Shown piece after piece: positions 1 to 64,000 of a DNA stretch of 64,000 nucleotides. The stretch comes from Porphyridium purpureum (lineage: Eukaryota > Rhodophyta > Bangiophyceae > Porphyridiales > Porphyridiaceae). Below the pieces are notes generated by a model. It made no database searches. It was not told the origin of the DNA and worked only from the letters and a program-made list of their open reading frames with translations. Within the stretch, counting starts at the first letter, position 1; each line of letters begins with the position of its first letter. Location of the stretch: assembly GCA_008690995.1 (NCBI GenBank), contig VRMN01000004.1:868001-932000 (forward strand), written 5' to 3'. Both the position numbers and the translations under genes were made by a program.

Positions 1-3000
1 GGATTGCGGCCTCTGCCCATCGTGGCTTCTCTCTGTACGACTCTTGATCTCTATATCCAGAATGCGTTTGCTTCAGCACAGAACTTGCACAAAGTCCGCC
101 ACACTTTTGTTCTCGACTTGTTCTCTGCGCCCAGTTTGTACAGAACACATGGGGGTACAGGCAACTCGATTTGCACAATAAGCTTGCGCGCCAAATGTTT
201 TCAAGTCGATGAGTCACTGGCGGACACACGACTAGGACATATCAAATTGCGTTCATTTTTTATGCTCACAAGCTGCTTTAGTGCTTTGCCGAAGAATACA
301 TACAAATGAATTACATAACAATTGATTTTCACTGATCTCAATAGGAATGCAGATGAACGTGCCAAACGCGTGAGAAAGAGAATTATTTCCAATTACCTAT
401 TCAAATGCCGTATCTTCGATATAAAGTGTGAATCACGCCGCGCAGGAAGTTGGGGAAAGGGTGGACGCGCAGAAAGAAGAAAGCTGAAAGGTGACGAAGG
501 ATTTATGGGACGCCCGTGCGGACATATAAGGGTGAACAGCGACGCCCAACATGAGCGACTGGGTAGACTTTTCATGACGTGAAAAATATCAACAAAACAG
601 AGACTTCAAAGGCACGGGATCGACTGCGCGTCTAAACTGACAGAAGCGAGAAGCTGGTGCCATGTTCTGCTTCATCCGGGGACTAAACGAATCACCGGCA
701 TGCATCTGGATATCGATCACTCGCCTGGCGTTTCGCAAAGCATAACTTGTTTGAATCTGCGACACGTTTGCTCACCAGCATTACATGAGCGCTCGTATGA
801 TATGGACCCTGTACTTTTTGCCATTTCCGTGGATTCATTTCATGAATCATTCAGCATAATCTCACCAGCTTGGAGCTAAAAGTGTTTTACGAACGTATCC
901 CAAAGTGAAAGGTACACGACTCAATGTGATCCGGAAGCGACCCTGTGACTAAATTGTGCTAGCCTTGTTCGGTGGCTGAGGACAATACGCAAAGGGTTGC
1001 AAATAGAGTGGAGAAGCGTCTTTCTAGTATTCTTTCTTTGACCATCATGGATGCTACAGGCATTACTGAATCTGTACTGATTGCATTGTCTTGTTCAAGT
1101 ACAAAGCCTAGACGTTGTTACGTGAGAACTCACATCTGCTTCCAAACAGTACCGACAGTCCTGAATGCAAGAAAGAGGTATGGGCGGAATTAGTCTCCGT
1201 TGACGGGATGAATGTGTCAAAAGCCAGCACTTAGGATTCTGTTTTGTGTTGGTTGGGTCAAAAGAAATGATGTACAGGTACCAAAGTTCAGCCTGGATGC
1301 TGTCGATGTTGACGCTTCATGTTAGCGGAAATTGCAAGGGTTTTGTACACTTTGCACAATGGGCGACATCTTAACGCATTTCATGACGTGTGGTCGAATG
1401 ACTTTCCAGATGATGGCACCTGTTTTGTGGTCGGACTACCTTCTACTCAGATAGTTAGGACCGATAGAGAAGAAGGACATTAGCATGAAACAGGTACGTG
1501 TTTCCTGTTTTAGCATGCTTAGACTGTGGCGAATCTTGTGAAGGCACGATTACGCCGCGAAATGGGGCTTCACGAACTCGTACTGAACAAACAGGGAATC
1601 ACAGAAACTCGGCTTATGGGTTTGCATTTCTGAGCTCGAACATGAAGTGAACTTTACATTGCAAACAGTAACAAAAAGGCGTTTCGATACGATCCACGTG
1701 ATAATCAAGTGTCGGATTTTGTTCATGCCTAATGGTTCAAACGGGAAGAGGCTTTTGCATCCGAACAAGCACGGCCTTCGCAGGGATTTGCACAAGAGCC
1801 ACCCCATTGGGATCATCACTCGGGCTTTGTGAGTGAAGACCTGTGGCCTAATGTTTCAGGCTCTAAAAGAGCGCAGAACTCTATTAGATTGAGACTTCAA
1901 GCAATTCTGATCGGCGGAATTGTTGTGGTTTGGATCGTATTGCACATACAAGTATAAGGCACACGGAGAGAAATAGAGAGGCTCATGCGAGGGATATGCA
2001 GTGGTTCTATGAGGAGTGATTTTAGTCGTTTTATAGCAAGGTCCTGAGTATCGGCCCGTCGCACATCAAGAAAACAATACAGCGCAGGCCTATGACGCGT
2101 GATGATGCAAGCAGGGGACATCTAGCGAATGCCAGCGACAGTGATGGTGAAAGGACATGCCCAGATTAATCTGAAGGGCCGCCCTCATCGCGTGACCAAA
2201 TAATAAGTCAGGATATAACACGGTGAAACGAAGAAAGGCAAGGAAGAAACTGTGGCAATTTTAAAAGATTGCAAGAAAAGAACACACTGCACGCCTGTCT
2301 TGATACTAGTTAATGCCTGCTTGATTCATCATATGCGACGATGGTGTTACTGACAAGAACCAGCTTCAAGTTCATGCAGATTGAAAACTACAAACGTAGC
2401 CCACGGGTTTCTGTCTTGTACAAGCACTAAGCTTGTGGGCTCCTGGCCACTTTCAGAGGTGGACTAATGAAAACGGAAACTCGGGTATTGCTTTTGGAAG
2501 AAGTCCCTTCATGACGTACTCGGAGCGGATGATTCCAAAATCCATTCGGCGAGCTGTCTCGGATCAGAGATTGTTCAGAAAAAGCACTATCACGCTGTGG
2601 CAATGGAAGCAACCCTTATCAGTTAAAGACCGGATAGTGTCATTGAAGTGTAAGACCGACCATTCTGCAGCTTTACGGCCAGCCTCAGGAATCTTGTTCA
2701 AGACAAACGGATCCATTGACACTAATAGGCCCAAGAGTAACCAAATGTCCACTGATGAAGTGCGTTTCCCGTCTATACATGTGGAAATATCTTCGGGAAG
2801 CGCGGGTGCTGCCGGCGCTTTTTGGTGCATCGGAAAGATTGCACCCTTGTAGACAAATTGTGGCTTATAGCTCACTTATGAATCCCATAATAGAAGAGGA
2901 CAGGTCTGGCAGAATATTGCGGACAAACTTCGAAAGTACGTACAAGTGGACCGGAAGGGCGCACGGACTATAATGTGCGTCGTGCCACCAACCTGAGAAA

Positions 3001-3949
3001 TGCCACTTCTTACGGGGGCGCAAACGGATGGGTCGGAACCAGGAACCGTGAATCTGGGGATTATTTGGTCCCTCACTTAATGAATGCCAGAGAGAATCTA
3101 TACCTACACTTTGCAGCTAGGATCTGTGGGAAGGTGCAGTGCGCGCACAGGATGGGTCGGGTACGTTATCGGAAAAGCGATTCCTATGGCTGGCAGGAGA
3201 GTAGAGCCGCTACGCGCCGTGCTTGAAATGAGCTTGCTGAAGAGAAGCTGCAGGATCGTCCACACAACCTAGCATGGTCAAGGTGCGGTATCTGGGTCTC
3301 TGACACGGACCATCCTGGCGTAAGGCGTAAATCGCTTGGCGGTTTCTTTACGCAACACGAATACGAAGCCCTCAAGAACGCATTGGATGAGGCTCATCTA
3401 GCCGTCTAGTGTTCAATCGGTTCAGCATACACAACATGGTGTTTGGGCATACACCTGGGTGAGAGCAGCGATGTCTAGCAGGCACTACCTCCACGAACAT
3501 CGAAAGTTTGGAGTAACCGCTTGCAAGACGAAAGCGACCCAGTCTGAGAGTCGGTGAGAACGTTTAGCCGTAGAAAGGTGGACCAAAGCCTTCTCATGAC
3601 TTTACCCAGGTTTGAGCGAATACGAACATGTGCCCCTATGGCGTTTGGAAATTCCGTCAAATGGCTTACGTGCGCATCTAATCTTTTCTGAGGCGCCACG
3701 TGACTTGTGTGTGGATGCGACATTTGCACGGGCGCGTTCAAAGGAGGGGCTCAAGTGCGGCGGATGCGAGAAATATTATGAGGATTAACCATGCAAAGGA
3801 CCTTTCTAGGTGACCACAACGTCTAATCATAACCAGACAAGCGTCATGAGTAGACGAATCGAAGTGCGATTACATGCAGCATAGGTAACCGACAACCCAA
3901 CTAGCCCAAATGGTGCTGGTCATAATTCTATGCAGAGAATCTCGACGCG
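1..3949. other. No convincing gene; probably decayed intergenic or transposon DNA
   Basis: I see no long open frame with recognisable domains on either strand. Frames are short and interrupted, and the translations match no family I know. One stretch, 3227-3409 on the plus strand, reads open for 60 codons without an ATG. It has protein-like composition, including GIWVSDTDHPGVRRK and ending in DEAHLAV before a stop, but I cannot identify it. Because a copia fragment lies immediately to the right, degenerate mobile-element DNA is plausible, but that is inference. Confidence 0.4.
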
Positions 3950-4311
3950 TTGTTTCATTTTAATGAACACATTAAAGAGGAGCCCCTGCGGTACTACAAA
4001 TTAAAATTGCTTCTTACTTTTCTAGTCATACTATTGTGCGCATCAGACTGCATGTCACACACGAAATTATGAGTTTCATTTAAAATGTACATTTCGTTAC
4101 ATACTAGATACATTATTCTAGTCACAATTACTGAAAACAGCAGAAGGCACACGCAACATGAATATTTATTGTGGTTTTAAACAATGCATTGATTTTTACA
4201 GTAAAAGTAGTTCAAACCTTCTAAACTTATTGAATTGTATACTATGCATGAAATGCTGGATTTGATTCGAGATACCCTAGATGCGGATTATATTATACAT
4301 TATGATCTACT
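3950..4311. other. AT-rich block without genes
   Basis: Base composition drops sharply here to a largely A/T sequence with many short T and A runs, while flanking DNA is near or above 50% GC. There is no open frame. It abuts the protease end of the copia fragment at 4312. It could be decayed element DNA, a spacer or a matrix-attachment-like region; the sequence does not decide. Confidence 0.5.
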
Positions 4312-6270
4312 TTAAATGGATAGCGCACCCTTCCGTTGACGGGACGTTCCCCACTTTATGGGTGGTTCGTGGGTGTTACGGAGATTCCTTTTCTGTCCAC
4401 TTTGCATACAGTAATCGTGCCACGCTGATAGTCCCGCAACTGACCTAGGCGCACCAGTATCAATCACGATTGGATACTCCCTGGTCGCGTCTCTCGGCGT
4501 TGTGTAGTACATCGCATACCAATCCTTGCACTGTGCGAGTCAATGCAGAAGATCATCCTCACAGTCCGTCCCTTGATCTTCCGACGGTTGTGAAGTCTCC
4601 TCATGAGGTTCATCTTCCAGATATCCGGTTGGTTTTCCGTATAAAGCCCAGCACTTTCCTTTATCGTGCCCTGTTTTTCCACAATGGGTACAATGCAATT
4701 TCTTCCCAAAGCTTTTCTGCTTCTTCAACCCATGTGGCGACTGTGACACCTTTGCGGTGTGTTCGTCTTGGAATAGAACAGTTCGCTCTTTTCTTTTCTC
4801 CTGCGTTACGAGCACAAATCGGACCCGTGCCAGAGAGCCGGCGTCCGAGTTCTTTGTGACGGCTGCCGCGATGAGTTCGCCGTGGCTAGTATTAAGCATG
4901 GTTTGTATCACAAAGCTGGCGATACAGTCTGGAGTGTCATGGGGAGGACCTACGCGAGTCGCTACATCGGTGACGTCGCGAACCAAGCTATCAAATGCCG
5001 AGCCAACATCAATATGTCTCTTAAGATAAGAGTCGAAGTTCTTCGTGCGGAGCTCCAACATTCTCATCAAACGAACTTCTTCTGTGTCGAATTCTTTCCT
5101 CAGGTGTTCCAGAGCCGCATGCAATCTCTCTTTGCGGTTTGCAGCAATACACGTTTCAGCTGCCCCCTTCACAATGAGCGGCAACGCTCTCAGGGTTGTA
5201 TTTTCGTCGATGTTCATCATTTTCATACCATTGAATACTTTTCGACTCCACACAGTGAAAGGGACTCCTGTGTCAGACCCGTCGAATTGTGCTTCGACTG
5301 GAAACAACCGAACAAACTGTTGAAGCTTATTATGGTCACTCGGTTGTGCTGCAACTGCTACGGTGCCTTGGTATGGATCTGCTTCTGGCTCTGACTTGCA
5401 TTCAGCCTGTGGGGAATAGCGTTCGAACGAATCTTCAATTCTAGTCCCCGCTTCGAAATTTGGAAGACCGCGAAGCCTGCAGTATTGCTGCCACTGAATG
5501 GGGCACACAATGCTCAAGTTTCTCAGCTGCTGCAGAGTAATCGACCTTTCAACCATCAACATCTCGATCTCCGAGTTGGTCGACTCGTTACACATGTCCA
5601 GCAGGTTTTGCATGTCTTCGTTCTTTGACTTCATGCTTTCCCAAGCATTTGCGACCGATCCGATGGCATCGGCGCCAGCACGCTGCTGTGTCTCACGCTG
5701 TGATCTGGTTCCAGACGCCATCACGAATAAGTTGACAATTTCGAAATGTCAAAGGTAACCGGTTTTTGTTTTCCAACAGAGAGTAAATGATCCGCCGCTC
5801 ACCCCTGGTCTGCCAGTCTCCCGACAAGCGTGCCAGTGAGGTGGGAAGCGTGAGGTGATATCTGTTCTCTCCCGAACAACAGAAGTCACAGAATGTATAT
5901 TCTTTTACACACAAAACATTTACTCTACCTGTCCCGACTCGCGAAGGTCTAGTCCCTCCGCCTTTAGGTACTCGCCTTTATACGTGACGCGAGGAGGTGT
6001 GGACGACACTGTAGGTGGGGGACACGGTGCAAAGAAGTTGGACACGCGACAAGTGCACGGGTACGCGTGTCCAAGCTATTTTCCAAAAATAGCTGTTCCT
6101 TCCGGATTGTGCTGTGCTGTCCGCTCCAAATGCAGGATTGACAAAGTATTGCGCTGGAACTGCTTCGCGCCACTATCACACGTTTCGACACTTACCGTCT
6201 CCGCCGAAACTCCCATCTTGTACTGTACCCCTTTCCATCCAACTGTACTCTATCTTTTCTTCCACGTGGA
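4312..6270 (-). mobile_element. Broken Ty1/copia-type LTR retrotransposon, 5' fragment (LTR-like region, gag, start of protease)
   Basis: On the minus strand, 5721 to 4540 encodes a Gag-like protein of about 393 residues. It ends in a CCHC zinc knuckle (CTHCGKTGHDKGKC) followed by an acidic tail. Just downstream, 4512-4312 encodes an aspartic-protease start (IVIDTGAPRSVAG). Integrase, reverse transcriptase and RNase H are not present. The 500 bp upstream of gag (about 5750-6270) holds a TATA-like box and reads like LTR/leader DNA, but I could not fix its ends. The element is a fossil: broken, with most of pol missing. Confidence 0.75.
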
Positions 6271-6522
6271 GTAAATGGTCGAGCGAGCGTCAGACGTTAC
6301 AGATCACGTTCAAAGGCGGTGCCCAGTATTGAGCGGTTTTACCATGCTCAAATCGCGCACTTTGGATGTGGAAGCGATCAAAAGAGCGGTTGAATTGCGC
6401 GCACAACGCCTCTGGAGAGAAGACACGGTGACTGGATGGTTCCGCGACGCTACAAATCGAGAAAGGCTGCAGCACCACGTTGTCTATCGGCTTGTACACG
6501 CGCGTAGAGTGGCCACAAGAAC

Positions 6523-7830
6523 ATGGCAGTGTCGTTATCTCCCGCGTTTGTGGCGCCAGGCATCAGTCGCGTCGCGCGGAAACGGGATGGCTTTGGCGGC
6601 AAGTCCAACATCCGCGTCGGGCTGAATCATGTGCGCGGGACGCGCCCAGCGCACGGGCGTCGTGCATCAAAAGTGCTTGTGCCCAGAATGGCTCTGGGTG
6701 TCGCTTGGTCGCAAGTGACGCCGAGCCAGCTGAGCACAGTCATTCGAACCGTCGCACACCGCGCGTTTGTGCAGGGCCCGCAGAAGTTTCCGTCCAGTTT
6801 GGCAGACTTCTGGGTGGTTGTTTTCATATACGTGCTCGACAAGGTGCAATTCCAGACGGCGCATGAGCTGTACGCTAGATTCATGCGTCGCTTCTTCCCC
6901 CATGTGTTCGTACCAAGGTGGAAGGATTCGATCTTCTACATGCTTGAAGGGGTGTTCGAGGCGCTGTCGCTTGTGCTGCTGTCGGCGTTTGTGGTCAAGT
7001 TTGCGGCCTCTCTGATGCTCTACGGAGGGATCCACATCCCGGAGCCGGCTATTGTTGGGGCTCGGTGGTGCAGCATTGGGACCGTCGTGATTGCGGCTCG
7101 CCTGCTCATTCGTGTCAAGCAGATCTTCCTGAGCCGCAGGCGAAAGGGCTCCGGATTCTTTGCGCTACCTGGCCGCGCGCTTTTCGTTGGGCAGCTTGGT
7201 GACTACATCATCCGCTTGCTTGCCGTTCTCACGATTGCGGACATTGGCGGCGTGCCGCTGCGCTCCGTGCTAACAGTTGGTGGGTTTGGATCCGTCGTGC
7301 TCGGTCTGGCCGTGCGCCAGCTCGCCGAGAATGCTCTGGCTGGTGTGGCGCTGATGTCTGAGCAAATGTTCCGCATCGGGGATGTGGTGCAGAGCAAAGA
7401 TGGCTCGATTTTCGGATTTGTTCGCGAAGTCGGATGGACGCAGACGCGCATTGAGCGGCTGGACTCGAGCGTCCAATTCGTGCCCAACTCGGAGCTCGCG
7501 AAGCAAACAGTGACCAACCTGAGCCGCATGACTATGCGAAAAGTGGAGGCCAAACTGGGCGTGCGACTGAACGATGCCAGCAAGGTTGAAGGGATCGTTT
7601 CCCAGATCCGCAAGCTGATTGCAGCCACGCCCGGCGTGATGACATCCAAGTCCGTGCGGGTGTTTATGGACGGCGTGGAGAATGAGGCCATTGTCATCAG
7701 CATAGCCTTCTACACGATCGACGCTGACATTGATAGTGCGAGTCAGCTCAAACAGGACGTGCTGCTCAAGAGCTTTCAAATTATCAAAGACAGAGGGGCC
7801 TCAGTATGCCAGCTCGGACCACATTTTTAG
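6523..7830 (+). CDS. MscS-type mechanosensitive channel, probably plastid-targeted (MSL2/3-like)
   Basis: A 435-residue protein. The N-terminus (MAVSLSPAFVAP, then Arg/Ser-rich without acids) resembles a plastid transit peptide. Hydrophobic segments follow near residues 105-120, 150-185 and 195-215. Then comes the MscS pore helix and beta-domain signature at about 240-330: VGGFGSVVLGLAVRQ, NALAG, then FRIGDVV and PNSELAKQTVTNLSR. In plants and algae such channels relieve osmotic tension across the plastid envelope. The ATG at 6523 (aacATGg) is the first in frame before the transit-like region. It lies just downstream of the copia LTR-like region, so its promoter must be short or overlap that fossil. 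A long hairpin follows 45 bp after the stop. Family assignment is firm; compartment is inference. Confidence 0.9.
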   Translation: MAVSLSPAFVAPGISRVARKRDGFGGKSNIRVGLNHVRGTRPAHGRRASKVLVPRMALGVAWSQVTPSQLSTVIRTVAHRAFVQGPQKFPSSLADFWVVVFIYVLDKVQFQTAHELYARFMRRFFPHVFVPRWKDSIFYMLEGVFEALSLVLLSAFVVKFAASLMLYGGIHIPEPAIVGARWCSIGTVVIAARLLIRVKQIFLSRRRKGSGFFALPGRALFVGQLGDYIIRLLAVLTIADIGGVPLRSVLTVGGFGSVVLGLAVRQLAENALAGVALMSEQMFRIGDVVQSKDGSIFGFVREVGWTQTRIERLDSSVQFVPNSELAKQTVTNLSRMTMRKVEAKLGVRLNDASKVEGIVSQIRKLIAATPGVMTSKSVRVFMDGVENEAIVISIAFYTIDADIDSASQLKQDVLLKSFQIIKDRGASVCQLGPHF

Positions 7831-7874
7831 TAGAGAATACGCCAATGAGCACGTAAACGACTCGCAATGTTACA

Positions 7875-8013
7875 ATGGATAGCCGATGTAGCCCATGTCA
7901 CTGGGAGCAGAACCCGCCTGGGATGAAGCGAGCACGCAGCTTCGAACACTGCTGCATCCCATCATCCAAGGCGGGTTATGAGCCCAGGGCATGGGCTACC
8001 CCGGCTGATCCAT
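7875..8013. other. 139-nt near-perfect inverted repeat (long hairpin) in the 3' region of the MscS gene
   Basis: The left arm starts ATGGAT at 7875 and the right arm ends ATCCAT at 8013. The arms share AGCCG, GTAGCCCATG, TGGG, AACCCGCCT and the inner GGGATG-AGC block, with only a few bulges and mismatches. The result is one long stem with a short loop near 7935-7945. Pairing may extend weakly outward (gcaat/gttgc). It could be a structured 3'-UTR, a small-RNA precursor or a foldback miniature transposon. No clear target duplication was seen. Confidence 0.75.
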
Positions 8014-9282
8014 CCGCAACTGCGCTAGACACACCACTCTGCTCGGGATCTTACGCCGTGTGAAGCCTCAGCACCACTCTGTCGCACTCTCCCCCTACAT
8101 CCATATCACACACCACGTCCCCACATGGTCGCGCGCGCATGCCGCTCCATGGCTTTACACATTCCGAGCTGACGAAGCCGCATCCAACTCATCATACGCG
8201 GGCACGACGACACACCGCGCGCCGAGATCGAGATCACGGACCGAGGTCACATATTTACACCGGCGGCCCTCACGGCTCTCCCCACGTATCCCGCTTGCGC
8301 GCGTCCGCGCTTACGCGGATCTGTACTCTCCCATCTGTCCCCTACTCTCTCTTTTTCTCCCCCGCCCGCCCGCCGCCGCTCACATCCAAATCACGCAACC
8401 CTCTCCCGCACCCACACTTGCTTTGCTCCTAAAAAGAAACCCCCCCCACCGACCGCTCAACTATCCTGACAAGCAACAAACACAACAAACACAAAATCAC
8501 AAATCGCTCCTTCGTTCAAACGTGCCACTGTACCTCCTCATGACCACTCGACTCAAACACACGCGTTTTACCATCCCAACCGCGGGAATGGCTGAGCATA
8601 TCGAACGCGTTTATTCAAAAAAAACACTCAGCGCCGACCGTTTTCTTGTCCATTTGCGCGGCGTGCGCTCGGCCGCCAACGATTCTGAATCACACACACT
8701 CACGCGTGCAGTGTTGAGTGAGTGAGTGCTGTTACGGTTGTTTTTGGCATGGCATCGCATCGCATCTTTTTGGGTTGTTGTTGGGTTTGGGTTCTGGGTG
8801 TGTTTTTTTGCCTCTCCACCTTTTCGAAAAAGCGTACGCGGATTGAAAGGAAGGGGTGTTTTTGGGACATGCTGAATTCAGTCGATTTTGCTAGTATCTC
8901 GGCGGCGTGCGCTGTCGGCGCGGCTCGGCGCTCTCGCTTCCAGCCGGCGCAAGCGTGTCACGCTTGCACGCACGCCAGCGCAGATTTTTATGCGTCCTGT
9001 GCCCTCTGCAGAACAGGGTTGGCGTGATTCTATCTTGCGCGAGCGCGCGCGCGTGTCCAAATCTGCTAGTCTCCACGACGTCACTTGGTGTGGTGAGTGC
9101 GAGTGTGAGAGTGTGTGTATATATATAGAGGCGCAGACAAGAATTGTGCCAGATAAGATTTGGGACGACGACGACGGCGGCCGATGAGAACACAGAGAGA
9201 GAGCGAGAGGGAGAGCGAGAGGGAGAAGGAGATAGACAGACACACGGAGAATAGAAGGAGAAAGCAAGGAGGAAAGGACAGC
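8014..9282. other. Intergenic region with C/A-rich and GA-rich tracts
   Basis: No supported gene. The open plus-strand frame at about 8060-8725 is Pro/His/Arg/Thr-rich with no domain and is probably a composition artefact. A CACTGTACC motif lies at 8526-8534. A short palindrome (GCAAGCGTG/CACGCTTGC) lies near 8950. A GA-rich tract at about 9190-9260 directly precedes the next start codon and probably belongs to its 5' UTR. Confidence 0.5.
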
Positions 9283-9675
9283 ATGGACGGGTTTGTAGCA
9301 GAGGACACAAACTTCATGCGGCAGTGCTGCAATTGCTCGAGAACGGTGCAAGGCGAAGGCGTCGAGTCGAGCGCAGGGTTGTACTGCGGGAAAGACTGCT
9401 TCTGGAGCGCGAGTCTGGACGTGAGCAATTCCCGCTTCATCAAAAAGAAGAAGAGCGCGGCGCCCGTGCCACATCGCAGACCGGCGCACCGGAGTAATGA
9501 GCATTACGGCGATGAGAACAAGATGTCAGGCTCACTTTACAGCGTGCCGCGAAAGTCGTCGCTTCAGAGCGACGAGATTACCCACGCGATGTTTGAGTTT
9601 GACGTCCAGTTCCTCTATGGCCACGCGAGCTCCCTGATCGCAAACAACGCGGCGTCGCGCGCTACAAGATATTAG
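9283..9675 (+). CDS. Small putative zinc-binding protein (CxxC...YCxxDC)
   Basis: A 130-residue protein starting at the ATG at 9283. An earlier in-frame ATG at 9184 lies inside a GA-rich leader that would encode only an Arg/Glu run, so I prefer 9283. Near residues 14-40 there is CCNCSRTV, then YCGKDCFW: two Cys pairs spaced as in FCS-like/FLZ treble-clef fingers. The rest is basic and low-complexity, apart from a C-terminal FEFDVQFLYGHASS segment. Such fingers usually mediate protein contacts. I do not recognise an orthologue. It is convergent with the uL6 gene, leaving under 90 bp between the stops, and AATAAA lies near 9744. Confidence 0.5.
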   Translation: MDGFVAEDTNFMRQCCNCSRTVQGEGVESSAGLYCGKDCFWSASLDVSNSRFIKKKKSAAPVPHRRPAHRSNEHYGDENKMSGSLYSVPRKSSLQSDEITHAMFEFDVQFLYGHASSLIANNAASRATRY

Positions 9676-9763
9676 AGGACTCATAGAGTGCTCGTCGGCT
9701 GTATGAAACCTGAGTAGAGATAAGATAGAAACCATGTGCATAAATAAACAACGGCTTGGAGTG

Positions 9764-10537
9764 TTACTTTGTCTTCTTCGCCGCCTTGAGCTTGACATAC
9801 TCGTTGCGGTACCGCACACCTTTCCCCTTGTACGGCTCCGGTTTACGCATCGCGCGAAGCGCTGCCGCGGCGCCGTGCACTTTTTCGAGGTTGCAGCCGT
9901 ACACTTGCACCACCTGCGGCTCGACGACACGGTACTTGACGCCATCCGCGCGTTCGATCGGCACGTACAACGTGTTGGAAAAGCCAAGCCTGAGCCCAAT
10001 GCGGTTCTTGTCGCGTTCTTCTTCTGCGCGGTACCCCACGCCGTGCAGTTCGAGCGTGACAACAAAACCCGAATGCACACCGGCCACCAGATTGCGCGAA
10101 ACCTTCATGCCTGGCCCGGTGCTCCACATGCCAATGGTGGCGAGCGTGCTCTGCGGTACTTCCGCAGCACCCGCGTTGCCAGCTTTTGCGGCACTCCCTG
10201 CCTGCACGACACCAAGCGAGTTTTGGGGGTCGAGATCGTGGGAGATCTGGACGCGCACGTGTCCGACCCGCGACACAGCCTCGCCCTGCGGGCCTATTGC
10301 AAAGGCGTGGAGCTTATGCACGGCGTCTGCCGGGTAATAGAATATACCAGTAGGTTCTGTTTCCATACCTGGCGCGCGTAGCGCTGTGCGCCATTCTCTA
10401 GGCGGTGGGATCGCACGCCCGGCAGCAGGGTGTCTCCACAACAATCGCCCAAAGTACTTTTTCACATGGTTCAGCGTCACCGTCTTGTGCCGGAACACAT
10501 GCAGCGGGTGCCACATATCCTTCACCGCTCGCGGCAT
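9764..10537 (-). CDS. Ribosomal protein uL6, bacterial/mitochondrial type
   Basis: A 257-residue protein. Its C-terminus carries the uL6 signature: MRKPEPYKGKGVRY followed by a Lys-rich tail. Upstream blocks GVSHGYRAE-like (LHGVGYRAEEE) and LRLGFSNTLYVPI fit the second uL6 domain. uL6 binds the 23S rRNA sarcin-ricin region next to the GTPase centre. The N-terminus is longer than bacterial uL6 (about 178 residues), basic and acid-poor, as for an organellar import signal. Red algal plastids normally encode their own rpl6, so a mitochondrial role is the better guess. There is an insertion rich in Ala/Gly around residues 108-130. The start ATG at 10537 is divergent from the WD40 gene, with a 200-bp shared promoter region. 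Confidence 0.85.
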   Translation of the reverse strand: MPRAVKDMWHPLHVFRHKTVTLNHVKKYFGRLLWRHPAAGRAIPPPREWRTALRAPGMETEPTGIFYYPADAVHKLHAFAIGPQGEAVSRVGHVRVQISHDLDPQNSLGVVQAGSAAKAGNAGAAEVPQSTLATIGMWSTGPGMKVSRNLVAGVHSGFVVTLELHGVGYRAEEERDKNRIGLRLGFSNTLYVPIERADGVKYRVVEPQVVQVYGCNLEKVHGAAAALRAMRKPEPYKGKGVRYRNEYVKLKAAKKTK

Positions 10538-10737
10538 CTTATCGCACGAAGGTCAATGAATGACAATCCTCCTGTCCGGCCCTACGCTTCCCCGGCCGAG
10601 CCGCGCTTTGTCACGAACCTCTATCGCTTCCCCTCCTGGACTTCACGGCGCTGCATCGTGGGACAAACTAACCCCAGTAAAGCGATGGACGAGAGTGGTT
10701 CATTTAATGGAGGCCCGCCGGATCTTGTGGCGCTGCG

Positions 10738-11748
10738 ATGGAAGTACCCCGGCCGCGCGCGGTGCTGCGCGGCCACACATCGGGCATAGGTGCAGCGGCG
10801 TTCATCGTGCGGCCATCGCAAGCTGAGCCACGAGACTCGGATTACCTCGTTCTCTCCGGCGATGTCACCGGGCGGGTCATGGGCTGGAATCCGGACACGC
10901 GCGAATGCGTGTACGACGCTCCTGCAGCCTTGAAGAGCGCAGCTTGTGATATTGTTCCACTCCAAGTTCAGGACGTGCGCGCCCTGCTGCGCGACAAAAC
11001 CGGCAGGCTGATCGTATGGCGCGAGACGGGCATGCTTGAATTGAGATGCGCCGTCGCGCCCGGGTTTGGCAAGGCGGGGTGGAATGGACACGACTTGGTG
11101 GCGCTAGTGGCAGGGGATAGTGCGAATCAGGTGCAGCTGCTTGATGTGCACAATGACTCGATAGTGAGCACGTTCAGCCACCCGGCCGGGAACCATTCCT
11201 CCGAGCTCGGTATGATAACTGCTGTAAGCTTTTGCGATCACAACAAAGACCTCCTGTGCGTGGCACACGAAAGCGGTGCACTATGCCTTTGGAGCGTTCG
11301 CGCACCTGCCACCTTCCAGCAGCTGGCGCAAGTGCAAGCGGGCAGCGACCCATTGCTCAGCTGCGTAACTTACCGAGACCGCTGCGCGACCGGCGGTGCG
11401 TCTGCGAATATTGGCGTGTACAACACAAGCAAGTTCACGCAAAGCGCGCGGATCGCGCTGCGCAGCAGCGGCGTCTCGCAACTTGCGTGGCGCCCAGACG
11501 GCAAGCTCCTGGCGGCTGGATGCTGGGATGGTCATGTGCGCATTTTCGACGGGCGCGTGCGCACCGAAGCATCGACGAGCGACGAGCAGGGCAGCCTCGC
11601 AGACCCATCGCTGCGCCGACTCGCCGTGCTCAAGTATCACACGCAGTCCACCACGTGCGTCGCCTTCTCTCCTGACTCGCGCAGCTTGCTCTCCGCCTCG
11701 CAAGACGCCAAAGTGGCGTTGTGGGCACTGTACCCACCTGCGTCATGA
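10738..11748 (+). CDS. WD40 protein, GNB1L/ASTRA-associated protein 1 (Asa1) homologue
   Basis: A 336-residue beta-propeller. It opens with RAVLRGHTSGIGAAAF and ends AFSPDSRSLLSASQDAKVALWALYP. The last two blades (AAGCWDGHVRIFDGR, then LAVLKYHTQSTTCVAF) follow the pattern of human GNB1L closely, as does the very short tail after the final blade. In animals and yeast this family works with the TTI1-TELO2-TTI2 (TTT) and ASTRA complexes that mature PIK-related kinases. That role is family knowledge, not shown here. Length matches the family (about 325-330). It is divergent from uL6 and has a compact 3' end. Confidence 0.8.
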   Translation: MEVPRPRAVLRGHTSGIGAAAFIVRPSQAEPRDSDYLVLSGDVTGRVMGWNPDTRECVYDAPAALKSAACDIVPLQVQDVRALLRDKTGRLIVWRETGMLELRCAVAPGFGKAGWNGHDLVALVAGDSANQVQLLDVHNDSIVSTFSHPAGNHSSELGMITAVSFCDHNKDLLCVAHESGALCLWSVRAPATFQQLAQVQAGSDPLLSCVTYRDRCATGGASANIGVYNTSKFTQSARIALRSSGVSQLAWRPDGKLLAAGCWDGHVRIFDGRVRTEASTSDEQGSLADPSLRRLAVLKYHTQSTTCVAFSPDSRSLLSASQDAKVALWALYPPAS

Positions 11749-12022
11749 GGGTGTACAGACAGATACGTGTACAATCTCTCACAAAAAATCATAAAACGGA
11801 GCCATTTGAGTATGCTTTTCAGCCGACCTGCGAGAGATGGCAGCGCTAGGGAAAATGTCAAGAAAGGGACAGAGCGTCTGGAAGACGAAGAGACGGTGAC
11901 GCAGAAAGCGAACGAGAGTCTTGCGTCCTGTGGTGGCGACATACGACGCGATTGTGGAGCACGGCACGCAGTGCGCGCCAGCAGTTGGAGGATCTCCGAT
12001 TGCCTTTGTTCGGCGGGTGCCG

Positions 12023-12775
12023 ATGGCGGGAAGAGGAAGGAACAGGATGATGAGGACAGACGTCCGGCGAAGGACAGGCACGATGTGGTGCTGGTGGACA
12101 GGCGTGATGGTGGTAGTGGCCTTGGTGGCATGGCGAGTGGACGCGAGAGCTTCGGAGGCAGCGAGTAAGCAGGATGATAAGATCAACTCTCGGGATATGA
12201 AGAAGCTGGTCTTTCGTGCGGGACAATACACGACGTCGCGGCGTGAGCCTGCGATTCCACAGCTGCGTTGCGTCGGCGGAACCGCGCAGGGCGATAAAGC
12301 CATGTATCCGAAACAAGTCACGTGCGTGAACGATCACGCAGATGAGCGCTTTGTGACGTGGACTTGTACCGCGAAGTCGCAGAACACTGACGTCTATTTC
12401 GGACAGGTTGTGGTGTCGTGCGAGGGCTACTCCTACCGGGATGACGAGTACGTGCTGGTGGGCAGCTGCGGACTCGAATACGAGCTCAACTACGTCACGA
12501 AAGATATGGAAGGCCCGAATGAGAATACCTTCAAGGGATTTTACCGCCTGCATAGCAAGCAAGTGCTGTCTGTCATGGGAGTCGTCCTCATCGCGTCCAT
12601 CACGCTGGTTGCCGCAGTGCTGGTATTGGGAACTTTCCAGACCAAGCGGCGGGAGCAGGAGCGTAGAAATGAGCGCAACATGCTGAACAGTGTTGAGGTC
12701 ATTCCTGGCGGTTCGGCGGGCTCCTCTTCTGCTTTCGGCGCGGGTCCGGTTCAAAAGACCTACGGGTCCGTGTAG
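12023..12775 (+). CDS. SARAF-like store-operated calcium entry regulator (TMEM66 family)
   Basis: About 250 residues from the ATG at 12023; the open frame extends upstream without an ATG. A signal or anchor sequence (WCWWTGVMVVVALVAW) is followed by the SARAF lumenal block: YTTSRREPAIPQLRCVGG, then PKQVTCVND, FVTWTCTAK, FGQVVVSCEGY and YVLVGSCGLEYELNY, with the conserved cysteines. One transmembrane helix (VMGVVLIASITLVAAVLVLG) follows near residue 195, then a basic, Ser/Gly-rich cytosolic tail. In animals SARAF is an ER membrane protein that damps STIM-Orai calcium entry. Finding the lumenal domain with a TM segment in an alga is notable because its animal partners may be absent. Family call is firm; function is not. 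Confidence 0.88.
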   Translation: MAGRGRNRMMRTDVRRRTGTMWCWWTGVMVVVALVAWRVDARASEAASKQDDKINSRDMKKLVFRAGQYTTSRREPAIPQLRCVGGTAQGDKAMYPKQVTCVNDHADERFVTWTCTAKSQNTDVYFGQVVVSCEGYSYRDDEYVLVGSCGLEYELNYVTKDMEGPNENTFKGFYRLHSKQVLSVMGVVLIASITLVAAVLVLGTFQTKRREQERRNERNMLNSVEVIPGGSAGSSSAFGAGPVQKTYGSV

Positions 12776-12937
12776 GCTCAGTAGGACTTAGTGGCTGCCA
12801 CACTTTACTTTCTCACGCTTAAAGCTTAACTCGAGGTCCACTTCGTCAGAAAGATTGATTTTGGGGCCCTCAGGTATCGCAGTTTAGAATTTAGACAGTA
12901 AGATTTTTTAGTCCTTCTCTCTTCGTTCTTGTCCATC

Positions 12938-14032
12938 ATGGCGTTCATTTCGATCACCGCGCCAGATCTGTGGCCCAGGCAGAGGCGTTGCCGCCATGCG
13001 CAGACCTATGCATGCCTTACTCCTCCTAACGGCGCAGGCGAACAAGAATCGGCTCCGCGTCGCGCCTTTTTATTTGGTCTTGGGTACGTGAATCAGCACC
13101 TGATGAGGGCGCTCCATGCTGATGCGAGCTTTGCATCGGTGTTTGGCACATGCCGAGACGAGACCAAAGCACGGCAGTTGAGCGAAGCTAGTGCGGGTAC
13201 GTATACCAAGGTCTTTGTGTTTGATTCGTCGAGTCAGGAGACGCAAGCTGCGCGCGACCTCGAACTGGACGCTATTGTGCGCGACGCTGATCTCATTGTG
13301 AGTGCCGTGCCGCCGCTCCTAGATGGTCTGGACGTGGATCCAGTAATCTCGCGGTACCGAGATGCCATTTTTGATTGCGCGTGTCGGTCGCCGTCGAAGC
13401 GCAAGTGTGTGGTGTACTTGTCCAGTACATCAGTGTATGGTGATCATGACGGCGCTTGGGTTGATGAGAGCAGTGAAACCCGACCGATCAGCAGAAAGGC
13501 AAAGCGTCGCCTTGCTGCTGAAGCGATGTGGATGTCAGAAGCAGCCAAGCTTGGTTCAGCTGGATGTTCGGTCTTCATTCTGCGTTTAGCAGGCATCTAC
13601 GGCCCTGGGAGAAACATCATCGCATCAATCTTAAGTGGCAGGACGTTCGGCACTTCCGAAGGGTCTCAGGACAAGCCGGTCTCCCGCATTCACGTCGACG
13701 ATATCGTGCAGAGCGTTTTGCGCATCTCAACAGCTCCAATGAACTCTCATGACGGCAGCACTGTTGCAACGATCATCAACGTGGCAGACGACGAGCCTGC
13801 AACAACGGCCTCGGTCCGCGCGTACGCAGCGAATCTGTTGCAAAGTGCTGGTTTTGAAGTCGGAACGGACTCGAAAAGTGCGTGGACTTCAACAAGAGAC
13901 GCGACACGTGAAAGCAAGCGAGTCCTGAACTCGCGTCTCTGCTCAGACTACAGTGTGAAACTCAAGTATGCCACCTTCCGCGAAGGACTCGCGCACGTGG
14001 TGCAAAACATGCAGCGAGCCGATCCCAGCTGA
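12938..14032 (+). CDS. NAD(P)-dependent epimerase/dehydratase-like SDR protein, possibly plastid-targeted
   Basis: About 364 residues from the ATG at 12938. After a 35-40-residue leader with transit-like features comes AFLFGLGYVNQHL, a glycine-rich Rossmann start in an atypical form. It is followed by DADLIVSAVPP, VVYLSSTSVYGDHDGAWVDE and LRLAGIYGPGRN, which are extended-SDR hallmarks. The VYG segment holds a Tyr, but the canonical YxxxK pair is not obvious (next positions read KAKRRLAAEA). That places it near the YeeZ/atypical SDR group, in which catalysis is often doubtful. Substrate unknown. Confidence 0.75.
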   Translation: MAFISITAPDLWPRQRRCRHAQTYACLTPPNGAGEQESAPRRAFLFGLGYVNQHLMRALHADASFASVFGTCRDETKARQLSEASAGTYTKVFVFDSSSQETQAARDLELDAIVRDADLIVSAVPPLLDGLDVDPVISRYRDAIFDCACRSPSKRKCVVYLSSTSVYGDHDGAWVDESSETRPISRKAKRRLAAEAMWMSEAAKLGSAGCSVFILRLAGIYGPGRNIIASILSGRTFGTSEGSQDKPVSRIHVDDIVQSVLRISTAPMNSHDGSTVATIINVADDEPATTASVRAYAANLLQSAGFEVGTDSKSAWTSTRDATRESKRVLNSRLCSDYSVKLKYATFREGLAHVVQNMQRADPS

Positions 14033-14344
14033 GGTACTGTGTGAAACTGTACCTGTGTCAATGGTGATTCGGATGGAAGTCATGCGTGTGCCGTGTCGGA
14101 CACGACGAATTGGATGCCAACATGATGTTCCAACTCGTGACATTTGGTTGACTTCGTTCGTGTCCGCCGACACGGATGTGAGATTTCTGCACGCCCAAGC
14201 TTTGTTGGGCGGTGACGCAATACTTTCGAGGGGGTAGTCCGTGACTTTCCAGTATTTAAGCTGGAAGGATAGCTGCGGAATCAGACGACAGGGATGCTGT
14301 CGCTTGAAGCATGCGTTTGGCCGTGTGGGAGTCTGGCGGCCGAG

Positions 14345-14345
<1 letters not shown>

Positions 14346-14375
<30 letters not shown>
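14346..14375 (+). repeat. (GCT)10 trinucleotide microsatellite
   Basis: Ten uninterrupted GCT units lie about 100 bp upstream of the ATG of the DUF427 gene, in its probable 5' UTR or promoter. In the open upstream frame it would read as polyalanine, but I see no support for that frame being translated. Confidence 0.9.
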
Positions 14376-14376
<1 letters not shown>

Positions 14377-14473
14377 ACTTTTCATCTCTCCCTTCGGCCG
14401 TCTCGCTGTGTTGCGCGCTGACTACTGAGGTTAGGAGCCAGCTGCTGGAAACTGAACATCAAGGGCAGCAACC

Positions 14474-14956
14474 ATGGCCAGATTATTTTCTGCAAAGAGA
14501 AAAATGGCAATGCGTGCCGAATGGAACGAGGTTATTCTGGCCGAGTCGCGCGAATGTATCCACTACAATGGGATTGTCTATTTCCCGGGCGACTCACTGA
14601 AAATGGAATGCTTCCGAGCGAGCGACTTTTTCGAAACAGTGCCAAAGTTGGGAAAGCGACAGTACTACCACCTTGAAGTGAACGGCAAGCTTCACACAAA
14701 CGCAGCATTCTACCACGCTGCGCCGATTGCCAAGGACGCGAAGAAAGTGCAGTGCTATGTTGGGTTTTGGAAGGGAGTTCCTGTGACGCCGTTAGACAGC
14801 AGCGCCGAAGGCGCATTGTTTGACTTGGTACTTGAAAGCAGTGATGACGGCGTTCGCTCGCCGAGAATCATGCGAACCAAAGGCAGCGCGCGCCTCATCT
14901 TCGACTTTGATAGCGAAGACTCCGTGCCCTCGCCAACTTTAAACGTGGCAGGTTAA
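14474..14956 (+). CDS. DUF427 family protein
   Basis: A 160-residue protein. The DUF427 pattern is clear: WNEVILAESRECIHYNG, then VYFPGDSLKMECFR, YYHLEVNGK, NAAFYHAAP and CYVGFWKGVPV. DUF427 proteins are small beta-rich proteins in bacteria, fungi and algae with no established reaction. A C-terminal extension of about 45 residues, acidic and Ser-rich, goes beyond the usual domain. The start has good context (aaccATGg). No operon-like link to neighbours. Confidence 0.85.
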   Translation: MARLFSAKRKMAMRAEWNEVILAESRECIHYNGIVYFPGDSLKMECFRASDFFETVPKLGKRQYYHLEVNGKLHTNAAFYHAAPIAKDAKKVQCYVGFWKGVPVTPLDSSAEGALFDLVLESSDDGVRSPRIMRTKGSARLIFDFDSEDSVPSPTLNVAG

Positions 14957-15248
14957 ACATCACCAGTTAATTAAAACGTAACCCTATACATAACTGAGCA
15001 CTCGAGTTAGACCAAGGGTTTGCGTTTAGAGGTGCACGTCCTATCAACTGAACACCCTCGAGACGCCGTCGTTGAGTTTATGTTAAATTAGCGCGCTTTC
15101 ATACAAGACATTCAGGGTTTTCATTTTCTTGTCTCGTTCCTTTGGTGACGGCGCGCGGGAAGGAGTTAAAGACGAAAGCGTGGATGAAGGGGAGAAGAAC
15201 AAAGGTCGTGCAAAGTTGTTGGTGCGGAACACGCTAGAAAACATCACC

Positions 15249-15581
15249 ATGAAGTACGTAGCCGCGTATCTGTTGTGCGCGCTCGGCGGTAAGGCGTCAC
15301 CCTCAGCGGAGGATGTGTCCGCGGTGCTCAAGTCCGTCGGTGCGGACGTGGACAAGGAGGCGCTCGACAGACTAATTACGCAGATGGAGGGCAAGAGCGT
15401 CGAGGCGGCGCTCGCGGAAGGGTCGTCAAAGTTCGCGGCAGTGCCATCGGGAGGCGGAGCGGCGCCAGCTGGAGGCGCAGCAGCAGCGCCTGCTGCTGCG
15501 GCAGAAGCCCCGGCCGCCGCGGCAGCGCCAGCTGTCGAAGAAGAAGAAGAGGAAGCGGCCGACTTTGATCTGTTCGATTAA
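15249..15581 (+). CDS. RPLP2: 60S acidic ribosomal protein P2
   Basis: 110 residues from the ATG at 15249 (caccATGa); the open frame upstream is 5' UTR. The N-terminus MKYVAAYLLCALGG and the helical dimerisation domain match P2, not P1. A Gly/Ala-rich hinge (AAPAGGAAAAPAAAAEAP) leads to an acidic tail ending EEEEEEAADFDLFD. P2 forms the ribosomal stalk with P0 and P1 and recruits elongation factors through the tail. The final block keeps the terminal LFD but has DFDLFD where most eukaryotes have GFGLFD. Convergent with the thylakoid-lumen gene on the other strand. Confidence 0.95.
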   Translation: MKYVAAYLLCALGGKASPSAEDVSAVLKSVGADVDKEALDRLITQMEGKSVEAALAEGSSKFAAVPSGGGAAPAGGAAAAPAAAAEAPAAAAAPAVEEEEEEAADFDLFD

Positions 15582-15816
15582 AACATGTCCTTTTTCAGGT
15601 TGCAAGTTCGGACGAAAGTCTTTTTTGTTAACAATCCTGCGGAGTGCAAGTGCCAAGGAGCTGCGAGATTTGGATCTTAGCCGCAATCCGCGATTCGATA
15701 ATGCGAGGGCGACGCAAACGTGCGGAAAAGGGTTGAAGCGTGAATCCTACAAACCTTGTTGGAGTGTCGCGTACAATGCTCGAGGCTTGCGCTCGTGCGG
15801 CGGCTTCTCCTTGCGT

Positions 15817-16392
15817 TCAAATGCTCGGTAGAATCGACTTGGCCTGCACACCAGCACAGTAGTACACCAGCTTTTGCAGCGCGTCGGCAAGCGCCGTTTC
15901 CGCCTCTGCCTGAGCACCTGCGGCCGACGCTTGACGTGCCTGGGTGATTGCGTCCACGATCAGCCCATTGAGTTGCTTGAGCCGATAAGTGCGTTCCGAA
16001 ATCGCACTGTCCGAGTAAATCCCGGGCAAAATGTCCATGCCCTTTTGTGCCCGCACCACGACTTTGCCTTCGAGGATTTGAGCCGCGTCCGCTGTCTTGC
16101 CCTGCTTCAGCAGCTCGCGCGCTTCCAGAAGCGCATCACGCAACGCCTCGATGCGTGGCAAGTACCGATCGCGTGCCTCACGGACCTGCGCAGGATTTCG
16201 ATCTGCTCGTGCAGCCTGCGGAGCCGTCAAGGCCAATGCAGCGACCATCATGCCACTCAAGAGGTCGCGTCTTGTGGTTGAACGAGCCTCCAATCCGGGC
16301 CCAGATCCAGATCCGCTCTGGCACATCCTCACCATGCAGGGAGACCTTGTGGCAACGCCCGCCGGCCTGACCGGCAATCCAGCAAACGCCAT
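15817..16392 (-). CDS. Thylakoid-lumen helical protein with Tat-type signal (PsbQ-like candidate)
   Basis: A 191-residue protein with bipartite targeting. A basic transit-like region (1-38) is followed by a twin-arginine signal, TTRRDLLSGMMVAALALTA, and an Ala-x-Ala cleavage site (ARA) near residue 63. The mature part of about 128 residues is Ala/Gln/Leu-rich and predicted helical, as in a four-helix bundle. This is the architecture of lumenal PSII extrinsic proteins such as red algal PsbQ', although sequence alone does not prove orthology; it could be another lumenal helical protein. Lumen location is strongly suggested. Transcribed in the same direction as GlyRS upstream, with 281 bp between. 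Confidence 0.6.
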   Translation of the reverse strand: MAFAGLPVRPAGVATRSPCMVRMCQSGSGSGPGLEARSTTRRDLLSGMMVAALALTAPQAARADRNPAQVREARDRYLPRIEALRDALLEARELLKQGKTADAAQILEGKVVVRAQKGMDILPGIYSDSAISERTYRLKQLNGLIVDAITQARQASAAGAQAEAETALADALQKLVYYCAGVQAKSILPSI

Positions 16393-16673
16393 ACCAATAC
16401 ACGGACGGAAACCTGACCGATCGAGGAGAGAAAGAAGGCCTTGTCACGCTTGGCAGAGGTTTCCGCGAAACTGTGTTCAATCAATGGACTCAAAAATGCA
16501 GATGGCACGCACAGATGGTTATCGTTGGCGACAGACTTGCGGTCTGCCTTGATGCACGCCCTCCACCCAATCTCGCATGGAGATTTTGGCGATGCAATGT
16601 CGCATGATAATGCAATGCAGCATTCCAGTGAAATGAATAAAGTACAGTTTATCAGCTGTACTTGGTCTGAGGG

Positions 16674-19600
16674 TTAGAACCCGCTGAGCTCGGTGAAGTC
16701 CATGATGTGCTTCGACAGCAGGCTGATGTTGGCACACAGCTGGAGCCGGTTCTGTCTCAGCGCCTCGTCTTCTGCCATCACAAACACTTGCTCGAAGAAC
16801 GCATCTAGTTCCGGCTTCATTTCATGCAACAGCGCGATGAGCGTCGGGACAGTGGCGCCGCCGTCCTCGGCGACTTTTCCGCTCGCTCGCTTGTACATCG
16901 CAAACAAAGCAGCCTCCACTTCGTTTTCCATCAGCGCCTCGTCAATAGGTCCTGGCACTCCTCGCTCCAGCAGGTCCGCAGCCTTTGATTTTGCAAGGCG
17001 ACACGGTCGACCATACGCTTCGAGCGCGCTCGCAAACCGTTCCGAGTCGGCGCACTGACTGAGCTCTTCCAAACGCACGCAGGCGCGGTACGGATTGGCA
17101 CCATTTTCAGCAAGAACTGCGCGCACAAGATCGTACCGCTCACCAGACTCAATGAGCCACACTTCTTGGCGTCGAGACACGAATGCCACAAGCGCGGCCA
17201 TGTCGCTCTCCTTAACGTCGATCGGCTGGAGCGACGCAGTCTGCATAAACGCCGAGCGCAAGTCGAGCTCCAATTTCGAAGATACCAGGATTTGAATAAG
17301 GCCCATGGCAGTGCGACGCAGACCAAAAGGATCCGCGTTTGCCTTGGGTGCCAGCCCCACACCGAACAGGCCGACCAAGGAATCGACACGGTCCGCGAGG
17401 GCTACTAGGGCACCTGCAGAAGTGCTTGGAACTGCATCACCTGCCTGTCGCGGGAGTACGCTTTCAAACACAGCCTTGGCACACGCCTCAGACCTGCCTT
17501 CTTTAAGCGCGTAGTGCTCGCCCATCTGGCCCGCAAGGTCTGTGAATTCCACCACCAGTTGCGTGGCCAAATCAGCCTTGCAAATGGACGCCGCCTCACG
17601 CGCGGTCTCTAGATCTGTGGCTGAATACCCCAACTCTTTTCCAAGCAAGGGGACAAGCCTTTCCACGCGCCGCGTTTTGTCTAGCATGCTACCCAACTGT
17701 TCTTGGAACGTGATGCTACTCAGAGAAGGAAGAAATTCGTCTAAGGTACGCTCACAGTCGTTATCGTAGAAAAACACTGCATCTTCAAAGCGCGCGCGAA
17801 TGACAGATTCGTTGCCACCACGCACCACACTTGGATTCACTTTGCCGTTCGCCACGGTCAAAAACACATTCTTGAGTGTGCCTGATCCGTTCTTTTCCAA
17901 AATGGGAAAGTATCGCTGATGCTTCTTCATTACCGTGACAAGCACTTCACGGGGCAGCCGCAGGAATGAATCATCAAAGCTCCCTACAATGACAGACGGG
18001 GCTTCCACAAGGTTCGTCACCTCAAATAAGAGCGAACTCTCATCTTCTTCGAGCCACGCGTCCGGAATCACGCCGTCATGAAGCGCGGCCGCGTCTTTCA
18101 AGGCCTTTCGGACGAAGGACATTCGTTCCACAGCGTTTCCAATGATAAACTGGTCTTTCAGGAGTTGGAGGTAAGCCGATGCACTGTCCACCTCAAACCG
18201 CTCCGCCGGCCCGCCACCGGGCCAGCGTGTATTTCTGAGCCCAAAAGACTGGCGACCGCTCGTCACATCCGCGAATTTGAAAGGCACAATTTGCTCGCCA
18301 AACACAGCGCACAGCCAGCGAATCGGACGCGAGAACTGAACACCGGAGAAATTCCACTTCATGGCGCGCGTGAAGGAGATTTTGCCCAAAACCGAAGGCA
18401 ACAGTGTCTGCAAAATCTCGCCCGTGGGTAAGCCGTCATCCTTGACTTGGACGTACAAGTAGTCATCGTCGCGCAGCACTGCCTGCTCAATGCCTACGCC
18501 GTTTGAACGGCAAAAGCCTAGCGCGGCCTTTGTTGGGTTACCTTCCGCGTCGTACGCCGCCTTCTTTGGCGGACCGCGCACGTCGCGCGTTTGGTCGCTT
18601 TGCTTTTCCTCGAGTGCCTGCACGAGTGCGTACACTCGTCGGGGAGTGCCTGAGACCTCAATGTCCTCAAAATGCAGACGGCTCTCCTCTAGCGCAACAG
18701 CAAGATTGGATTTGAGTTCCTCGCACGCCACCGCCACGTCCGCGGCGGGAAGCTCTTCCACGCCAATTTCCAGGACAAAATGACGTGTGCGTCCCTCGAC
18801 CGCCTGCTTCCACTGGGTTGGCACCGATGGGGATGCAGCGGTTTTCAACGAGTCTTCATAGGCCTTGGGTGCGTTTCCCAGTGGAAACTCGAGCTCAGTA
18901 CGACGGTCGACCCACAGCACCGCAACTTCGCGTGCGAGCGCACGCATCTGCTTAAAGTAGCGCGCGCGCTCCGTCACACCAATGGCGCCACGCGCGTCCA
19001 AAATGTTGAATGTGTGGCTTGTCTTTAGCACATAATTATACGCCGGTATCGGCAGGCGCGCCTCGATCATTTTCTTCGCTTCACCCGCGTACGCATCGAA
19101 CAAACTTCGGTTGGTGTCAATATCGGCCTCGTCCAAATTATATTTGCTCATCTCGATCTCGTTTTCCATGAAAATTTCGCCGTACGTGATGCCGGGCGCG
19201 TACACGATATCCTTAAAATGTCGCTTCCCCTGGAGCGCCATGATGATGCGTTCGAGGCCGTACGTGATCTCGACCGGAATCGCAGACATGGAGAAACCGC
19301 CTGCTTGCTGGAAGTATGTGAACTGGGTAACTTCCATGCCATCCATCCACACCTCCCAGCCGAGTCCCCACGCGCCCAGCGCGGGTGACTCCCAATTGTC
19401 CTCGACAAAGCGGAAATCGTGCGCGCTGGTGTCGATCCCCAGTGCGCGATACGAACCAAGCAGCAACTCTTGCACATTATCGGGCGAAGGCTTGAGAATG
19501 ACCTGAAATTGAGTATGACGTTGCACGCGATTTGGATTTTCGCCGTATCTCGAGTCATCCGGGCGGACCGACGGCTCATCGTATGCGACGAACCATGGCT

Positions 19601-19979
19601 CTGGGCCTAGCACACGCAAATAAGTAGCCGGATTCATTGTGCCTGCGCCCACCTCGGTATTGTACGGCTGCCAGATCAAGCAATTCTGCTCAGCCCAGTA
19701 CCTTTGCAGCCGCAGGATTGCGTCCTGAAATGTGACGACCTCGTCCACCGTCTCGACGCTCGGCGTCGCCGGTGCCACGCTGGGCGCTGACTCTGCATGC
19801 TCGACGCTCATCATCCTCAACGCGCATCCACGCATCGCACGCACGTTTGCTCTACCCGCATCGCAGCACACACGCGTCGGCCCCACGCGCGATGCAGACG
19901 CAGCCGACGACACAAACAGCGGCCGCATGGCCGCGAAGCACAGGAGGTGTTGCTTGTGATGCTCATACCGTAACGCCAT
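16674..19979 (-). CDS. Organellar glycyl-tRNA synthetase, fused alpha-beta (bacterial GlyQS type)
   Basis: About 1,101 residues from the ATG at 19979. The open frame extends further upstream over a GA-rich probable 5' UTR; an alternative ATG is at 19928. Residues about 1-75 are Ser/Arg/Ala-rich and look like an organelle targeting sequence. The alpha-subunit catalytic domain starts at [13 protein letters not shown] and includes [19 protein letters not shown] and [14 protein letters not shown]. The beta subunit begins at [16 protein letters not shown] near residue 400 and runs to the C-terminal anticodon-binding region. In plants the fused enzyme (EDD1) charges glycine tRNA in plastids and mitochondria. 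It is head-to-head with an RsmD-type rRNA methyltransferase across about 1 kb. Confidence 0.93.
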
Positions 19980-20984
19980 CTTCAGCTCGCGCGCGCCACA
20001 GCGCTGTGCACCACGCCACGATCTCAGTGCCCCGCCTTCGGCTCTCCGGCGTTCCACACCCGCTTCCAGCAGCGTTTCCGTCTCTTCCTTCCCTCTGTCT
20101 CTCTCTCTCCTCTCTCTCCATCCACCGTCCATCACATACCATCCGGCAGCTCAACTCAATTGTCCCGCAACGCGCCGACGAGATCGAGGGAAACCGGCAC
20201 TGTACCTCTGTCCACTGCGCCCCAAAATGAACTGTACCTTATGACTTTACGTAAACGCGCGTTCACTGTACCTTATGCGTTTGCTACAGGGTTTTCACTG
20301 TACTTCGACAATGCACGTCGCTGTACTCCGTCTGGAGTGGTGTACTGTAAACGAGCGATCCACAATGACCCATCGACGGAAGGACGGAAGGGCAGACGAT
20401 GGACTCTGCGCTTGGAAAGCAGTGAGACAAAGACGAAGACGAAGACGACGATCAGGTGGGTTGTATGAAAATCGTGCCGTGCCGCGCCGTGGCGATGTGA
20501 GCCGCTATCTAAAAGCAACTCGGCATCTCGCACCAATGCGAAACGTCGACCGTTTCCAACTGGCCCTGCCGAGCATTCACAATCGACGGCCGACCGAAAT
20601 GGCGTCGCTCGGCGTCGAGCGAACACCATGTGCGGGTTCCGCATGTGTGGCAGTGCGCACATGGCTTGCAGGCTCCGGCCGCTGACCGACAGGGGGCAGC
20701 CAATCGGCACAGGCTTCTCATCGGGAACCAGATGTGCCGATGAACCGGTAAGCCGATACGCCGTTTGGGAATGTCGTTCACATCGTGCCGACGGCGGGAC
20801 GCAGGCGGGGTGGGAACGCGAAAGTGTCGCGGGAGAACGGCGAAGCAGGGGGAGACAGCGGCGTGGTGAGGAGAAGTGCTGGAGTGACGAGTGGCGGGTG
20901 GACGCCGCAGCGCGAAGAGACGTGCTGCCGCGAATACAAGCTGGACAGGGCGTGTCTGAATGCGGATAGAGAAGGGTTGGACGG
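19980..20984. promoter_or_regulatory. Divergent intergenic region with repeated CACTGTAC motifs
   Basis: This 1-kb stretch separates GlyRS (minus) from the rRNA methyltransferase (plus). It contains CACTGTACC at 20198 and 20264, ACTGTACCTT at 20231 and CACTGTACT at 20296, four related sites within about 110 bp. The sequence next to GlyRS is CT-rich on this strand (GA-rich on the sense strand). No gene is supported here; overlapping open frames show only compositional bias. Confidence 0.45.
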
Positions 20985-21923
20985 ATGGAAGGGCTGCGAG
21001 AAATGATGGCATTCGTGACAGGCTGGGCAGATGTGCGCACTTGCAAACCGCGCGGGAGTGGCGCGGTGTGCGGGAATGGAGGAGGGAGCAGGACGGTGGC
21101 GGTGCTGGAGATGAAGCAGCTCGGGTCGCGGCGCAGTCGGCGGCAGGATGGGCGCGGCGCGGATGTGGACCGCGTGGAGAGAGCAGACGAGGACTTTCGA
21201 TTGGGCCGCGTCAAGGCGCCACGCCGCGGCGTGGTGGGCGCCAAGCGAGCTAATACACGCGAGCAAGGTAGGCTCTTGCGCGGGGTCCCGGAGAAGAAGC
21301 TCAATGTGCTGCGTGTGTTTGGCGGCACGGCTAAAGGCCGGAAAATCATGTCGCCCGAGGTCTACCATCGGCCCATGATGGGCAAGGTGCGAGAGGCGCT
21401 CTTTTCTATATTGTACGACTTTGATGTGCTGCGACCAGAATGTTCGGCTTTGGATCTATACTCGGGAAGCGGCTCCGTATGCATTGAGGCCCTGTCGAGA
21501 GGAACTGGTTTTGCGCATTTTGTTGACTTTAGCGAATCGTCCTGTTCTGCTATTGCGGAGAACTTGGAGCGCTGCCAATTTGCAGAGCGTGGCGTAGCAA
21601 TTTGCGCGAAAGTGGAGGACGTTCTACAACGGCCGCGCGAGTTTGGAATTGAGCGACACGCGGACTTGATCACCGTGACGCCTCCGTATGAAGAAGTGGA
21701 CTACGGAGAGCTGCTGGTCGCACTCGCCAAGTCAGATTGTGTCGGCGAAGGCTCGTTTGTGGTGGTTGAGTATCCGATAGAGCTAGGTTCCTTGCCGCCA
21801 GTAGTCATGGATCGGCTCATCGGGATGCGCAACCGGAAATACGGCAGGACCGTGCTGGCTATCTATGCGTGCCAACCGCCCGTTGACATGGAACCGCGGC
21901 AAGATGAATTTATTCCGTTTTGA
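20985..21923 (+). CDS. RsmD-type 16S rRNA guanine-N2 methyltransferase, probably plastid-targeted
   Basis: A 312-residue protein whose C-terminal 200 residues match RsmD: LNVLRVFGGTAKGRKIMSP, then RPMMGKVREALFSIL, the AdoMet motif LDLYSGSGSVCIEALSRG and, at motif IV, TPPYEEVDYG. RsmD methylates G966 of bacterial 16S rRNA; a plastid (or mitochondrial) small-subunit target is expected. The catalytic motif, usually DPPY, reads TPPY here. The first 100 residues are basic and Gly/Arg-rich, consistent with a targeting extension; the start at 20985 is the most upstream ATG, with another possible at 21003. Convergent with the small membrane protein gene. Confidence 0.85.
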   Translation: MEGLREMMAFVTGWADVRTCKPRGSGAVCGNGGGSRTVAVLEMKQLGSRRSRRQDGRGADVDRVERADEDFRLGRVKAPRRGVVGAKRANTREQGRLLRGVPEKKLNVLRVFGGTAKGRKIMSPEVYHRPMMGKVREALFSILYDFDVLRPECSALDLYSGSGSVCIEALSRGTGFAHFVDFSESSCSAIAENLERCQFAERGVAICAKVEDVLQRPREFGIERHADLITVTPPYEEVDYGELLVALAKSDCVGEGSFVVVEYPIELGSLPPVVMDRLIGMRNRKYGRTVLAIYACQPPVDMEPRQDEFIPF

Positions 21924-22015
21924 AAGACGTGAAGACTCAGTGCAATACTCGGACTCTGGGCGTGTGCCCCTTATTATGAAAATGACAGGCGACCCAATCG
22001 CTTCATTCAAGGATT

Positions 22016-22423
22016 TCAGTTGACGGGCGTGTACGGCTTGGCATTCTCCTCGAGGAACAGGAGGCGAGCCAACGCGCCGAGGAAGCCAATGTTCCCGGTC
22101 AAAAGTGTGAGCACGCCCCAGAAAGGTAAATTCATGTCCACCTTTTTCGCGCGCGGCATCATGAGCGTCCAGCCCACCGCAACGGAAAGCAGCAAATCCA
22201 TCCAGATTTGGACGCCCCATAGGTCGCGCGTATGATCGATCCAAAATCCCATTGGACCCTCCTTGACAACCGTCAAGATCGAGTATCCCAGAAACCCAGC
22301 GCTGGCCACTGCCGGTGCGACCCAACTCTTTTTCACGGGTTTATCCGACACGGCTGTAAATGCCATGTACGCCGCGAGCGCACCACCCGCCACCAGCGGA
22401 GCGACTTTGCAGAATGTTTGCAT
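22016..22423 (-). CDS. Small polytopic membrane protein of unknown function
   Basis: 135 residues with four hydrophobic segments: about 7-25, 33-53, 72-92 (WMDLLLSVAVGWTLMMP) and 100-125 (LPFWGVLTLLTGNIGFLGALA), the last followed by a short polar tail. The spacing of an acidic residue in TM3 and Gly-rich TM4 loosely recalls small bacterial DUF2834-like proteins, but I would not assign a family. Its ATG lies 224 bp from that of the Hint protein on the other strand, implying a shared promoter region. Confidence 0.6.
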   Translation of the reverse strand: MQTFCKVAPLVAGGALAAYMAFTAVSDKPVKKSWVAPAVASAGFLGYSILTVVKEGPMGFWIDHTRDLWGVQIWMDLLLSVAVGWTLMMPRAKKVDMNLPFWGVLTLLTGNIGFLGALARLLFLEENAKPYTPVN

Positions 22424-22647
22424 GGTTGCGAACCGTTTAGAGCACTTTCAATTCCTCACCCACTTGACCCGGCGACGGCCGTTGCACCTGATCGTTCTGT
22501 TGGCCTCACACTTCGTGGCAAACGTCTTGCTCTCGGAACGACGCCATTGGCACAGAGGTCGAACCTAACGGCCGAGGAGCAGGAGCTCCGGTTTCACGTC
22601 CGTGACCGTCGAGGAAGAAGGGAACAGATCAACTGCATGGGTGGGAG

Positions 22648-23577
22648 ATGATTCCGGTTGTCCTGGCTGCGCTGCTACTCGTCGTCGCCCGCGCACGCGT
22701 GCAAGCGCAGTCGTTCAAGTTGTGCGCATATCTTGACGAATTCTGCATCGAACAAGGAACGTGTGCGGTATACAGGAGCAGCTGCCAATCGGCAGCCGGA
22801 GGCTCAACCAATTCAACTTTGTCCTGCTCGACCGGAGAGAATGGCAGCGGCGGAGTGAAAAAGATTGATGCGATTGTCATTAATTACTGGCCGGAACACG
22901 AAAACTGCCCCCGGGATGTGGCGCCTACGTCGAAGCAGTTAGTCACAAACTTCGTCCGGGACGCTTGCGTGGAAGTGAATGGTGGATCATCTTGGGTCAA
23001 AGTGACGGACATTTCGTGCACGCCAAGAGACTGCTTCCCAGCGTTCGCACAGGTGCAGTTGGAGGACGGCTCGCGCAAGGCTATGCACGAGATCAACATT
23101 GGCGACAGGGTCAAGGTGTCTGCCCAAGACGGATACAGCCCGGTCGTTTTTTGGGGTCACAAGGACGCAAATGTCATCGGGAACAATTTTGTGCGCGTGA
23201 CGTTCGAGGATGAGCGCGTGCTGATGCTCACGGCGAACCACCTTGCGTACGTGAACGGCGTGTTGATGCCAGCACGCGACATTCGAACAGGCATGCTGAT
23301 GACGGACGCTCAGTCTGGGCGTGCGATCTTGGTGCAGGCTGTTGAATTTACAATGCTCGCGAAGGGCCTGTATATGCCACACACGGCGCACGGCGACCTG
23401 GTGGTGGACGGGATTGTGCTCTCGTCATACGCTTCAGTTGCGCCGCGCATGGCGCATGCGCTTCTGCTCATCGAGCGTGTCATGCGAGCACTCGGTCTCT
23501 CTGCGCTGGGCAGTCTGCTGGAGCACGAGACCCCATGGCTGCTGGAGCGCGCCATGTTTGCTATGGCATCGGCATAG
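22648..23577 (+). CDS. Secreted Hedgehog-type (Hog) Hint-domain protein
   Basis: A 309-residue protein with signal peptide MIPVVLAALLLVVARARVQA. The N-terminal part (22-125) is Cys-rich and unrecognised. The Hint domain begins at Cys129 (DCFPAFAQVQLEDG). It has the catalytic T-x-x-H in LTANHLAYV (Thr195, His198), closely like the LTAAHLLFV block of animal Hedgehogs. It ends with PHTAHGDLVVDGIVLSSYA and AHALLLIERV, again Hedgehog-like. Hint domains cut the peptide bond before the first Cys via an N-to-S acyl shift, releasing the N-terminal part, sometimes with a lipid attached. The Cys found in animal SCYA is Ser here (SSYA). A related protein lies 8 kb away at 31608-33308. Confidence 0.88.
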   Translation: MIPVVLAALLLVVARARVQAQSFKLCAYLDEFCIEQGTCAVYRSSCQSAAGGSTNSTLSCSTGENGSGGVKKIDAIVINYWPEHENCPRDVAPTSKQLVTNFVRDACVEVNGGSSWVKVTDISCTPRDCFPAFAQVQLEDGSRKAMHEINIGDRVKVSAQDGYSPVVFWGHKDANVIGNNFVRVTFEDERVLMLTANHLAYVNGVLMPARDIRTGMLMTDAQSGRAILVQAVEFTMLAKGLYMPHTAHGDLVVDGIVLSSYASVAPRMAHALLLIERVMRALGLSALGSLLEHETPWLLERAMFAMASA

Positions 23578-23857
23578 AGCATCGGCATGGGATATCGGCG
23601 TAGAGAGCATGGGTAAGCGAGTGCACGGGTGGCCGATGCACGGAAACTCAAAGTGACTGAGGCTTTCATTGTACGCCTTTAAGCACTGGTGTGCGGACTC
23701 CCTTGTACAGTACGTGCATTTCGCTATTTTTCTCGTAAAGACATCTTTTCTCCCATGCGCCCGAGACGGATAGGCTCCTGCATGTCGGTTCCGTTCAAGG
23801 GTTGTCATTGGTTGTGTGCCACACACATTTACTCCTTCCCTTATTTCTCGTAAAGGG

Positions 23858-26077
23858 ATGGCAACAGGCGCAAAGCGTCCTGTCATTTACATAGGCAGGG
23901 GCACTTCCTTGCCGTTGAGCAAGGTCACGCGGAAACACTCCGAAGAACCCCAGACCTACTTTTCAGCTGGTCAGCGACCTGTCGCATGTCAATGTTTCTC
24001 GCAGACAAAAGGGGAGAAGAGAAAAATGAAGCGCGCATTTAAAGAAGATGATGACGGCGAAGTGGCGAGTTCGAAAGCCGGCAACGGAAGTGCACTGGCT
24101 GCGCAGCCCCCATTCGAAGAGCCGGAACTGGGAATGGGCGACACAGAGGCGCACAATGCGGCGTCGTCTCACGAAAACGACATGAATGGTGGTCCCGAGC
24201 AGCCGAGGCCGAAACGCCAAGCGACCACAGGTGCCGGACCGGATGCTGACACAAAATCTTGTATCAATGTTGCGAACGATGTTGACGAATTCACCAAAAA
24301 ACAGACACAGCACGGACAAACGGATGGACAGGGAACTCATTCCGCGTCGAACGACAGTGGTGGCGCTGACAGCGTGTACTCAGGACCACCGAGTCACTGC
24401 TATCGTGAAAATCATGAATGCGGTTCCGAGTCTGGTTTCGAACCTTTGAATTGGTTGATGATCCTGAGCGCATTTCCGGGCCAGTGCGAGCACATTCTCC
24501 AGTTCGAAAAGAGATTGGGCTTGTCTTTCAGCCGTCCGGAACTTCTTTTCGAAGCATTCACGCACCGTTCAGCATTAACCCTTGCCGTCTGGAAAAAGAT
24601 CGCACCATGCGACCGCGTGTCCTACGATATTCTTGAATGTGTCGGAGATTCAGTGCTTCGCACGGTGATCATGGATAACTTGTGCGAGCATGCACGCGAA
24701 TGCGTTGCTCGTTCGGGTACTGCAGACAAGAGGATGTATTTTAATGAAGGGTGGTTGACTCTACAGGCCTCCACATTGACGCGGGCCGAGACTCTCGCTG
24801 GTCTTGCCAAGGAACTCGGTCTTGCTGGTGGCATTATGTTCAATCACGGCTCCGCTATCGACGGCGGAAGCCCTCAATGCCATAGGCACAGTGATAGAAT
24901 CATGGGAGATGTAGTTGAAGCGATCATTGGTGCGCTCTATGTCGACCAAGGCTTTGACCAAACCAAGAGAATTGTAAGTAGGTGGATGAAAGCTCGTGTC
25001 TCCAAGGTTGAACTGGAGAAATCGCAAGACGACGCCAAAAGCCGTATTCTACAAATATTTCAGGCCAAGGGAGCGCAAAATAGCGCACGAGTTTTATGGA
25101 ATACAGAGAAGGTGGCAGGTCCTGACCATTTACCCTTTTTTCAGGCAAGGATACTCGTCGATGGCCGGGAGGTTGCGTCCGCAATAGATACAACCAAAAA
25201 GCAAGCCGAGCAGACTGCATCCATAGCCTTTCTGAAAGCATACTCTTCAGATGCAAAGAAGCCACTGAATGCGCAGCATCCGGTAGCAGCTGGATTTCCT
25301 GCCACGGTTTTGCCTGTGGACAGCCAGCACGCATTTGGGCAACAAAAGCTAGTGCAAGATGATGGGATGCAGCGCCTGTCTGCCGAGCGAGCATCGTTTC
25401 GTTCAGATACAACAGGTTGGCACCCGACCATGTCACCTCATTCTATTGCTTGGTCGGGAGGTTACCATGGTGGAGCTTATACGCACCCGTACGGTGCGAT
25501 GCCGCATGTGTCCGCTGTCCCTTTACACTTCGTGCCAGGTGGCGCGTATGCATCTGCACCTGCTCTGTATGAGCGAAGTCAGTGGATGCCTGCCGTACCC
25601 CTGCTTTACGGTCCGAAAATGAGCCCCGAGTTTTACGATGCGGCTGCATCAGGATATTCCATTCCGGGCATCTCGGACATGATTCCACACGGTCCAATGC
25701 AGCAGGGCCTTGGTCCGCTTGCCATGAGCGGTCTAGAAAGCGCACAAATACCCGTGACCACATCCTTGCACGTTTCACCGCCTGAAGATGAGCCAACTGA
25801 TCGCACGCTAATAGACAAGCTGTGCGAGGGTCGGACACCCATCCAGTATCTGCATGAGACGCTTTTCCAAAAGACTGGCAAGATGATTGACTGGAGATTG
25901 ATTGAAGAGACTGGCGAGGCGCACCGACCCATTTTTGTCATGAGTGGAGAGCTCAGCGGCGTAGAACTTGTTCGAGCTTCTGGACCCAGTAAGAAGGTTG
26001 CCAAAGAGACGGCGGCCCGGGTCCTAATCCAGGAGATCGCACTGCGTGGCATCGAAACCGTGCTACAAAATATTTAA
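23858..26077 (+). CDS. RNase III family endonuclease with two dsRNA-binding regions
   Basis: About 739 residues from the ATG at 23858; an alternative ATG at 24026 would remove a poorly structured 56-residue start. A long hydrophilic N-terminal region precedes the RNase III domain at about 205-385. It carries DILECVGDSVL (Glu260, Asp264) and DRIMGDVVEAIIGALYVDQG (Asp351, Glu354), so all four metal-binding acids are present. A dsRBD-like region follows at about 388-465 (KSRILQIFQAKG..., KKQAEQTASIAFLKAY). After a Pro/His/Tyr-rich linker a second lies at the C-terminus (KKVAKETAARVLIQEIAL). No helicase or PAZ domain is seen. It could process rRNA, or act as a minimal Dicer; the sequence does not decide. 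Confidence 0.85.
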   Translation: MATGAKRPVIYIGRGTSLPLSKVTRKHSEEPQTYFSAGQRPVACQCFSQTKGEKRKMKRAFKEDDDGEVASSKAGNGSALAAQPPFEEPELGMGDTEAHNAASSHENDMNGGPEQPRPKRQATTGAGPDADTKSCINVANDVDEFTKKQTQHGQTDGQGTHSASNDSGGADSVYSGPPSHCYRENHECGSESGFEPLNWLMILSAFPGQCEHILQFEKRLGLSFSRPELLFEAFTHRSALTLAVWKKIAPCDRVSYDILECVGDSVLRTVIMDNLCEHARECVARSGTADKRMYFNEGWLTLQASTLTRAETLAGLAKELGLAGGIMFNHGSAIDGGSPQCHRHSDRIMGDVVEAIIGALYVDQGFDQTKRIVSRWMKARVSKVELEKSQDDAKSRILQIFQAKGAQNSARVLWNTEKVAGPDHLPFFQARILVDGREVASAIDTTKKQAEQTASIAFLKAYSSDAKKPLNAQHPVAAGFPATVLPVDSQHAFGQQKLVQDDGMQRLSAERASFRSDTTGWHPTMSPHSIAWSGGYHGGAYTHPYGAMPHVSAVPLHFVPGGAYASAPALYERSQWMPAVPLLYGPKMSPEFYDAAASGYSIPGISDMIPHGPMQQGLGPLAMSGLESAQIPVTTSLHVSPPEDEPTDRTLIDKLCEGRTPIQYLHETLFQKTGKMIDWRLIEETGEAHRPIFVMSGELSGVELVRASGPSKKVAKETAARVLIQEIALRGIETVLQNI

Positions 26078-27197
26078 AGCATCTCAACAATCTTCCAAGT
26101 ATCGCCATGCCATTCTCAAAACTTGTATATGACAGAGAGGGCACATCGAACTCCTTTCTTGAGCAAGACACGTTTTCCCTTTGTTGATCCATGTCGCCCC
26201 AGCTTGAAACTGGCAACTCGCTCCTGTATGGCTTCTCATTGCTGCAAAAGCGCGAACTGAGCCTCTGAGTTCAGCGCTAGCAAGGAAGTCCACCAAATCA
26301 AATCTTGAGACAGTTTCGCAGTCCTCCGACTTCAGTACTTGAGGACGGTATCTGTCAACCCGCATTTGTTGGCACCAAGGGTCAAATTAAAACTTGCTTA
26401 TCTGCATCCATTTTGCTGTGCTCGAGAACTTCCCTGTAGCGTAGAACATTCCGCAGGAACCTCGGTGATCCGCTCCCGGCTGAAGGCAGGAATTCTTAGC
26501 GGACCACGAAATCACACTATTCATTCGCTATAAGATCTGAAAAAGCAGGAGGCTTTTCTGTCCCGTTCACGCCCTTGTTAGAAGTCGCAGAATATTGCGA
26601 ACTCATTCAAAAGCTCGGAGAGAATCTTTCCTGCGCAAGGTGGTTGGCGTTTTCGTTTCAAGCAGCCCATGATCGCGAAGGAAACCGTCCTGCAATTTCA
26701 AGATCTTTTTCAAGACTTGAACAGGGCAGAACTCTACAGACCGATTCTTGGCACAATTCTCCAGACTGCTTGCCTGTGCCACGCACGAAGGTACCCAAAC
26801 GCACGCTGTGGCATGGCTATCGCCCGGATATCTCAACCATCATCACATCAAGAGCTTCAAATCGTACTTATCCTCAGAGAGAAATGCGAGCACAGCACGG
26901 TTGGTTGAGAACAGGCCTGTCGCTGGCTCTACGTGTGGGACCATGCTCATTAGGTAGGAATGCGAAAGCAATCCCGCCGGAGCAGACCAAAGTTTGCACC
27001 TCTTCAGAGCCAAACAGCGACACATGGACATGCGAGATTCCTGGTGCTCCACGGGAAAAGATCACAAAATGGAGCCATTTTATTAGAAGTTTTGGAAAGT
27101 GTGGCGTGCGCGGGTCCTGGCACGACGCCCAGCGGAAGAGGGAAGGCGCGAGTCTTGTGAGCGACGAGTGGCCAAAGGAGAGAAGCTTTCACAAAAG
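26078..27197. other. Intergenic region, no gene seen
   Basis: About 1.1 kb with only short or compositionally odd frames. The 222-codon plus frame at 26575-27243 lacks a domain and overlaps the next gene out of frame. No tRNA or other RNA gene was recognised. The last 100 bp presumably hold the promoter and 5' UTR of the SET-domain gene. Confidence 0.5.
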
Positions 27198-28526
27198 ATG
27201 CAGCTGTCGATGTACGTTCTTCCTTGGCTCGGACCGCAGTTAGTATCCTGGCGGCCCGAGGCTCGAGAGAGGAGATCCAGTCGCGGGCATGGAAATGCGG
27301 TTTGCATGGCGAAATCGTCGGGGAGAAAGCCCAAGTCCGGGGCAAAGCCGTCGAGGCAGCAGAAGATTTCGGTGAATGGCTTTGGAGGAGGAGGACCTGT
27401 CCGTGGAAGTAGGTCCAAGGAAGTGTCTTCATCTGGTTCGAAGGGGCAAGCTGTCATGGAGCCATTCCGGCTGATCCGAGACCCGAAGATCGATGCGCTA
27501 ATGCGCTGGTTGCAAGCGTCTTCGGCGTCCGCGTCTCGCGTGGGCATCGCGCATTTTGACACATCGGGTGTACGTGGGGTCGTGGCACTGGAACCCATTC
27601 GGCGAGGCGAGGTGATCGTGTCGATTCCAGAGAAGCATGCGCTTCAGCTCGGTGCCACGGCTGGCGAGTTTGCGGCGGATGCCGAGACCAACCCTGGTTA
27701 TGCAGCGGCGGACCTGGTGACGACATTACTGCAGATTCGCCGTCACACAGAGAACCCCAGCGTTCAAAAATACGCGGCGCTACTAGACGCGCTACCCGGG
27801 CAGGAGGATTGCACCACGACAGATTTCTTTCTCGATTCCGAGTTGGAACAGTTGCAGTGGCAGCCTGTGGTCGACGAAACAAAGATGCGGCAGCGTAAAG
27901 TTCGCATAGTCTATGACAAGATGAAGGATTCATACGAGCAGCTGATGGAGACTGAGAAGGACGACGGGTTGGGTGGCGCTGACGCTCGCGCCTTATTGTC
28001 ATATGACTTTTTTAATTGGGCCGTCTTTATTGTGGTCAGTCGTGTGATTGGGATCCACCATCCCCAGGAAGGCATGATGCGTTACCTCATTCCGCTCGTG
28101 GATATGTTCAATCATGATAATCGCAGTGTGCACGAGCTTGCGTTCCAAAAGGGAAACTTTCGAGTGATTGCCGGTCGCGACATTGAAATCGGGGAGCAAA
28201 TCTGCATCAAGTATGGGGGAGGCACACTAAGCAACGATCGGCTTTTACAGGACTATGGCTTTGTTGAGAGCAGTAACATGAACGAACAGCTGATTTCGAG
28301 CCTCACTAAGGAGTGCACGGATAACGGCGAAGCGGCATTGCGTCTCAGGACCATTTTGGATCAGTTCCCGACATCGCTCATCGAAGATACAAAACTGCTC
28401 GCAAGCGAAGAGGATCTAGGTGCCGATCACCGTGATGCACGTCCGCACTTGAAAAAGGCGCTTTTATTTCGTACAAATCTTAAACAGTCCCTCCTGCACC
28501 GCTTATCGCAGCTCGATGTGACTTAA
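27198..28526 (+). CDS. SET-domain protein methyltransferase, LSMT/SETD3 type, probably plastid-targeted
   Basis: About 442 residues from the ATG at 27198; the open frame extends upstream without an ATG. An N-terminal basic, Ser/Gly-rich stretch of about 100 residues looks like a transit peptide plus linker. The split SET domain follows: GVRGVVALEPIRRGEVIVSIP, an inserted helical part, then LIPLVDMFNHDN and the catalytic end GEQICIKYGGGTLSNDRLLQDYGFV. The C-terminal helical region matches the Rubisco LSMT substrate-binding type. Members methylate Lys (Rubisco large subunit, fructose-bisphosphate aldolase) or His (actin, SETD3). Which substrate applies cannot be told. It converges with the kinase gene, with 86 bp between the stops. 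Confidence 0.87.
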   Translation: MQLSMYVLPWLGPQLVSWRPEARERRSSRGHGNAVCMAKSSGRKPKSGAKPSRQQKISVNGFGGGGPVRGSRSKEVSSSGSKGQAVMEPFRLIRDPKIDALMRWLQASSASASRVGIAHFDTSGVRGVVALEPIRRGEVIVSIPEKHALQLGATAGEFAADAETNPGYAAADLVTTLLQIRRHTENPSVQKYAALLDALPGQEDCTTTDFFLDSELEQLQWQPVVDETKMRQRKVRIVYDKMKDSYEQLMETEKDDGLGGADARALLSYDFFNWAVFIVVSRVIGIHHPQEGMMRYLIPLVDMFNHDNRSVHELAFQKGNFRVIAGRDIEIGEQICIKYGGGTLSNDRLLQDYGFVESSNMNEQLISSLTKECTDNGEAALRLRTILDQFPTSLIEDTKLLASEEDLGADHRDARPHLKKALLFRTNLKQSLLHRLSQLDVT

Positions 28527-28612
28527 ATTTAATGGCGCCGGGTCTTTGTCTATCTACTTTGCAAAACCTGTGCTTCACTGGTTTTGCCTCGGCTCGGGCT
28601 TCTCTTCTTTGT

Positions 28613-30148
28613 TCATTCATTTGTGAGCTTGGCCAGAAGCGGGTGCTGCTCGCGCTTGAGCTGCGCCAAGAGTTCCTCCAAAAAGATATCCACGAACCCT
28701 TCTCCCGCCGATTCGCCCTCCATTAGCGCTGTGCCCATCCTCGCCATAGCAGTTGACTGCGCAGCATTGTTCGCAATGCGCGGACGCATGCGCGCCAGCG
28801 TGGGCAGCACAACGCGTTGCAAGCCAGGATTTCCCGTGTTGGCAATGGTAGCGACTTTTCTGCGTGCGCGCGAGTCGCCTTTTTGCGCCTCGGCACTGGT
28901 GCCTTTTGACATCGCTGACTTTCCACCTTCCTCGGCCAGTCCACCACTCAGATCGCGACTCTGTGGTGGAATTGACACGGATGCGCTGGAACCCAGTTGT
29001 GCAGCAACGCCATTCACCATATCTTCATCGACGCCACTAGATCCGTCCTGCGCTTGCGCCAGTTGCTGCTGCTGTTGCTCGTGCCGTTGGGCGTCTTCTC
29101 CTTCGGAAACAGAATCTTTCTCTTGGTTTCCTTCCTCGGGCGGTACGCTTAATTTGCCACTATCGGCCCCTTCTTCTTCATCAAAGTCCCACGCAAACTT
29201 TAAAGACTCGGATTTCACTGCGAGCTTTCCTGAGCCACCAAAGTCTGTCATACACGGGCCCTCTGTCCGTTCCGGCGGTCCTAGCGTGCGGACAACTTTG
29301 AGCAGCTCTTGGCGCGTGGCAGCTTCGTCCGCGTGCGCTTTGAAGAACGAGTAGGACAGTAAGCTTTCGGCAGAAGGACGCGCGCGCGGGTCCTTTCTTA
29401 GGCACGCTCCTACAAGTTCCGATAGCTCCGGTCCATAGAGGCGCGGGTCCAGCACTGGAGGATCGTTTCCAGGAATCAAAAACAGTACTTTCATGGGGTG
29501 CAATTGCGAGTGGGGCGGCTTGCCTGTCGCAATTTCGTACAGCGTGATTCCGTACGACCAAATGTCTGCCTTGTGGTCATAATTATTCTGTAGAATCACT
29601 TCGGGTGCCATCCAAAACGGAGAGCCGACCTGCGTGTTGCGCGCCTTCAGCGTGTTGTTTAGCTGCCCCGCCACGCCAAAGTCCGCTAGCTTCACCTCGG
29701 CTGCATCATTGAGAAGCAAGTTAGCGGCCTTGATGTCGCGATGAAGCATTTTTTCTGCGTGAATGTAGCTCAGTCCCTTCAGCACGCCGCGCGCCATTTC
29801 ACAGAACGCGCCAGCGCTAATGAGAGTGTGAACGGGTTGCTGAGTGCTCTTCGTAATGGCCAGCGCACGGTCCAGCAGCTCGCGCACGTTGCCGGCATTC
29901 ATGTACTCCATCACAATCCACAGGTTTGCCTCGTGCATGAACGACGTAAAGCAGCGCACCACGTTGGCGTGCACCAGTGCGCTCATGACACCGATTTCGC
30001 GCTGGATGATCTCGATCTCATCGCGCTGGGCCTCGAGGTCCAGATCCTTCACCGCCACAATCGTCTTGGTCTGCTTATCCAGCGCGCGGTACACCTTGCC
30101 GTACGCTCCGACCCCGGCTACCTCATACCGATGGTAGCGGTCTGCCAT
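28613..30148 (-). CDS. STE20-like Ser/Thr kinase, GCK-III (MST/SPS1) type
   Basis: 511 residues, with the kinase domain at about 8-270. It has a glycine loop GVGAYGKV, the AVKDLDLE lysine, HRDIKAANLLL, DFGVAGQLNNTLKARNTQVGSPFWMAPEVI and DIWSYGITLYEIATGKPP. The ADFGVAGQL and RNT.VG.PFWMAPEV blocks are typical of germinal-centre-kinase III members. In other eukaryotes these act in polarity, cytokinesis (septation) and stress signalling. The C-terminal 240 residues are acidic, Gln/Ser-rich and low-complexity, with a short conserved-looking end (EGFVDIFLEELLAQLKREQHPLLAKL) that may bind a partner such as MO25. Start ATG at 30148. Confidence 0.92.
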   Translation of the reverse strand: MADRYHRYEVAGVGAYGKVYRALDKQTKTIVAVKDLDLEAQRDEIEIIQREIGVMSALVHANVVRCFTSFMHEANLWIVMEYMNAGNVRELLDRALAITKSTQQPVHTLISAGAFCEMARGVLKGLSYIHAEKMLHRDIKAANLLLNDAAEVKLADFGVAGQLNNTLKARNTQVGSPFWMAPEVILQNNYDHKADIWSYGITLYEIATGKPPHSQLHPMKVLFLIPGNDPPVLDPRLYGPELSELVGACLRKDPRARPSAESLLSYSFFKAHADEAATRQELLKVVRTLGPPERTEGPCMTDFGGSGKLAVKSESLKFAWDFDEEEGADSGKLSVPPEEGNQEKDSVSEGEDAQRHEQQQQQLAQAQDGSSGVDEDMVNGVAAQLGSSASVSIPPQSRDLSGGLAEEGGKSAMSKGTSAEAQKGDSRARRKVATIANTGNPGLQRVVLPTLARMRPRIANNAAQSTAMARMGTALMEGESAGEGFVDIFLEELLAQLKREQHPLLAKLTNE

Positions 30149-31607
30149 CCCTTCCTGCGCGCTGTGCGCGTGCGGGAGCGTCGCGCTCGATCACACGCCG
30201 CCCGCCCTGCTTCGCTGTCGCCACGGGGATGCGGTCAGGACTTGCCGAGCGCCCGTGCCGCTACCCTCCAAGCGACGTCGCGGCCCACACGCACGCAGCG
30301 CGCACTCTCTGTGCGCATCCAGCAGCTTTCACACGCCGCAACGCGATTCCACTCGATCTGCGCCCAAGCCACCCACCCTCCCACTCTCCCCTCTCTCCCA
30401 CTCCCTATCAACCCCAAAAGCACAACACACACACACACACACACACCACGCACACACGAGCACACGTCCAGAAGGTCAACACCTGCTCGTCTCTGTTATC
30501 CACACGACGCCGTGAGTTCCAAGCATATACCCACCAACCCACACGCCCTCTCTCTCTCCCTCTCCCTCCCTCCTATCACTCGCCTTGGTCCCTCCATCAC
30601 GCTCATGATTTTCGTTCGTTTCCACTCACACCGACCAACCCACCCAACCCGACACCGAGAAACCGCGGCGCATCACTGTACCCCGCCCATCCATTTACAC
30701 CGCGCCATTTTCCCCTTGTTTTCAAGCACAGAAATGCGTGTAGGCGGGGGTACAGCGAGTGGCCATGACCACCATGTGCTGCTTCACACACACCGCATGG
30801 AAAACAACACGGTTCACCTGTTGATTCCATCCATCCCGCAACAGCCGACAGCAAATCACCACAACCAATGAAAGCAATGAAAAGCATCCCTGCCAAGGGG
30901 AGGGGGGAGAAGGAAAAAAATTAAAATTTCCGGACTTGGACGCATCCGCGATGCGGTGGTGGGAATCGCGGTGCGCAGTTCGAGTCCCGGCGGCTTGCGT
31001 GGGGGAGGATGCGTGCACAGGCAACGCAGGTGAAGCAGTGGTGTGCGCAGCGCTGGGCAGGCGCACGGCTGAGAGAGAATGGGTTTTGGGAGTGTGTGCT
31101 CAAGTGGGAAGGAAGAGAAGATGCAGAGCTGCCCGCGGCCGCGGAATTAATACGGCGCGCGCGGCTGTCGATGTCGCCGAGCGGCGGATGTTTCTGACGG
31201 CGGCATTTGGAAGCATTGGTGGCGAACATTCACAGAATCAGTTCAGGTTTACATTTCAAGCACTGAACTAGGAACAAAACACTATCGAAGGACATGAAGG
31301 GAAAAAAAGGACATTGCATGCATGGCGCGTCTAGTCGTCCCATGCACGCGCATTGACCGAGTCGCCTGTTCGCGACCTTTGCAGCAACGCGAACTCTCGT
31401 AAATCTGATGCAACTGCTCATCGCGCGGACCAAGTAAGATGGCCTCAGTCCTATTTGAGATCCGCGCATCACGACTCGCGCGCGCTTGAGCATCATTCGC
31501 AGGCAAACAAATAATATCTTCGCAGTCGGTACCGTTGCGATATACAAGAGATGGGCACGGGCTGTCCCTTATTTGCCGCGTGGCGTTCCGGGCGTGGCCG
31601 CGGTTGC
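30149..31607. other. Intergenic region with a CA microsatellite
   Basis: No supported gene. A C/A-rich stretch includes an (AC)n tract at about 30421-30447. CACTGTACC occurs at 30674-30682, upstream of the kinase. The sequence 30940-31200 is G-rich with weak open frames and no domain. A TTCGAGTC stretch near 30978 looked like a tRNA T-loop but the stem does not pair. Confidence 0.5.
30421..30447 (+). repeat. (AC)n dinucleotide microsatellite
   Basis: A near-uninterrupted run of AC dinucleotides about 300 bp upstream of the kinase start. It lies in a broader C/A-rich region. Confidence 0.85.
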
Positions 31608-33308
31608 TCAAGCAAGCTTAAGGGCCGAAGCTTGTGCGAGAATGGCCGTAAATGCCGCCGGACGTTCGCGCTCGAGCAGCATTCCAAGGAGCGACCAGCC
31701 CAGACGAAAAGCTACGCGCTCGACAAGCAGCAAAGCATGCGCTAGGCCAGGGAGAAGTACATCCGTGTAGCAGGAGAACACAACCTGGTTGACAACGATA
31801 CTGCCGTGGCGCGTGTGCGGGTTGTACAAACCTTTCACGAAGCCCGACGGCTGTTCCACCGTCTCAACGCGGAGCCAGCCGTGCGATACGTGTGCCAGCA
31901 AATCCCCATGGCGAACTACGCCGGCTCTTCGCAAACCTTGCTGGGTGGGCACCAGATGCCCAGTGGAAACCGTGATCGCGATTCCACCCTCCAGCTGCAA
32001 GCGAACGAAGCGCTCAGCTGGTACGGCCTGCGGACTCTTGTGCCCCCAAAACACAACCTCGCTGAATTCATTGGCCGATACACGGACACGTGCACCGATC
32101 TGAAGCTCGTCCATGCGCACAAGGCGGCCGTCTTCAAGCTCAACAACGGCATCCGCTGGAAAGCAGGTAGCCTCCGGTTCCGGTATTGGCGTAGGAGAAG
32201 ATGTCGGTGCCGCAGTCGATGTAGGCGTTGAAGAAGTCTGCGACTCCATCCCGTGACCACAGTGGTTGGCCTCGCAGATACGACCCCGATCCTCTAGCCC
32301 TTGCGATGCGAGAAATGCACGCATATAAGTCACTTGCATGTTCTGCGTATTAATAATGTTCCAGAGCAGGTCCACAAATTCTTCGTCAAGTTGTCCAGGC
32401 GCGGCCAAATTGAGAAGCGACTTGGCCATGTTGACTGCATTGAGATGATGCGGAATCATTTGGTCCACAAAAGTAACTCGCTCGTCAGCGCTAATATCTA
32501 CCTGCATTTCCTCGTGCATTGCGCAGTCGAGCGCATTCATGCACTCTCCGAAGACACTGCCGTTCAAATTGCAGAGGAACGTGCGCGTGCCGCATGTGTC
32601 TTGGAAAGGCGCCACGCGGAACGTTCCACACGTCTGATCGAAGGAATCGAGCTCGGCATAATTGTATCCCAAAGGCGGAAGGTCTGCATCTGGCTGTCGC
32701 AGCACATTGTCGTCTGCAATCTTGACGCGAAGACTCATGAAGTCGTGGATGTGACAGAATATGAAGATATCCTCCACAGCGGTTTGCGTCACGTTCAAGC
32801 AGACTTCAAAGTTGCCCCGCTCGGCCCACATCATACGTGGCAGCATGAACGCTGGCTCGTAAACATCAAGCCCAAAGTCCAACACATCCTCCTCGCTGCC
32901 CAGAAACTGGCCGTTCAGAAAATATAAAGGTCGCTGACACGAACTCGTCTCCACACAACTTTCGTCATATGGGTTCACTTCCGGCTCAAGCTCTGGATTC
33001 TCCTTGAGGGCGCCATCAGGAAGGTACCCAAAGCCCAGCGGGTGCATCCAGTTTGAGATATCGTATTGGCGGAAGCAATACATGGTGTTGGCATTCACAA
33101 GCAACGTCGGCTGTACACCTTCGCAGCCGTCGACTGTGAAGTAGCCCGTTTCGCTTGCAAAGGGATTGACCTTGAAGTCAAAGACGCACGTGCCATTCTG
33201 CTCAAAGCAGCTGGCGCGGCACAGTCCGTCTTCATCCGTCGACGCCGCGCTTGCGAGCACGGCCACGTTGAGAATCAGCACAAGCGCAGCAACAATACTT
33301 GCTCCCAT
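31608..33308 (-). CDS. Secreted cupredoxin-like + DUF305 + Hedgehog-type Hint fusion protein
   Basis: A 566-residue protein. Order: signal peptide (1-22); a Cys-containing cupredoxin-like region (about 60-200) with candidate copper ligands His89 (NWMHP) and Cys185, His188, Met191 in FCHIHDFM; a DUF305 region (about 265-340) with DQMIPHHLNAVNMAK and NTQNMQVTYMRAFL; a Thr/Ser/Pro linker (358-381); then a Hint domain from Cys382 (CFPADAVVELEDG) with STGHL and PHTRHGSIVVNQVVFSCYT, and a C-terminal LAHALLLVERV block shared with the other Hint protein. DUF305 includes the cyanobacterial copper-binding protein CopM. Hint cleavage before Cys382 would release the putative copper-handling part outside the cell. 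Where the canonical Thr of T-x-x-H stands, this protein has Ser. Confidence 0.87.
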   Translation of the reverse strand: MGASIVAALVLILNVAVLASAASTDEDGLCRASCFEQNGTCVFDFKVNPFASETGYFTVDGCEGVQPTLLVNANTMYCFRQYDISNWMHPLGFGYLPDGALKENPELEPEVNPYDESCVETSSCQRPLYFLNGQFLGSEEDVLDFGLDVYEPAFMLPRMMWAERGNFEVCLNVTQTAVEDIFIFCHIHDFMSLRVKIADDNVLRQPDADLPPLGYNYAELDSFDQTCGTFRVAPFQDTCGTRTFLCNLNGSVFGECMNALDCAMHEEMQVDISADERVTFVDQMIPHHLNAVNMAKSLLNLAAPGQLDEEFVDLLWNIINTQNMQVTYMRAFLASQGLEDRGRICEANHCGHGMESQTSSTPTSTAAPTSSPTPIPEPEATCFPADAVVELEDGRLVRMDELQIGARVRVSANEFSEVVFWGHKSPQAVPAERFVRLQLEGGIAITVSTGHLVPTQQGLRRAGVVRHGDLLAHVSHGWLRVETVEQPSGFVKGLYNPHTRHGSIVVNQVVFSCYTDVLLPGLAHALLLVERVAFRLGWSLLGMLLERERPAAFTAILAQASALKLA

Positions 33309-34098
33309 TTTGCTGGCGATGATCTTTCAAGCAAAGAAAGAATGCCGCCCACCTTATTCAGCCATGAACCAAAACCGAAACCGCCGGCCCGCCCGACAGA
33401 CGGCGCAGGGAACTTAAATGCACTGCGGCGGGTTGGCCTGGCTCCTTTCTTCGTGCGGCAGAGCTGCGCGATCGCGCTCTTCGACAAGTCATCGCGCGAG
33501 AGCTCCGCCGCCGGCCGCAACGGCGTAGCTGCACAGGTTCGTGCAGAACTTTTGGAAGCTCAATCCATGTGCGCAAACGCCACCATCTGCCATCTGAACG
33601 TAGAAAGTCGCCAAGCAACTCCAGTAGTTGACGCTATTTCACAGTGCTGTCTATGAAATTGCGTTGTTTTAGTGTAAACACACGCGTGAACCGATAACGA
33701 AGCGGCGAATCGAGCACGAGGCTACCGCGGCTGTGTGAATGCGGTTCGTGCAAAGCACGAGCGTTCGGTTTCTTGACAGATACGGGTCACAGGGTGAAAC
33801 CGGCTCTTTCTGCCCTTTCAGAACTGGCCGCTGGGCAGGCCAGAACGTTGTGCACCAAGTCGATCGCCATGGACACAGACCCTATGGAGGCAAATCACTG
33901 TGGCAACCGCAGACTTACTTCAAGAAATCAAAGTGCCTCAAAGTGCCGTACAAAGAAACAATGCGTTCGGAGAAGCCCGAGGCAAACATCCGTCGCCGTT
34001 TTATAAACAGCTTCCGCACCGTCTCCGAAGCCTCAGAAATCCCGGTTTAAGTGCTCCTTCACATTCAAAAATGTGCATGTCGTCGGTCGCCCGTTCAT
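33309..34098. other. Intergenic region, no gene seen
   Basis: This stretch lies between two minus-strand genes. The open frames are short and without domains. The part next to 33309 should hold the promoter and 5' UTR of the cupredoxin-Hint gene; the part next to 34098 the 3' end of the dehydrogenase-acetyltransferase gene. Confidence 0.5.
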
Positions 34099-35967
34099 CT
34101 AGTCACAACGTGGTTGCGTTGGCGACGAAGGAACAGGATGAAAGTATCGTGTTTGAGATTCTCGAGTTGGATCACGAGCTCGCATTTCGTAGAGTTGCTG
34201 AGACACAGAACAGCGGTACTGGATGTGACCATTGGAAGCGATGGGAACCAGGCGATATCCTTCTTTGCTGACGAATGCATGGACTCGAGCTGGGTTTCCC
34301 CACACCATTTCGTATGCGCCCACGTCCTTGGTGACAACTGCTCCGGCGCCGACAAAACTGAATTCGTGTAGTGTCACGCCGCATACAATCGTGGCATTGG
34401 CGCCAACAGTTACACCGCGCTCCACGCGCGTAGTCACGAACTCGCCTTTTCGCACAATCGCACTGCGCGGGTTCCGGATGTTGGTGAATACCATCGACGG
34501 CCCCAGAAAGACATCATCACCAAGCACCACGCCGTCGTAGATGCTAACATTGTTCTGCACCTTCACTCCGTTGCCAATCTCGCACTGTCCGATAAATACA
34601 TTTTGGCCAAAGCTGCAGTTGCGACCGATCCGTGCAGCAGACATCACATGGCAAAAATGCCAAATTTTAGTCCCAGCACCAATGTGCGCACCCGAGTCAA
34701 CAACGGCAGACTCGTGCTGAAAGTATGCATCTGTCTTTGGCGCGCGCGGCATTGTAGCCATGCTTAAAAGCCGCTCCCGCTCTTGCTCTGAAGTAAGACA
34801 ACGTGCCTTGGCTCCATTCAAAATTCGCAACACATGGAATCCTTGGAGGCCATCTGTCTGCACCATTGCACCACTTCGAATACACTCTTCAAAGTGCAGA
34901 TGCTCCAGCGATAAAGGGTCCGACCAGCCCGACTTGTCAACGTTTGCCAACAAATCCTGCACGGCGCCGCTGCCCGCGTGATCTGATGGAGCGCCTTGGT
35001 CGACCAACCGCACCGTGCCGTCATGCTCCACCACGGGTGCCGTCGAAAAGTATTGTACGTGCTTGCTTGTGTCTGGATGCAGCGCATCATAAACTAAAGT
35101 ACCTCTCTCGCCAGATACAACGAACTGCCGCTGTTTGAAAGGATGAATCCAGCTGATCACAACGTGGGCGTCGATACCCAAGTCATCATTGCGGAGCGTC
35201 AGGCTGGCAAAGTCTGGCTGGACAAATCCTGTTGTTCGGCACTCGGAGGCCGAAATCACGTTGAATTCTGATGCGCGTGTGTGGCTAGTAGCATCGTGCG
35301 GGCCTGAACTCGTTTGGGACGCGACATGGAGAATCATGGCAATGTCATGCGACGCCAGACTGGACGCAACCGATTCCTCAGGTCTGAATCGGCCTAGGCT
35401 CAAGCGTGTCGCATACATGTGCCGCACACGGCCAATTCTGCCTTGTTTGATGGCACGCAACATCACTTGGAACTCGGGATCATAAATCACAAGGTGTCCA
35501 ACCATTAGCACGCGCCTGTTCGCCGAGGCCACCTCAATTAGCTTTAGAGCATGATGCTCTTCCAGGCAGATCGGCTTTTCCACCAGCACATGCTTTCCGC
35601 GCTCCAAGCAAATTCTCGCGACCTCAAAATGCTTGTGCGACGGCACCGCTACCACCACAGCACTAACGCGCGGGTCGGCAAGCGCTTCCTCCAGATCATG
35701 TGTCAAGACTACGCCGGACGCATCCCAAGAGCGAGCAAAGACAGACGCATATCCAGCTTTCTGAGAGTCGAATCCAACCAGCGAGTCACGCAAAGTGTCA
35801 AGCGCCGCCGCACTTTCGTCCACGACGCTTGCCAGTGCGCCGCGTTCGTACAAGCGTAACGTGTGGTTCCTGCCCCAGTTTCCAGCGCCTACGAGCGCAA
35901 ACGCAAGCGATTTCTCATCGTCGCATTGCTGCAAATCGTCGCTCTTCCCAGCAGCCGACGTCGTCAT
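34099..35967 (-). CDS. Fused Gfo/Idh/MocA dehydrogenase and left-handed beta-helix N-acetyltransferase (WlbA/WbpB + WlbB/WbpD type)
   Basis: About 622 residues from the ATG at 35967; the open frame begins slightly upstream at a GTG. Residues about 20-380 are a Gfo/Idh/MocA oxidoreductase: Rossmann motif LVGAGNWGRNH, then VSAVVVAVPSHKHFEVAR and HVLVEKPICLE with the active-site Lys. After about residue 420 comes a hexapeptide-repeat acyltransferase (VVDSGAHIGAGTKIWHFCHV, IGRNCSFGQNVFIG, FVGAGAVVTKDV). In bacteria these two enzymes act in making UDP-2,3-diacetamido-uronic acids for O-antigen; the aminotransferase step between them is not encoded here. A eukaryotic fusion points to transfer from bacteria and perhaps use in the exopolysaccharide, by inference. 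Divergent from the DUF202 gene with 146 bp between. Confidence 0.87.
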   Translation of the reverse strand: MTTSAAGKSDDLQQCDDEKSLAFALVGAGNWGRNHTLRLYERGALASVVDESAAALDTLRDSLVGFDSQKAGYASVFARSWDASGVVLTHDLEEALADPRVSAVVVAVPSHKHFEVARICLERGKHVLVEKPICLEEHHALKLIEVASANRRVLMVGHLVIYDPEFQVMLRAIKQGRIGRVRHMYATRLSLGRFRPEESVASSLASHDIAMILHVASQTSSGPHDATSHTRASEFNVISASECRTTGFVQPDFASLTLRNDDLGIDAHVVISWIHPFKQRQFVVSGERGTLVYDALHPDTSKHVQYFSTAPVVEHDGTVRLVDQGAPSDHAGSGAVQDLLANVDKSGWSDPLSLEHLHFEECIRSGAMVQTDGLQGFHVLRILNGAKARCLTSEQERERLLSMATMPRAPKTDAYFQHESAVVDSGAHIGAGTKIWHFCHVMSAARIGRNCSFGQNVFIGQCEIGNGVKVQNNVSIYDGVVLGDDVFLGPSMVFTNIRNPRSAIVRKGEFVTTRVERGVTVGANATIVCGVTLHEFSFVGAGAVVTKDVGAYEMVWGNPARVHAFVSKEGYRLVPIASNGHIQYRCSVSQQLYEMRARDPTRESQTRYFHPVPSSPTQPRCD

Positions 35968-36113
35968 CGCTATCGCTGTGGGCACCCGCGCCGCCACGCA
36001 CCTCGAGTGGCATGTGACGGATGCCTCTCAAACCCTTTCGCTGTCGTGACGAACGCTCCGAACAACGTTGCGAAAGTTATGCGCAGGTGATCTCCTATCC
36101 GGCTTGAAACAGG

Positions 36114-36584
36114 ATGCGGCCGTCGCTGTTCGTACGCGAGGTGGTGAAGAACACCGGCTCGACGGCGCGCGACCACTTGGCAAACGAGCGCACGTTCCTG
36201 GCGTGGTCGCGAACGGGATTGTCGTTCATGGCCGCGTCGGCGGGTCTGTTCAGTGCGTACAGCCTTGGCGGCGGAGAGCGCACATCAACTAGTGACGTAG
36301 ATGCGCACGCACTGCTACCGCGCAGGGTGCGTGAAGTCGTGCCGTCATGCCTCTTTCTGGCCGCCAACGGCGTCGCTTTTCTGGGCTTCGCCACAAAACA
36401 CTACTTTCGCGTGATGAACGAGCTCAAGCGCGGCAACTTTGTGATCAACCGAACAGGGCTTGGTGCGTTGACCGCCTTTACGAGCGTGAACACACTGGCG
36501 GCCATTGGAATGCTGGTCAGTCCGAACCGCTTCTGGATCGTGGCGAAACCAGAGCGCAACGAAGATGCAAGCGAGTTTGGCTGA
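36114..36584 (+). CDS. DUF202 membrane protein (YidH/VTC1-like)
   Basis: 156 residues. The N-terminal TARDHLANERTFLAWSRTGLSFMA is the DUF202 signature. Three hydrophobic segments follow: about 33-50, 80-98 and 125-143. DUF202 forms the membrane part of VTC polyphosphate polymerase (Vtc1) in yeast and occurs as YidH in bacteria. This protein lacks SPX and catalytic VTC domains, so it would be a stand-alone membrane subunit. A Ser/Thr/Asp-rich loop at 52-65 lengthens the first linker. It shares a 146-bp promoter region with the sugar-nucleotide fusion gene. Confidence 0.85.
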   Translation: MRPSLFVREVVKNTGSTARDHLANERTFLAWSRTGLSFMAASAGLFSAYSLGGGERTSTSDVDAHALLPRRVREVVPSCLFLAANGVAFLGFATKHYFRVMNELKRGNFVINRTGLGALTAFTSVNTLAAIGMLVSPNRFWIVAKPERNEDASEFG

Positions 36585-36693
36585 ATGGCTCTTAAAAAGG
36601 CACGCGTCCCGCGCACGAGCAGATGGGATAAAAGTGAAGGCCCAAGTGTGATCGAAGCAATACTAACTACTGCAGACTAAACACTGGAGCACT

Positions 36694-37404
36694 TTAGAAA
36701 CAGCAGCTACAGTCCCACGGGCACGGGCCGTTCAGTCCCTCAGGCTGATCTGCTGCTATTTCGTCGTACGTCCATACGCGATACCCTTCATCTGTGTATC
36801 TTGCCGGGCCAGCCTTACCATTTCTCCCTGGCACCGACGACCCAAGCCCTAAGCCCGGCGGTGCCCTTTTTATTGCCATGCCGCCTGACGTGGCTGCCAT
36901 TGCTTCCGACTTTGAGCGCTTTCCTGGCACCGTAGGTTTCTTGGAAGCGAAAAGTGCGTCCAGATCAAATTCGTCCGTGTCACCTCCTTCTTCGGGATCG
37001 CTTCCTCGCGCAGGAAGTCGGTCACTTGCAGACGCGGCATCCTTCTTTCCGGCTCGTGCGTGTGCGGCAATTGAACCTGCGATACCGTCCTTCGCCTCGG
37101 CCACCTCTGTCCTTCTTTGACGCGTTATGAGCTTCTTATGTGTACGTTCGATTCCATTATCGTTAACGCGTCGACTTTCAACAGCAGCCCGTTTGGTCCT
37201 AGGCACAACCGCGCCGAGTGCTGGTGCACTTGCCCTGCGTTTTTCTGGCACGTTCCGCGCCATCCGTGCCGACTTTGAAGACACCCGCTTTCCTTTCCGA
37301 GCCGCAAGGCGCCTTCTTCGCAGCAGCAGCGCGCGAATAATCTTCTCGCGCATCACGACAGTCCCGTCAATCATCTGCATCGATCTCCAATCGCGTACGC
37401 GCAT
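36694..37404 (-). CDS. DUF1764 family protein
   Basis: About 236 residues from the ATG at 37404; later ATGs are possible, since family members are usually shorter (about 100-150). The N-terminal half is strongly basic (RRRRLAARKGKR), nuclear or nucleolar in style. The middle has DEFDLDALFASKK, and the C-terminus reads YRVWTYDEIAADQ, then CPWDCSCCF. That last block is the hallmark of DUF1764, a small eukaryotic family of unknown function. The head-to-head start with the small plus-strand ORF at 37446 leaves only 41 bp, so at most one of these two starts may be right. Confidence 0.75.
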   Translation of the reverse strand: MRVRDWRSMQMIDGTVVMREKIIRALLLRRRRLAARKGKRVSSKSARMARNVPEKRRASAPALGAVVPRTKRAAVESRRVNDNGIERTHKKLITRQRRTEVAEAKDGIAGSIAAHARAGKKDAASASDRLPARGSDPEEGGDTDEFDLDALFASKKPTVPGKRSKSEAMAATSGGMAIKRAPPGLGLGSSVPGRNGKAGPARYTDEGYRVWTYDEIAADQPEGLNGPCPWDCSCCF

Positions 37405-37445
37405 TCTCGCCGTAGCCGTCGTCGTCGCTTTCTTCACATGTGCAA

Positions 37446-37667
37446 ATGCAATTCCGCGACGGTTCGGACTTTGCGAAGCGGAATGAGCAGGTCATCGGAT
37501 TGAGACCACTAAAATTTCTCGGGGCTGAAGAGTTTGTAGGCAACGGTTTGCAAGAGGCGGTTGCAAAGGGTCTCGGACGAGGCGTCGGACGCCAGCGAAT
37601 GAGCGAGTTGTGGCGAGGATGCAACGCAGTCACACGAAATCTGCAAAAATGCAACTATCACCAGTGA
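37446..37667 (+). CDS. Possible small protein with a CX9C motif
   Basis: A 73-codon open frame from the ATG at 37446. The sequence (RPLKFLGAEEFVGNG; ELWRGCNAVTRNLQKCNYHQ at the end) has ordinary protein composition with a helix-like C-X9-C near its C-terminus. Twin CX9C proteins of the mitochondrial intermembrane space carry two such pairs; only one is seen. A missing exon is possible. I do not recognise it, and it may be chance. Confidence 0.3.
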   Translation: MQFRDGSDFAKRNEQVIGLRPLKFLGAEEFVGNGLQEAVAKGLGRGVGRQRMSELWRGCNAVTRNLQKCNYHQ

Positions 37668-37987
37668 ACTACGAGCAGGCTTCTCTCTTCGCGCTGCTCG
37701 TTCGCGTCGACTAGAGTCGCGAGAAAGCGACAGGTGTGAAATTACTTGCGCGCACTTGTCTTCTTCGTGAAGCGCGGGAAGAAGAGTTGGCAGCGAGGCT
37801 GTCATTCGAGGAGGTACATACGCTTTCTCGCGAAAACAGAGGAAAAGCTGTAAAAGAATCATCAGAATAGACCTTTTTTATTTCTCCTTCCGCACCAACT
37901 CTTACATCCAACCCAAGAATACCGAACAAAACCAATTCCTCGAATAATTGGCGGTCACGAGCGACGCAGGGTTGCAAAACCGAACGC
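37668..37987. other. Spacer up to the copia insertion, no gene supported
   Basis: A minus-strand frame of 88 codons (37711-37977) has no domain and is Ser/Arg-rich. The stretch ends with AACGC, the target duplication of the copia element. Confidence 0.45.
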
Positions 37988-38228
37988 TGTTATGCTGTGT
38001 GCGCGAGCTAGGTGAACCGTATCCAGCCAATACTAGTCAGAGACGTGACAGCATGGGAGAATCGTACAAGCATGACATCTCAGAAACGTCTGCGGCGGCT
38101 GCGATAGTTCAAGTTAGGCGAAGAGTGTTTGTCGTGAGTGGTAATAAAGGTTGGAGCGTCGACACGCGGGTGAAGAGTCGATTGCCGAGGGGACCTACCG
38201 GGTGCGTTAGAGTCACGGCTCTATAACA
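37988..38228 (+). repeat. 5' LTR of the whole-looking copia
   Basis: 241 bp, TG...CA ends with 6-bp inverted termini. It contains a TATA-like TAATAAAGG near 38142. Left flank AACGC equals the right flank of the 3' LTR. Confidence 0.95.
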
Positions 38229-38346
38229 CAAACACTTTCAACTCCTCCGAGGCGCGAAGGAGCGTGGAGTAAAGCACAACGCGTATTTGGGGGTCCGTTG
38301 TGGGACTAAAAGCTCAGACGCGTGGTGGTAGGAGAGGCCAACAAGG

Positions 38347-39444
38347 ATGGCCAGTCGAGCGAACAAGGGGAAGGAGACTTATCCGCGCAAGGGAGTCGTG
38401 GAGTCCCTCCCGATCCTAGAGTTTAATGCTGCCCATATGCGACCGGCCTATGAAGTTGTGGCATGGTTGCGGGCACTGGAGCATTATACTAAAGCAGAAT
38501 TTGGATCAATCGGAGCCATATTCGAAATGGATCAGGCACGAGCGCGTTATCCAAGCGGGCCGGGCATTCCGGCGGCGCAAGAGCCTGAGAATTGGCGAGA
38601 GAGGGAGTTTGCAAGATTGCAAATCCAAGCGTATGCCGAGTGGCACAAGCACACGACGCTTGTGCGGGAGAAGATATGTGGCTTGATTGTTGGGCAGCTG
38701 TCGCGCACTTCTCTGGATGTGCTGGAGACGATGAGCGCGTGGAAAGACCTGACTGCAGCCGGAAACGATCCACTAGAAATGAAGAAACTGATAGTGGTCA
38801 TGCACATGACACCTGTGGGAGCGAGCGACATGAAGCGCAAGACGTTCGCGCGTGCTCGCTTCCAGGAAACTGCCATGGAGAACGGTGAAACTATCGAACA
38901 ATTTCGGGAGCGTTTCTCTGCCGCTGTCATGGTGATGGCTCTTGTACAAGAAGCGGGAATGGAGGAAGAGCGCATTGCTGAAGAGTTTCTTCAAAACGTA
39001 GCTGTCGGGAAGTATGAAGAAGCGGTACGTAACGCTGCCAACACTGGTAGAGCTCTTGCGACTGTCAATGAGGTAGTTCAGTACCTTCAGACTTACCATT
39101 ATGCAACGAACACAAGCAGTAAGACCTTTGCAATACGCGCACAGAGCTCAAGCATTTCGCAGGATACACCCGTCGTGAAGCCGTGTGGCATTTGCAAGAA
39201 GAAAGGACATTACGCTCGTACGTGTCCTCTCAAGACCAAAGACAAAGGCACAAATGATTCGAAGCTCGTTCTGGAGCTGAGGAAGGAAATAGAGAGCCTG
39301 AAGGCCGAAATGGAAAAAATGGCCACCAAATCCGAGGCTTCAGGGCAGCGTCCGCGTGAAGGGCACACAAAGTTCGCTGACTGGGCCAAACATCGTGGAG
39401 ATGACGAATCGCGTGAGAGCTCAGGCACGGACTCAGAAGAGTGA
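38347..39444 (+). CDS. Copia Gag protein
   Basis: 365 residues. It is largely helical, with the copia Gag-type core in the middle and a CCHC zinc knuckle (CGICKKKGHYARTC) near residue 280. A coiled-coil-like stretch (LVLELRKEIESLKAEMEKM) and a charged tail follow. It forms the particle shell in this family. It is followed directly by pol. Confidence 0.85.
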   Translation: MASRANKGKETYPRKGVVESLPILEFNAAHMRPAYEVVAWLRALEHYTKAEFGSIGAIFEMDQARARYPSGPGIPAAQEPENWREREFARLQIQAYAEWHKHTTLVREKICGLIVGQLSRTSLDVLETMSAWKDLTAAGNDPLEMKKLIVVMHMTPVGASDMKRKTFARARFQETAMENGETIEQFRERFSAAVMVMALVQEAGMEEERIAEEFLQNVAVGKYEEAVRNAANTGRALATVNEVVQYLQTYHYATNTSSKTFAIRAQSSSISQDTPVVKPCGICKKKGHYARTCPLKTKDKGTNDSKLVLELRKEIESLKAEMEKMATKSEASGQRPREGHTKFADWAKHRGDDESRESSGTDSEE

Positions 39445-39453
39445 GGATGCGAC

Positions 39454-42400
39454 TTGGAGCGTACGGTTCGCGTGGCTCTCCGGGCGATCAGCACAGAAGC
39501 ACAGTCGATCGGGATCGACACGATGTCCAGCGAGCATGTTTTTGCATCTCGTGCATTGCTGACGAGCATAAGAAAAACCAAAGATGTTATTTTGTTGTCC
39601 GGTATTGAGCGGGGGACGGACGGTGTTTTGATAGATGAAGTGGGAGAGACAATCTTCGGTACGGTGTATTATTCGGACAAAGTGGCAGGAAACGTTCTGT
39701 CCTTTAGCCGTTTACTGGAGTCTGGGCGCCCAGTGCGGTACTCAGTTGAGGAGGATGCGTTCTTTATTGGCACTGGAGCGCGAGGAAACGCGCCCGCGGA
39801 AGTCGGCTTCTATCGAAAGGCTCGCCTCTATGTATCAAAGTTTGATGCCAAGGAGAAGCGTTTGACGTACTCCGCGACTGCTCGTTCATACTCACCGCAG
39901 CAGGTCCCCAACGCAACCAGTGAGCCTGTACAGACCGAAGACAGTTTCACAAAACGAGAAATTAAGCGTGCTGCTGAGGCCATGGAGCTGCAACGGTGCT
40001 TGGGATATCCGTCGATTGATGTTGTGAAAACCATGCTAAGGCGAGGAGACATTGAGCATTGTGACTTCACAGTGGCTGACATCGACAGGGCAGTGTGCAT
40101 TTGGGGTAAGGATGTCTCGAGGATCAAAGGGAAGACAACGGGTCACAAGACGCCTGTGGTACGTATCGTACCGCAACGCACAGAATCCGTTGCGCAGGAG
40201 ATGCACTGTGACCTTATGTTTCTAGAAGGCTACACATTTGTCATCACCGTTGTCAAGCCGATGCATTTCATTATCACCACGATGGCAAAAGGCAAAACAG
40301 CGAAAGACATGAGTGCCGCAATGAAAAAGCAAGTTGCATTCTTGAAGGCACACAGGATAGACGTAAGGGCCGTCAAGACTGACCCCGAGTCGGGACTTTT
40401 AGCAATAGTCGAAGAATTGAGCGAAACAGGCATTTTGCTGAACCAGACCGCGAGCGCTGAGGCGGTCCCTGCGGTGGAAAGAGCGATAAGGACGGTGAAA
40501 GAGATCGCCCGCTCGACATTGTATTCCTTGCCATTTGCGTTGCCAAAGGAGCTTCTGCCTCAACTAGTTCAGTACAGCACTCACAGGTGCAATATTGTCC
40601 CTGGGACAACTGGATGGCATGACGCCGAAACACCTATGTCACGCATGACAGGTGTCAAGGCGAGCATGAAGAGAGACTTGGCTCTCAAGTTTGGCGATTA
40701 CGTACAGGCAGAGAGCGCGAAAGTGGATAATTCACTGAAAGCGCGCACTGTCGGGTGCATTGCATTGTACCCAGTTGGAAACGTGGAAGGCAGTTGGGTT
40801 TTACTCAACTTAAACAGTATGCGTGAGACAAGAAGGCAGCGGTGGCAGAAAGTGAGTATTCCTGAAGAGGTGATATCATACTTGAATGGTTTCAAGGGAA
40901 CTATATCTTTGCTACGTGACAATGAAGCTGATGCCCTGACGGACAGCGAGAACGAAATCGAAACCGCAAGCGCTCAAGAATATCCAAGGTCGCAGGGAGC
41001 ACTGAATATGTCACATACTGGTCCAATAAGTGGAACAGGAGAGCAGCTCGGCGGAGAACAGAGCGCAGCTTCAACAGGACCCGAATCTCAGCATGCTGAG
41101 ACACCACGACATGCAGTTCAAGCCGGGAGTGACAGAGAAACAAGCTGTTTACCGGCAGAAGCAGGGAGTGGCGAGGGCATGCTAGCACTGCCTCTACAAG
41201 TGGGAAGTGCGGAAAACGTTGCAGTTCCTCCAATGGAGCAAGACACAGAAACTACAGGCGGGACTAGGGATGTTCAAGTGCAACCCAGGCCCAGAGAAGG
41301 CATGTGCGATGAGATGAATCCGGTTGATTCCTGCAATGATCAAGACCTGGGCGACATTAAACTAGGCAATATGTCGGTCTCGGACGTCCCAGTACGGTCA
41401 AATGGCACAATGGACAGTGCACTTATTATCAGAGATATAACGTCAAGATTACCGCCAGTGCCTTCGCGCGGTGCGAAACGAGCACGATTCGTACAAAGCT
41501 GTGATGACACTGGCATTCGCTCATCAAAGAAAAGGCGAACCTTCAGAGCAATGTGGAGACTTGTAAAAAAGTCTAAGTGTTTAAGCGCGATAGTTCGGAA
41601 GGCATATACGGAGTACGGAACATCTGGACTTCGTGCAGTTATCAATGAGCTGATGCAGATGTCTGCTTGGGATAAAGATGTGCTAGAACCGATAACAAGA
41701 AAGCTAACAGACGACGAAAAGCGCAGTCTTTTACCTACACACATGATACTTGATGAGAAAAGGAATCCGCAGACAAACGAAGTCGTAAAGATCAAGGCAA
41801 GGCTAGTCGCAGGAGGGCACAGACAAGAGCGGGAACTGTTCCCTGATTCAGCATCACCGACGGTCAGTACAGAAGCGCTACTATCGTTGGCAGCTTTAGC
41901 CGCGCACGAGCGACGCAAGGTTGCGACTATAGACTTTCCTGGAGCGTACCTAAATGTAAGTATGCCAAAAGAAGGACCACAGGTTTTCGTTCGTCTTGAC
42001 AGGGAACTATCCAGCGTGATGGTGGAGATAGACCCGGAACTGGAGCAAGCTGTTGGACAAAGTGGAACAATAATTTGTCGGCTAAAGAAAGCCATGTACG
42101 GATGTATTACATCAGCGAAGCTGTGGTACAATCACTTGGTCAAAGATCTGCAGGATATTGGTTTCATGGTGTGCGTGAACGATCCCTGTGTTCTTAAGCG
42201 AGCAGAAGACGACATGTGGTTGGTGGTGCATGTCGATGACATCAAACTTTTTGCAAAGAATTGTGAGGACATAGCACGTTTGAGCAGCGAGTTGAAAGCG
42301 AGATACCAAGGACTGAAGGTGTGCATCAACCAGACTGTGGAATACCTGGGCCTCGTTTTTCGGTATGATGACATGGGACACGTTGAAGTTAGTATGCCGG

Positions 42401-43200
42401 CCTTTACGGATCGCTTATTGTCAGAAGCGAATGTAACGGGGAGTGCCAAGACACCGGCAACTGATAATTTGTTTGATGTACATGCAAACAGTCAGTCATT
42501 GTCCCAAAAAGAGAAAGCCACCTTTCACACTCTTGTCGCAAAATTGCTTTATCTCGCCAAAAGAATACGACCAGAATTGCTCTTGGTCACATCTCACTTA
42601 ACGAGGCGAGTGATTGCACCAAACGCAGACGACCAAGCAAAGTGGAATCGCGCTTTAAAGTACTTGGCAAGGACCACAGAGCAGGTGCTCAGACTTGGCG
42701 TGAAAACATGTCCAGAAGGTCATGTAGAAGTATCAATCTTTGTTGACGCAGCGTTTGGCGTGCATAGTGACATGCACAGCCATACCGGTTGCGTGGTTTC
42801 TCTTGGCCGTGGGGCGGTATATGCAAAGAGCAGTCGCCATACATTGGTCACTAAAAGCTCGACCGAGGCGGAACTCGTCGGTGTCAGTGATATGATGGGG
42901 CAAAGTATATGGATAGCGGCTCTCCTGACAGAGCTGGATGTGGATGTCAAACGGAAAGTCCTTTACCAAGATAACGAAGCAACGATGGCACTCATCCGGA
43001 ATGGAAGGCCTAACTCGTTTCGAACGAGGCACATCGCGTTGCGATATTTCTTCACGAGTGACCGCATTTCACGAGGGGAGCTCGACCTGAAGCATTGCCC
43101 GACGGAACTTATGTGGGCCGATATACTCACAAAGCCAGTACAAGGTCAACTGTTTCAGAAGCTTCGAGCGTGGATGCTGGGGGCCGAGGAGTCGCCATGA
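39454..43200 (+). CDS. Copia Pol polyprotein
   Basis: About 1,248 codons. Parts in order: a protease-like region (about 39500-39770), the integrase zinc region and core (about 39960-40650), a long Glu/Ser/Gln-rich spacer (about 40900-41500), reverse transcriptase (about 41700-42350) with IDFPGAYLNV and VVHVDDIKLF, and RNase H (about 42720-43150) with SIFVDAAFG, TKSSTEAELVG and ADILTKPV. Family order is Ty1/copia. The pol frame lies just after gag. Confidence 0.88.
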   Translation: MERTVRVALRAISTEAQSIGIDTMSSEHVFASRALLTSIRKTKDVILLSGIERGTDGVLIDEVGETIFGTVYYSDKVAGNVLSFSRLLESGRPVRYSVEEDAFFIGTGARGNAPAEVGFYRKARLYVSKFDAKEKRLTYSATARSYSPQQVPNATSEPVQTEDSFTKREIKRAAEAMELQRCLGYPSIDVVKTMLRRGDIEHCDFTVADIDRAVCIWGKDVSRIKGKTTGHKTPVVRIVPQRTESVAQEMHCDLMFLEGYTFVITVVKPMHFIITTMAKGKTAKDMSAAMKKQVAFLKAHRIDVRAVKTDPESGLLAIVEELSETGILLNQTASAEAVPAVERAIRTVKEIARSTLYSLPFALPKELLPQLVQYSTHRCNIVPGTTGWHDAETPMSRMTGVKASMKRDLALKFGDYVQAESAKVDNSLKARTVGCIALYPVGNVEGSWVLLNLNSMRETRRQRWQKVSIPEEVISYLNGFKGTISLLRDNEADALTDSENEIETASAQEYPRSQGALNMSHTGPISGTGEQLGGEQSAASTGPESQHAETPRHAVQAGSDRETSCLPAEAGSGEGMLALPLQVGSAENVAVPPMEQDTETTGGTRDVQVQPRPREGMCDEMNPVDSCNDQDLGDIKLGNMSVSDVPVRSNGTMDSALIIRDITSRLPPVPSRGAKRARFVQSCDDTGIRSSKKRRTFRAMWRLVKKSKCLSAIVRKAYTEYGTSGLRAVINELMQMSAWDKDVLEPITRKLTDDEKRSLLPTHMILDEKRNPQTNEVVKIKARLVAGGHRQERELFPDSASPTVSTEALLSLAALAAHERRKVATIDFPGAYLNVSMPKEGPQVFVRLDRELSSVMVEIDPELEQAVGQSGTIICRLKKAMYGCITSAKLWYNHLVKDLQDIGFMVCVNDPCVLKRAEDDMWLVVHVDDIKLFAKNCEDIARLSSELKARYQGLKVCINQTVEYLGLVFRYDDMGHVEVSMPAFTDRLLSEANVTGSAKTPATDNLFDVHANSQSLSQKEKATFHTLVAKLLYLAKRIRPELLLVTSHLTRRVIAPNADDQAKWNRALKYLARTTEQVLRLGVKTCPEGHVEVSIFVDAAFGVHSDMHSHTGCVVSLGRGAVYAKSSRHTLVTKSSTEAELVGVSDMMGQSIWIAALLTELDVDVKRKVLYQDNEATMALIRNGRPNSFRTRHIALRYFFTSDRISRGELDLKHCPTELMWADILTKPVQGQLFQKLRAWMLGAEESP

Positions 43201-43226
43201 GCGATGCATGATGACGATTGGGAGTG

Positions 43227-43467
43227 TGTTATGCTGTGTGCGCGAGCTAGGTGAACCGTATCCAGCCAATACTAGTCAGAGACGTGACAGCATGGGAGAA
43301 TCGTACAAGCATGACATCTCAGAAACGTCTGCGGCGGCTGAGATAGTTTAAGTTAGGCGAAGAGTGTTTGTCGTGAGTGGTAATAAAGGTTGGAGCGCCG
43401 ACACGCGGGTGAAGAGTCGATTGCCGAGGGGACCTACCGGATGCGTTAGAGTCACGGCTCTATAACA
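43227..43467 (+). repeat. 3' LTR of the whole-looking copia
   Basis: 241 bp, about 98% identical to 37988-38228, with the same ends. It is followed by AACGC, the target duplication. Confidence 0.95.
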
Positions 43468-43479
43468 AACGCACACCCT

Positions 43480-46400
43480 TGTTCTGGATCCCTACCAATT
43501 TTCCGAAACTCTAGCTTTGAACAGAGCCGAAAGAGAAAGAGAGCGAGGTCAATTTGCAATATGATACCGCAGTCTTCCTTCACTTGGTTCCAACAAAAAC
43601 AAAAGTGTAGGACAGTGCGAAGGACCTGCAAACCTTTTCCTCATGTAGACGACTGGAGTCGTGCTTCCGGATTCGGAAGTCCCGGAGCACCCTGAAGACG
43701 CCAACTCTGACGAGTTGGAAGATTTGCTTACAATGTATCTCCGAACGGAATCCAGTCTCCCTTTCGTTTCCTTTTTCGGGTTCCTACGTTTTTCTTTTCC
43801 GGTGAATATGTGCACACCGCGAGTTTTTCCAATGCTTGCACGAGCTTCTTCTTTACTGTGTGCCTTCCCGTCTTGCCTGGCGGTGCGGCTACATAAGCGC
43901 ATGAGCCAGTACCATTGTCTAGAACTCTCTTTGCCTCCCTATTTCAGCCAAGGGGAGTATTCAAAGAGCATAGAACACGTATATTGAGGAAATCAAGCAG
44001 ACTTCTCGCGGACAGTCCGCTCAAACGATCGCCGCCTGCCGCAGTTAAAGGCGTTCTTCTCTCCTTCCTCTCTCTTTTGATTTCCTCGTTGCCTTAGTTG
44101 TCCACCTTTTGTAACCCCTTGTGGACGACTTCTACGGTCTTTTTTTTCTTTTTCTTTTTCTTTCTTTTTTGTGCACATGTACTTTGTGCCGGCTTGAATT
44201 GGCGCACCAACGTGCCCGTGACGGACTGTTAGGCCGTTGAACCGCTGAACCTTTACCATCTTTTGTGTCCTGTGACAGTCTTCCGCTTACCAAATGTCGC
44301 ATTCTTCCGTCACGAGCAAACTAGCGCCTACTGCCTTTTTCAGTATCAAGATGACGAAAAGGTACCACAAGCAGAATCCTTACAACGCTACAAGCGCTCA
44401 GACTCGCTCGGTTATGAGCCCAGCATTTGGCTACGCAATGGAAACAATGAACCGAGACCCGCTCTCCCCTCCGCCAACAGATAGTACCCGCGACCTGTCT
44501 GGATGGCGTCGGGCCGTCGCACAGTGGAACGAATTGCATAATTTGGCCATGAATTCGACAAATGCTCAGCGCCGCAAAACAGCGCTTCCGCAAGAAGAAT
44601 GAGCATCCCATCAGCAAATGGTGCGTATCGGCTTGGCGCATGGGCTCGCTGACAACCTGTCTCTTGGCCAGCTCCAGTAAGGTTCTGGCCTTCAACTGCT
44701 GATGGGCATGTTTGATCCGCCAAACAAACTTAGTTGTGCCTTAATTCGTGCCCGTCTTATGTCTGACTTATTTCGCCTGTACCGCAATCGTAATGAAGCA
44801 TTGCTACCTTTCAAATACCTCTTTGACGCCTAGAACCAGCAAATGGGGCGCGAAGGCATCAATTTGACACCCCTGGACGAGCTGCTTGGCCTCAGACTGT
44901 TGGACGCTGCCAACTTGAAACCTGAGGAAAGCAACACCATTCTTTTCACAGCCATGCAAGCGTGTGGAGATACGGATTCTGCTCGCACATTGAAAGCAAT
45001 GCAGATCACCTTGCTCTCTACGCGAGATACATCCCAGAACTCTGTATCCTGCACGACGGAGAGTAAGGGGCCAAGCCCCGCTTGCAAGTAGGCTTACCAT
45101 TGGTCTTTGCGCCACCGAAAGCGTCCGAAAAACCGAAAAGACAATGCGTCAAGAAAGGAAAACAGACCACAGGATCCGGTCGAGTCAACGCAAGCAAAGA
45201 CCACCAATGGTTTGTCGTCTGGCACATTGTCCACGACCGCCAGCAAGTTGCTCACGAGCAATCTATCGAACGTGACCTTTGCGTACGCAGCCAGACCGCA
45301 TGCACTCAGTCATACTCACGCCTTGGTTAGCACTGGCGCAGCAAAGAGCATCATTGGCTACATGCAAGCAGCGAAGATTGGAGCCACAATCCTCGAGCTT
45401 CGAGAGAATGGTCCCCAGCTGCACCGTTTTGGCTCTGGCACGGCAGCTGGTGCTTTTACCAAGATTATCGAACGAGCATGGGTTCTCGTGACCGGTACAA
45501 TCGATATGGAGTTCTTCATCATTGAAGGCTTATCACCATGCATTATCGGCAATGATGTTCTTCAGGACGCTCGCATTCAGAATCAGACGATTCTGGTGGA
45601 AGACGAGTCTATTCCTACACTCACAATTGGTGACTTGCAGTATATCAACATTACCCACGCGGCACAGCATGCAGTCAGCAGTACGACCCAGGCTCTTCTG
45701 GATCCCGCTGATGCCGTCCGTCGTTTACATGCCCGTACTCATCATCGTGTGGCAGACATTGAGACTATTCTTCTCCGTGCCGGCGAAATCAGTTCACCTC
45801 TCCAGCCAGAGCTCCGGGAGCTGCTCGAGAAGGAAGTCGAACACTGCAATTCCTGTTTTCGGACGGTATTGCCTCAGCCGAACCGCAAGGCAAGCTTCTC
45901 CCCTGTTGCCGCTCATTTCGGCGAGCGTGTGTCGATGGATGTTGTCTTCTTGAAGTGTGTTTCGCACTCTAAGCCGGTTCTTCACCTTATCGACGATGCT
46001 ACGGCCTACAGCGAGGTCTACCCGCTCAAGTCGCTGCACGACTCTTCCATTATGCATGGCATCGCACTTGCATGGATCGACAGACATGGACCTCCTGCCA
46101 TCCTCAAAGCAGACGCAGCATTCGCGGGGCGAAAAGTACAGGCGTATGCTACGGCTTCCGACATCCAGCTAGCCATTTTGCCATCTCGCCGCCATCAGAA
46201 GATGGGCATTGTCGAGCGAAAGAATCGCGAAATCAGAAAGCATTTTCATCGCCTGCAAGAAAGTGTGCCGTCTTCTCGACGAGAAGCGGACTTCGTTGCG
46301 CACGTCGTTAGAGCTGCTTTTGTCAGCAACATTGCAAACGGACCCGTGTTGCCTCGAGTTTTGAAATGGCGCGAGGATATACTCCAGTAATTGGTACCGA

Positions 46401-48235
46401 CGGACTATACCCTCCACTACAGCCGGAGCTGCGACGACGCGAGCAGCGCCGTCAGGCTCGCCGACGTCTAGCCGCTATCACCCGCACGCAACCATTGAAC
46501 CATGAGGACGCACTCTCGCTCACACCCGGCGAACAGGTGTACGTGTATATCAACGACAAAGGCAAGGCTAAGACGCCAAGCGCTTGGCGTAGAGCCAGTG
46601 TTGAGGCCGCCGACGGTACTGGCGTGCATGTCCTCGACCACGGCAACCGTCGCTTTGTTGCGCTTGAGGACGTCGAAAAAGCGCCAATGTTTCAACCATT
46701 CGTTGGTCGAGAATACAGAGACTCTAGCGACACAGATGACCGCACAACCAATGATCAATCTTCGGACAGCAGCGACTCCGAGTCACTCGACGACCAAAAC
46801 CAGAATAACCATGAAATAGACCTGCTTGCCGCTCGGTACAACACGACCGACTTTCGGTTGCTCTCACCGCGTGGAACGAAACGAACAACGATTGACTATC
46901 CTGATGCTCCGGAGCCGTCACCATCTAACGATGATGTTCGACGCAGCGTGCGCGCCCGGCGTCCTACCCAACGCCTTATCGAAAGCATGATGGCTCCTTC
47001 TCATCCGGAGCTCTCTCGTTTGCTCATGCTGTTTGGCAACAAAACGTTTGGCCAAAACGCCGCTCTGAACTCCGGGTGTTCACCTGCGCTTTTCGAAGCC
47101 GCGCTGAAAACGGAAATGAGCAAATGGGAAAATCAGTATACCGTGTATTCGCGCAAGGAAGTTCCTGTTACGGCAAACATAATCGGCAGTCATGTACTGT
47201 ATCAAGTCAAGGACACCGATCCCGTTGACGACAATGCCGCCGAGCTGAAGTTGAAGGCAAGACTATGCCTGTGGGGGCACAAAAATCAGGAAAAAGACTC
47301 CATCCGGGGCGACGCTCCAACCCCTCCGCTCGTCGCAATTCGTTTGGTCCTGGCCTTGGCGGCCGCTTTTCCAGCTTTAACTCTTGCTAAGATAGATGTC
47401 ACTGGGGCCTACCTGCAGAGCGGACCAATGGACCGGACAGTCTTCGTTCGACCTCCGCAGCATTTGAGCCAAGGAGATGTTTTGTGGAAACTCACCGCAA
47501 AGCCCTATGGCCTTAAAGATGCTGGGCGACAATGGCTTCTTCGCAGTGACGCAGAAATTCGAAGCCTTGGACTGGTGCAGTCCAAGCTTCTTCCGCAAAT
47601 CTTTTTCGGAAAAGTACTGGTAGTCAAATATGTTGATGACTTGCTTGTTCTCGGCGAGGAGGATGATGCTGAGAGTTTCCTGACCCGGTTTGCAGAGCGA
47701 TTTCGCTCGTCTCCTCCTGTGACTAATCGCTTCTCTTACATTGGCTGTGAAGTGTCACGCAGCAACCAAGGGGTATCTATTGACATGACTCGCTATCTGG
47801 AAAAGATTCAGAGTGTGTCGGTACAACGCAGACAGGATACAGTGCCCCCTTCCGCCATGCAGCTCAGTCAGAAACTCGCCGGGTCAATCAACTGGCTTGG
47901 TCTAACGGTCTCCCCTTTCGCATGTTTTACCGCATCGTACATCCAGCAACAGTTGCCTTATCGGTACAAATACTTCGAGATATCAGTGGAATTGCGAAGG
48001 AGTTGATGCGTACGCCAGCCAAACTTTTGTACAAGGAATCATTCAGTTTCGCAACAGCACACATCCTCGTTTACTCGGATGCAGGCTTCCCATTTGGAAA
48101 GAACGTGGTGTATACGGAAGCAGCCTGAGTCCTGCCGTTGGCTGACGAGCAGAACCATGCTCTCCTCCTCGATTGGGAGAGTAGCAAATCTAAGAGGGTA
48201 ATCTGCAGCCCTCTCCACGCTGAGGTGCGTGTCTT
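43480..48235 (+). mobile_element. Older Ty1/copia-type retrotransposon, broken
   Basis: Plus-strand parts in order: leader/LTR-like DNA with T-rich tracts (about 43500-44280); a Gag-like region (about 44290-45090); a protease plus integrase reading frame (45107-46390) with SMDVVFLKCV, KADAAFAGRKVQ and GIVERKNRE; reverse transcriptase (46366-48006) with KIDVTGAYLQSGPM and VVKYVDDLLVLG; and an RNase H start (VYSDAGFPFGK, then SPLHAEVRV) at about 48030-48230. It is interrupted at its right end by the Gypsy LTR at 48236. It is broken, with roughly three to six breaks. No 3' LTR was found. Confidence 0.8.
44139..44170 (+). repeat. T-rich (CTTTTT)n low-complexity tract
   Basis: A run of T with regular single C positions in the leader part of the broken copia. 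Confidence 0.8.
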
Positions 48236-48531
48236 TGTTACCAATGCTGTGCCTTTTTACTCTCTCTCTCTCTCTGCCTTTTCTGTCTCCGAGCAAGACC
48301 TGACCGGCTAGTCCGGGCAGGCGCGCCGCCTTTTTATACCCTTACTTCCGCCAGGGACAGCAAGGTGCCAAGAGAAATGACAATGCAAATCATTGGCATT
48401 TCTGTGCAAGTCTAGAAGGTTTTGGAACCTCTAGAAGCTTCTAGAAACGGTTAAACGGTCTACCGGTTTAACGGCTTACCGGTTTCGGATTAACTGAACC
48501 GTTCTAGGTCACTGGGGTCGAACGGATAACA
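48236..48531 (-). repeat. Solo Gypsy LTR (copy C)
   Basis: 296 bp, TGTTA...TAACA. It is the same family and orientation as the LTRs at 54022-54322 and 59194-59474. It carries the heat-shock-element-like array (48411-48448) and a TATA box (minus strand, GGGTATAAAAAGG near 48331-48343). It has lost its internal part and joins the duplicated 1,994-bp segment on its right. Its left flank is the broken copia. No matching 5-bp target duplication is seen. Confidence 0.88.
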
Positions 48532-50525
48532 CTTAATATGACGAAGGCTGTGCTTCAACGGTGCGGACGATACTTTGTGCGGTGCATGACACGACGATAG
48601 CATCACTTCTAGTCAGACGACACAGCAAAGCAGAAATTGTGCATTACAAGCATCGCGAATTCTGCAAACTTTCTAAGAGCTTGCACTCTACTAAGTTTGC
48701 ATCGAAGGAGGTTATATTTTTGTTCTTGATCGCTATTGCGAATTTTCTCGTCAATGTGGAATACGGAGAGCAGTTGGCGACTTCATTTGAAGTTGTCCGA
48801 GGATTTGCGCTACTATCGCGCTAATTCTCTCAACTGACAACCAATACACGCGCTCCTGAAAAGGCACGTCGGAACAAGCAAGCAGTCAAAGGTGTTGCTG
48901 GTAACCCGTCTGAGAAACCAACAGCTATAGGAGCTGGGTACACGCTCAATCAGGATGCACCACTTCTGAAATACGGCTCACTGCTTACACCGTAAGTCAG
49001 CCTTGTGCGGCTCATTCCGTTCTATTCGCGCATGCATTCGCCTATATAAGGGTGCCCCGTGACAGAAATCTTCTTTTCTTCGCTCTTCTAGTCCTCTTCC
49101 CCCTTAAGGGGAGTCACAGTAAAAAGAAACATATCGAGTTGGCAAAGAACAAGCGTCTGGATTTTACGATATGGAAACAGCCAAAAAAGGCACACTGAGG
49201 TCTGGACGTGTCGAATTGAATGTTGATATTTTGAATCGCTAGCTAGGAGATACCGCTCGTGCTTGCGTCAAGGAATCCGCACTTGTGCGAGGCATGTCAC
49301 AAACTTGCCTCATCAAATCTCTTGACGGTGCGAGATCTACCTTTGTGAATCCCAATACCAGGAAACTTCGATTCGCTACCATTGCAGGCCTCCGCGTCGA
49401 CTCTCACGCCAATTCTTCCACCATCGAAAGTGACTATAAAAATGATCATGACGAAATGATCAGGTAGATCAGGAAGAGGAGATGAATTCCAACATGGTTG
49501 AAAGTAAAATCAAATTCAACGGCCGCGAGAAAATTGAATCCAACGAAAGTGACACTTATTCCCTGAGAGATCACAAAAAACTAAGAAATGAGAACCATGG
49601 AGATTGAGTGATTGAAGCTGGCCAGAGCCTCATGGCTTAACTTGATTGCGACTCGGTTCGCAATCTGGATCTTCAAAATCTGAGTCTGAGCCTGAGCACA
49701 CTTCTCCACATTGCGAGAAAAAGGAAGCAAGGAGAGAACTGCCGGAAACGAAAATATCGCAAAAACGACAACGGTGACGTATGCATCTGTATTTTCGCAG
49801 AGTCCGTAGGAATGTAGTTGTGCTGGTAGATCTCGTCTTCTTGGAAGTTTGCGCTTCTGCTCTCATAGACTAATTGAGATGATAATCGCAATATAAATGC
49901 GATCTGATATTGCCAAATCACACAGCATCCATCGCGAACTTCCCTTTTTATGCCACTCAGCAATTAATTCTGGGATTGAACCAAGTATCACACAGAAAGC
50001 ACTTCATGCAGAACTCGATGAGTAGCGGAATGGCCCGTATGATGAAGTCTCACGTCTCAATTCCTGCGAGATCAAATAATATGGGATGACACATGGTGTA
50101 GAAAATGAATTTTGAAACTCAACAAGTGCTGAAACTTCAAGCTGGGCCGGTGTCGAAAAGTAACCGTGGCAAAGACAAACAGTGGCTGTTGAGAGATGCT
50201 TTCGCTCCACGGATAGCCGCATTGCGCCTCGTCTGCATGACCCCACCAATTCATAAGTACTTAATTTACAAAATTGACCTACGAGAAACTTAATTGAAAT
50301 GTGGCCGCAAGGACCGAGACATGTATGTGCGACCGCGTCCTAAAACATCAGGTTGAAATACTGTGCAAACTGCATGCAAAAACTCACAGTCACATTGGCA
50401 CAGGAAGACACTGGCTCTTTGCCGGCGAAGAAGATTTGGTAGAAATGGGATTGCAGCGACTGTCGCGAGCGACCTGATGCAGGTCTCAGTACAGCGAGTA
50501 CGCAGAGGTACAGTCCCAAAGTGTA
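48532..50525. repeat. Duplicated 1,994-bp segment, copy D1
   Basis: Equal in length and about 99.2% identical (about 15 differences counted by eye) to 59475-61468. It holds decayed element DNA, not a working gene: a TATA-box promoter-like stretch at about 49040-49130 (CTATATAAGGG) and short copia-like fragments (for example 49285-49467). The segment begins exactly at the Gypsy LTR edge in both copies, so the duplication postdates LTR insertion. Confidence 0.93.
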
Positions 50526-50775
50526 AACAGTCCATAACCGTGTTTTTAGGGTTACTCGCCCGTTAATACTCCCGTTAATACTCTCCACTAATGCGGAGAT
50601 GTAATTCGTTAATACTAGAATCCTTAACCGTTAAGGATTTTAGGGTTCCTCGTAACCATTTGGTCTGACTGTACCTCCAGGGACAACAAGTTTTGTTTTC
50701 TACGCCAAAGAATTTATTTTTTTGAATTTACTAATATTTAATATTTTTCAACCTCCTGTACCCCGTCTACATGGA
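50526..50775. other. AT-rich spacer with nested short repeats downstream of the RING-like ORF
   Basis: It contains TTTTAGGGTT(A/C)CTCG twice (50544-50558 and 50638-50652), CGTTAATACT three times (50561, 50573, 50607) and the 17-nt palindrome TCCTTAACCGTTAAGGA at 50621-50637. AT-rich DNA with TTTGAATTTACTAATATTTAA follows. It lies just beyond the stop codon of the 1,070-codon ORF and may be its 3' UTR/terminator or the end of a mobile unit. Confidence 0.6.
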
Positions 50776-53700
50776 TCATTCTGTGCTGTGAGCGTGGTCA
50801 CGGAATTGACTCGGTGACCACGTCAATATTGACGGCACCTGGTAAGTATTAAGCGGCCCCGTCACCGAGCCGTGGTTCGCATATGCGATGGCCTTCTTGG
50901 CAAGGTACCACGCGATCTTCATGTCGTCCGCCAGCTCTGGGTATGTTCTCATATGAGCAGCCACGCCTTGTCCTGTCCTGCACTCGTCGCATACGCAGAG
51001 CTCTCGCAGTGGCGGCGGTATTAACCCGGTGCCGCCTTCCTGCAGCGAGACCAAATGATCGCTTAGTGCCTGCCGCATGCGGAGCTTGGTTTCCGACACG
51101 AAGTAATCGCACCAGCAGCGAGCCCGCTGTCGCTCATATGAAAGGATATCCTCCATCATGCGCTGACCCGGATAATGCCGGATATACCCAGGTCGCCACG
51201 TACTGTTCATATGTTGGCACCAGGGCAAGTTCGGCGGGTGAGGCCAATCTGGGCTCGAGCCAATTGCCTGTACGACCGGTCGGATATCCCAGTACATGTT
51301 GTACTCGTTGACGATATCGTCCCACACAGGAAATCGGCGCGTGTCCAGAACGTCAAACGCAAGCTTGCGGGATATTCCATACGGCCTGCGTCGATTTCCA
51401 GGGAAGTACTCCAGCAACTCCTGGATATCCTCCACTTGCAAAGCCATCTGGCGAGCCCGGGCCCGGCGCATTTCGACGAGCATTATGCGCACAATATTGT
51501 GGCATATGCTGTGCGCGAAGTGGCGCCGCGCCTGGCCTGCTACCAGTTCGACGAGCGGTGGGTTCGTGGATATCCGCCACCTGCCCGGTCTTCTGGGTTC
51601 GGCGATGCAGCCGGCTAAGGCAGCAAAATCTGTGACGTGCCATGTTAAAAGACATCTCTCCATATGGTCGACGAAAGCGTCCGAGAAGCCTTCCGTACAG
51701 ATTGCGCCGGCAAAAAGGAAGGGCGCGAATGCGTAATTTTGTTCGCATATGCGGCAGACGCCAACGGCCTTCCTGCACAATTCGCACATGCTATAATTGC
51801 GCATGAACCTGTCATCCACGTGAAAGTTCGACAGTTCTATGCTGTACATGTTCGCCACCTTAAAGGCATATGTCATGCGCAGGCAGCTAGTGCATGTCGG
51901 GTGCAGGGTCGTGCACTCGTAGATGAACTGGTCTGTCACCGGAAATTGACAGATCAAGCAGTCTTGGATATCCACGTGTGCGGACGCGGGAAGTGCACGC
52001 ACAGCTGCTGATATCGGACTTCGCACGATGTCCACATCGCTCCAACTTTGGCTGGCCGCTGGCAATCGCATATGCCCATAAGTACCGCCTGCGAGGCTGG
52101 ACGTGCGGTACGTTTGCGGGGCAAAAGGCTCCTCAACACGGGTGCCATGTGGCGTGCGCGGCTCGGATGGGCGTGGTAGCATCTCCGCCGCACGTTCAAG
52201 GCCCCTCTGCAGCTGCCAGCCATCCACCCACAATCGCCTGAGCATGGCGACCCAGACACTATATGGCGCGGACCCCCCATACTCTATTGATCGCACATTA
52301 GATGTGCACTGGTGTCCGCGGTACATATGTCTTCGGGTCACGTTGCCAGATAACCATTGCACCCACACGCTGCTGCTCCCCCGATCCCAGGCAAAGGCAG
52401 TCTCTTGCGCCTTCCAATACTGGATTGCTGCCGTGTCGAGCTCGATGGATGCTGCGTGCGAGGCTGCATCAATATTGAGGTCTTCAGGAAGGCCAAAGTT
52501 GATCCTGCTACCTCCGTGCTCCATATGGAAGCTGCCAAACACCTTGGCAATGGCTAAGTCCGTGTCCCTCGGTGTGGCATGCAGTTCGGGCAGGTCGTCC
52601 CACAGGTAGTCATGCGTCACATGTGCGAATATTCGATTGTGCGCCTCTACCGTGTGGTCCCATAGCTCAATGCCCCATTCCAGGATGTTGCCCATGCCGA
52701 CATCGAAGCGTGGTGCGAGTAATTCTGGGACGTGCGTTCCATCTGGATTTATCGCGTCCCGGAACGCATACAATTGCGTCCTCGCAATCGAAGGCCAAGC
52801 ATACAGCTGAGCGCTCCGCAGCCGTGCTACACATATGTCGACGGCGTGCCGCTCGGAGTAGCGTGGGACGGTATAAGTCTGCCCATCTGCAGAAATCTGC
52901 TGGGTCGGGACATTTTCCATCCTGAAGGCTTCGCGCAGCCGGCGCCCATGATACTCTGTATGGTGTGGCGGCCAGCGAAACACCCTTTGCGGCTGTTCAT
53001 CCATCTCGGTGGGTCCATATGGGAAGACCGACCCCGAGTAGTCAGCGGATACGACACGGCTCCGGAGCTCTTGGACCAAGTTTCGCATATGCGCAAGAGC
53101 AGCATCTCTGCCAAACCATATGGTAGCATACGTGCTGATATCGAGGAGCGTTGTCGCAAAGTCCATCATCACGCGCACGGCGCGGATGCGTTCTAAGCGC
53201 GCCAAGCATCCCTTCGGGAACAATTCGTCACCGTCTCTTGCCCTGCGCGGACGTGTCGGCATCGTCTCCACATGGAGCCTTGGGCCTTCGTGGACGAAGA
53301 TGACGGCCGGGTATCCTGTTGTGTTGCACGGGCATGCAATATTGCGCGGCAATTGAGGAAGCCGATAAGCGTTGCGAGTAAGCCTCGAGATGCGCTCCAC
53401 CGCATCATCGTGGCCGCGAACCACCAACGCAGCATCATATGATGGCGCACCGTGCGCAGCAGGCATAAGCGTGCGCAACTGGTAAAAATGAGCATATGCA
53501 CTGTTCCAGCCGTCACTTCGTGTCGGCTTTGGGCTGAGCTCATATGGACCAACGGTTGTCAGGCGGCGAGGCCATTCGCACCTCTGCTTCAGCAGCCACG
53601 CCTCCAAGTCTAGACTCTCTTGAATGCGCGCACGTCTCGGATATCCGAGTGCACCTGCGTCAGTGCGCCTGCGCTTATGTCCATATGACAGCTGGCGCGG

Positions 53701-53988
53701 AGCACTTTGGTCGGCAATTGCGCCCGTGAATTCGTCATATGACCACGCAAAGAGGCGTTCCGTGCGCTGCGCCGCCAGAAACATGCGATACAGTGCCACC
53801 TCCCACTCTCCCATATGAGCTGAATAGTGGTGCTGCCCATATGGGGTTTCTGCGATCCAGTGGGCCACCGTGACGCCACCACGTAGACACTTGAGAGCTC
53901 CAACAATATTGCTGAAGTACATCAAAAACGCATGGCTCACTGCGATGCCCAGGTGCGCCTCGCGGGCTCCGATATCGGCGTGAGACAT
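50776..53988 (-). CDS. Orphan 1,070-residue protein with a RING-like finger; gene saturated with N-ATAT-N' palindromes
   Basis: The ATG at 53988 lies 34 bp from the Gypsy LTR; the open frame continues into the LTR without a better start. I recognise no full-length family. At about residues 677-738 the spacing C-x2-C-x11-C-x3-H-x2-C-x2-C-x32-C-x2-C fits a C3HC4 RING finger (DCLICQF; CTTLHPTCTSC; CELC), followed by another CRIC pair. A second cluster, CVCDEC, lies near the C-terminus. The rest is rich in Trp, Tyr, His and Arg with no signal peptide or TM segment. RING proteins are usually ubiquitin ligases; that role is inference. The DNA holds 38 CATATG, GATATC or AATATT sites in all codon phases. 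It could belong to an undescribed mobile element, to a virus-derived gene or to a lineage-specific family. Confidence 0.7.
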   Translation of the reverse strand: MSHADIGAREAHLGIAVSHAFLMYFSNIVGALKCLRGGVTVAHWIAETPYGQHHYSAHMGEWEVALYRMFLAAQRTERLFAWSYDEFTGAIADQSAPRQLSYGHKRRRTDAGALGYPRRARIQESLDLEAWLLKQRCEWPRRLTTVGPYELSPKPTRSDGWNSAYAHFYQLRTLMPAAHGAPSYDAALVVRGHDDAVERISRLTRNAYRLPQLPRNIACPCNTTGYPAVIFVHEGPRLHVETMPTRPRRARDGDELFPKGCLARLERIRAVRVMMDFATTLLDISTYATIWFGRDAALAHMRNLVQELRSRVVSADYSGSVFPYGPTEMDEQPQRVFRWPPHHTEYHGRRLREAFRMENVPTQQISADGQTYTVPRYSERHAVDICVARLRSAQLYAWPSIARTQLYAFRDAINPDGTHVPELLAPRFDVGMGNILEWGIELWDHTVEAHNRIFAHVTHDYLWDDLPELHATPRDTDLAIAKVFGSFHMEHGGSRINFGLPEDLNIDAASHAASIELDTAAIQYWKAQETAFAWDRGSSSVWVQWLSGNVTRRHMYRGHQCTSNVRSIEYGGSAPYSVWVAMLRRLWVDGWQLQRGLERAAEMLPRPSEPRTPHGTRVEEPFAPQTYRTSSLAGGTYGHMRLPAASQSWSDVDIVRSPISAAVRALPASAHVDIQDCLICQFPVTDQFIYECTTLHPTCTSCLRMTYAFKVANMYSIELSNFHVDDRFMRNYSMCELCRKAVGVCRICEQNYAFAPFLFAGAICTEGFSDAFVDHMERCLLTWHVTDFAALAGCIAEPRRPGRWRISTNPPLVELVAGQARRHFAHSICHNIVRIMLVEMRRARARQMALQVEDIQELLEYFPGNRRRPYGISRKLAFDVLDTRRFPVWDDIVNEYNMYWDIRPVVQAIGSSPDWPHPPNLPWCQHMNSTWRPGYIRHYPGQRMMEDILSYERQRARCWCDYFVSETKLRMRQALSDHLVSLQEGGTGLIPPPLRELCVCDECRTGQGVAAHMRTYPELADDMKIAWYLAKKAIAYANHGSVTGPLNTYQVPSILTWSPSQFRDHAHSTE

Positions 53989-54021
53989 CGGGTCCGACGC
54001 GGCCGTCTCGTCACGGCGCAA

Positions 54022-54322
54022 TGTTACCAATGCTGTGCCTTTTTTTACTCTCTGCGTCTTCTTCTTACCTCTTCTCTCTCCGAGCAAGACCTGACCGGCT
54101 AGTCCGGGCAGGCGCGTCGCCTTTTTATACCCTTACTTCCGCCAGGGACAGCAAGGCGCCAAGAGAAATGACAATGCAAACCATTGGCATTTCTGCGCGC
54201 GTCTAGAAGGTTCTGGAACCTCTAGAAGCTTCTAGAAACGGTTAAACGGTCTACCGGTTTAACGGCTTACCGGTTTCGGATTAACCGAACCGTTCTAGGT
54301 GACTGGGGTCGAACGGATAACA
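54022..54322 (-). repeat. 3' LTR of the Gypsy element (copy A)
   Basis: 301 bp. On the minus strand: U3 with a GAA/TTC array at 54202-54239, then a TATA box GGGTATAAAAAGG near 54120-54132, then a purine-rich R/U5. It lies 34 bp upstream of the 1,070-codon ORF and points toward it. Confidence 0.93.
54202..54239 (-). promoter_or_regulatory. Heat-shock-element-like array in the Gypsy LTR U3
   Basis: The sequence TCTAGAAGGTTCTGGAACC followed by TCTAGAAGCTTCTAGAAAC shows alternating GAA and TTC units at 2-nt spacing, with at least two perfect runs of GAA-nn-TTC-nn-GAA. That is the canonical heat-shock-factor binding pattern. It sits about 75-110 bp upstream of the TATA box in element orientation. 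The same array is in the solo LTR (48411-48448) and, in shorter form, in the other LTR (about 59366-59391). Confidence 0.75.
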
Positions 54323-54441
54323 TCTCCCCCCCTCTTGGCTCGACGTCTCGGCGAGACTTCAAACTAAGTTGCATTCTTGGCTCGAGGAACCCGCGCTCCG
54401 GGAGAAAACCTCTGCCTAGCAAACTTCTCACAATACCCAAG

Positions 54442-57400
54442 TCATTCAGAGTCAGACTCTTCGATAATTTTCATCAAGTCTGGCTCAGAATCGGACGCCG
54501 GCATTTCGTCGGGTACTTCTTCATCATTTTCCCCTGCCATGTAGTCTTCGCGTCCATAGTATGGCTTCAGATGTTGGATCGGAAAAACATCATGACAAGC
54601 CACACCCTCAGGCAAAACCACTCGGTAAGCATGCGAGCTTACCTTCTCAATGACAGGCACCGGACCAAGAAACTTTGGTGCCTCCAAATCACTCTTGTTC
54701 GGCCGCAGTTGCGGCGCCGTGACCAACACTTGATCACCAACTTGAAACTCCCGGGCATCCTTGCGTCGATCGAAGAACTTCTGCATTCTCCACTGGGCTT
54801 CGATCAAATTGTCGCGGACTTCTTCATGGACTTTGCACAGGCGAAACCAGTGCTCCGCCATGTCCTTTGTCTGTCCGTCGCGCGCAGGCCTCCACCCTTC
54901 GCTCGGTGGAAACCAAGGATCCCTTCCATATACCACTTTGAACGGCACGAATCCAGTGGCACTGCTTGGTGCAGAGTTGTACGCAAACTCGTACAACGGC
55001 AAGTCTCGCACCCAGCCACTATTCGTCGCCATTAACTTGAGCATTTCCCGAATCACGCGGTTCACTCGCTCAGTTTGGCCATCTGTCTGCGGGTGGTTGG
55101 CGGTAGACATTGCCAACTTCATGCCCACCCGCTTGCTCAGCTGCTGCCAAAATGTTGACGTAAACAGCGGATCTCGGTCCGATACAATCGACTTGGGGTA
55201 TCCGAAGCGGCTCACGACGTGCTTCACGAACAAGTCAGCGCAACGCTTTGCTGTCAAGTCCTTGCGCGTCGGGATAAACAGCGCCATCTTCGAATAGCGA
55301 TCCACCACAGTCATGATTGCATCACAGCTGCCTTCGCTCCGAGGCAGCTCCGTCACGAAGTCCATCGAGATGTCGACCCAAGGTCCTTCTGGGATCGACA
55401 AGGGCTTCAGCTTTCCAAACGACCGATTCTCTGACTTTGTCACTTGGCATGCATGACAAGTCTTCACAAAACGGCTCACGTCTCGCTTCATCTTTGGCCA
55501 GTAGAAGCGAGTGATCAAAGATGCATACGTCGTGTCTGCCCCACGGTGTCCTGCTGTCGGGATATCGTGGTGGAGTTGCATGACACGCTCTCTGAACTTC
55601 CTCGGCACGCAAACGCGATTCCTCAAGTACAAGAGCCCAGCTTCGGTTCGAAAACCCTGGTGGGTCGGTAAATTACCCATCAAAGTACCAAAGTCTGGGT
55701 CACTCGAGTACGAACCCACGAATGCTTGGAAACTCGTACCAAATTCATCACATCGAACCTGGTACTCTAGCGCATGTAACTCTGGCTTCCTCGACAAAGC
55801 ATCGGCTACCACGTTCGACTTTCCCTTCACATAGTCGATTATGATATCAAACTCGGCTAAAAAGTCCAGCCACCGTGCTTGCCGGCCATTCAGCTCCTTC
55901 TGCGTCATCAAATGTTTCAACGCCTCATGATCTGTATGCAGCACAAACTTTGCTCCGTATAGATAAGGTCGAAACTCTCGCAGACAGTGAATGACGGCCA
56001 TGAGCTCACCTTCATAACTGCTGTACCTGGTCTCTCGGTCCAGCAGCTTCCTTGACGTAAACGCGACCGGTCTGCCTTCCTGTGCCAGCCATCCCCCCAC
56101 CGCGACTTCAGAGCGGTCCGTGTACACCTCAAATGGCTTTTCAGGGTCTGGCAAGGCCAACACCGGCGCTTCCGTCAACATCCCGACAATCTTCTTGAAG
56201 GCCGACTTGCCTTCATCTCCCAGTTCGATCAGCTGCTTCTTCGACTTTGCGTTCTGCAACAGCGAAGTCAGCGGCGCCACGACGGTAGAGTATCCTTTGA
56301 CAAACCTGCGAAACCAGTTTGTCATTCCCAAAAAGGATCTCAACTCCGTCACCGTCTTTGGCACGGGCCAATCTCTCAAAGCTTCCACCTTCCGTGGATC
56401 CATCTTCACGCAACCGTTTCCCACAATGTTCCCCAGGTATTCGACTTCAGAAACGAAGAAGCTGCACTTCTTGCGCTTCAAACGATACCCCGCCTTTTGC
56501 AAGCGCGACAACACTTCCTTCAGGACCTCAGCATGCGACTGCCTATCCTTGGTAAAGACCAAAATATCGTCCAAGTAGACAATGACGGTCTTGTCCAGCA
56601 GATCTGCAAACAGCTCGTTCATGGCCCTCTGAAATGTTGCCGGCGCGTTGCAAAGACCAAACGGCATCACATGGAACTCGAACTGTCCGTACCTGGTCTG
56701 GAACGCGGTCTTCGGCACGTCCTCTCTCCGAACACGCAACTGGTGGTATCCCGATGCCAAATCCAACTTTGAAAAACAATGAGCTGCGCCCAGTCGATCC
56801 AGCAACTCATCCATGTTTGGCAACGGATACCGGTCCTTCACAGTTGCGTCGTTCAACGCCCGATAATCGACGCACATCCTCATGCTGCCGTCTTTCTTCT
56901 TCACGAGCAGCACGGGTGCTCCAAACGGGCTCTGACTCGGCTGGACGAATCCTTTGTCCAGCAAGTCATCCAAAGTCTCTCGGAGGACTTTCAACTCCGC
57001 AGGGCTCAGTCGGTAGACCCTGCCCACTCTCACAGGCTTTTCATCTTTCAGCCTAATCACATGCTCCACTGTTCGGCTCTCAGGCAGCCCTCGCGGCTCC
57101 TCGAACAGATTTTCGAAATCATTGAGCATCTTCTTCACAGAGTCAGCTTCTTTGCGCTCCACTGAACAGGGCTCCTCCCTTCCTTTCAGCACGCCGAGGT
57201 AGCACTCTTCTACCTCCTGACTCTTCAACAGCCGACGGAGCTCTTTCCGCGGCACCAGCATCTGCGTCATGCTCCAGGCCCTCTTCTCTCCGTAGGCCAA
57301 CATGCCAGACTGCCAATCAATCACTGGGTTCTCCCGCTTCAGCCACTCCATGCCCAAGATTGCGTCTTGTCCCGCAATCCGGCAAATGGCAAAGTTAGCG

Positions 57401-57933
57401 GTTCCTGAGTACCCATCGCTCAGTGTAAACTTGACATTGGAAATTTCTCCGGCTGTCTCCAATACAGACCCGTCTGCCAGGGTCACATGATCTCTCTTCC
57501 ACGACGCCTTCTGCTTCAGGCCGTCGGATTTCAGCACAAAGTCCACGCTCATAAAGTTGTCCGTCGCGCCACTGTCAATCAAAAACGTGGCCTCTCCGTC
57601 GGACTTGTGCACTTTTCCTCGAACTCGAAGAAGCATGGCAGCTCCCATCCCTCCAAGTTCCTTGATCACGGGCTGATTTGCGCTCGAGTTTCGCCCACAA
57701 GGTGTCGGACAGCCAGACCTTGGCTTACCAAGGCCACCACAGCGGTCTCCATTGCCGCCCCTAGAGGTCTCGTAACGTCTGCGAGCCTCCTTTCCCTCTG
57801 ACTGTCCGAGGAACCTCTCTACTCGAGCTCCTCGTTTTTTGACTCCAGCGAGTCTCCCTCCAGCTGCTGGATAGTCTTCCTTGCCTCGGGACACTTCCTG
57901 GCGATGTGTCCCGGCCTTCCACAATTCCAGCAT
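54442..57933 (-). CDS. Gypsy Pol polyprotein
   Basis: About 1,163 codons. Parts in order on the minus strand: protease with FLIDSGATDNF near 57570; reverse transcriptase (about 57000-56500) with FCVDYRALN-like MCVDYRALND, PFGLCNAPATFQ and YLDDILVF; RNase H (about 56150-55800) with VYTDRSEVAVGG; an integrase zinc region (HHDIPTAGHRG...CHACQ) near 55570-55440; the integrase core (about 55400-54900); and a C-terminal part ending in an acidic tail. No chromodomain is evident. Family: Ty3/Gypsy. Confidence 0.92.
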   Translation of the reverse strand: MLELWKAGTHRQEVSRGKEDYPAAGGRLAGVKKRGARVERFLGQSEGKEARRRYETSRGGNGDRCGGLGKPRSGCPTPCGRNSSANQPVIKELGGMGAAMLLRVRGKVHKSDGEATFLIDSGATDNFMSVDFVLKSDGLKQKASWKRDHVTLADGSVLETAGEISNVKFTLSDGYSGTANFAICRIAGQDAILGMEWLKRENPVIDWQSGMLAYGEKRAWSMTQMLVPRKELRRLLKSQEVEECYLGVLKGREEPCSVERKEADSVKKMLNDFENLFEEPRGLPESRTVEHVIRLKDEKPVRVGRVYRLSPAELKVLRETLDDLLDKGFVQPSQSPFGAPVLLVKKKDGSMRMCVDYRALNDATVKDRYPLPNMDELLDRLGAAHCFSKLDLASGYHQLRVRREDVPKTAFQTRYGQFEFHVMPFGLCNAPATFQRAMNELFADLLDKTVIVYLDDILVFTKDRQSHAEVLKEVLSRLQKAGYRLKRKKCSFFVSEVEYLGNIVGNGCVKMDPRKVEALRDWPVPKTVTELRSFLGMTNWFRRFVKGYSTVVAPLTSLLQNAKSKKQLIELGDEGKSAFKKIVGMLTEAPVLALPDPEKPFEVYTDRSEVAVGGWLAQEGRPVAFTSRKLLDRETRYSSYEGELMAVIHCLREFRPYLYGAKFVLHTDHEALKHLMTQKELNGRQARWLDFLAEFDIIIDYVKGKSNVVADALSRKPELHALEYQVRCDEFGTSFQAFVGSYSSDPDFGTLMGNLPTHQGFRTEAGLLYLRNRVCVPRKFRERVMQLHHDIPTAGHRGADTTYASLITRFYWPKMKRDVSRFVKTCHACQVTKSENRSFGKLKPLSIPEGPWVDISMDFVTELPRSEGSCDAIMTVVDRYSKMALFIPTRKDLTAKRCADLFVKHVVSRFGYPKSIVSDRDPLFTSTFWQQLSKRVGMKLAMSTANHPQTDGQTERVNRVIREMLKLMATNSGWVRDLPLYEFAYNSAPSSATGFVPFKVVYGRDPWFPPSEGWRPARDGQTKDMAEHWFRLCKVHEEVRDNLIEAQWRMQKFFDRRKDAREFQVGDQVLVTAPQLRPNKSDLEAPKFLGPVPVIEKVSSHAYRVVLPEGVACHDVFPIQHLKPYYGREDYMAGENDEEVPDEMPASDSEPDLMKIIEESDSE

Positions 57934-58622
57934 TTGAGCTCGGTACGAACACGCCTCTGACCCTGCACATGTCCCAGCTCCATCGGGACAGGTCCTTCCT
58001 GCGCTGCGCGACCGAAAAATGGCGTCCTCACACTTGAATCACGCACGCCGCGGGTCGCATGAATGGCGTCGTCCACGACCACCGCCACCTGCGCAGCCTC
58101 CGCGAACGTACTCACTCCTCGCTTGTACACTTCCAAGCGGACCTCGGGCTTCAGACCCCTCACAAAGCGGTCCATCATTTCTGCGTCCGACAAGTCCGGA
58201 ATCACGAGTGCCGCGTCCTGAAAAGCCGCCACATACGCATGGGCCGGGCCTTTCTGCGAAAGACGCGTCAACTTGTCCCTTGCACGCCTGATCGAATCCT
58301 GCGGCGTGAACCGAGCACTCACGAGGGCAGCAAAATCATTCCACGTCGTGGGGATCTCCTGCGGGTAGCGCTCGCAGTTCAGAACCCACCAATGAAGCGC
58401 CTCTCCCTCGAAGTAGTCTGATGCCAAGTCCACAGCACGCCTCTCCGCAAGCAGACGTTTCTCCAAATCGTCCGGGTGGATGCTCTCCAACAACCGGCCC
58501 AAGATCTTCTTTCTCGCCTGGAACAACCACGTCTTCACAACCAGAAGGTCCCTCTTCCCGTCGAACCTCATCAGACGGGCCTCCTTCGGGCCACGTGGTC
58601 CCAGCGTCTCCGAATCAATCTC
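57819..58622 (-). CDS. Gypsy Gag protein
   Basis: About 267 residues from the ATG near 58622 (MEIDSETLGP). A retrotransposon Gag core (LASDYFEGEALHWW..., FAALVSARFTP, FVRGLKPEVR) precedes a CCHC knuckle (CWNCGRPGHIARKC). The 3' end overlaps the pol frame. Confidence 0.88.
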   Translation of the reverse strand, partial: EIDSETLGPRGPKEARLMRFDGKRDLLVVKTWLFQARKKILGRLLESIHPDDLEKRLLAERRAVDLASDYFEGEALHWWVLNCERYPQEIPTTWNDFAALVSARFTPQDSIRRARDKLTRLSQKGPAHAYVAAFQDAALVIPDLSDAEMMDRFVRGLKPEVRLEVYKRGVSTFAEAAQVAVVVDDAIHATRGVRDSSVRTPFFGRAAQEGPVPMELGHVQGQRRVRTELKCWNCGRPGHIARKCPEARKTIQQLEGDSLESKNEELE

Positions 58623-58646
58623 CATGCTTTCTGGAAACAAGCACAC

Positions 58647-59193
58647 TCAACGACGACAACGACACAAACAGCGAGTCTCCGCTGCTCACACTCTCGAACA
58701 GCTGCGCGCAACACGAACGGGCTTCGATTGCCCTCACGAACACGAACCGACACACGAAGCAGTCCTCTCACTCACACACACGCACAGCAATCCGCTCACG
58801 CACACACAACAAAGCACACAGCAATCCTCCTCTGTTGCGCTGGATGGGGAGCGGCCCGGGCCTTTGCACTGGGGCGGGGATTATAGATGCGATCTTGTAT
58901 GGAGGTGTTCGGCGCCTACCTTCGCAAAGGTGGTCGTGCGACACTAAGATGAATCCTAGTGAAGGCTGACCGTTACGGCTCTTGCCTACTAATACGTGCT
59001 AAGGCAGAGAGCGAGTCCGCCGTCAAGGCCTAGGCCTATCGTACAGCCAAGACTGAGACCCGCTTCCACCCGTCGCACCCTCCGGATCGACTTACTCGAA
59101 CCCCCTTACCCGCAGACTCTCCCACCCAGGCAACCCCAGAGAAACTCTAAGAGAACCTTAGAGCAACCCCAGGTAACCAGCGATGATACCAAA
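58647..59193 (-). other. Gypsy 5' leader
   Basis: Untranslated leader between the 5' LTR and gag, with C/A-rich stretches on the plus strand (for example 58766-58812) and the primer-binding site at its LTR edge. No gene. Confidence 0.7.
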
Positions 59194-59474
59194 TGTTACC
59201 AATGCTGTGCCTTTTTTTACTCTCTGCGTCTTCTTCTTACCTCTTCTCTCTCCGAGCAAGACCTGACCGGCTAGTCCGGGCAGGCGCGTCGCCTTTTTAT
59301 ACCCTTACTTCCGCCAGGGACAGCAAGGTGCCAAGAGAGATGACAATGCAAATCATTGGCATTTCTGGAACCTCTAGAAGCTTCTAGAAACGGTTAAACG
59401 GTCTACCGGTTTAACGGCTTACCGGTTTCGGATTAACTGAACCGTTCTAGGTCACTGGGGTCGAACGGATAACA
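59194..59474 (-). repeat. 5' LTR of the Gypsy element (copy B)
   Basis: 281 bp, same ends as copies A and C, with the TATA box and a shorter GAA/TTC array. Its right edge joins the D2 segment exactly as copy C joins D1. Confidence 0.93.
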
Positions 59475-61468
59475 CTTAATATGACGAAGGCTGTGCTTCA
59501 ACGGTGCGGACGATACTTTGTGCGGTGCATGACACGACGATAGCATCACTTCTAGTCAGACGACACAGCAAAGCAGAAATTGTGCATTACAAGCATCGCG
59601 AATTCTGCAAACTTTCTAAGAGCTTGCACTCTACTAAGTTTGCATCGAAGGAGGTTATATTTTTGTTCTTGATCGCTATTGCGAATTTTCTCGTCAATGT
59701 GGAATACGGAGAGCAGTTGGCGACTTCATTTGAACTTGTCCGAGGAATTGCGCTACTATCGCGCTAATTCTCTCAACTGACAACCAATACACGCGCTCCT
59801 GAAAAGGCACGTCGGAACAAGCAAGCAATCAAAGGTGTTGCTGGTAACCCGTCTGAGAAACCAACAGCTATAGGAGCTGGGTACACGCTCAATCAGGATG
59901 CACCACTTCTGAAATACGGCTCACTGCTTACACCGTAAGTCAGCCTTGTGCGGCTCATTCCGTTCTATTCGCGCATGTATTCGCCTATATAAGGGTGCCC
60001 CGTGACAGAAATCTTCTTTTCTTCGCTCTTCTAGTCCTCTTCCCCCTTAAGGGGAGTCACAGTAAAAAGAAACATATCGAGTTGGCAAAGAACAAGCGTC
60101 TGGATTTTACGATATGGATACAGCTAAAAAAGGCACTTTGAGGTCTGGACGTGTCGAATTGTATGTTGATATTTTGAATCGCTAGCTAGGAGATACCGCT
60201 CGTGCTTGCGTCAAGGAATCCGCACTTGTGCGAGGCATGTCACAAACTTGCCTCATCAAATCTCTTGACGGTGCGAGATCTACCTTTGTGAATCCCAATA
60301 CCAGGAAACTTCGATTCGCTACCATTGCAGGCCTCCGCGTCGACTCTCACGCCAATTCTTCCACCATCGAAAGTGACTATAAAAATGATCATGACGAAAT
60401 GATCAGGTAGATCAGGAAGAGGAGATGAATTCCAACATGGTTGAAAGTAAAATCAAATTCAACGGCCGCGAGAAAATTGAATCCAACGAAAGTGACACTT
60501 ATTCCCTGAGAGATCACAAAAAACTAAGAAATGAGAACCATGGAGATTGAGTGATTGAAGCTGGCCAGAGCCTCATGGCTTAACTTGATTGCGACTCGGT
60601 TCGCAATCTGGATCTTCAAAATCTGAGTCTGAGCCTGAGCACACTTCTCCACATTGCGAGAAAAAGGAAGCAAGGAGAGAACTGCCGGAAACGAAAATAT
60701 CGCAAAAACGACAACGGTGACGTATGCATCTGTATTTTCGCAGAGTCCGTAGGAATGTAGTTGTGCTGGTAGATCTCGTCTTCTTGGAAGTTTGCGCTTC
60801 TGCTCTCATAGACTAATTGAGATGATAATCGCAATATAAATGCGATCTGATATTGCCAAATCACACAGCATCCATCGCGAACTTCCCTTTTTATGCCACT
60901 CAGCAATTAATTCTGGGATTGAACCAAGTATCACACAGAAAGCACTTCATGCAGAACTCGATGAGTAGCGGAATGGCCCGTATGATGAAGTCTCACGTCT
61001 CAATTCCTGCGAGATCAAATAATATGGGATGACACATGGTGTAGAAAATGAATTTTGAAACTCAACAAGTGCTGAAACTTCAAGGTGGGCCGGTGTCGAA
61101 AAGTAACCGTGGCAAAGACAAACAGTGGCTGTTGAGAGATGCTTTCGCTCCACGGATAGCCGCATTGCGCCTCGTCTGCATGACCCCACCAATTCATAAG
61201 TACCTAATTTACAAAATTGACCTACGAGAAACTTAATTGAAATGTGGCCGCAAGGACCGAGACATGTATGTGCGACCGCGTCCTAAAACATCAGGTTGAA
61301 ATACTGTGCAAACTGCATGCAAAAACTCACAGTCACATTGGCACAGGAAGACACTGGCTCTTTGCCGGCGAAGAAGATTTGGTAGAAATGGGATTGCAGC
61401 GACTGTCGCGAGCGACCTGATGCAGGTCTCAGTATAACGAGTACGCACAGGTACAGTCCCTAAGTGTA
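59475..61468. repeat. Duplicated 1,994-bp segment, copy D2
   Basis: About 99.2% identical to 48532-50525, with the same length and no insertions or deletions seen. To its right, after an intervening promoter-like stretch, copia reverse transcriptase and RNase H remnants continue. D2 is therefore probably the original context: the left part of an old copia into which the Gypsy LTR inserted. Confidence 0.93.
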
Positions 61469-61735
61469 CTAAACGTACAATTATGGGGTGTACCGTGTGG
61501 TACAGCTGACTTATGTTGAGGGCCGCGGGATTGGGTTATTCCGAGGGCTGAACCCGCCGGGCAAGCCGTTGCGGCGCCGGAAGGCGGGTATAAAACAGAG
61601 CCAGCGGCAGCTGAACGGAGAAAAGGCTAGGAAGAAGAGAAGAGGTAGAGGAGGAGAGAACGAGAAAAAAAGGAAAAAAGCTCCGTTTGTGACGCAACGC
61701 AAACTTTGCCCACAATTATTGTGCGACACATCTCT
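61469..61735 (+). other. Promoter-like stretch, possible solo LTR of another element
   Basis: It contains a TATA box (GCGGGTATAAAACAGAG near 61585) followed by a purine-rich leader, starts near TGTAC and ends near GCGACA, as an LTR would. I found no second copy in the window and no clear target duplication, so this is tentative. The open frame 61488-61778 is Lys/Arg/Gly-rich and probably not a gene. Confidence 0.4.
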
Positions 61736-62640
61736 CCAGCTTACAAATTCATGGATGATATATTTCTGTGTGGCCTAGACACAAACAAGAATTCCTTTGT
61801 CCAAAACCTCAACTCGAGCTTCATGACTTGCAAAATTGAAATATGAACATCTAGTATCCGGGAAAAAGCATTTCGTATGCTTTGGTATACCGTTTTCACG
61901 AAAGACTACGCAATAAACTCATTTCCAATAAGGATTCGGGGACAACCGTCTGCGCAATTTCAAAGCGTGTGTTTACTTCAGCTGGAGGTCTGAATGGATA
62001 AAGGCATTCGAGTTCTCCGGTTGTAGCATTCATGGCCTCGTAGCTGCATGAGTTACCGCCGATCGGACTTGACAACAAGCTGCTACGAATCAACGATTTT
62101 GTTCTGGAAAAGATGCATCGCTCCACTCAAAACACTTTTTGTCAAGTTGATTTTGCATTCGGAGGCAAATGCATGATCACTGTCTTCTCTGACGCTGAAT
62201 ATCCTCATGGGAAGAGTATTTCATACGTGCAACAATCTTGTGTCTTCAGATTGCTTAATACAATCAAATAACTTGCTGTCATTTCGAAGAAGTGCGGCAA
62301 AAAGAAGGTTGTAACTTACGACACTATCCATACCAAGTATACGATCATTTTCAATGAGCTTTTCTATGCCAAACTCTAACGAGAGATCGATCTTCGAAGT
62401 TCCCGGTGTGAACTTTCGCATTGCAAGAAAGTTCGACTGAAAGGAAGTTGAGGAGATCCTGGGTACATTGAATGTCTAGAAATATGCACATATCGAGAAA
62501 TCTTTCGCTTGCCTTCGAAAAGCTCAAGATGGTGACCGGATCAAATACATCTCGTGCGAGGGTGTTCACAATCTGACTGACGTCGCCACCAAACGCGGCT
62601 CAAAAATTATATAAATTGGTCACTGGTACGTTGATATAGA
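61736..62640 (+). mobile_element. Old copia remnant (reverse transcriptase and RNase H pieces)
   Basis: Plus-strand fragments read like the second half of copia Pol: YKFMDDIFLCG near 61740 (the reverse-transcriptase active site), TVFSDAEYPHGKSISYV near 62180 (RNase H start) and GVHNLTDVATKRG near 62560 (RNase H end). The closest relative in the window is the broken copia at 43480-48235. It is broken, with many breaks. Confidence 0.7.
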
Positions 62641-64000
62641 TTGCCATGGAAACCTGAACGCAGGCGAGTGGTAGAGTACGCAACTAGTAAGTACTTTTTA
62701 TGTAGACTAGATAGTTTGCCAGCTGAAGCAAATCGAAGAGCGGTGAGACTTGCGTCCAAGTAATGGAAACTCACTTGCGCGCGTTAGTTTAGTAAGCTTT
62801 TTTATACTGTTCTGGTACTCGCAAAGCGCGTCCACGCCCCTTGTCGGTGTCTTCTCCTTCTTATGCCACAGCCAGCGGCCACCATGAATAGGTCACTTTT
62901 GAGCGTGCGGAAGCCGCACGCTCGCACGAAATGTGACCATGATGACCCAGTTTTCAAAGCTTGAGACCGGAAGCGACCACCAATCATTGCGTATGCGTAA
63001 TCAAAGAGTCCAGCGTCTATTAAGAAAAGGTCGTCATGGCAGGCTCTGCCACTCCGAAGCGGGAGTTACAGAGCCAAACAATCCAAATATTGTAATGTCA
63101 GAAAGCAAGATGTTCTTAATCTGTGAATTCGAGAGGAAAGCGTCCGGGCACTCGGTCCTGTCAGCTTTTCGTGGACCACATTGAGTGTGATTCAATATAC
63201 GAGCCAGGCACAACCTACCATAATTATGGGTATCTACGTATGCGCGTGTCCTCCGGAATAATGTAAAACTTGCATTTTTGTGTTGGAGATAAAGCAGCCT
63301 GCCTTGTCAAGGGTCCAGAACCACGAATATGGGTTTGAAAGAGGCCATTCGTTGGAGCGGAGGGCTTTGAAAAGGAAGCGCGTGAGCCCGGACGTTGAGG
63401 GGCGCGACCCGGTGGTACAAATTCCACGGGAGGACGCAGTGTGACGGGATGAATCCATATCCGGGCTCGGACGTGTAAATTGGCGGGCAAGGCACAAACT
63501 AGCACATTTTCCAAGCCGGGCGCCTTCGTAACTGTTGGGAGACTGGAACTCTTTTCAATACGGGGTTACTTAAGGCGCCGCGAAAGGACTTTTGATGCAG
63601 ACTATTATATCCAGTGAGGCATGCTTTAGCCGGCTGCAATATTCATGAGGCCGAAAAAGGGAGACAACGGAGCCGAATCGAATCTAAACAGGAAATAGAA
63701 ACGAACGCGTCAAGAAGGAAAAGGTGCTTTCTTTCGAGGTAAATGTGTGAGCAAAGTGATGTAAGTTGAAGGAGATAGAACAACACTTTGACGGGGATTC
63801 TTCTTTGCTTTGCATCGTAAACAACACATCTATTGACAGGGTGGATTTCGGGCTGCGAACAGGTTTGACCGGAATGGAGTAAAAGACTTTGAATATGTCA
63901 ATATGAGAGAGCGGTATAAAATGAAAGTGTCGCCGCGGTTGTGTGCACATAGCTGTAATACGGCGAGAAGCGCAGACCTCTGGTATAAATGACCTGCTGG
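62641..64000. other. No gene seen; a TATA-like box near the window end
   Basis: Only short frames occur on either strand, with no domains. A TATA box in GCGGTATAAAATG at about 63909 and a second TATAAAT near 63983 could mark a promoter for something starting beyond the window. Nothing else is supported. Confidence 0.45.

Follow-up and report, generated by a model that had tools for sequence, protein, structure and literature searches.

Why should a single 3.2-kb reading frame be saturated with short palindromes centered on ATAT? The frame lies in a 64,000-nucleotide stretch of the Porphyridium purpureum genome (contig VRMN01000004.1, positions 868,001 to 932,000; hereafter the window, with position 1 its first letter). 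An earlier note on this DNA had counted the palindromes and proposed that they reflect selection on DNA or on RNA. The count stands: 41 ATATs lie between 50821 and 53978, and in 38 of them the flanks are complementary (22 CATATG, 10 GATATC, and 6 AATATT); the whole window has 76 palindromic sites among 174 ATATs. The guess that chance would give about two such sites also agrees with the rest of the window, where ~60.8 kb holds 38, or about 2 per 3.2 kb.

The sites differ in how far their dyad symmetry extends. Two reach 14 bp (AATATT at 50825-50830, dyad 50821-50834; GATATC at 53640-53645, dyad 53636-53649), and four reach 12 bp (CATATG at 50880-50885 and at 53436-53441, dyad 53433-53444; GATATC at 51313-51318, dyad 51310-51321; AATATT at 51493-51498, dyad 51490-51501); the five whose dyad limits are given here are those that the earlier note had singled out. 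Dyads of 10 bp surround CATATG at 50950-50955, 51746-51751, 52522-52527, 53086-53091, 53117-53122, 53736-53741, and 53838-53843, GATATC at 51145-51150, 51967-51972, and 53971-53976, and AATATT at 52471-52476, 52628-52633, and 53338-53343. Those of 8 bp surround CATATG at 51135-51140, 51503-51508, 51661-51666, 52069-52074, 52324-52329, 52832-52837, 53016-53021, and 53493-53498, GATATC at 51283-51288, 51424-51429, and 51569-51574, and AATATT at 53905-53910. The remaining palindromes are limited to 6 bp (CATATG at 51208-51213, 51867-51872, 53541-53546, 53682-53687, and 53812-53817; GATATC at 52010-52015 and 53137-53142). Only three ATATs are non-palindromic, namely GATATA (51181-51186), GATATT (51371-51376), whose next two flank pairs are complementary, and TATATG (52260-52265), which is CATATG in the C1 and C12 copies of the element described below.

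We compared the frame with 1,000 codon shuffles that left the protein and the codon counts unchanged. Sites with arms of at least 3 numbered 38 versus 9.6 ± 2.5 in the shuffles (maximum 20), those with arms of at least 4 numbered 31 versus 4.0 (maximum 11), and those with arms of at least 5 numbered 19 versus 1.7 (maximum 6). None of the 15 other palindromic 4-mer centers came near the ATAT excess in this frame. The AGCT center showed a mild excess within the shuffle range (10 versus 4.5 at arm 3; 5 versus 1.3 at arm 4). Every other ORF of about 280 aa or more in the window has at most three sites, and the gypsy ORF, said earlier to be poor in ATAT, has two.

The frame is the last gene of a DNA transposon

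The frame is gene D, the fourth and last gene of a DNA transposon of ~10.95 kb that we call family F1. Both this identity and the family-specific core described below had escaped the earlier note and take a whole genome to see. The window holds the 3' part of an F1 copy (50528-54021, minus strand); its 5' part is missing, and a gypsy LTR abuts it at 54022. This part is 99.4% identical to the copy on C8, which spans 799964-810917 with ends CAGTCCATAACCG and CGGTTATGGACTG, and the 3' terminus is identical in the two: the terminal inverted repeat CAGTCCATAACCG at 50528-50540 recurs at 799964-799976, the left end of the C8 copy. Gene D itself (50776-53988, minus strand) is 5'-truncated. Within the window its first in-frame ATG is at 53988, the mechanical ORF extends to 54087, into the LTR, and the C8 frame encodes 1,194 aa. 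The sites fill the window ORF because the element is longer, dense in them throughout its coding regions, and represented in the window by its 3' end alone.

Gene A of F1 is transposase-like, and the same genome contains diverged sister families of it. Its residues MDMPM D520, C542-x2-C545, H800-x3-H804, and E824 are invariant in a four-family alignment and probably include the catalytic ones. Between its second D and its last E, gene A has the C(2)C and H(3-4)H motifs described for CMCT transposases, which makes it a candidate member of that group; it had no Pfam match above the cut-off and no protein-database match. The C8 copy also has the CA..TG termini and a TSD within the 2-5 bp of that group, GA on both sides, a repeat that rests on one F1 copy and at 2 bp can arise by chance. 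Self-insertion into ATAT targets was rejected, as the TSD of the C8 copy is GA and not ATAT.

Gene B carries a PWWP chromatin-reader domain (Pfam), and an ORF adjoining gene A of family F2 matches PWWP just below the cut-off. Apart from this domain, no named homologue was found for proteins B, C, and D, and Pfam finds no methyltransferase domain in F1 proteins. A C-like pseudogene, a trace of gene C, adjoins family F3 on C3. Gene D has five near-full copies in the genome and was seen only in F1 and in one relic, on C20; no relatives were found in Pfam, PDB, or viral contigs, nor in the protein database when words from either half were used and 7,999 candidates were scored for each. Of the window sites, the C20 relic fully retains the 10-bp dyad at 52471-52476, keeps AATATT but has lost the next pair at 52628-52633, and differs by one base in the core at 52522-52527.

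Site grammar in F1 and its sister families

Among 118 ATATs of F1, successive flank pairs are complementary in 99, 88, and 65 cases, and the next pair in 36, which is background. An F1 site has a fixed ATAT core and up to three flanking pairs whose letters are free and mutually complementary. A model of independent half-sites fails: of 354 pairs, 252 are complementary versus 101.7 ± 8.4 under a half-site pool null, for which four controls fell within about 2 sd. In the C8 genes, arm-3 sites exceed codon shuffles in A (34 versus 9.1), C (17 versus 3.2), and D (40 versus 9.7), an excess seen in no non-F1 ORF among those examined. Coding DNA of F1 holds 115 ATATs in 9,378 bp, and non-coding DNA holds 5 in 1,576 bp versus 19.3 expected. 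The sites are more evenly spaced than expected by chance (CV 0.72; 1-99% range for random spacing 0.81-1.21). Amino acids appear to have been molded as well: synonymously possible arm-5 sites number 27, 18, and 28 per 1,000 codons in A, C, and D versus 3-8 in eight other proteins, a figure that is partly circular because realized sites count among the possible ones.

Four of the six gene-A families examined in this one genome (F1, F3, F4, and F6) carry a motif. F3 follows the grammar of F1 with GTAC as its core: flank pairs in 39 sites are complementary in 26, 28, 26, and 11 cases, and sites with arms of at least 5 number 18 versus 1.3 in codon shuffles (maximum 7 among 1,000). The half-site pool null is again rejected, in the C1 copy (80/117 versus 34.5 ± 5.0) and in the C3 copy (45/69 versus 20.1 ± 3.7); the sites of these two copies are not independent of each other. 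F4 iterates GGANTCC, with 10 GGAATCC versus 0.3 in the single 2.5-kb stretch that makes up this case; its codon-shuffle z of up to 6.3 only modestly exceeds the z of up to 5 reached by the top words in ordinary genes. F6 iterates an asymmetric ATYCG word (ATCCG, 30-42 per 3 kb versus ~6) and has no dyad grammar. No clear motif was found in F2 and F5, and no core grammar in a C30 relic or in the C-like pseudogene near F3, both degenerate.

We also searched the genome for paired words. CATATG pairs turn up at 24 places, of which F1 copies account for 8 (reversed control 8); GATATC-CATATG pairs number 47 on both strands, many in F1 and another repeat (control 3); GGANTCC pairs number 43, of which 9 lie in three F4 copies (control 5); and ATCCGA pairs total 110 over the two strands, with F6 copies contributing at least 18 and many lying elsewhere (control 13). 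CGTACG-GGTACC pairs, at 72, fall under their reversed control (210) and are uninformative. The F4 word is also dense in an unrelated copia-like element, and short-word arrays occur at C13:707k and C20:203k. An AGAGCG word near F2 was dropped, as it sits in two ORFs beyond F2, one of them an RNB/Dis3-like exonuclease, and a cluster at C8:777k was rejected as an (AT)n microsatellite.

How the sites might be read or written

Is there selection on the sites, and at what level? Between F3 copies that are 77% identical, complementary pairs at GTAC sites survived in 56 of 70 cases, whereas ten control palindromes retained 85 of 186 (p = 6e-7), and both-sided changes preserved pairing in 4 of 7 versus 4 of 28 (p = 0.03). 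Together with the even spacing and the molded amino acids, these better-kept pairs point to selection on duplex DNA. Recent F1 copies show no extra constraint, as sites are no better kept in them than the remaining sequence (37/810 versus 245/5891; p = 0.58); any selection would thus need to be confined to the active lineage. Of the two levels that note had offered, DNA is favored. An RNA-level signal, such as mRNA hairpins or self-dimerizing sites, would suit the mainly coding location, yet sense-strand G.U mismatches do not exceed A.C (23 versus 22 in F1; 9 versus 11 and 3 versus 3 in two F3 copies) and no Rfam match in the window reaches the gathering threshold; we regard it as very improbable. 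Chance, codon usage, or a peptide repeat is next to impossible: the codon shuffles already refute it, with shuffles and other window ORFs both falling far short, and the half-site null and the spread of arm-4-or-longer sites of the full element over all three codon phases, as first claimed for the frame, also speak against it.

We tentatively favor the reading that ATAT, GTAC, and the other family words are a family-specific self-tag bound by an element-encoded protein, most likely for anti-silencing. Such a protein would bind sites all along the element body and would recognize, mark, or protect the element's own copies, most likely against silencing, in a mode that may resemble that of VANC proteins for VANDALs and the reported action of TnpA on Spm. 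Candidate binders are B, with its chromatin-reader domain; C, with its trace beside F3; and D, confined to F1 and one relic. Against a self-tag count the lack of a clear motif in F2 and F5, the lack of extra constraint in recent F1 copies, the site-poor non-coding DNA of F1, unlike VANC arrays, the short-word arrays at other loci, and the matching of free halves. Ordinary dimer binding does not account for this matching; it might instead come from a copying process, or from sites being read as a transient hairpin or cruciform. To our knowledge, a rule by which halves match and letters are free fits no known mode of recognition.

A copying process is central to the view that the sites are written rather than read. 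A core-specific methyltransferase, nickase, or endonuclease, with repair or copying, would palindromize the flanks, and the sites would be a by-product of mutation, the proposal made for HIP sequences in cyanobacteria. If one half were copied onto the other, matching halves with free letters would result; amino acids seem altered too, and where F1 copies differ, some may have undergone new palindromization. Alternate HIP palindromes are reported to accompany matching methyltransferases, and a mismatch-repair model has been proposed (PMC4390886). The scarcity of sites in non-coding F1, their even spacing, the absence of dyad grammar from F6, and the lack of a Pfam methyltransferase domain in F1 proteins speak against this origin, which we regard as unlikely. 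Somewhat less likely again is reading of a single strand or cruciform by an element protein, e.g., in transposition or DNA packing, with the core as loop and three flank pairs as stem, much as integron integrases act on folded attC sites. A fixed 4-base core with letter-free pairs is a hairpin grammar, and 19 three-bp stems in the window ORF have ATAT as their loop, versus 2 for the runner-up 4-base loop word; attC sites, for comparison, are described as lacking sequence conservation and thought to be recognized by structure (PMC2727003). Against it, ATAT and GTAC are both self-complementary, which a loop does not need, and 3-bp stems are weak. The proposals of the earlier note that the sites serve adenine methylation at ApT or the placing of nucleosomes are improbable. 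Each ATAT has two ApT steps, and 6mA at ApT is reported from several unicellular eukaryotes (PMC12695648), but methylation has no need of mutually complementary flanks and GTAC, the core of F3, lacks an ApT step; the sites show no 10-11-bp phasing, so nothing points to nucleosome placement.

Returning to the self-tag, it is possible that this is a transposon superfamily whose families can write an identity code through their coding sequence, as a family-specific core in letter-free self-complementary flanks, at a cost in codon choice and amino acids, switched between sisters and read or maintained by an element-encoded protein via half-site complementarity. Few cases are known of a transposon telling its own DNA from that of its host and rivals (VANC; TnpA). 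Different countable codes inside genes of sister families in one genome would allow the co-evolution of reader protein and site to be followed, and the complementarity rule could reveal a new way to read or write DNA.

Comparison with known systems

Integron attC sites occur once per cassette, form long imperfect hairpins, and are served by a tyrosine recombinase, and differ from F1 sites in these respects. In both, complementarity outweighs the letters, as reported for attC (PMC2727003). HIP1 of cyanobacteria is likewise a dense palindrome, described as swapped for another palindrome in some lineages (PMC4390886). HIP1 is an invariant 8-mer that recurs often across bacterial genomes, with a matching methyltransferase, whereas F1 belongs to a eukaryote, its flanks are free, dense ATAT sites occur only in F1 among the DNA examined, CATATG pairs are sparse elsewhere, and Pfam detects no methyltransferase domain in F1 proteins. 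TnpA sites in En/Spm are subterminal, whereas F1 sites cover gene bodies. TnpA, which Spm encodes, is reported to activate Spm, correlating with demethylation (PMC10398659). CMCT transposons (EnSpm, Plavaka, Transib, and kin) are described as having C(2)C, H(3)H, CA..TG ends, and a 2-bp TSD (PMC12730594), features that F1 shares in its gene A signature, its ends, and its TSD.

The VANDAL elements of Arabidopsis (MULE) offer a further close parallel. Among the listed titles and abstract openings of openly available papers, none but the VANDAL papers describes such sites in a transposon. There, a short motif is reported to be iterated in one family and another motif in a sister family, and VANC6 motifs to occur also in AT9TSD1, an unrelated element (PMC5735166). 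The Porphyridium families are alike in both respects: four of six gene-A families carry their own iterated motif, and the F4 word is shared with a copia-like element. VANC motifs are described as lying mainly in non-coding tandem repeats in one orientation, whereas F1 sites tile coding regions; F1 and F3 sites form palindromes whose flanks are complementary but free in letter; the hosts are different, as are the types of transposase; and no VANC-like protein was found. Our best guess is that the F1 system may work like VANC anti-silencing while not being a member of VANDAL.

Palindromic sites in the coding DNA of F1

The window ORF at 50821-53978 is the 5'-truncated gene D of F1, a four-gene DNA transposon family (genes A-D). 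The earlier note had claimed that 38 N-ATAT-N' palindromes are packed into this ORF, beyond chance. Its counts were exact (22 CATATG, 10 GATATC, and 6 AATATT, plus three other ATATs), and 1000 synonymous codon shuffles of the ORF placed the excess beyond codon usage: 6-bp sites (arm 3) numbered 38 versus 9.6 in shuffles, 8-bp sites (arm 4) 31 versus 4.0, and 10-bp sites (arm 5) 19 versus 1.7. No other palindromic 4-mer center came near this excess in the same shuffles; AGCT was mildly in excess, inside the shuffle range. The 6-bp ATAT palindromes were realized at 38 of 56 protein-permitted positions, versus 0-24% for seven other cores. Flank pairs were complementary at 38, 34, and 23 of the 41 ATATs for positions 3, 4, and 5, respectively, and at 12/41, the background level, for position 6.

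We examined one genome (22.16 Mb, 46 contigs), in which gene D has five near-full copies, on contigs C11 (the window copy), C8, C13 (with stops), C12, and C1. C20 carries a relic of it (54% identity across residues 398-618). The fullest F1 copy (C8:799964-810917; 10,954 bp) ends in 13-bp inverted repeats, CAGTCCATAACCG, with GA flanking either side, and has subterminal TTAATAC repeats, recognized by eye. Its long frames are gene A (1131 aa), gene B (346 aa; PWWP domain, E 1e-6), gene C (555 aa; opposite strand), and gene D (1194 aa). Gene A, with a D..C(2)C..H(3)H..E pattern as in CMCT transposases, matched none of the database profiles.

The window copy is the element's 3' third (50528-54021), truncated by a gypsy LTR. 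This LTR (54022-54322), which shares the orientation of the truncated gene D and immediately precedes it, contains a TATA box and, by eye, a heat-shock-element-like array (TTCTAGAA/GGTTCTGGAACC); further copies of the LTR lie at 48236-48531 and 59192-59474. The F1 end at 50528 directly adjoins the first of two 2.3-kb direct repeats (48236-50525 and 59194-61468; 98% identity), and the second, unbroken repeat looks like the empty site of the F1 insertion. Also in the window, an ORF at 31608-33308 combines a DUF305 stretch with a Hint module downstream of it. One 17-base GATATC..CATATG string recurs as a repeat on C6, C7, C21, C25, C29, C33, C40, C41, and C43.

In the C8 copy, arm-3 ATAT sites exceeded codon shuffles in genes A (34 versus 9.1), C (17 versus 3.2), and D (40 versus 9.7); the 6 sites of gene B were not significant in that copy. 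Ordinary genes, which the earlier note had proposed as a control, did not share the pattern: no non-F1 ORF examined in the window or in the C8, C1, C12, C13, and C20 stretches was flagged for ATAT, and the largest count among them was 6, in gene A of the sister family F2. Moving outward across the whole element (118 ATATs), 99, 88, 65, 36, and 29 flank pairs were complementary. Coding DNA held 115 ATATs in 9378 bp, and non-coding DNA was depleted (5 in 1576 bp versus 19.3 expected; p=1e-4). Sites were spaced more evenly than random (CV 0.72; random range 0.81-1.21), with no 10-11-bp phase and with the 3-bp phase expected of coding DNA.

Free letters and matching halves

The flank letters of F1 sites are free, yet both halves of each site match. 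When half-sites were drawn at random from the F1 pool, 101.7±8.4 of 354 pairs matched, versus 252 observed, and 3.0 perfect 10-mers were expected, versus 46. The same test gave no such excess in window 1-48000 (ATAT, 83 versus 70.4±7.2; GTAC, 141 versus 133.4±10.1), for ATAT in the sister family F6 (36 versus 27.4±4.3), or for GTAC in F1 (22 versus 24.2±4.1). The matching halves are the hardest fact to explain, because a dimer that reads its halves separately would tolerate mixed sites. Sense-strand flank mismatches in F1 were about equally G.U (23) and A.C (22), which argues for a signal at the DNA rather than the RNA level.

Protein sequences seem to bend as well. Per 1000 codons, F1 genes A, C, and D would allow 27, 18, and 28 arm-5 ATAT sites, versus 3-8 for eight other proteins, and gene A of the sister family F3 would allow 34 arm-5 GTAC sites, versus 4-18 for ten others. 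Both comparisons are partly circular, as realized sites are included.

Sister families and site conservation

A search with gene A returned 59 matches, further families among them, of which F2-F6 are a sample (F2, F4, F5, and F6 by one copy each). F3 on C1 has the core GTAC, with 39 sites and 26, 28, 26, and then 11 complementary flank pairs; its arm-5 sites numbered 18 versus 1.3 in codon shuffles. A second F3 copy, on C3, repeats this grammar (45/69 pairs versus 20.1 expected). Upstream of gene A in the C1 stretch, the presumed promoter (positions 4001-4500 of that stretch) has 16 GTAC in 500 bp, many as ATGTAC, with the first flank pair complementary in only 4/16.

The earlier note had proposed checking whether sites are conserved in homologs. 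Recent F1 copies (96-99.9% identical DNA) had no extra conservation at sites, where 37/810 columns vary versus 245/5891 elsewhere. Many inter-copy differences, which are unpolarized, set an intact against a broken site, and inserted copies presumably drift. The C20 relic (76% identical DNA) wholly kept one 10-bp palindrome and another as AATATT only. Between the diverged F3 copies (77% identity), complementary pairs were better kept at GTAC (56/70) than at ten other palindromic words (85/186; p=6e-7), and pairs altered on both sides were still complementary in 4/7 cases versus 4/28 controls (p=0.03).

The other families differ. F6 (C13:694-702k) carries 100 copies of ATCCG across the two strands of 7.7 kb, as well as ATTCG, with a weak surrounding consensus and no dyad covariation. 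F4 (one 2.5-kb stretch of C19) has 16 GGANTCC; because only the first GANTC flank pair exceeds background (18/27 complementary, the next two being near it), we take this to be an invariant word, not a core with freely lettered flanks. The codon-shuffle z of F4, at most 6.3, has to be seen against values of up to 5 for the best words of ordinary genes. Single copies of F2 and F5 had no convincing motif.

An apparently copia-like element at C14:75001-77500, so classed by eye from gag knuckle, protease, and pre-integrase motifs, has 15 copies of the F4 word GGANTCC in 2.5 kb. Other short-word arrays well beyond background occur at C13:707-709k (CGAAAA/AAAACT/CCCGAA) and C20:203k (AAGTAC/CAGAAG); hence, word iteration by itself is not peculiar to these transposons. 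Another repeated element has recurring CGTACG/GGTACC pairs (C11:669-672k, C22:115-117k, C33:149-151k, and C43:155-157k).

A possible self-tag and its analogs

We favor the reading that the sites would serve as a family self-tag, read by an element-encoded protein; binding and all beyond it we infer. The PWWP domain of gene B suggests a link to chromatin, and an ORF beside gene A of F2 has a PWWP match slightly under the cut-off. Of the accessory genes, C alone is represented near F3, by a trace at C3:202483-203256 (28% identity).

The literature searched held no precedent for the grammar, in which a family-specific core sits within coding DNA between flanks that match but are free in letter. 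The role proposed for the sites has known analogs. VANC motifs, as described in excerpts of PMC5735166, differ between VANDAL families and are dense in their own family, occurring also in one unrelated element; these features would support a self-tag by analogy. Further support by analogy would come from excerpts of a second source (PMC10398659), which report that VANC reduces gene-body methylation of transposon genes and that Spm is activated by its TnpA, an effect that correlates with demethylation.
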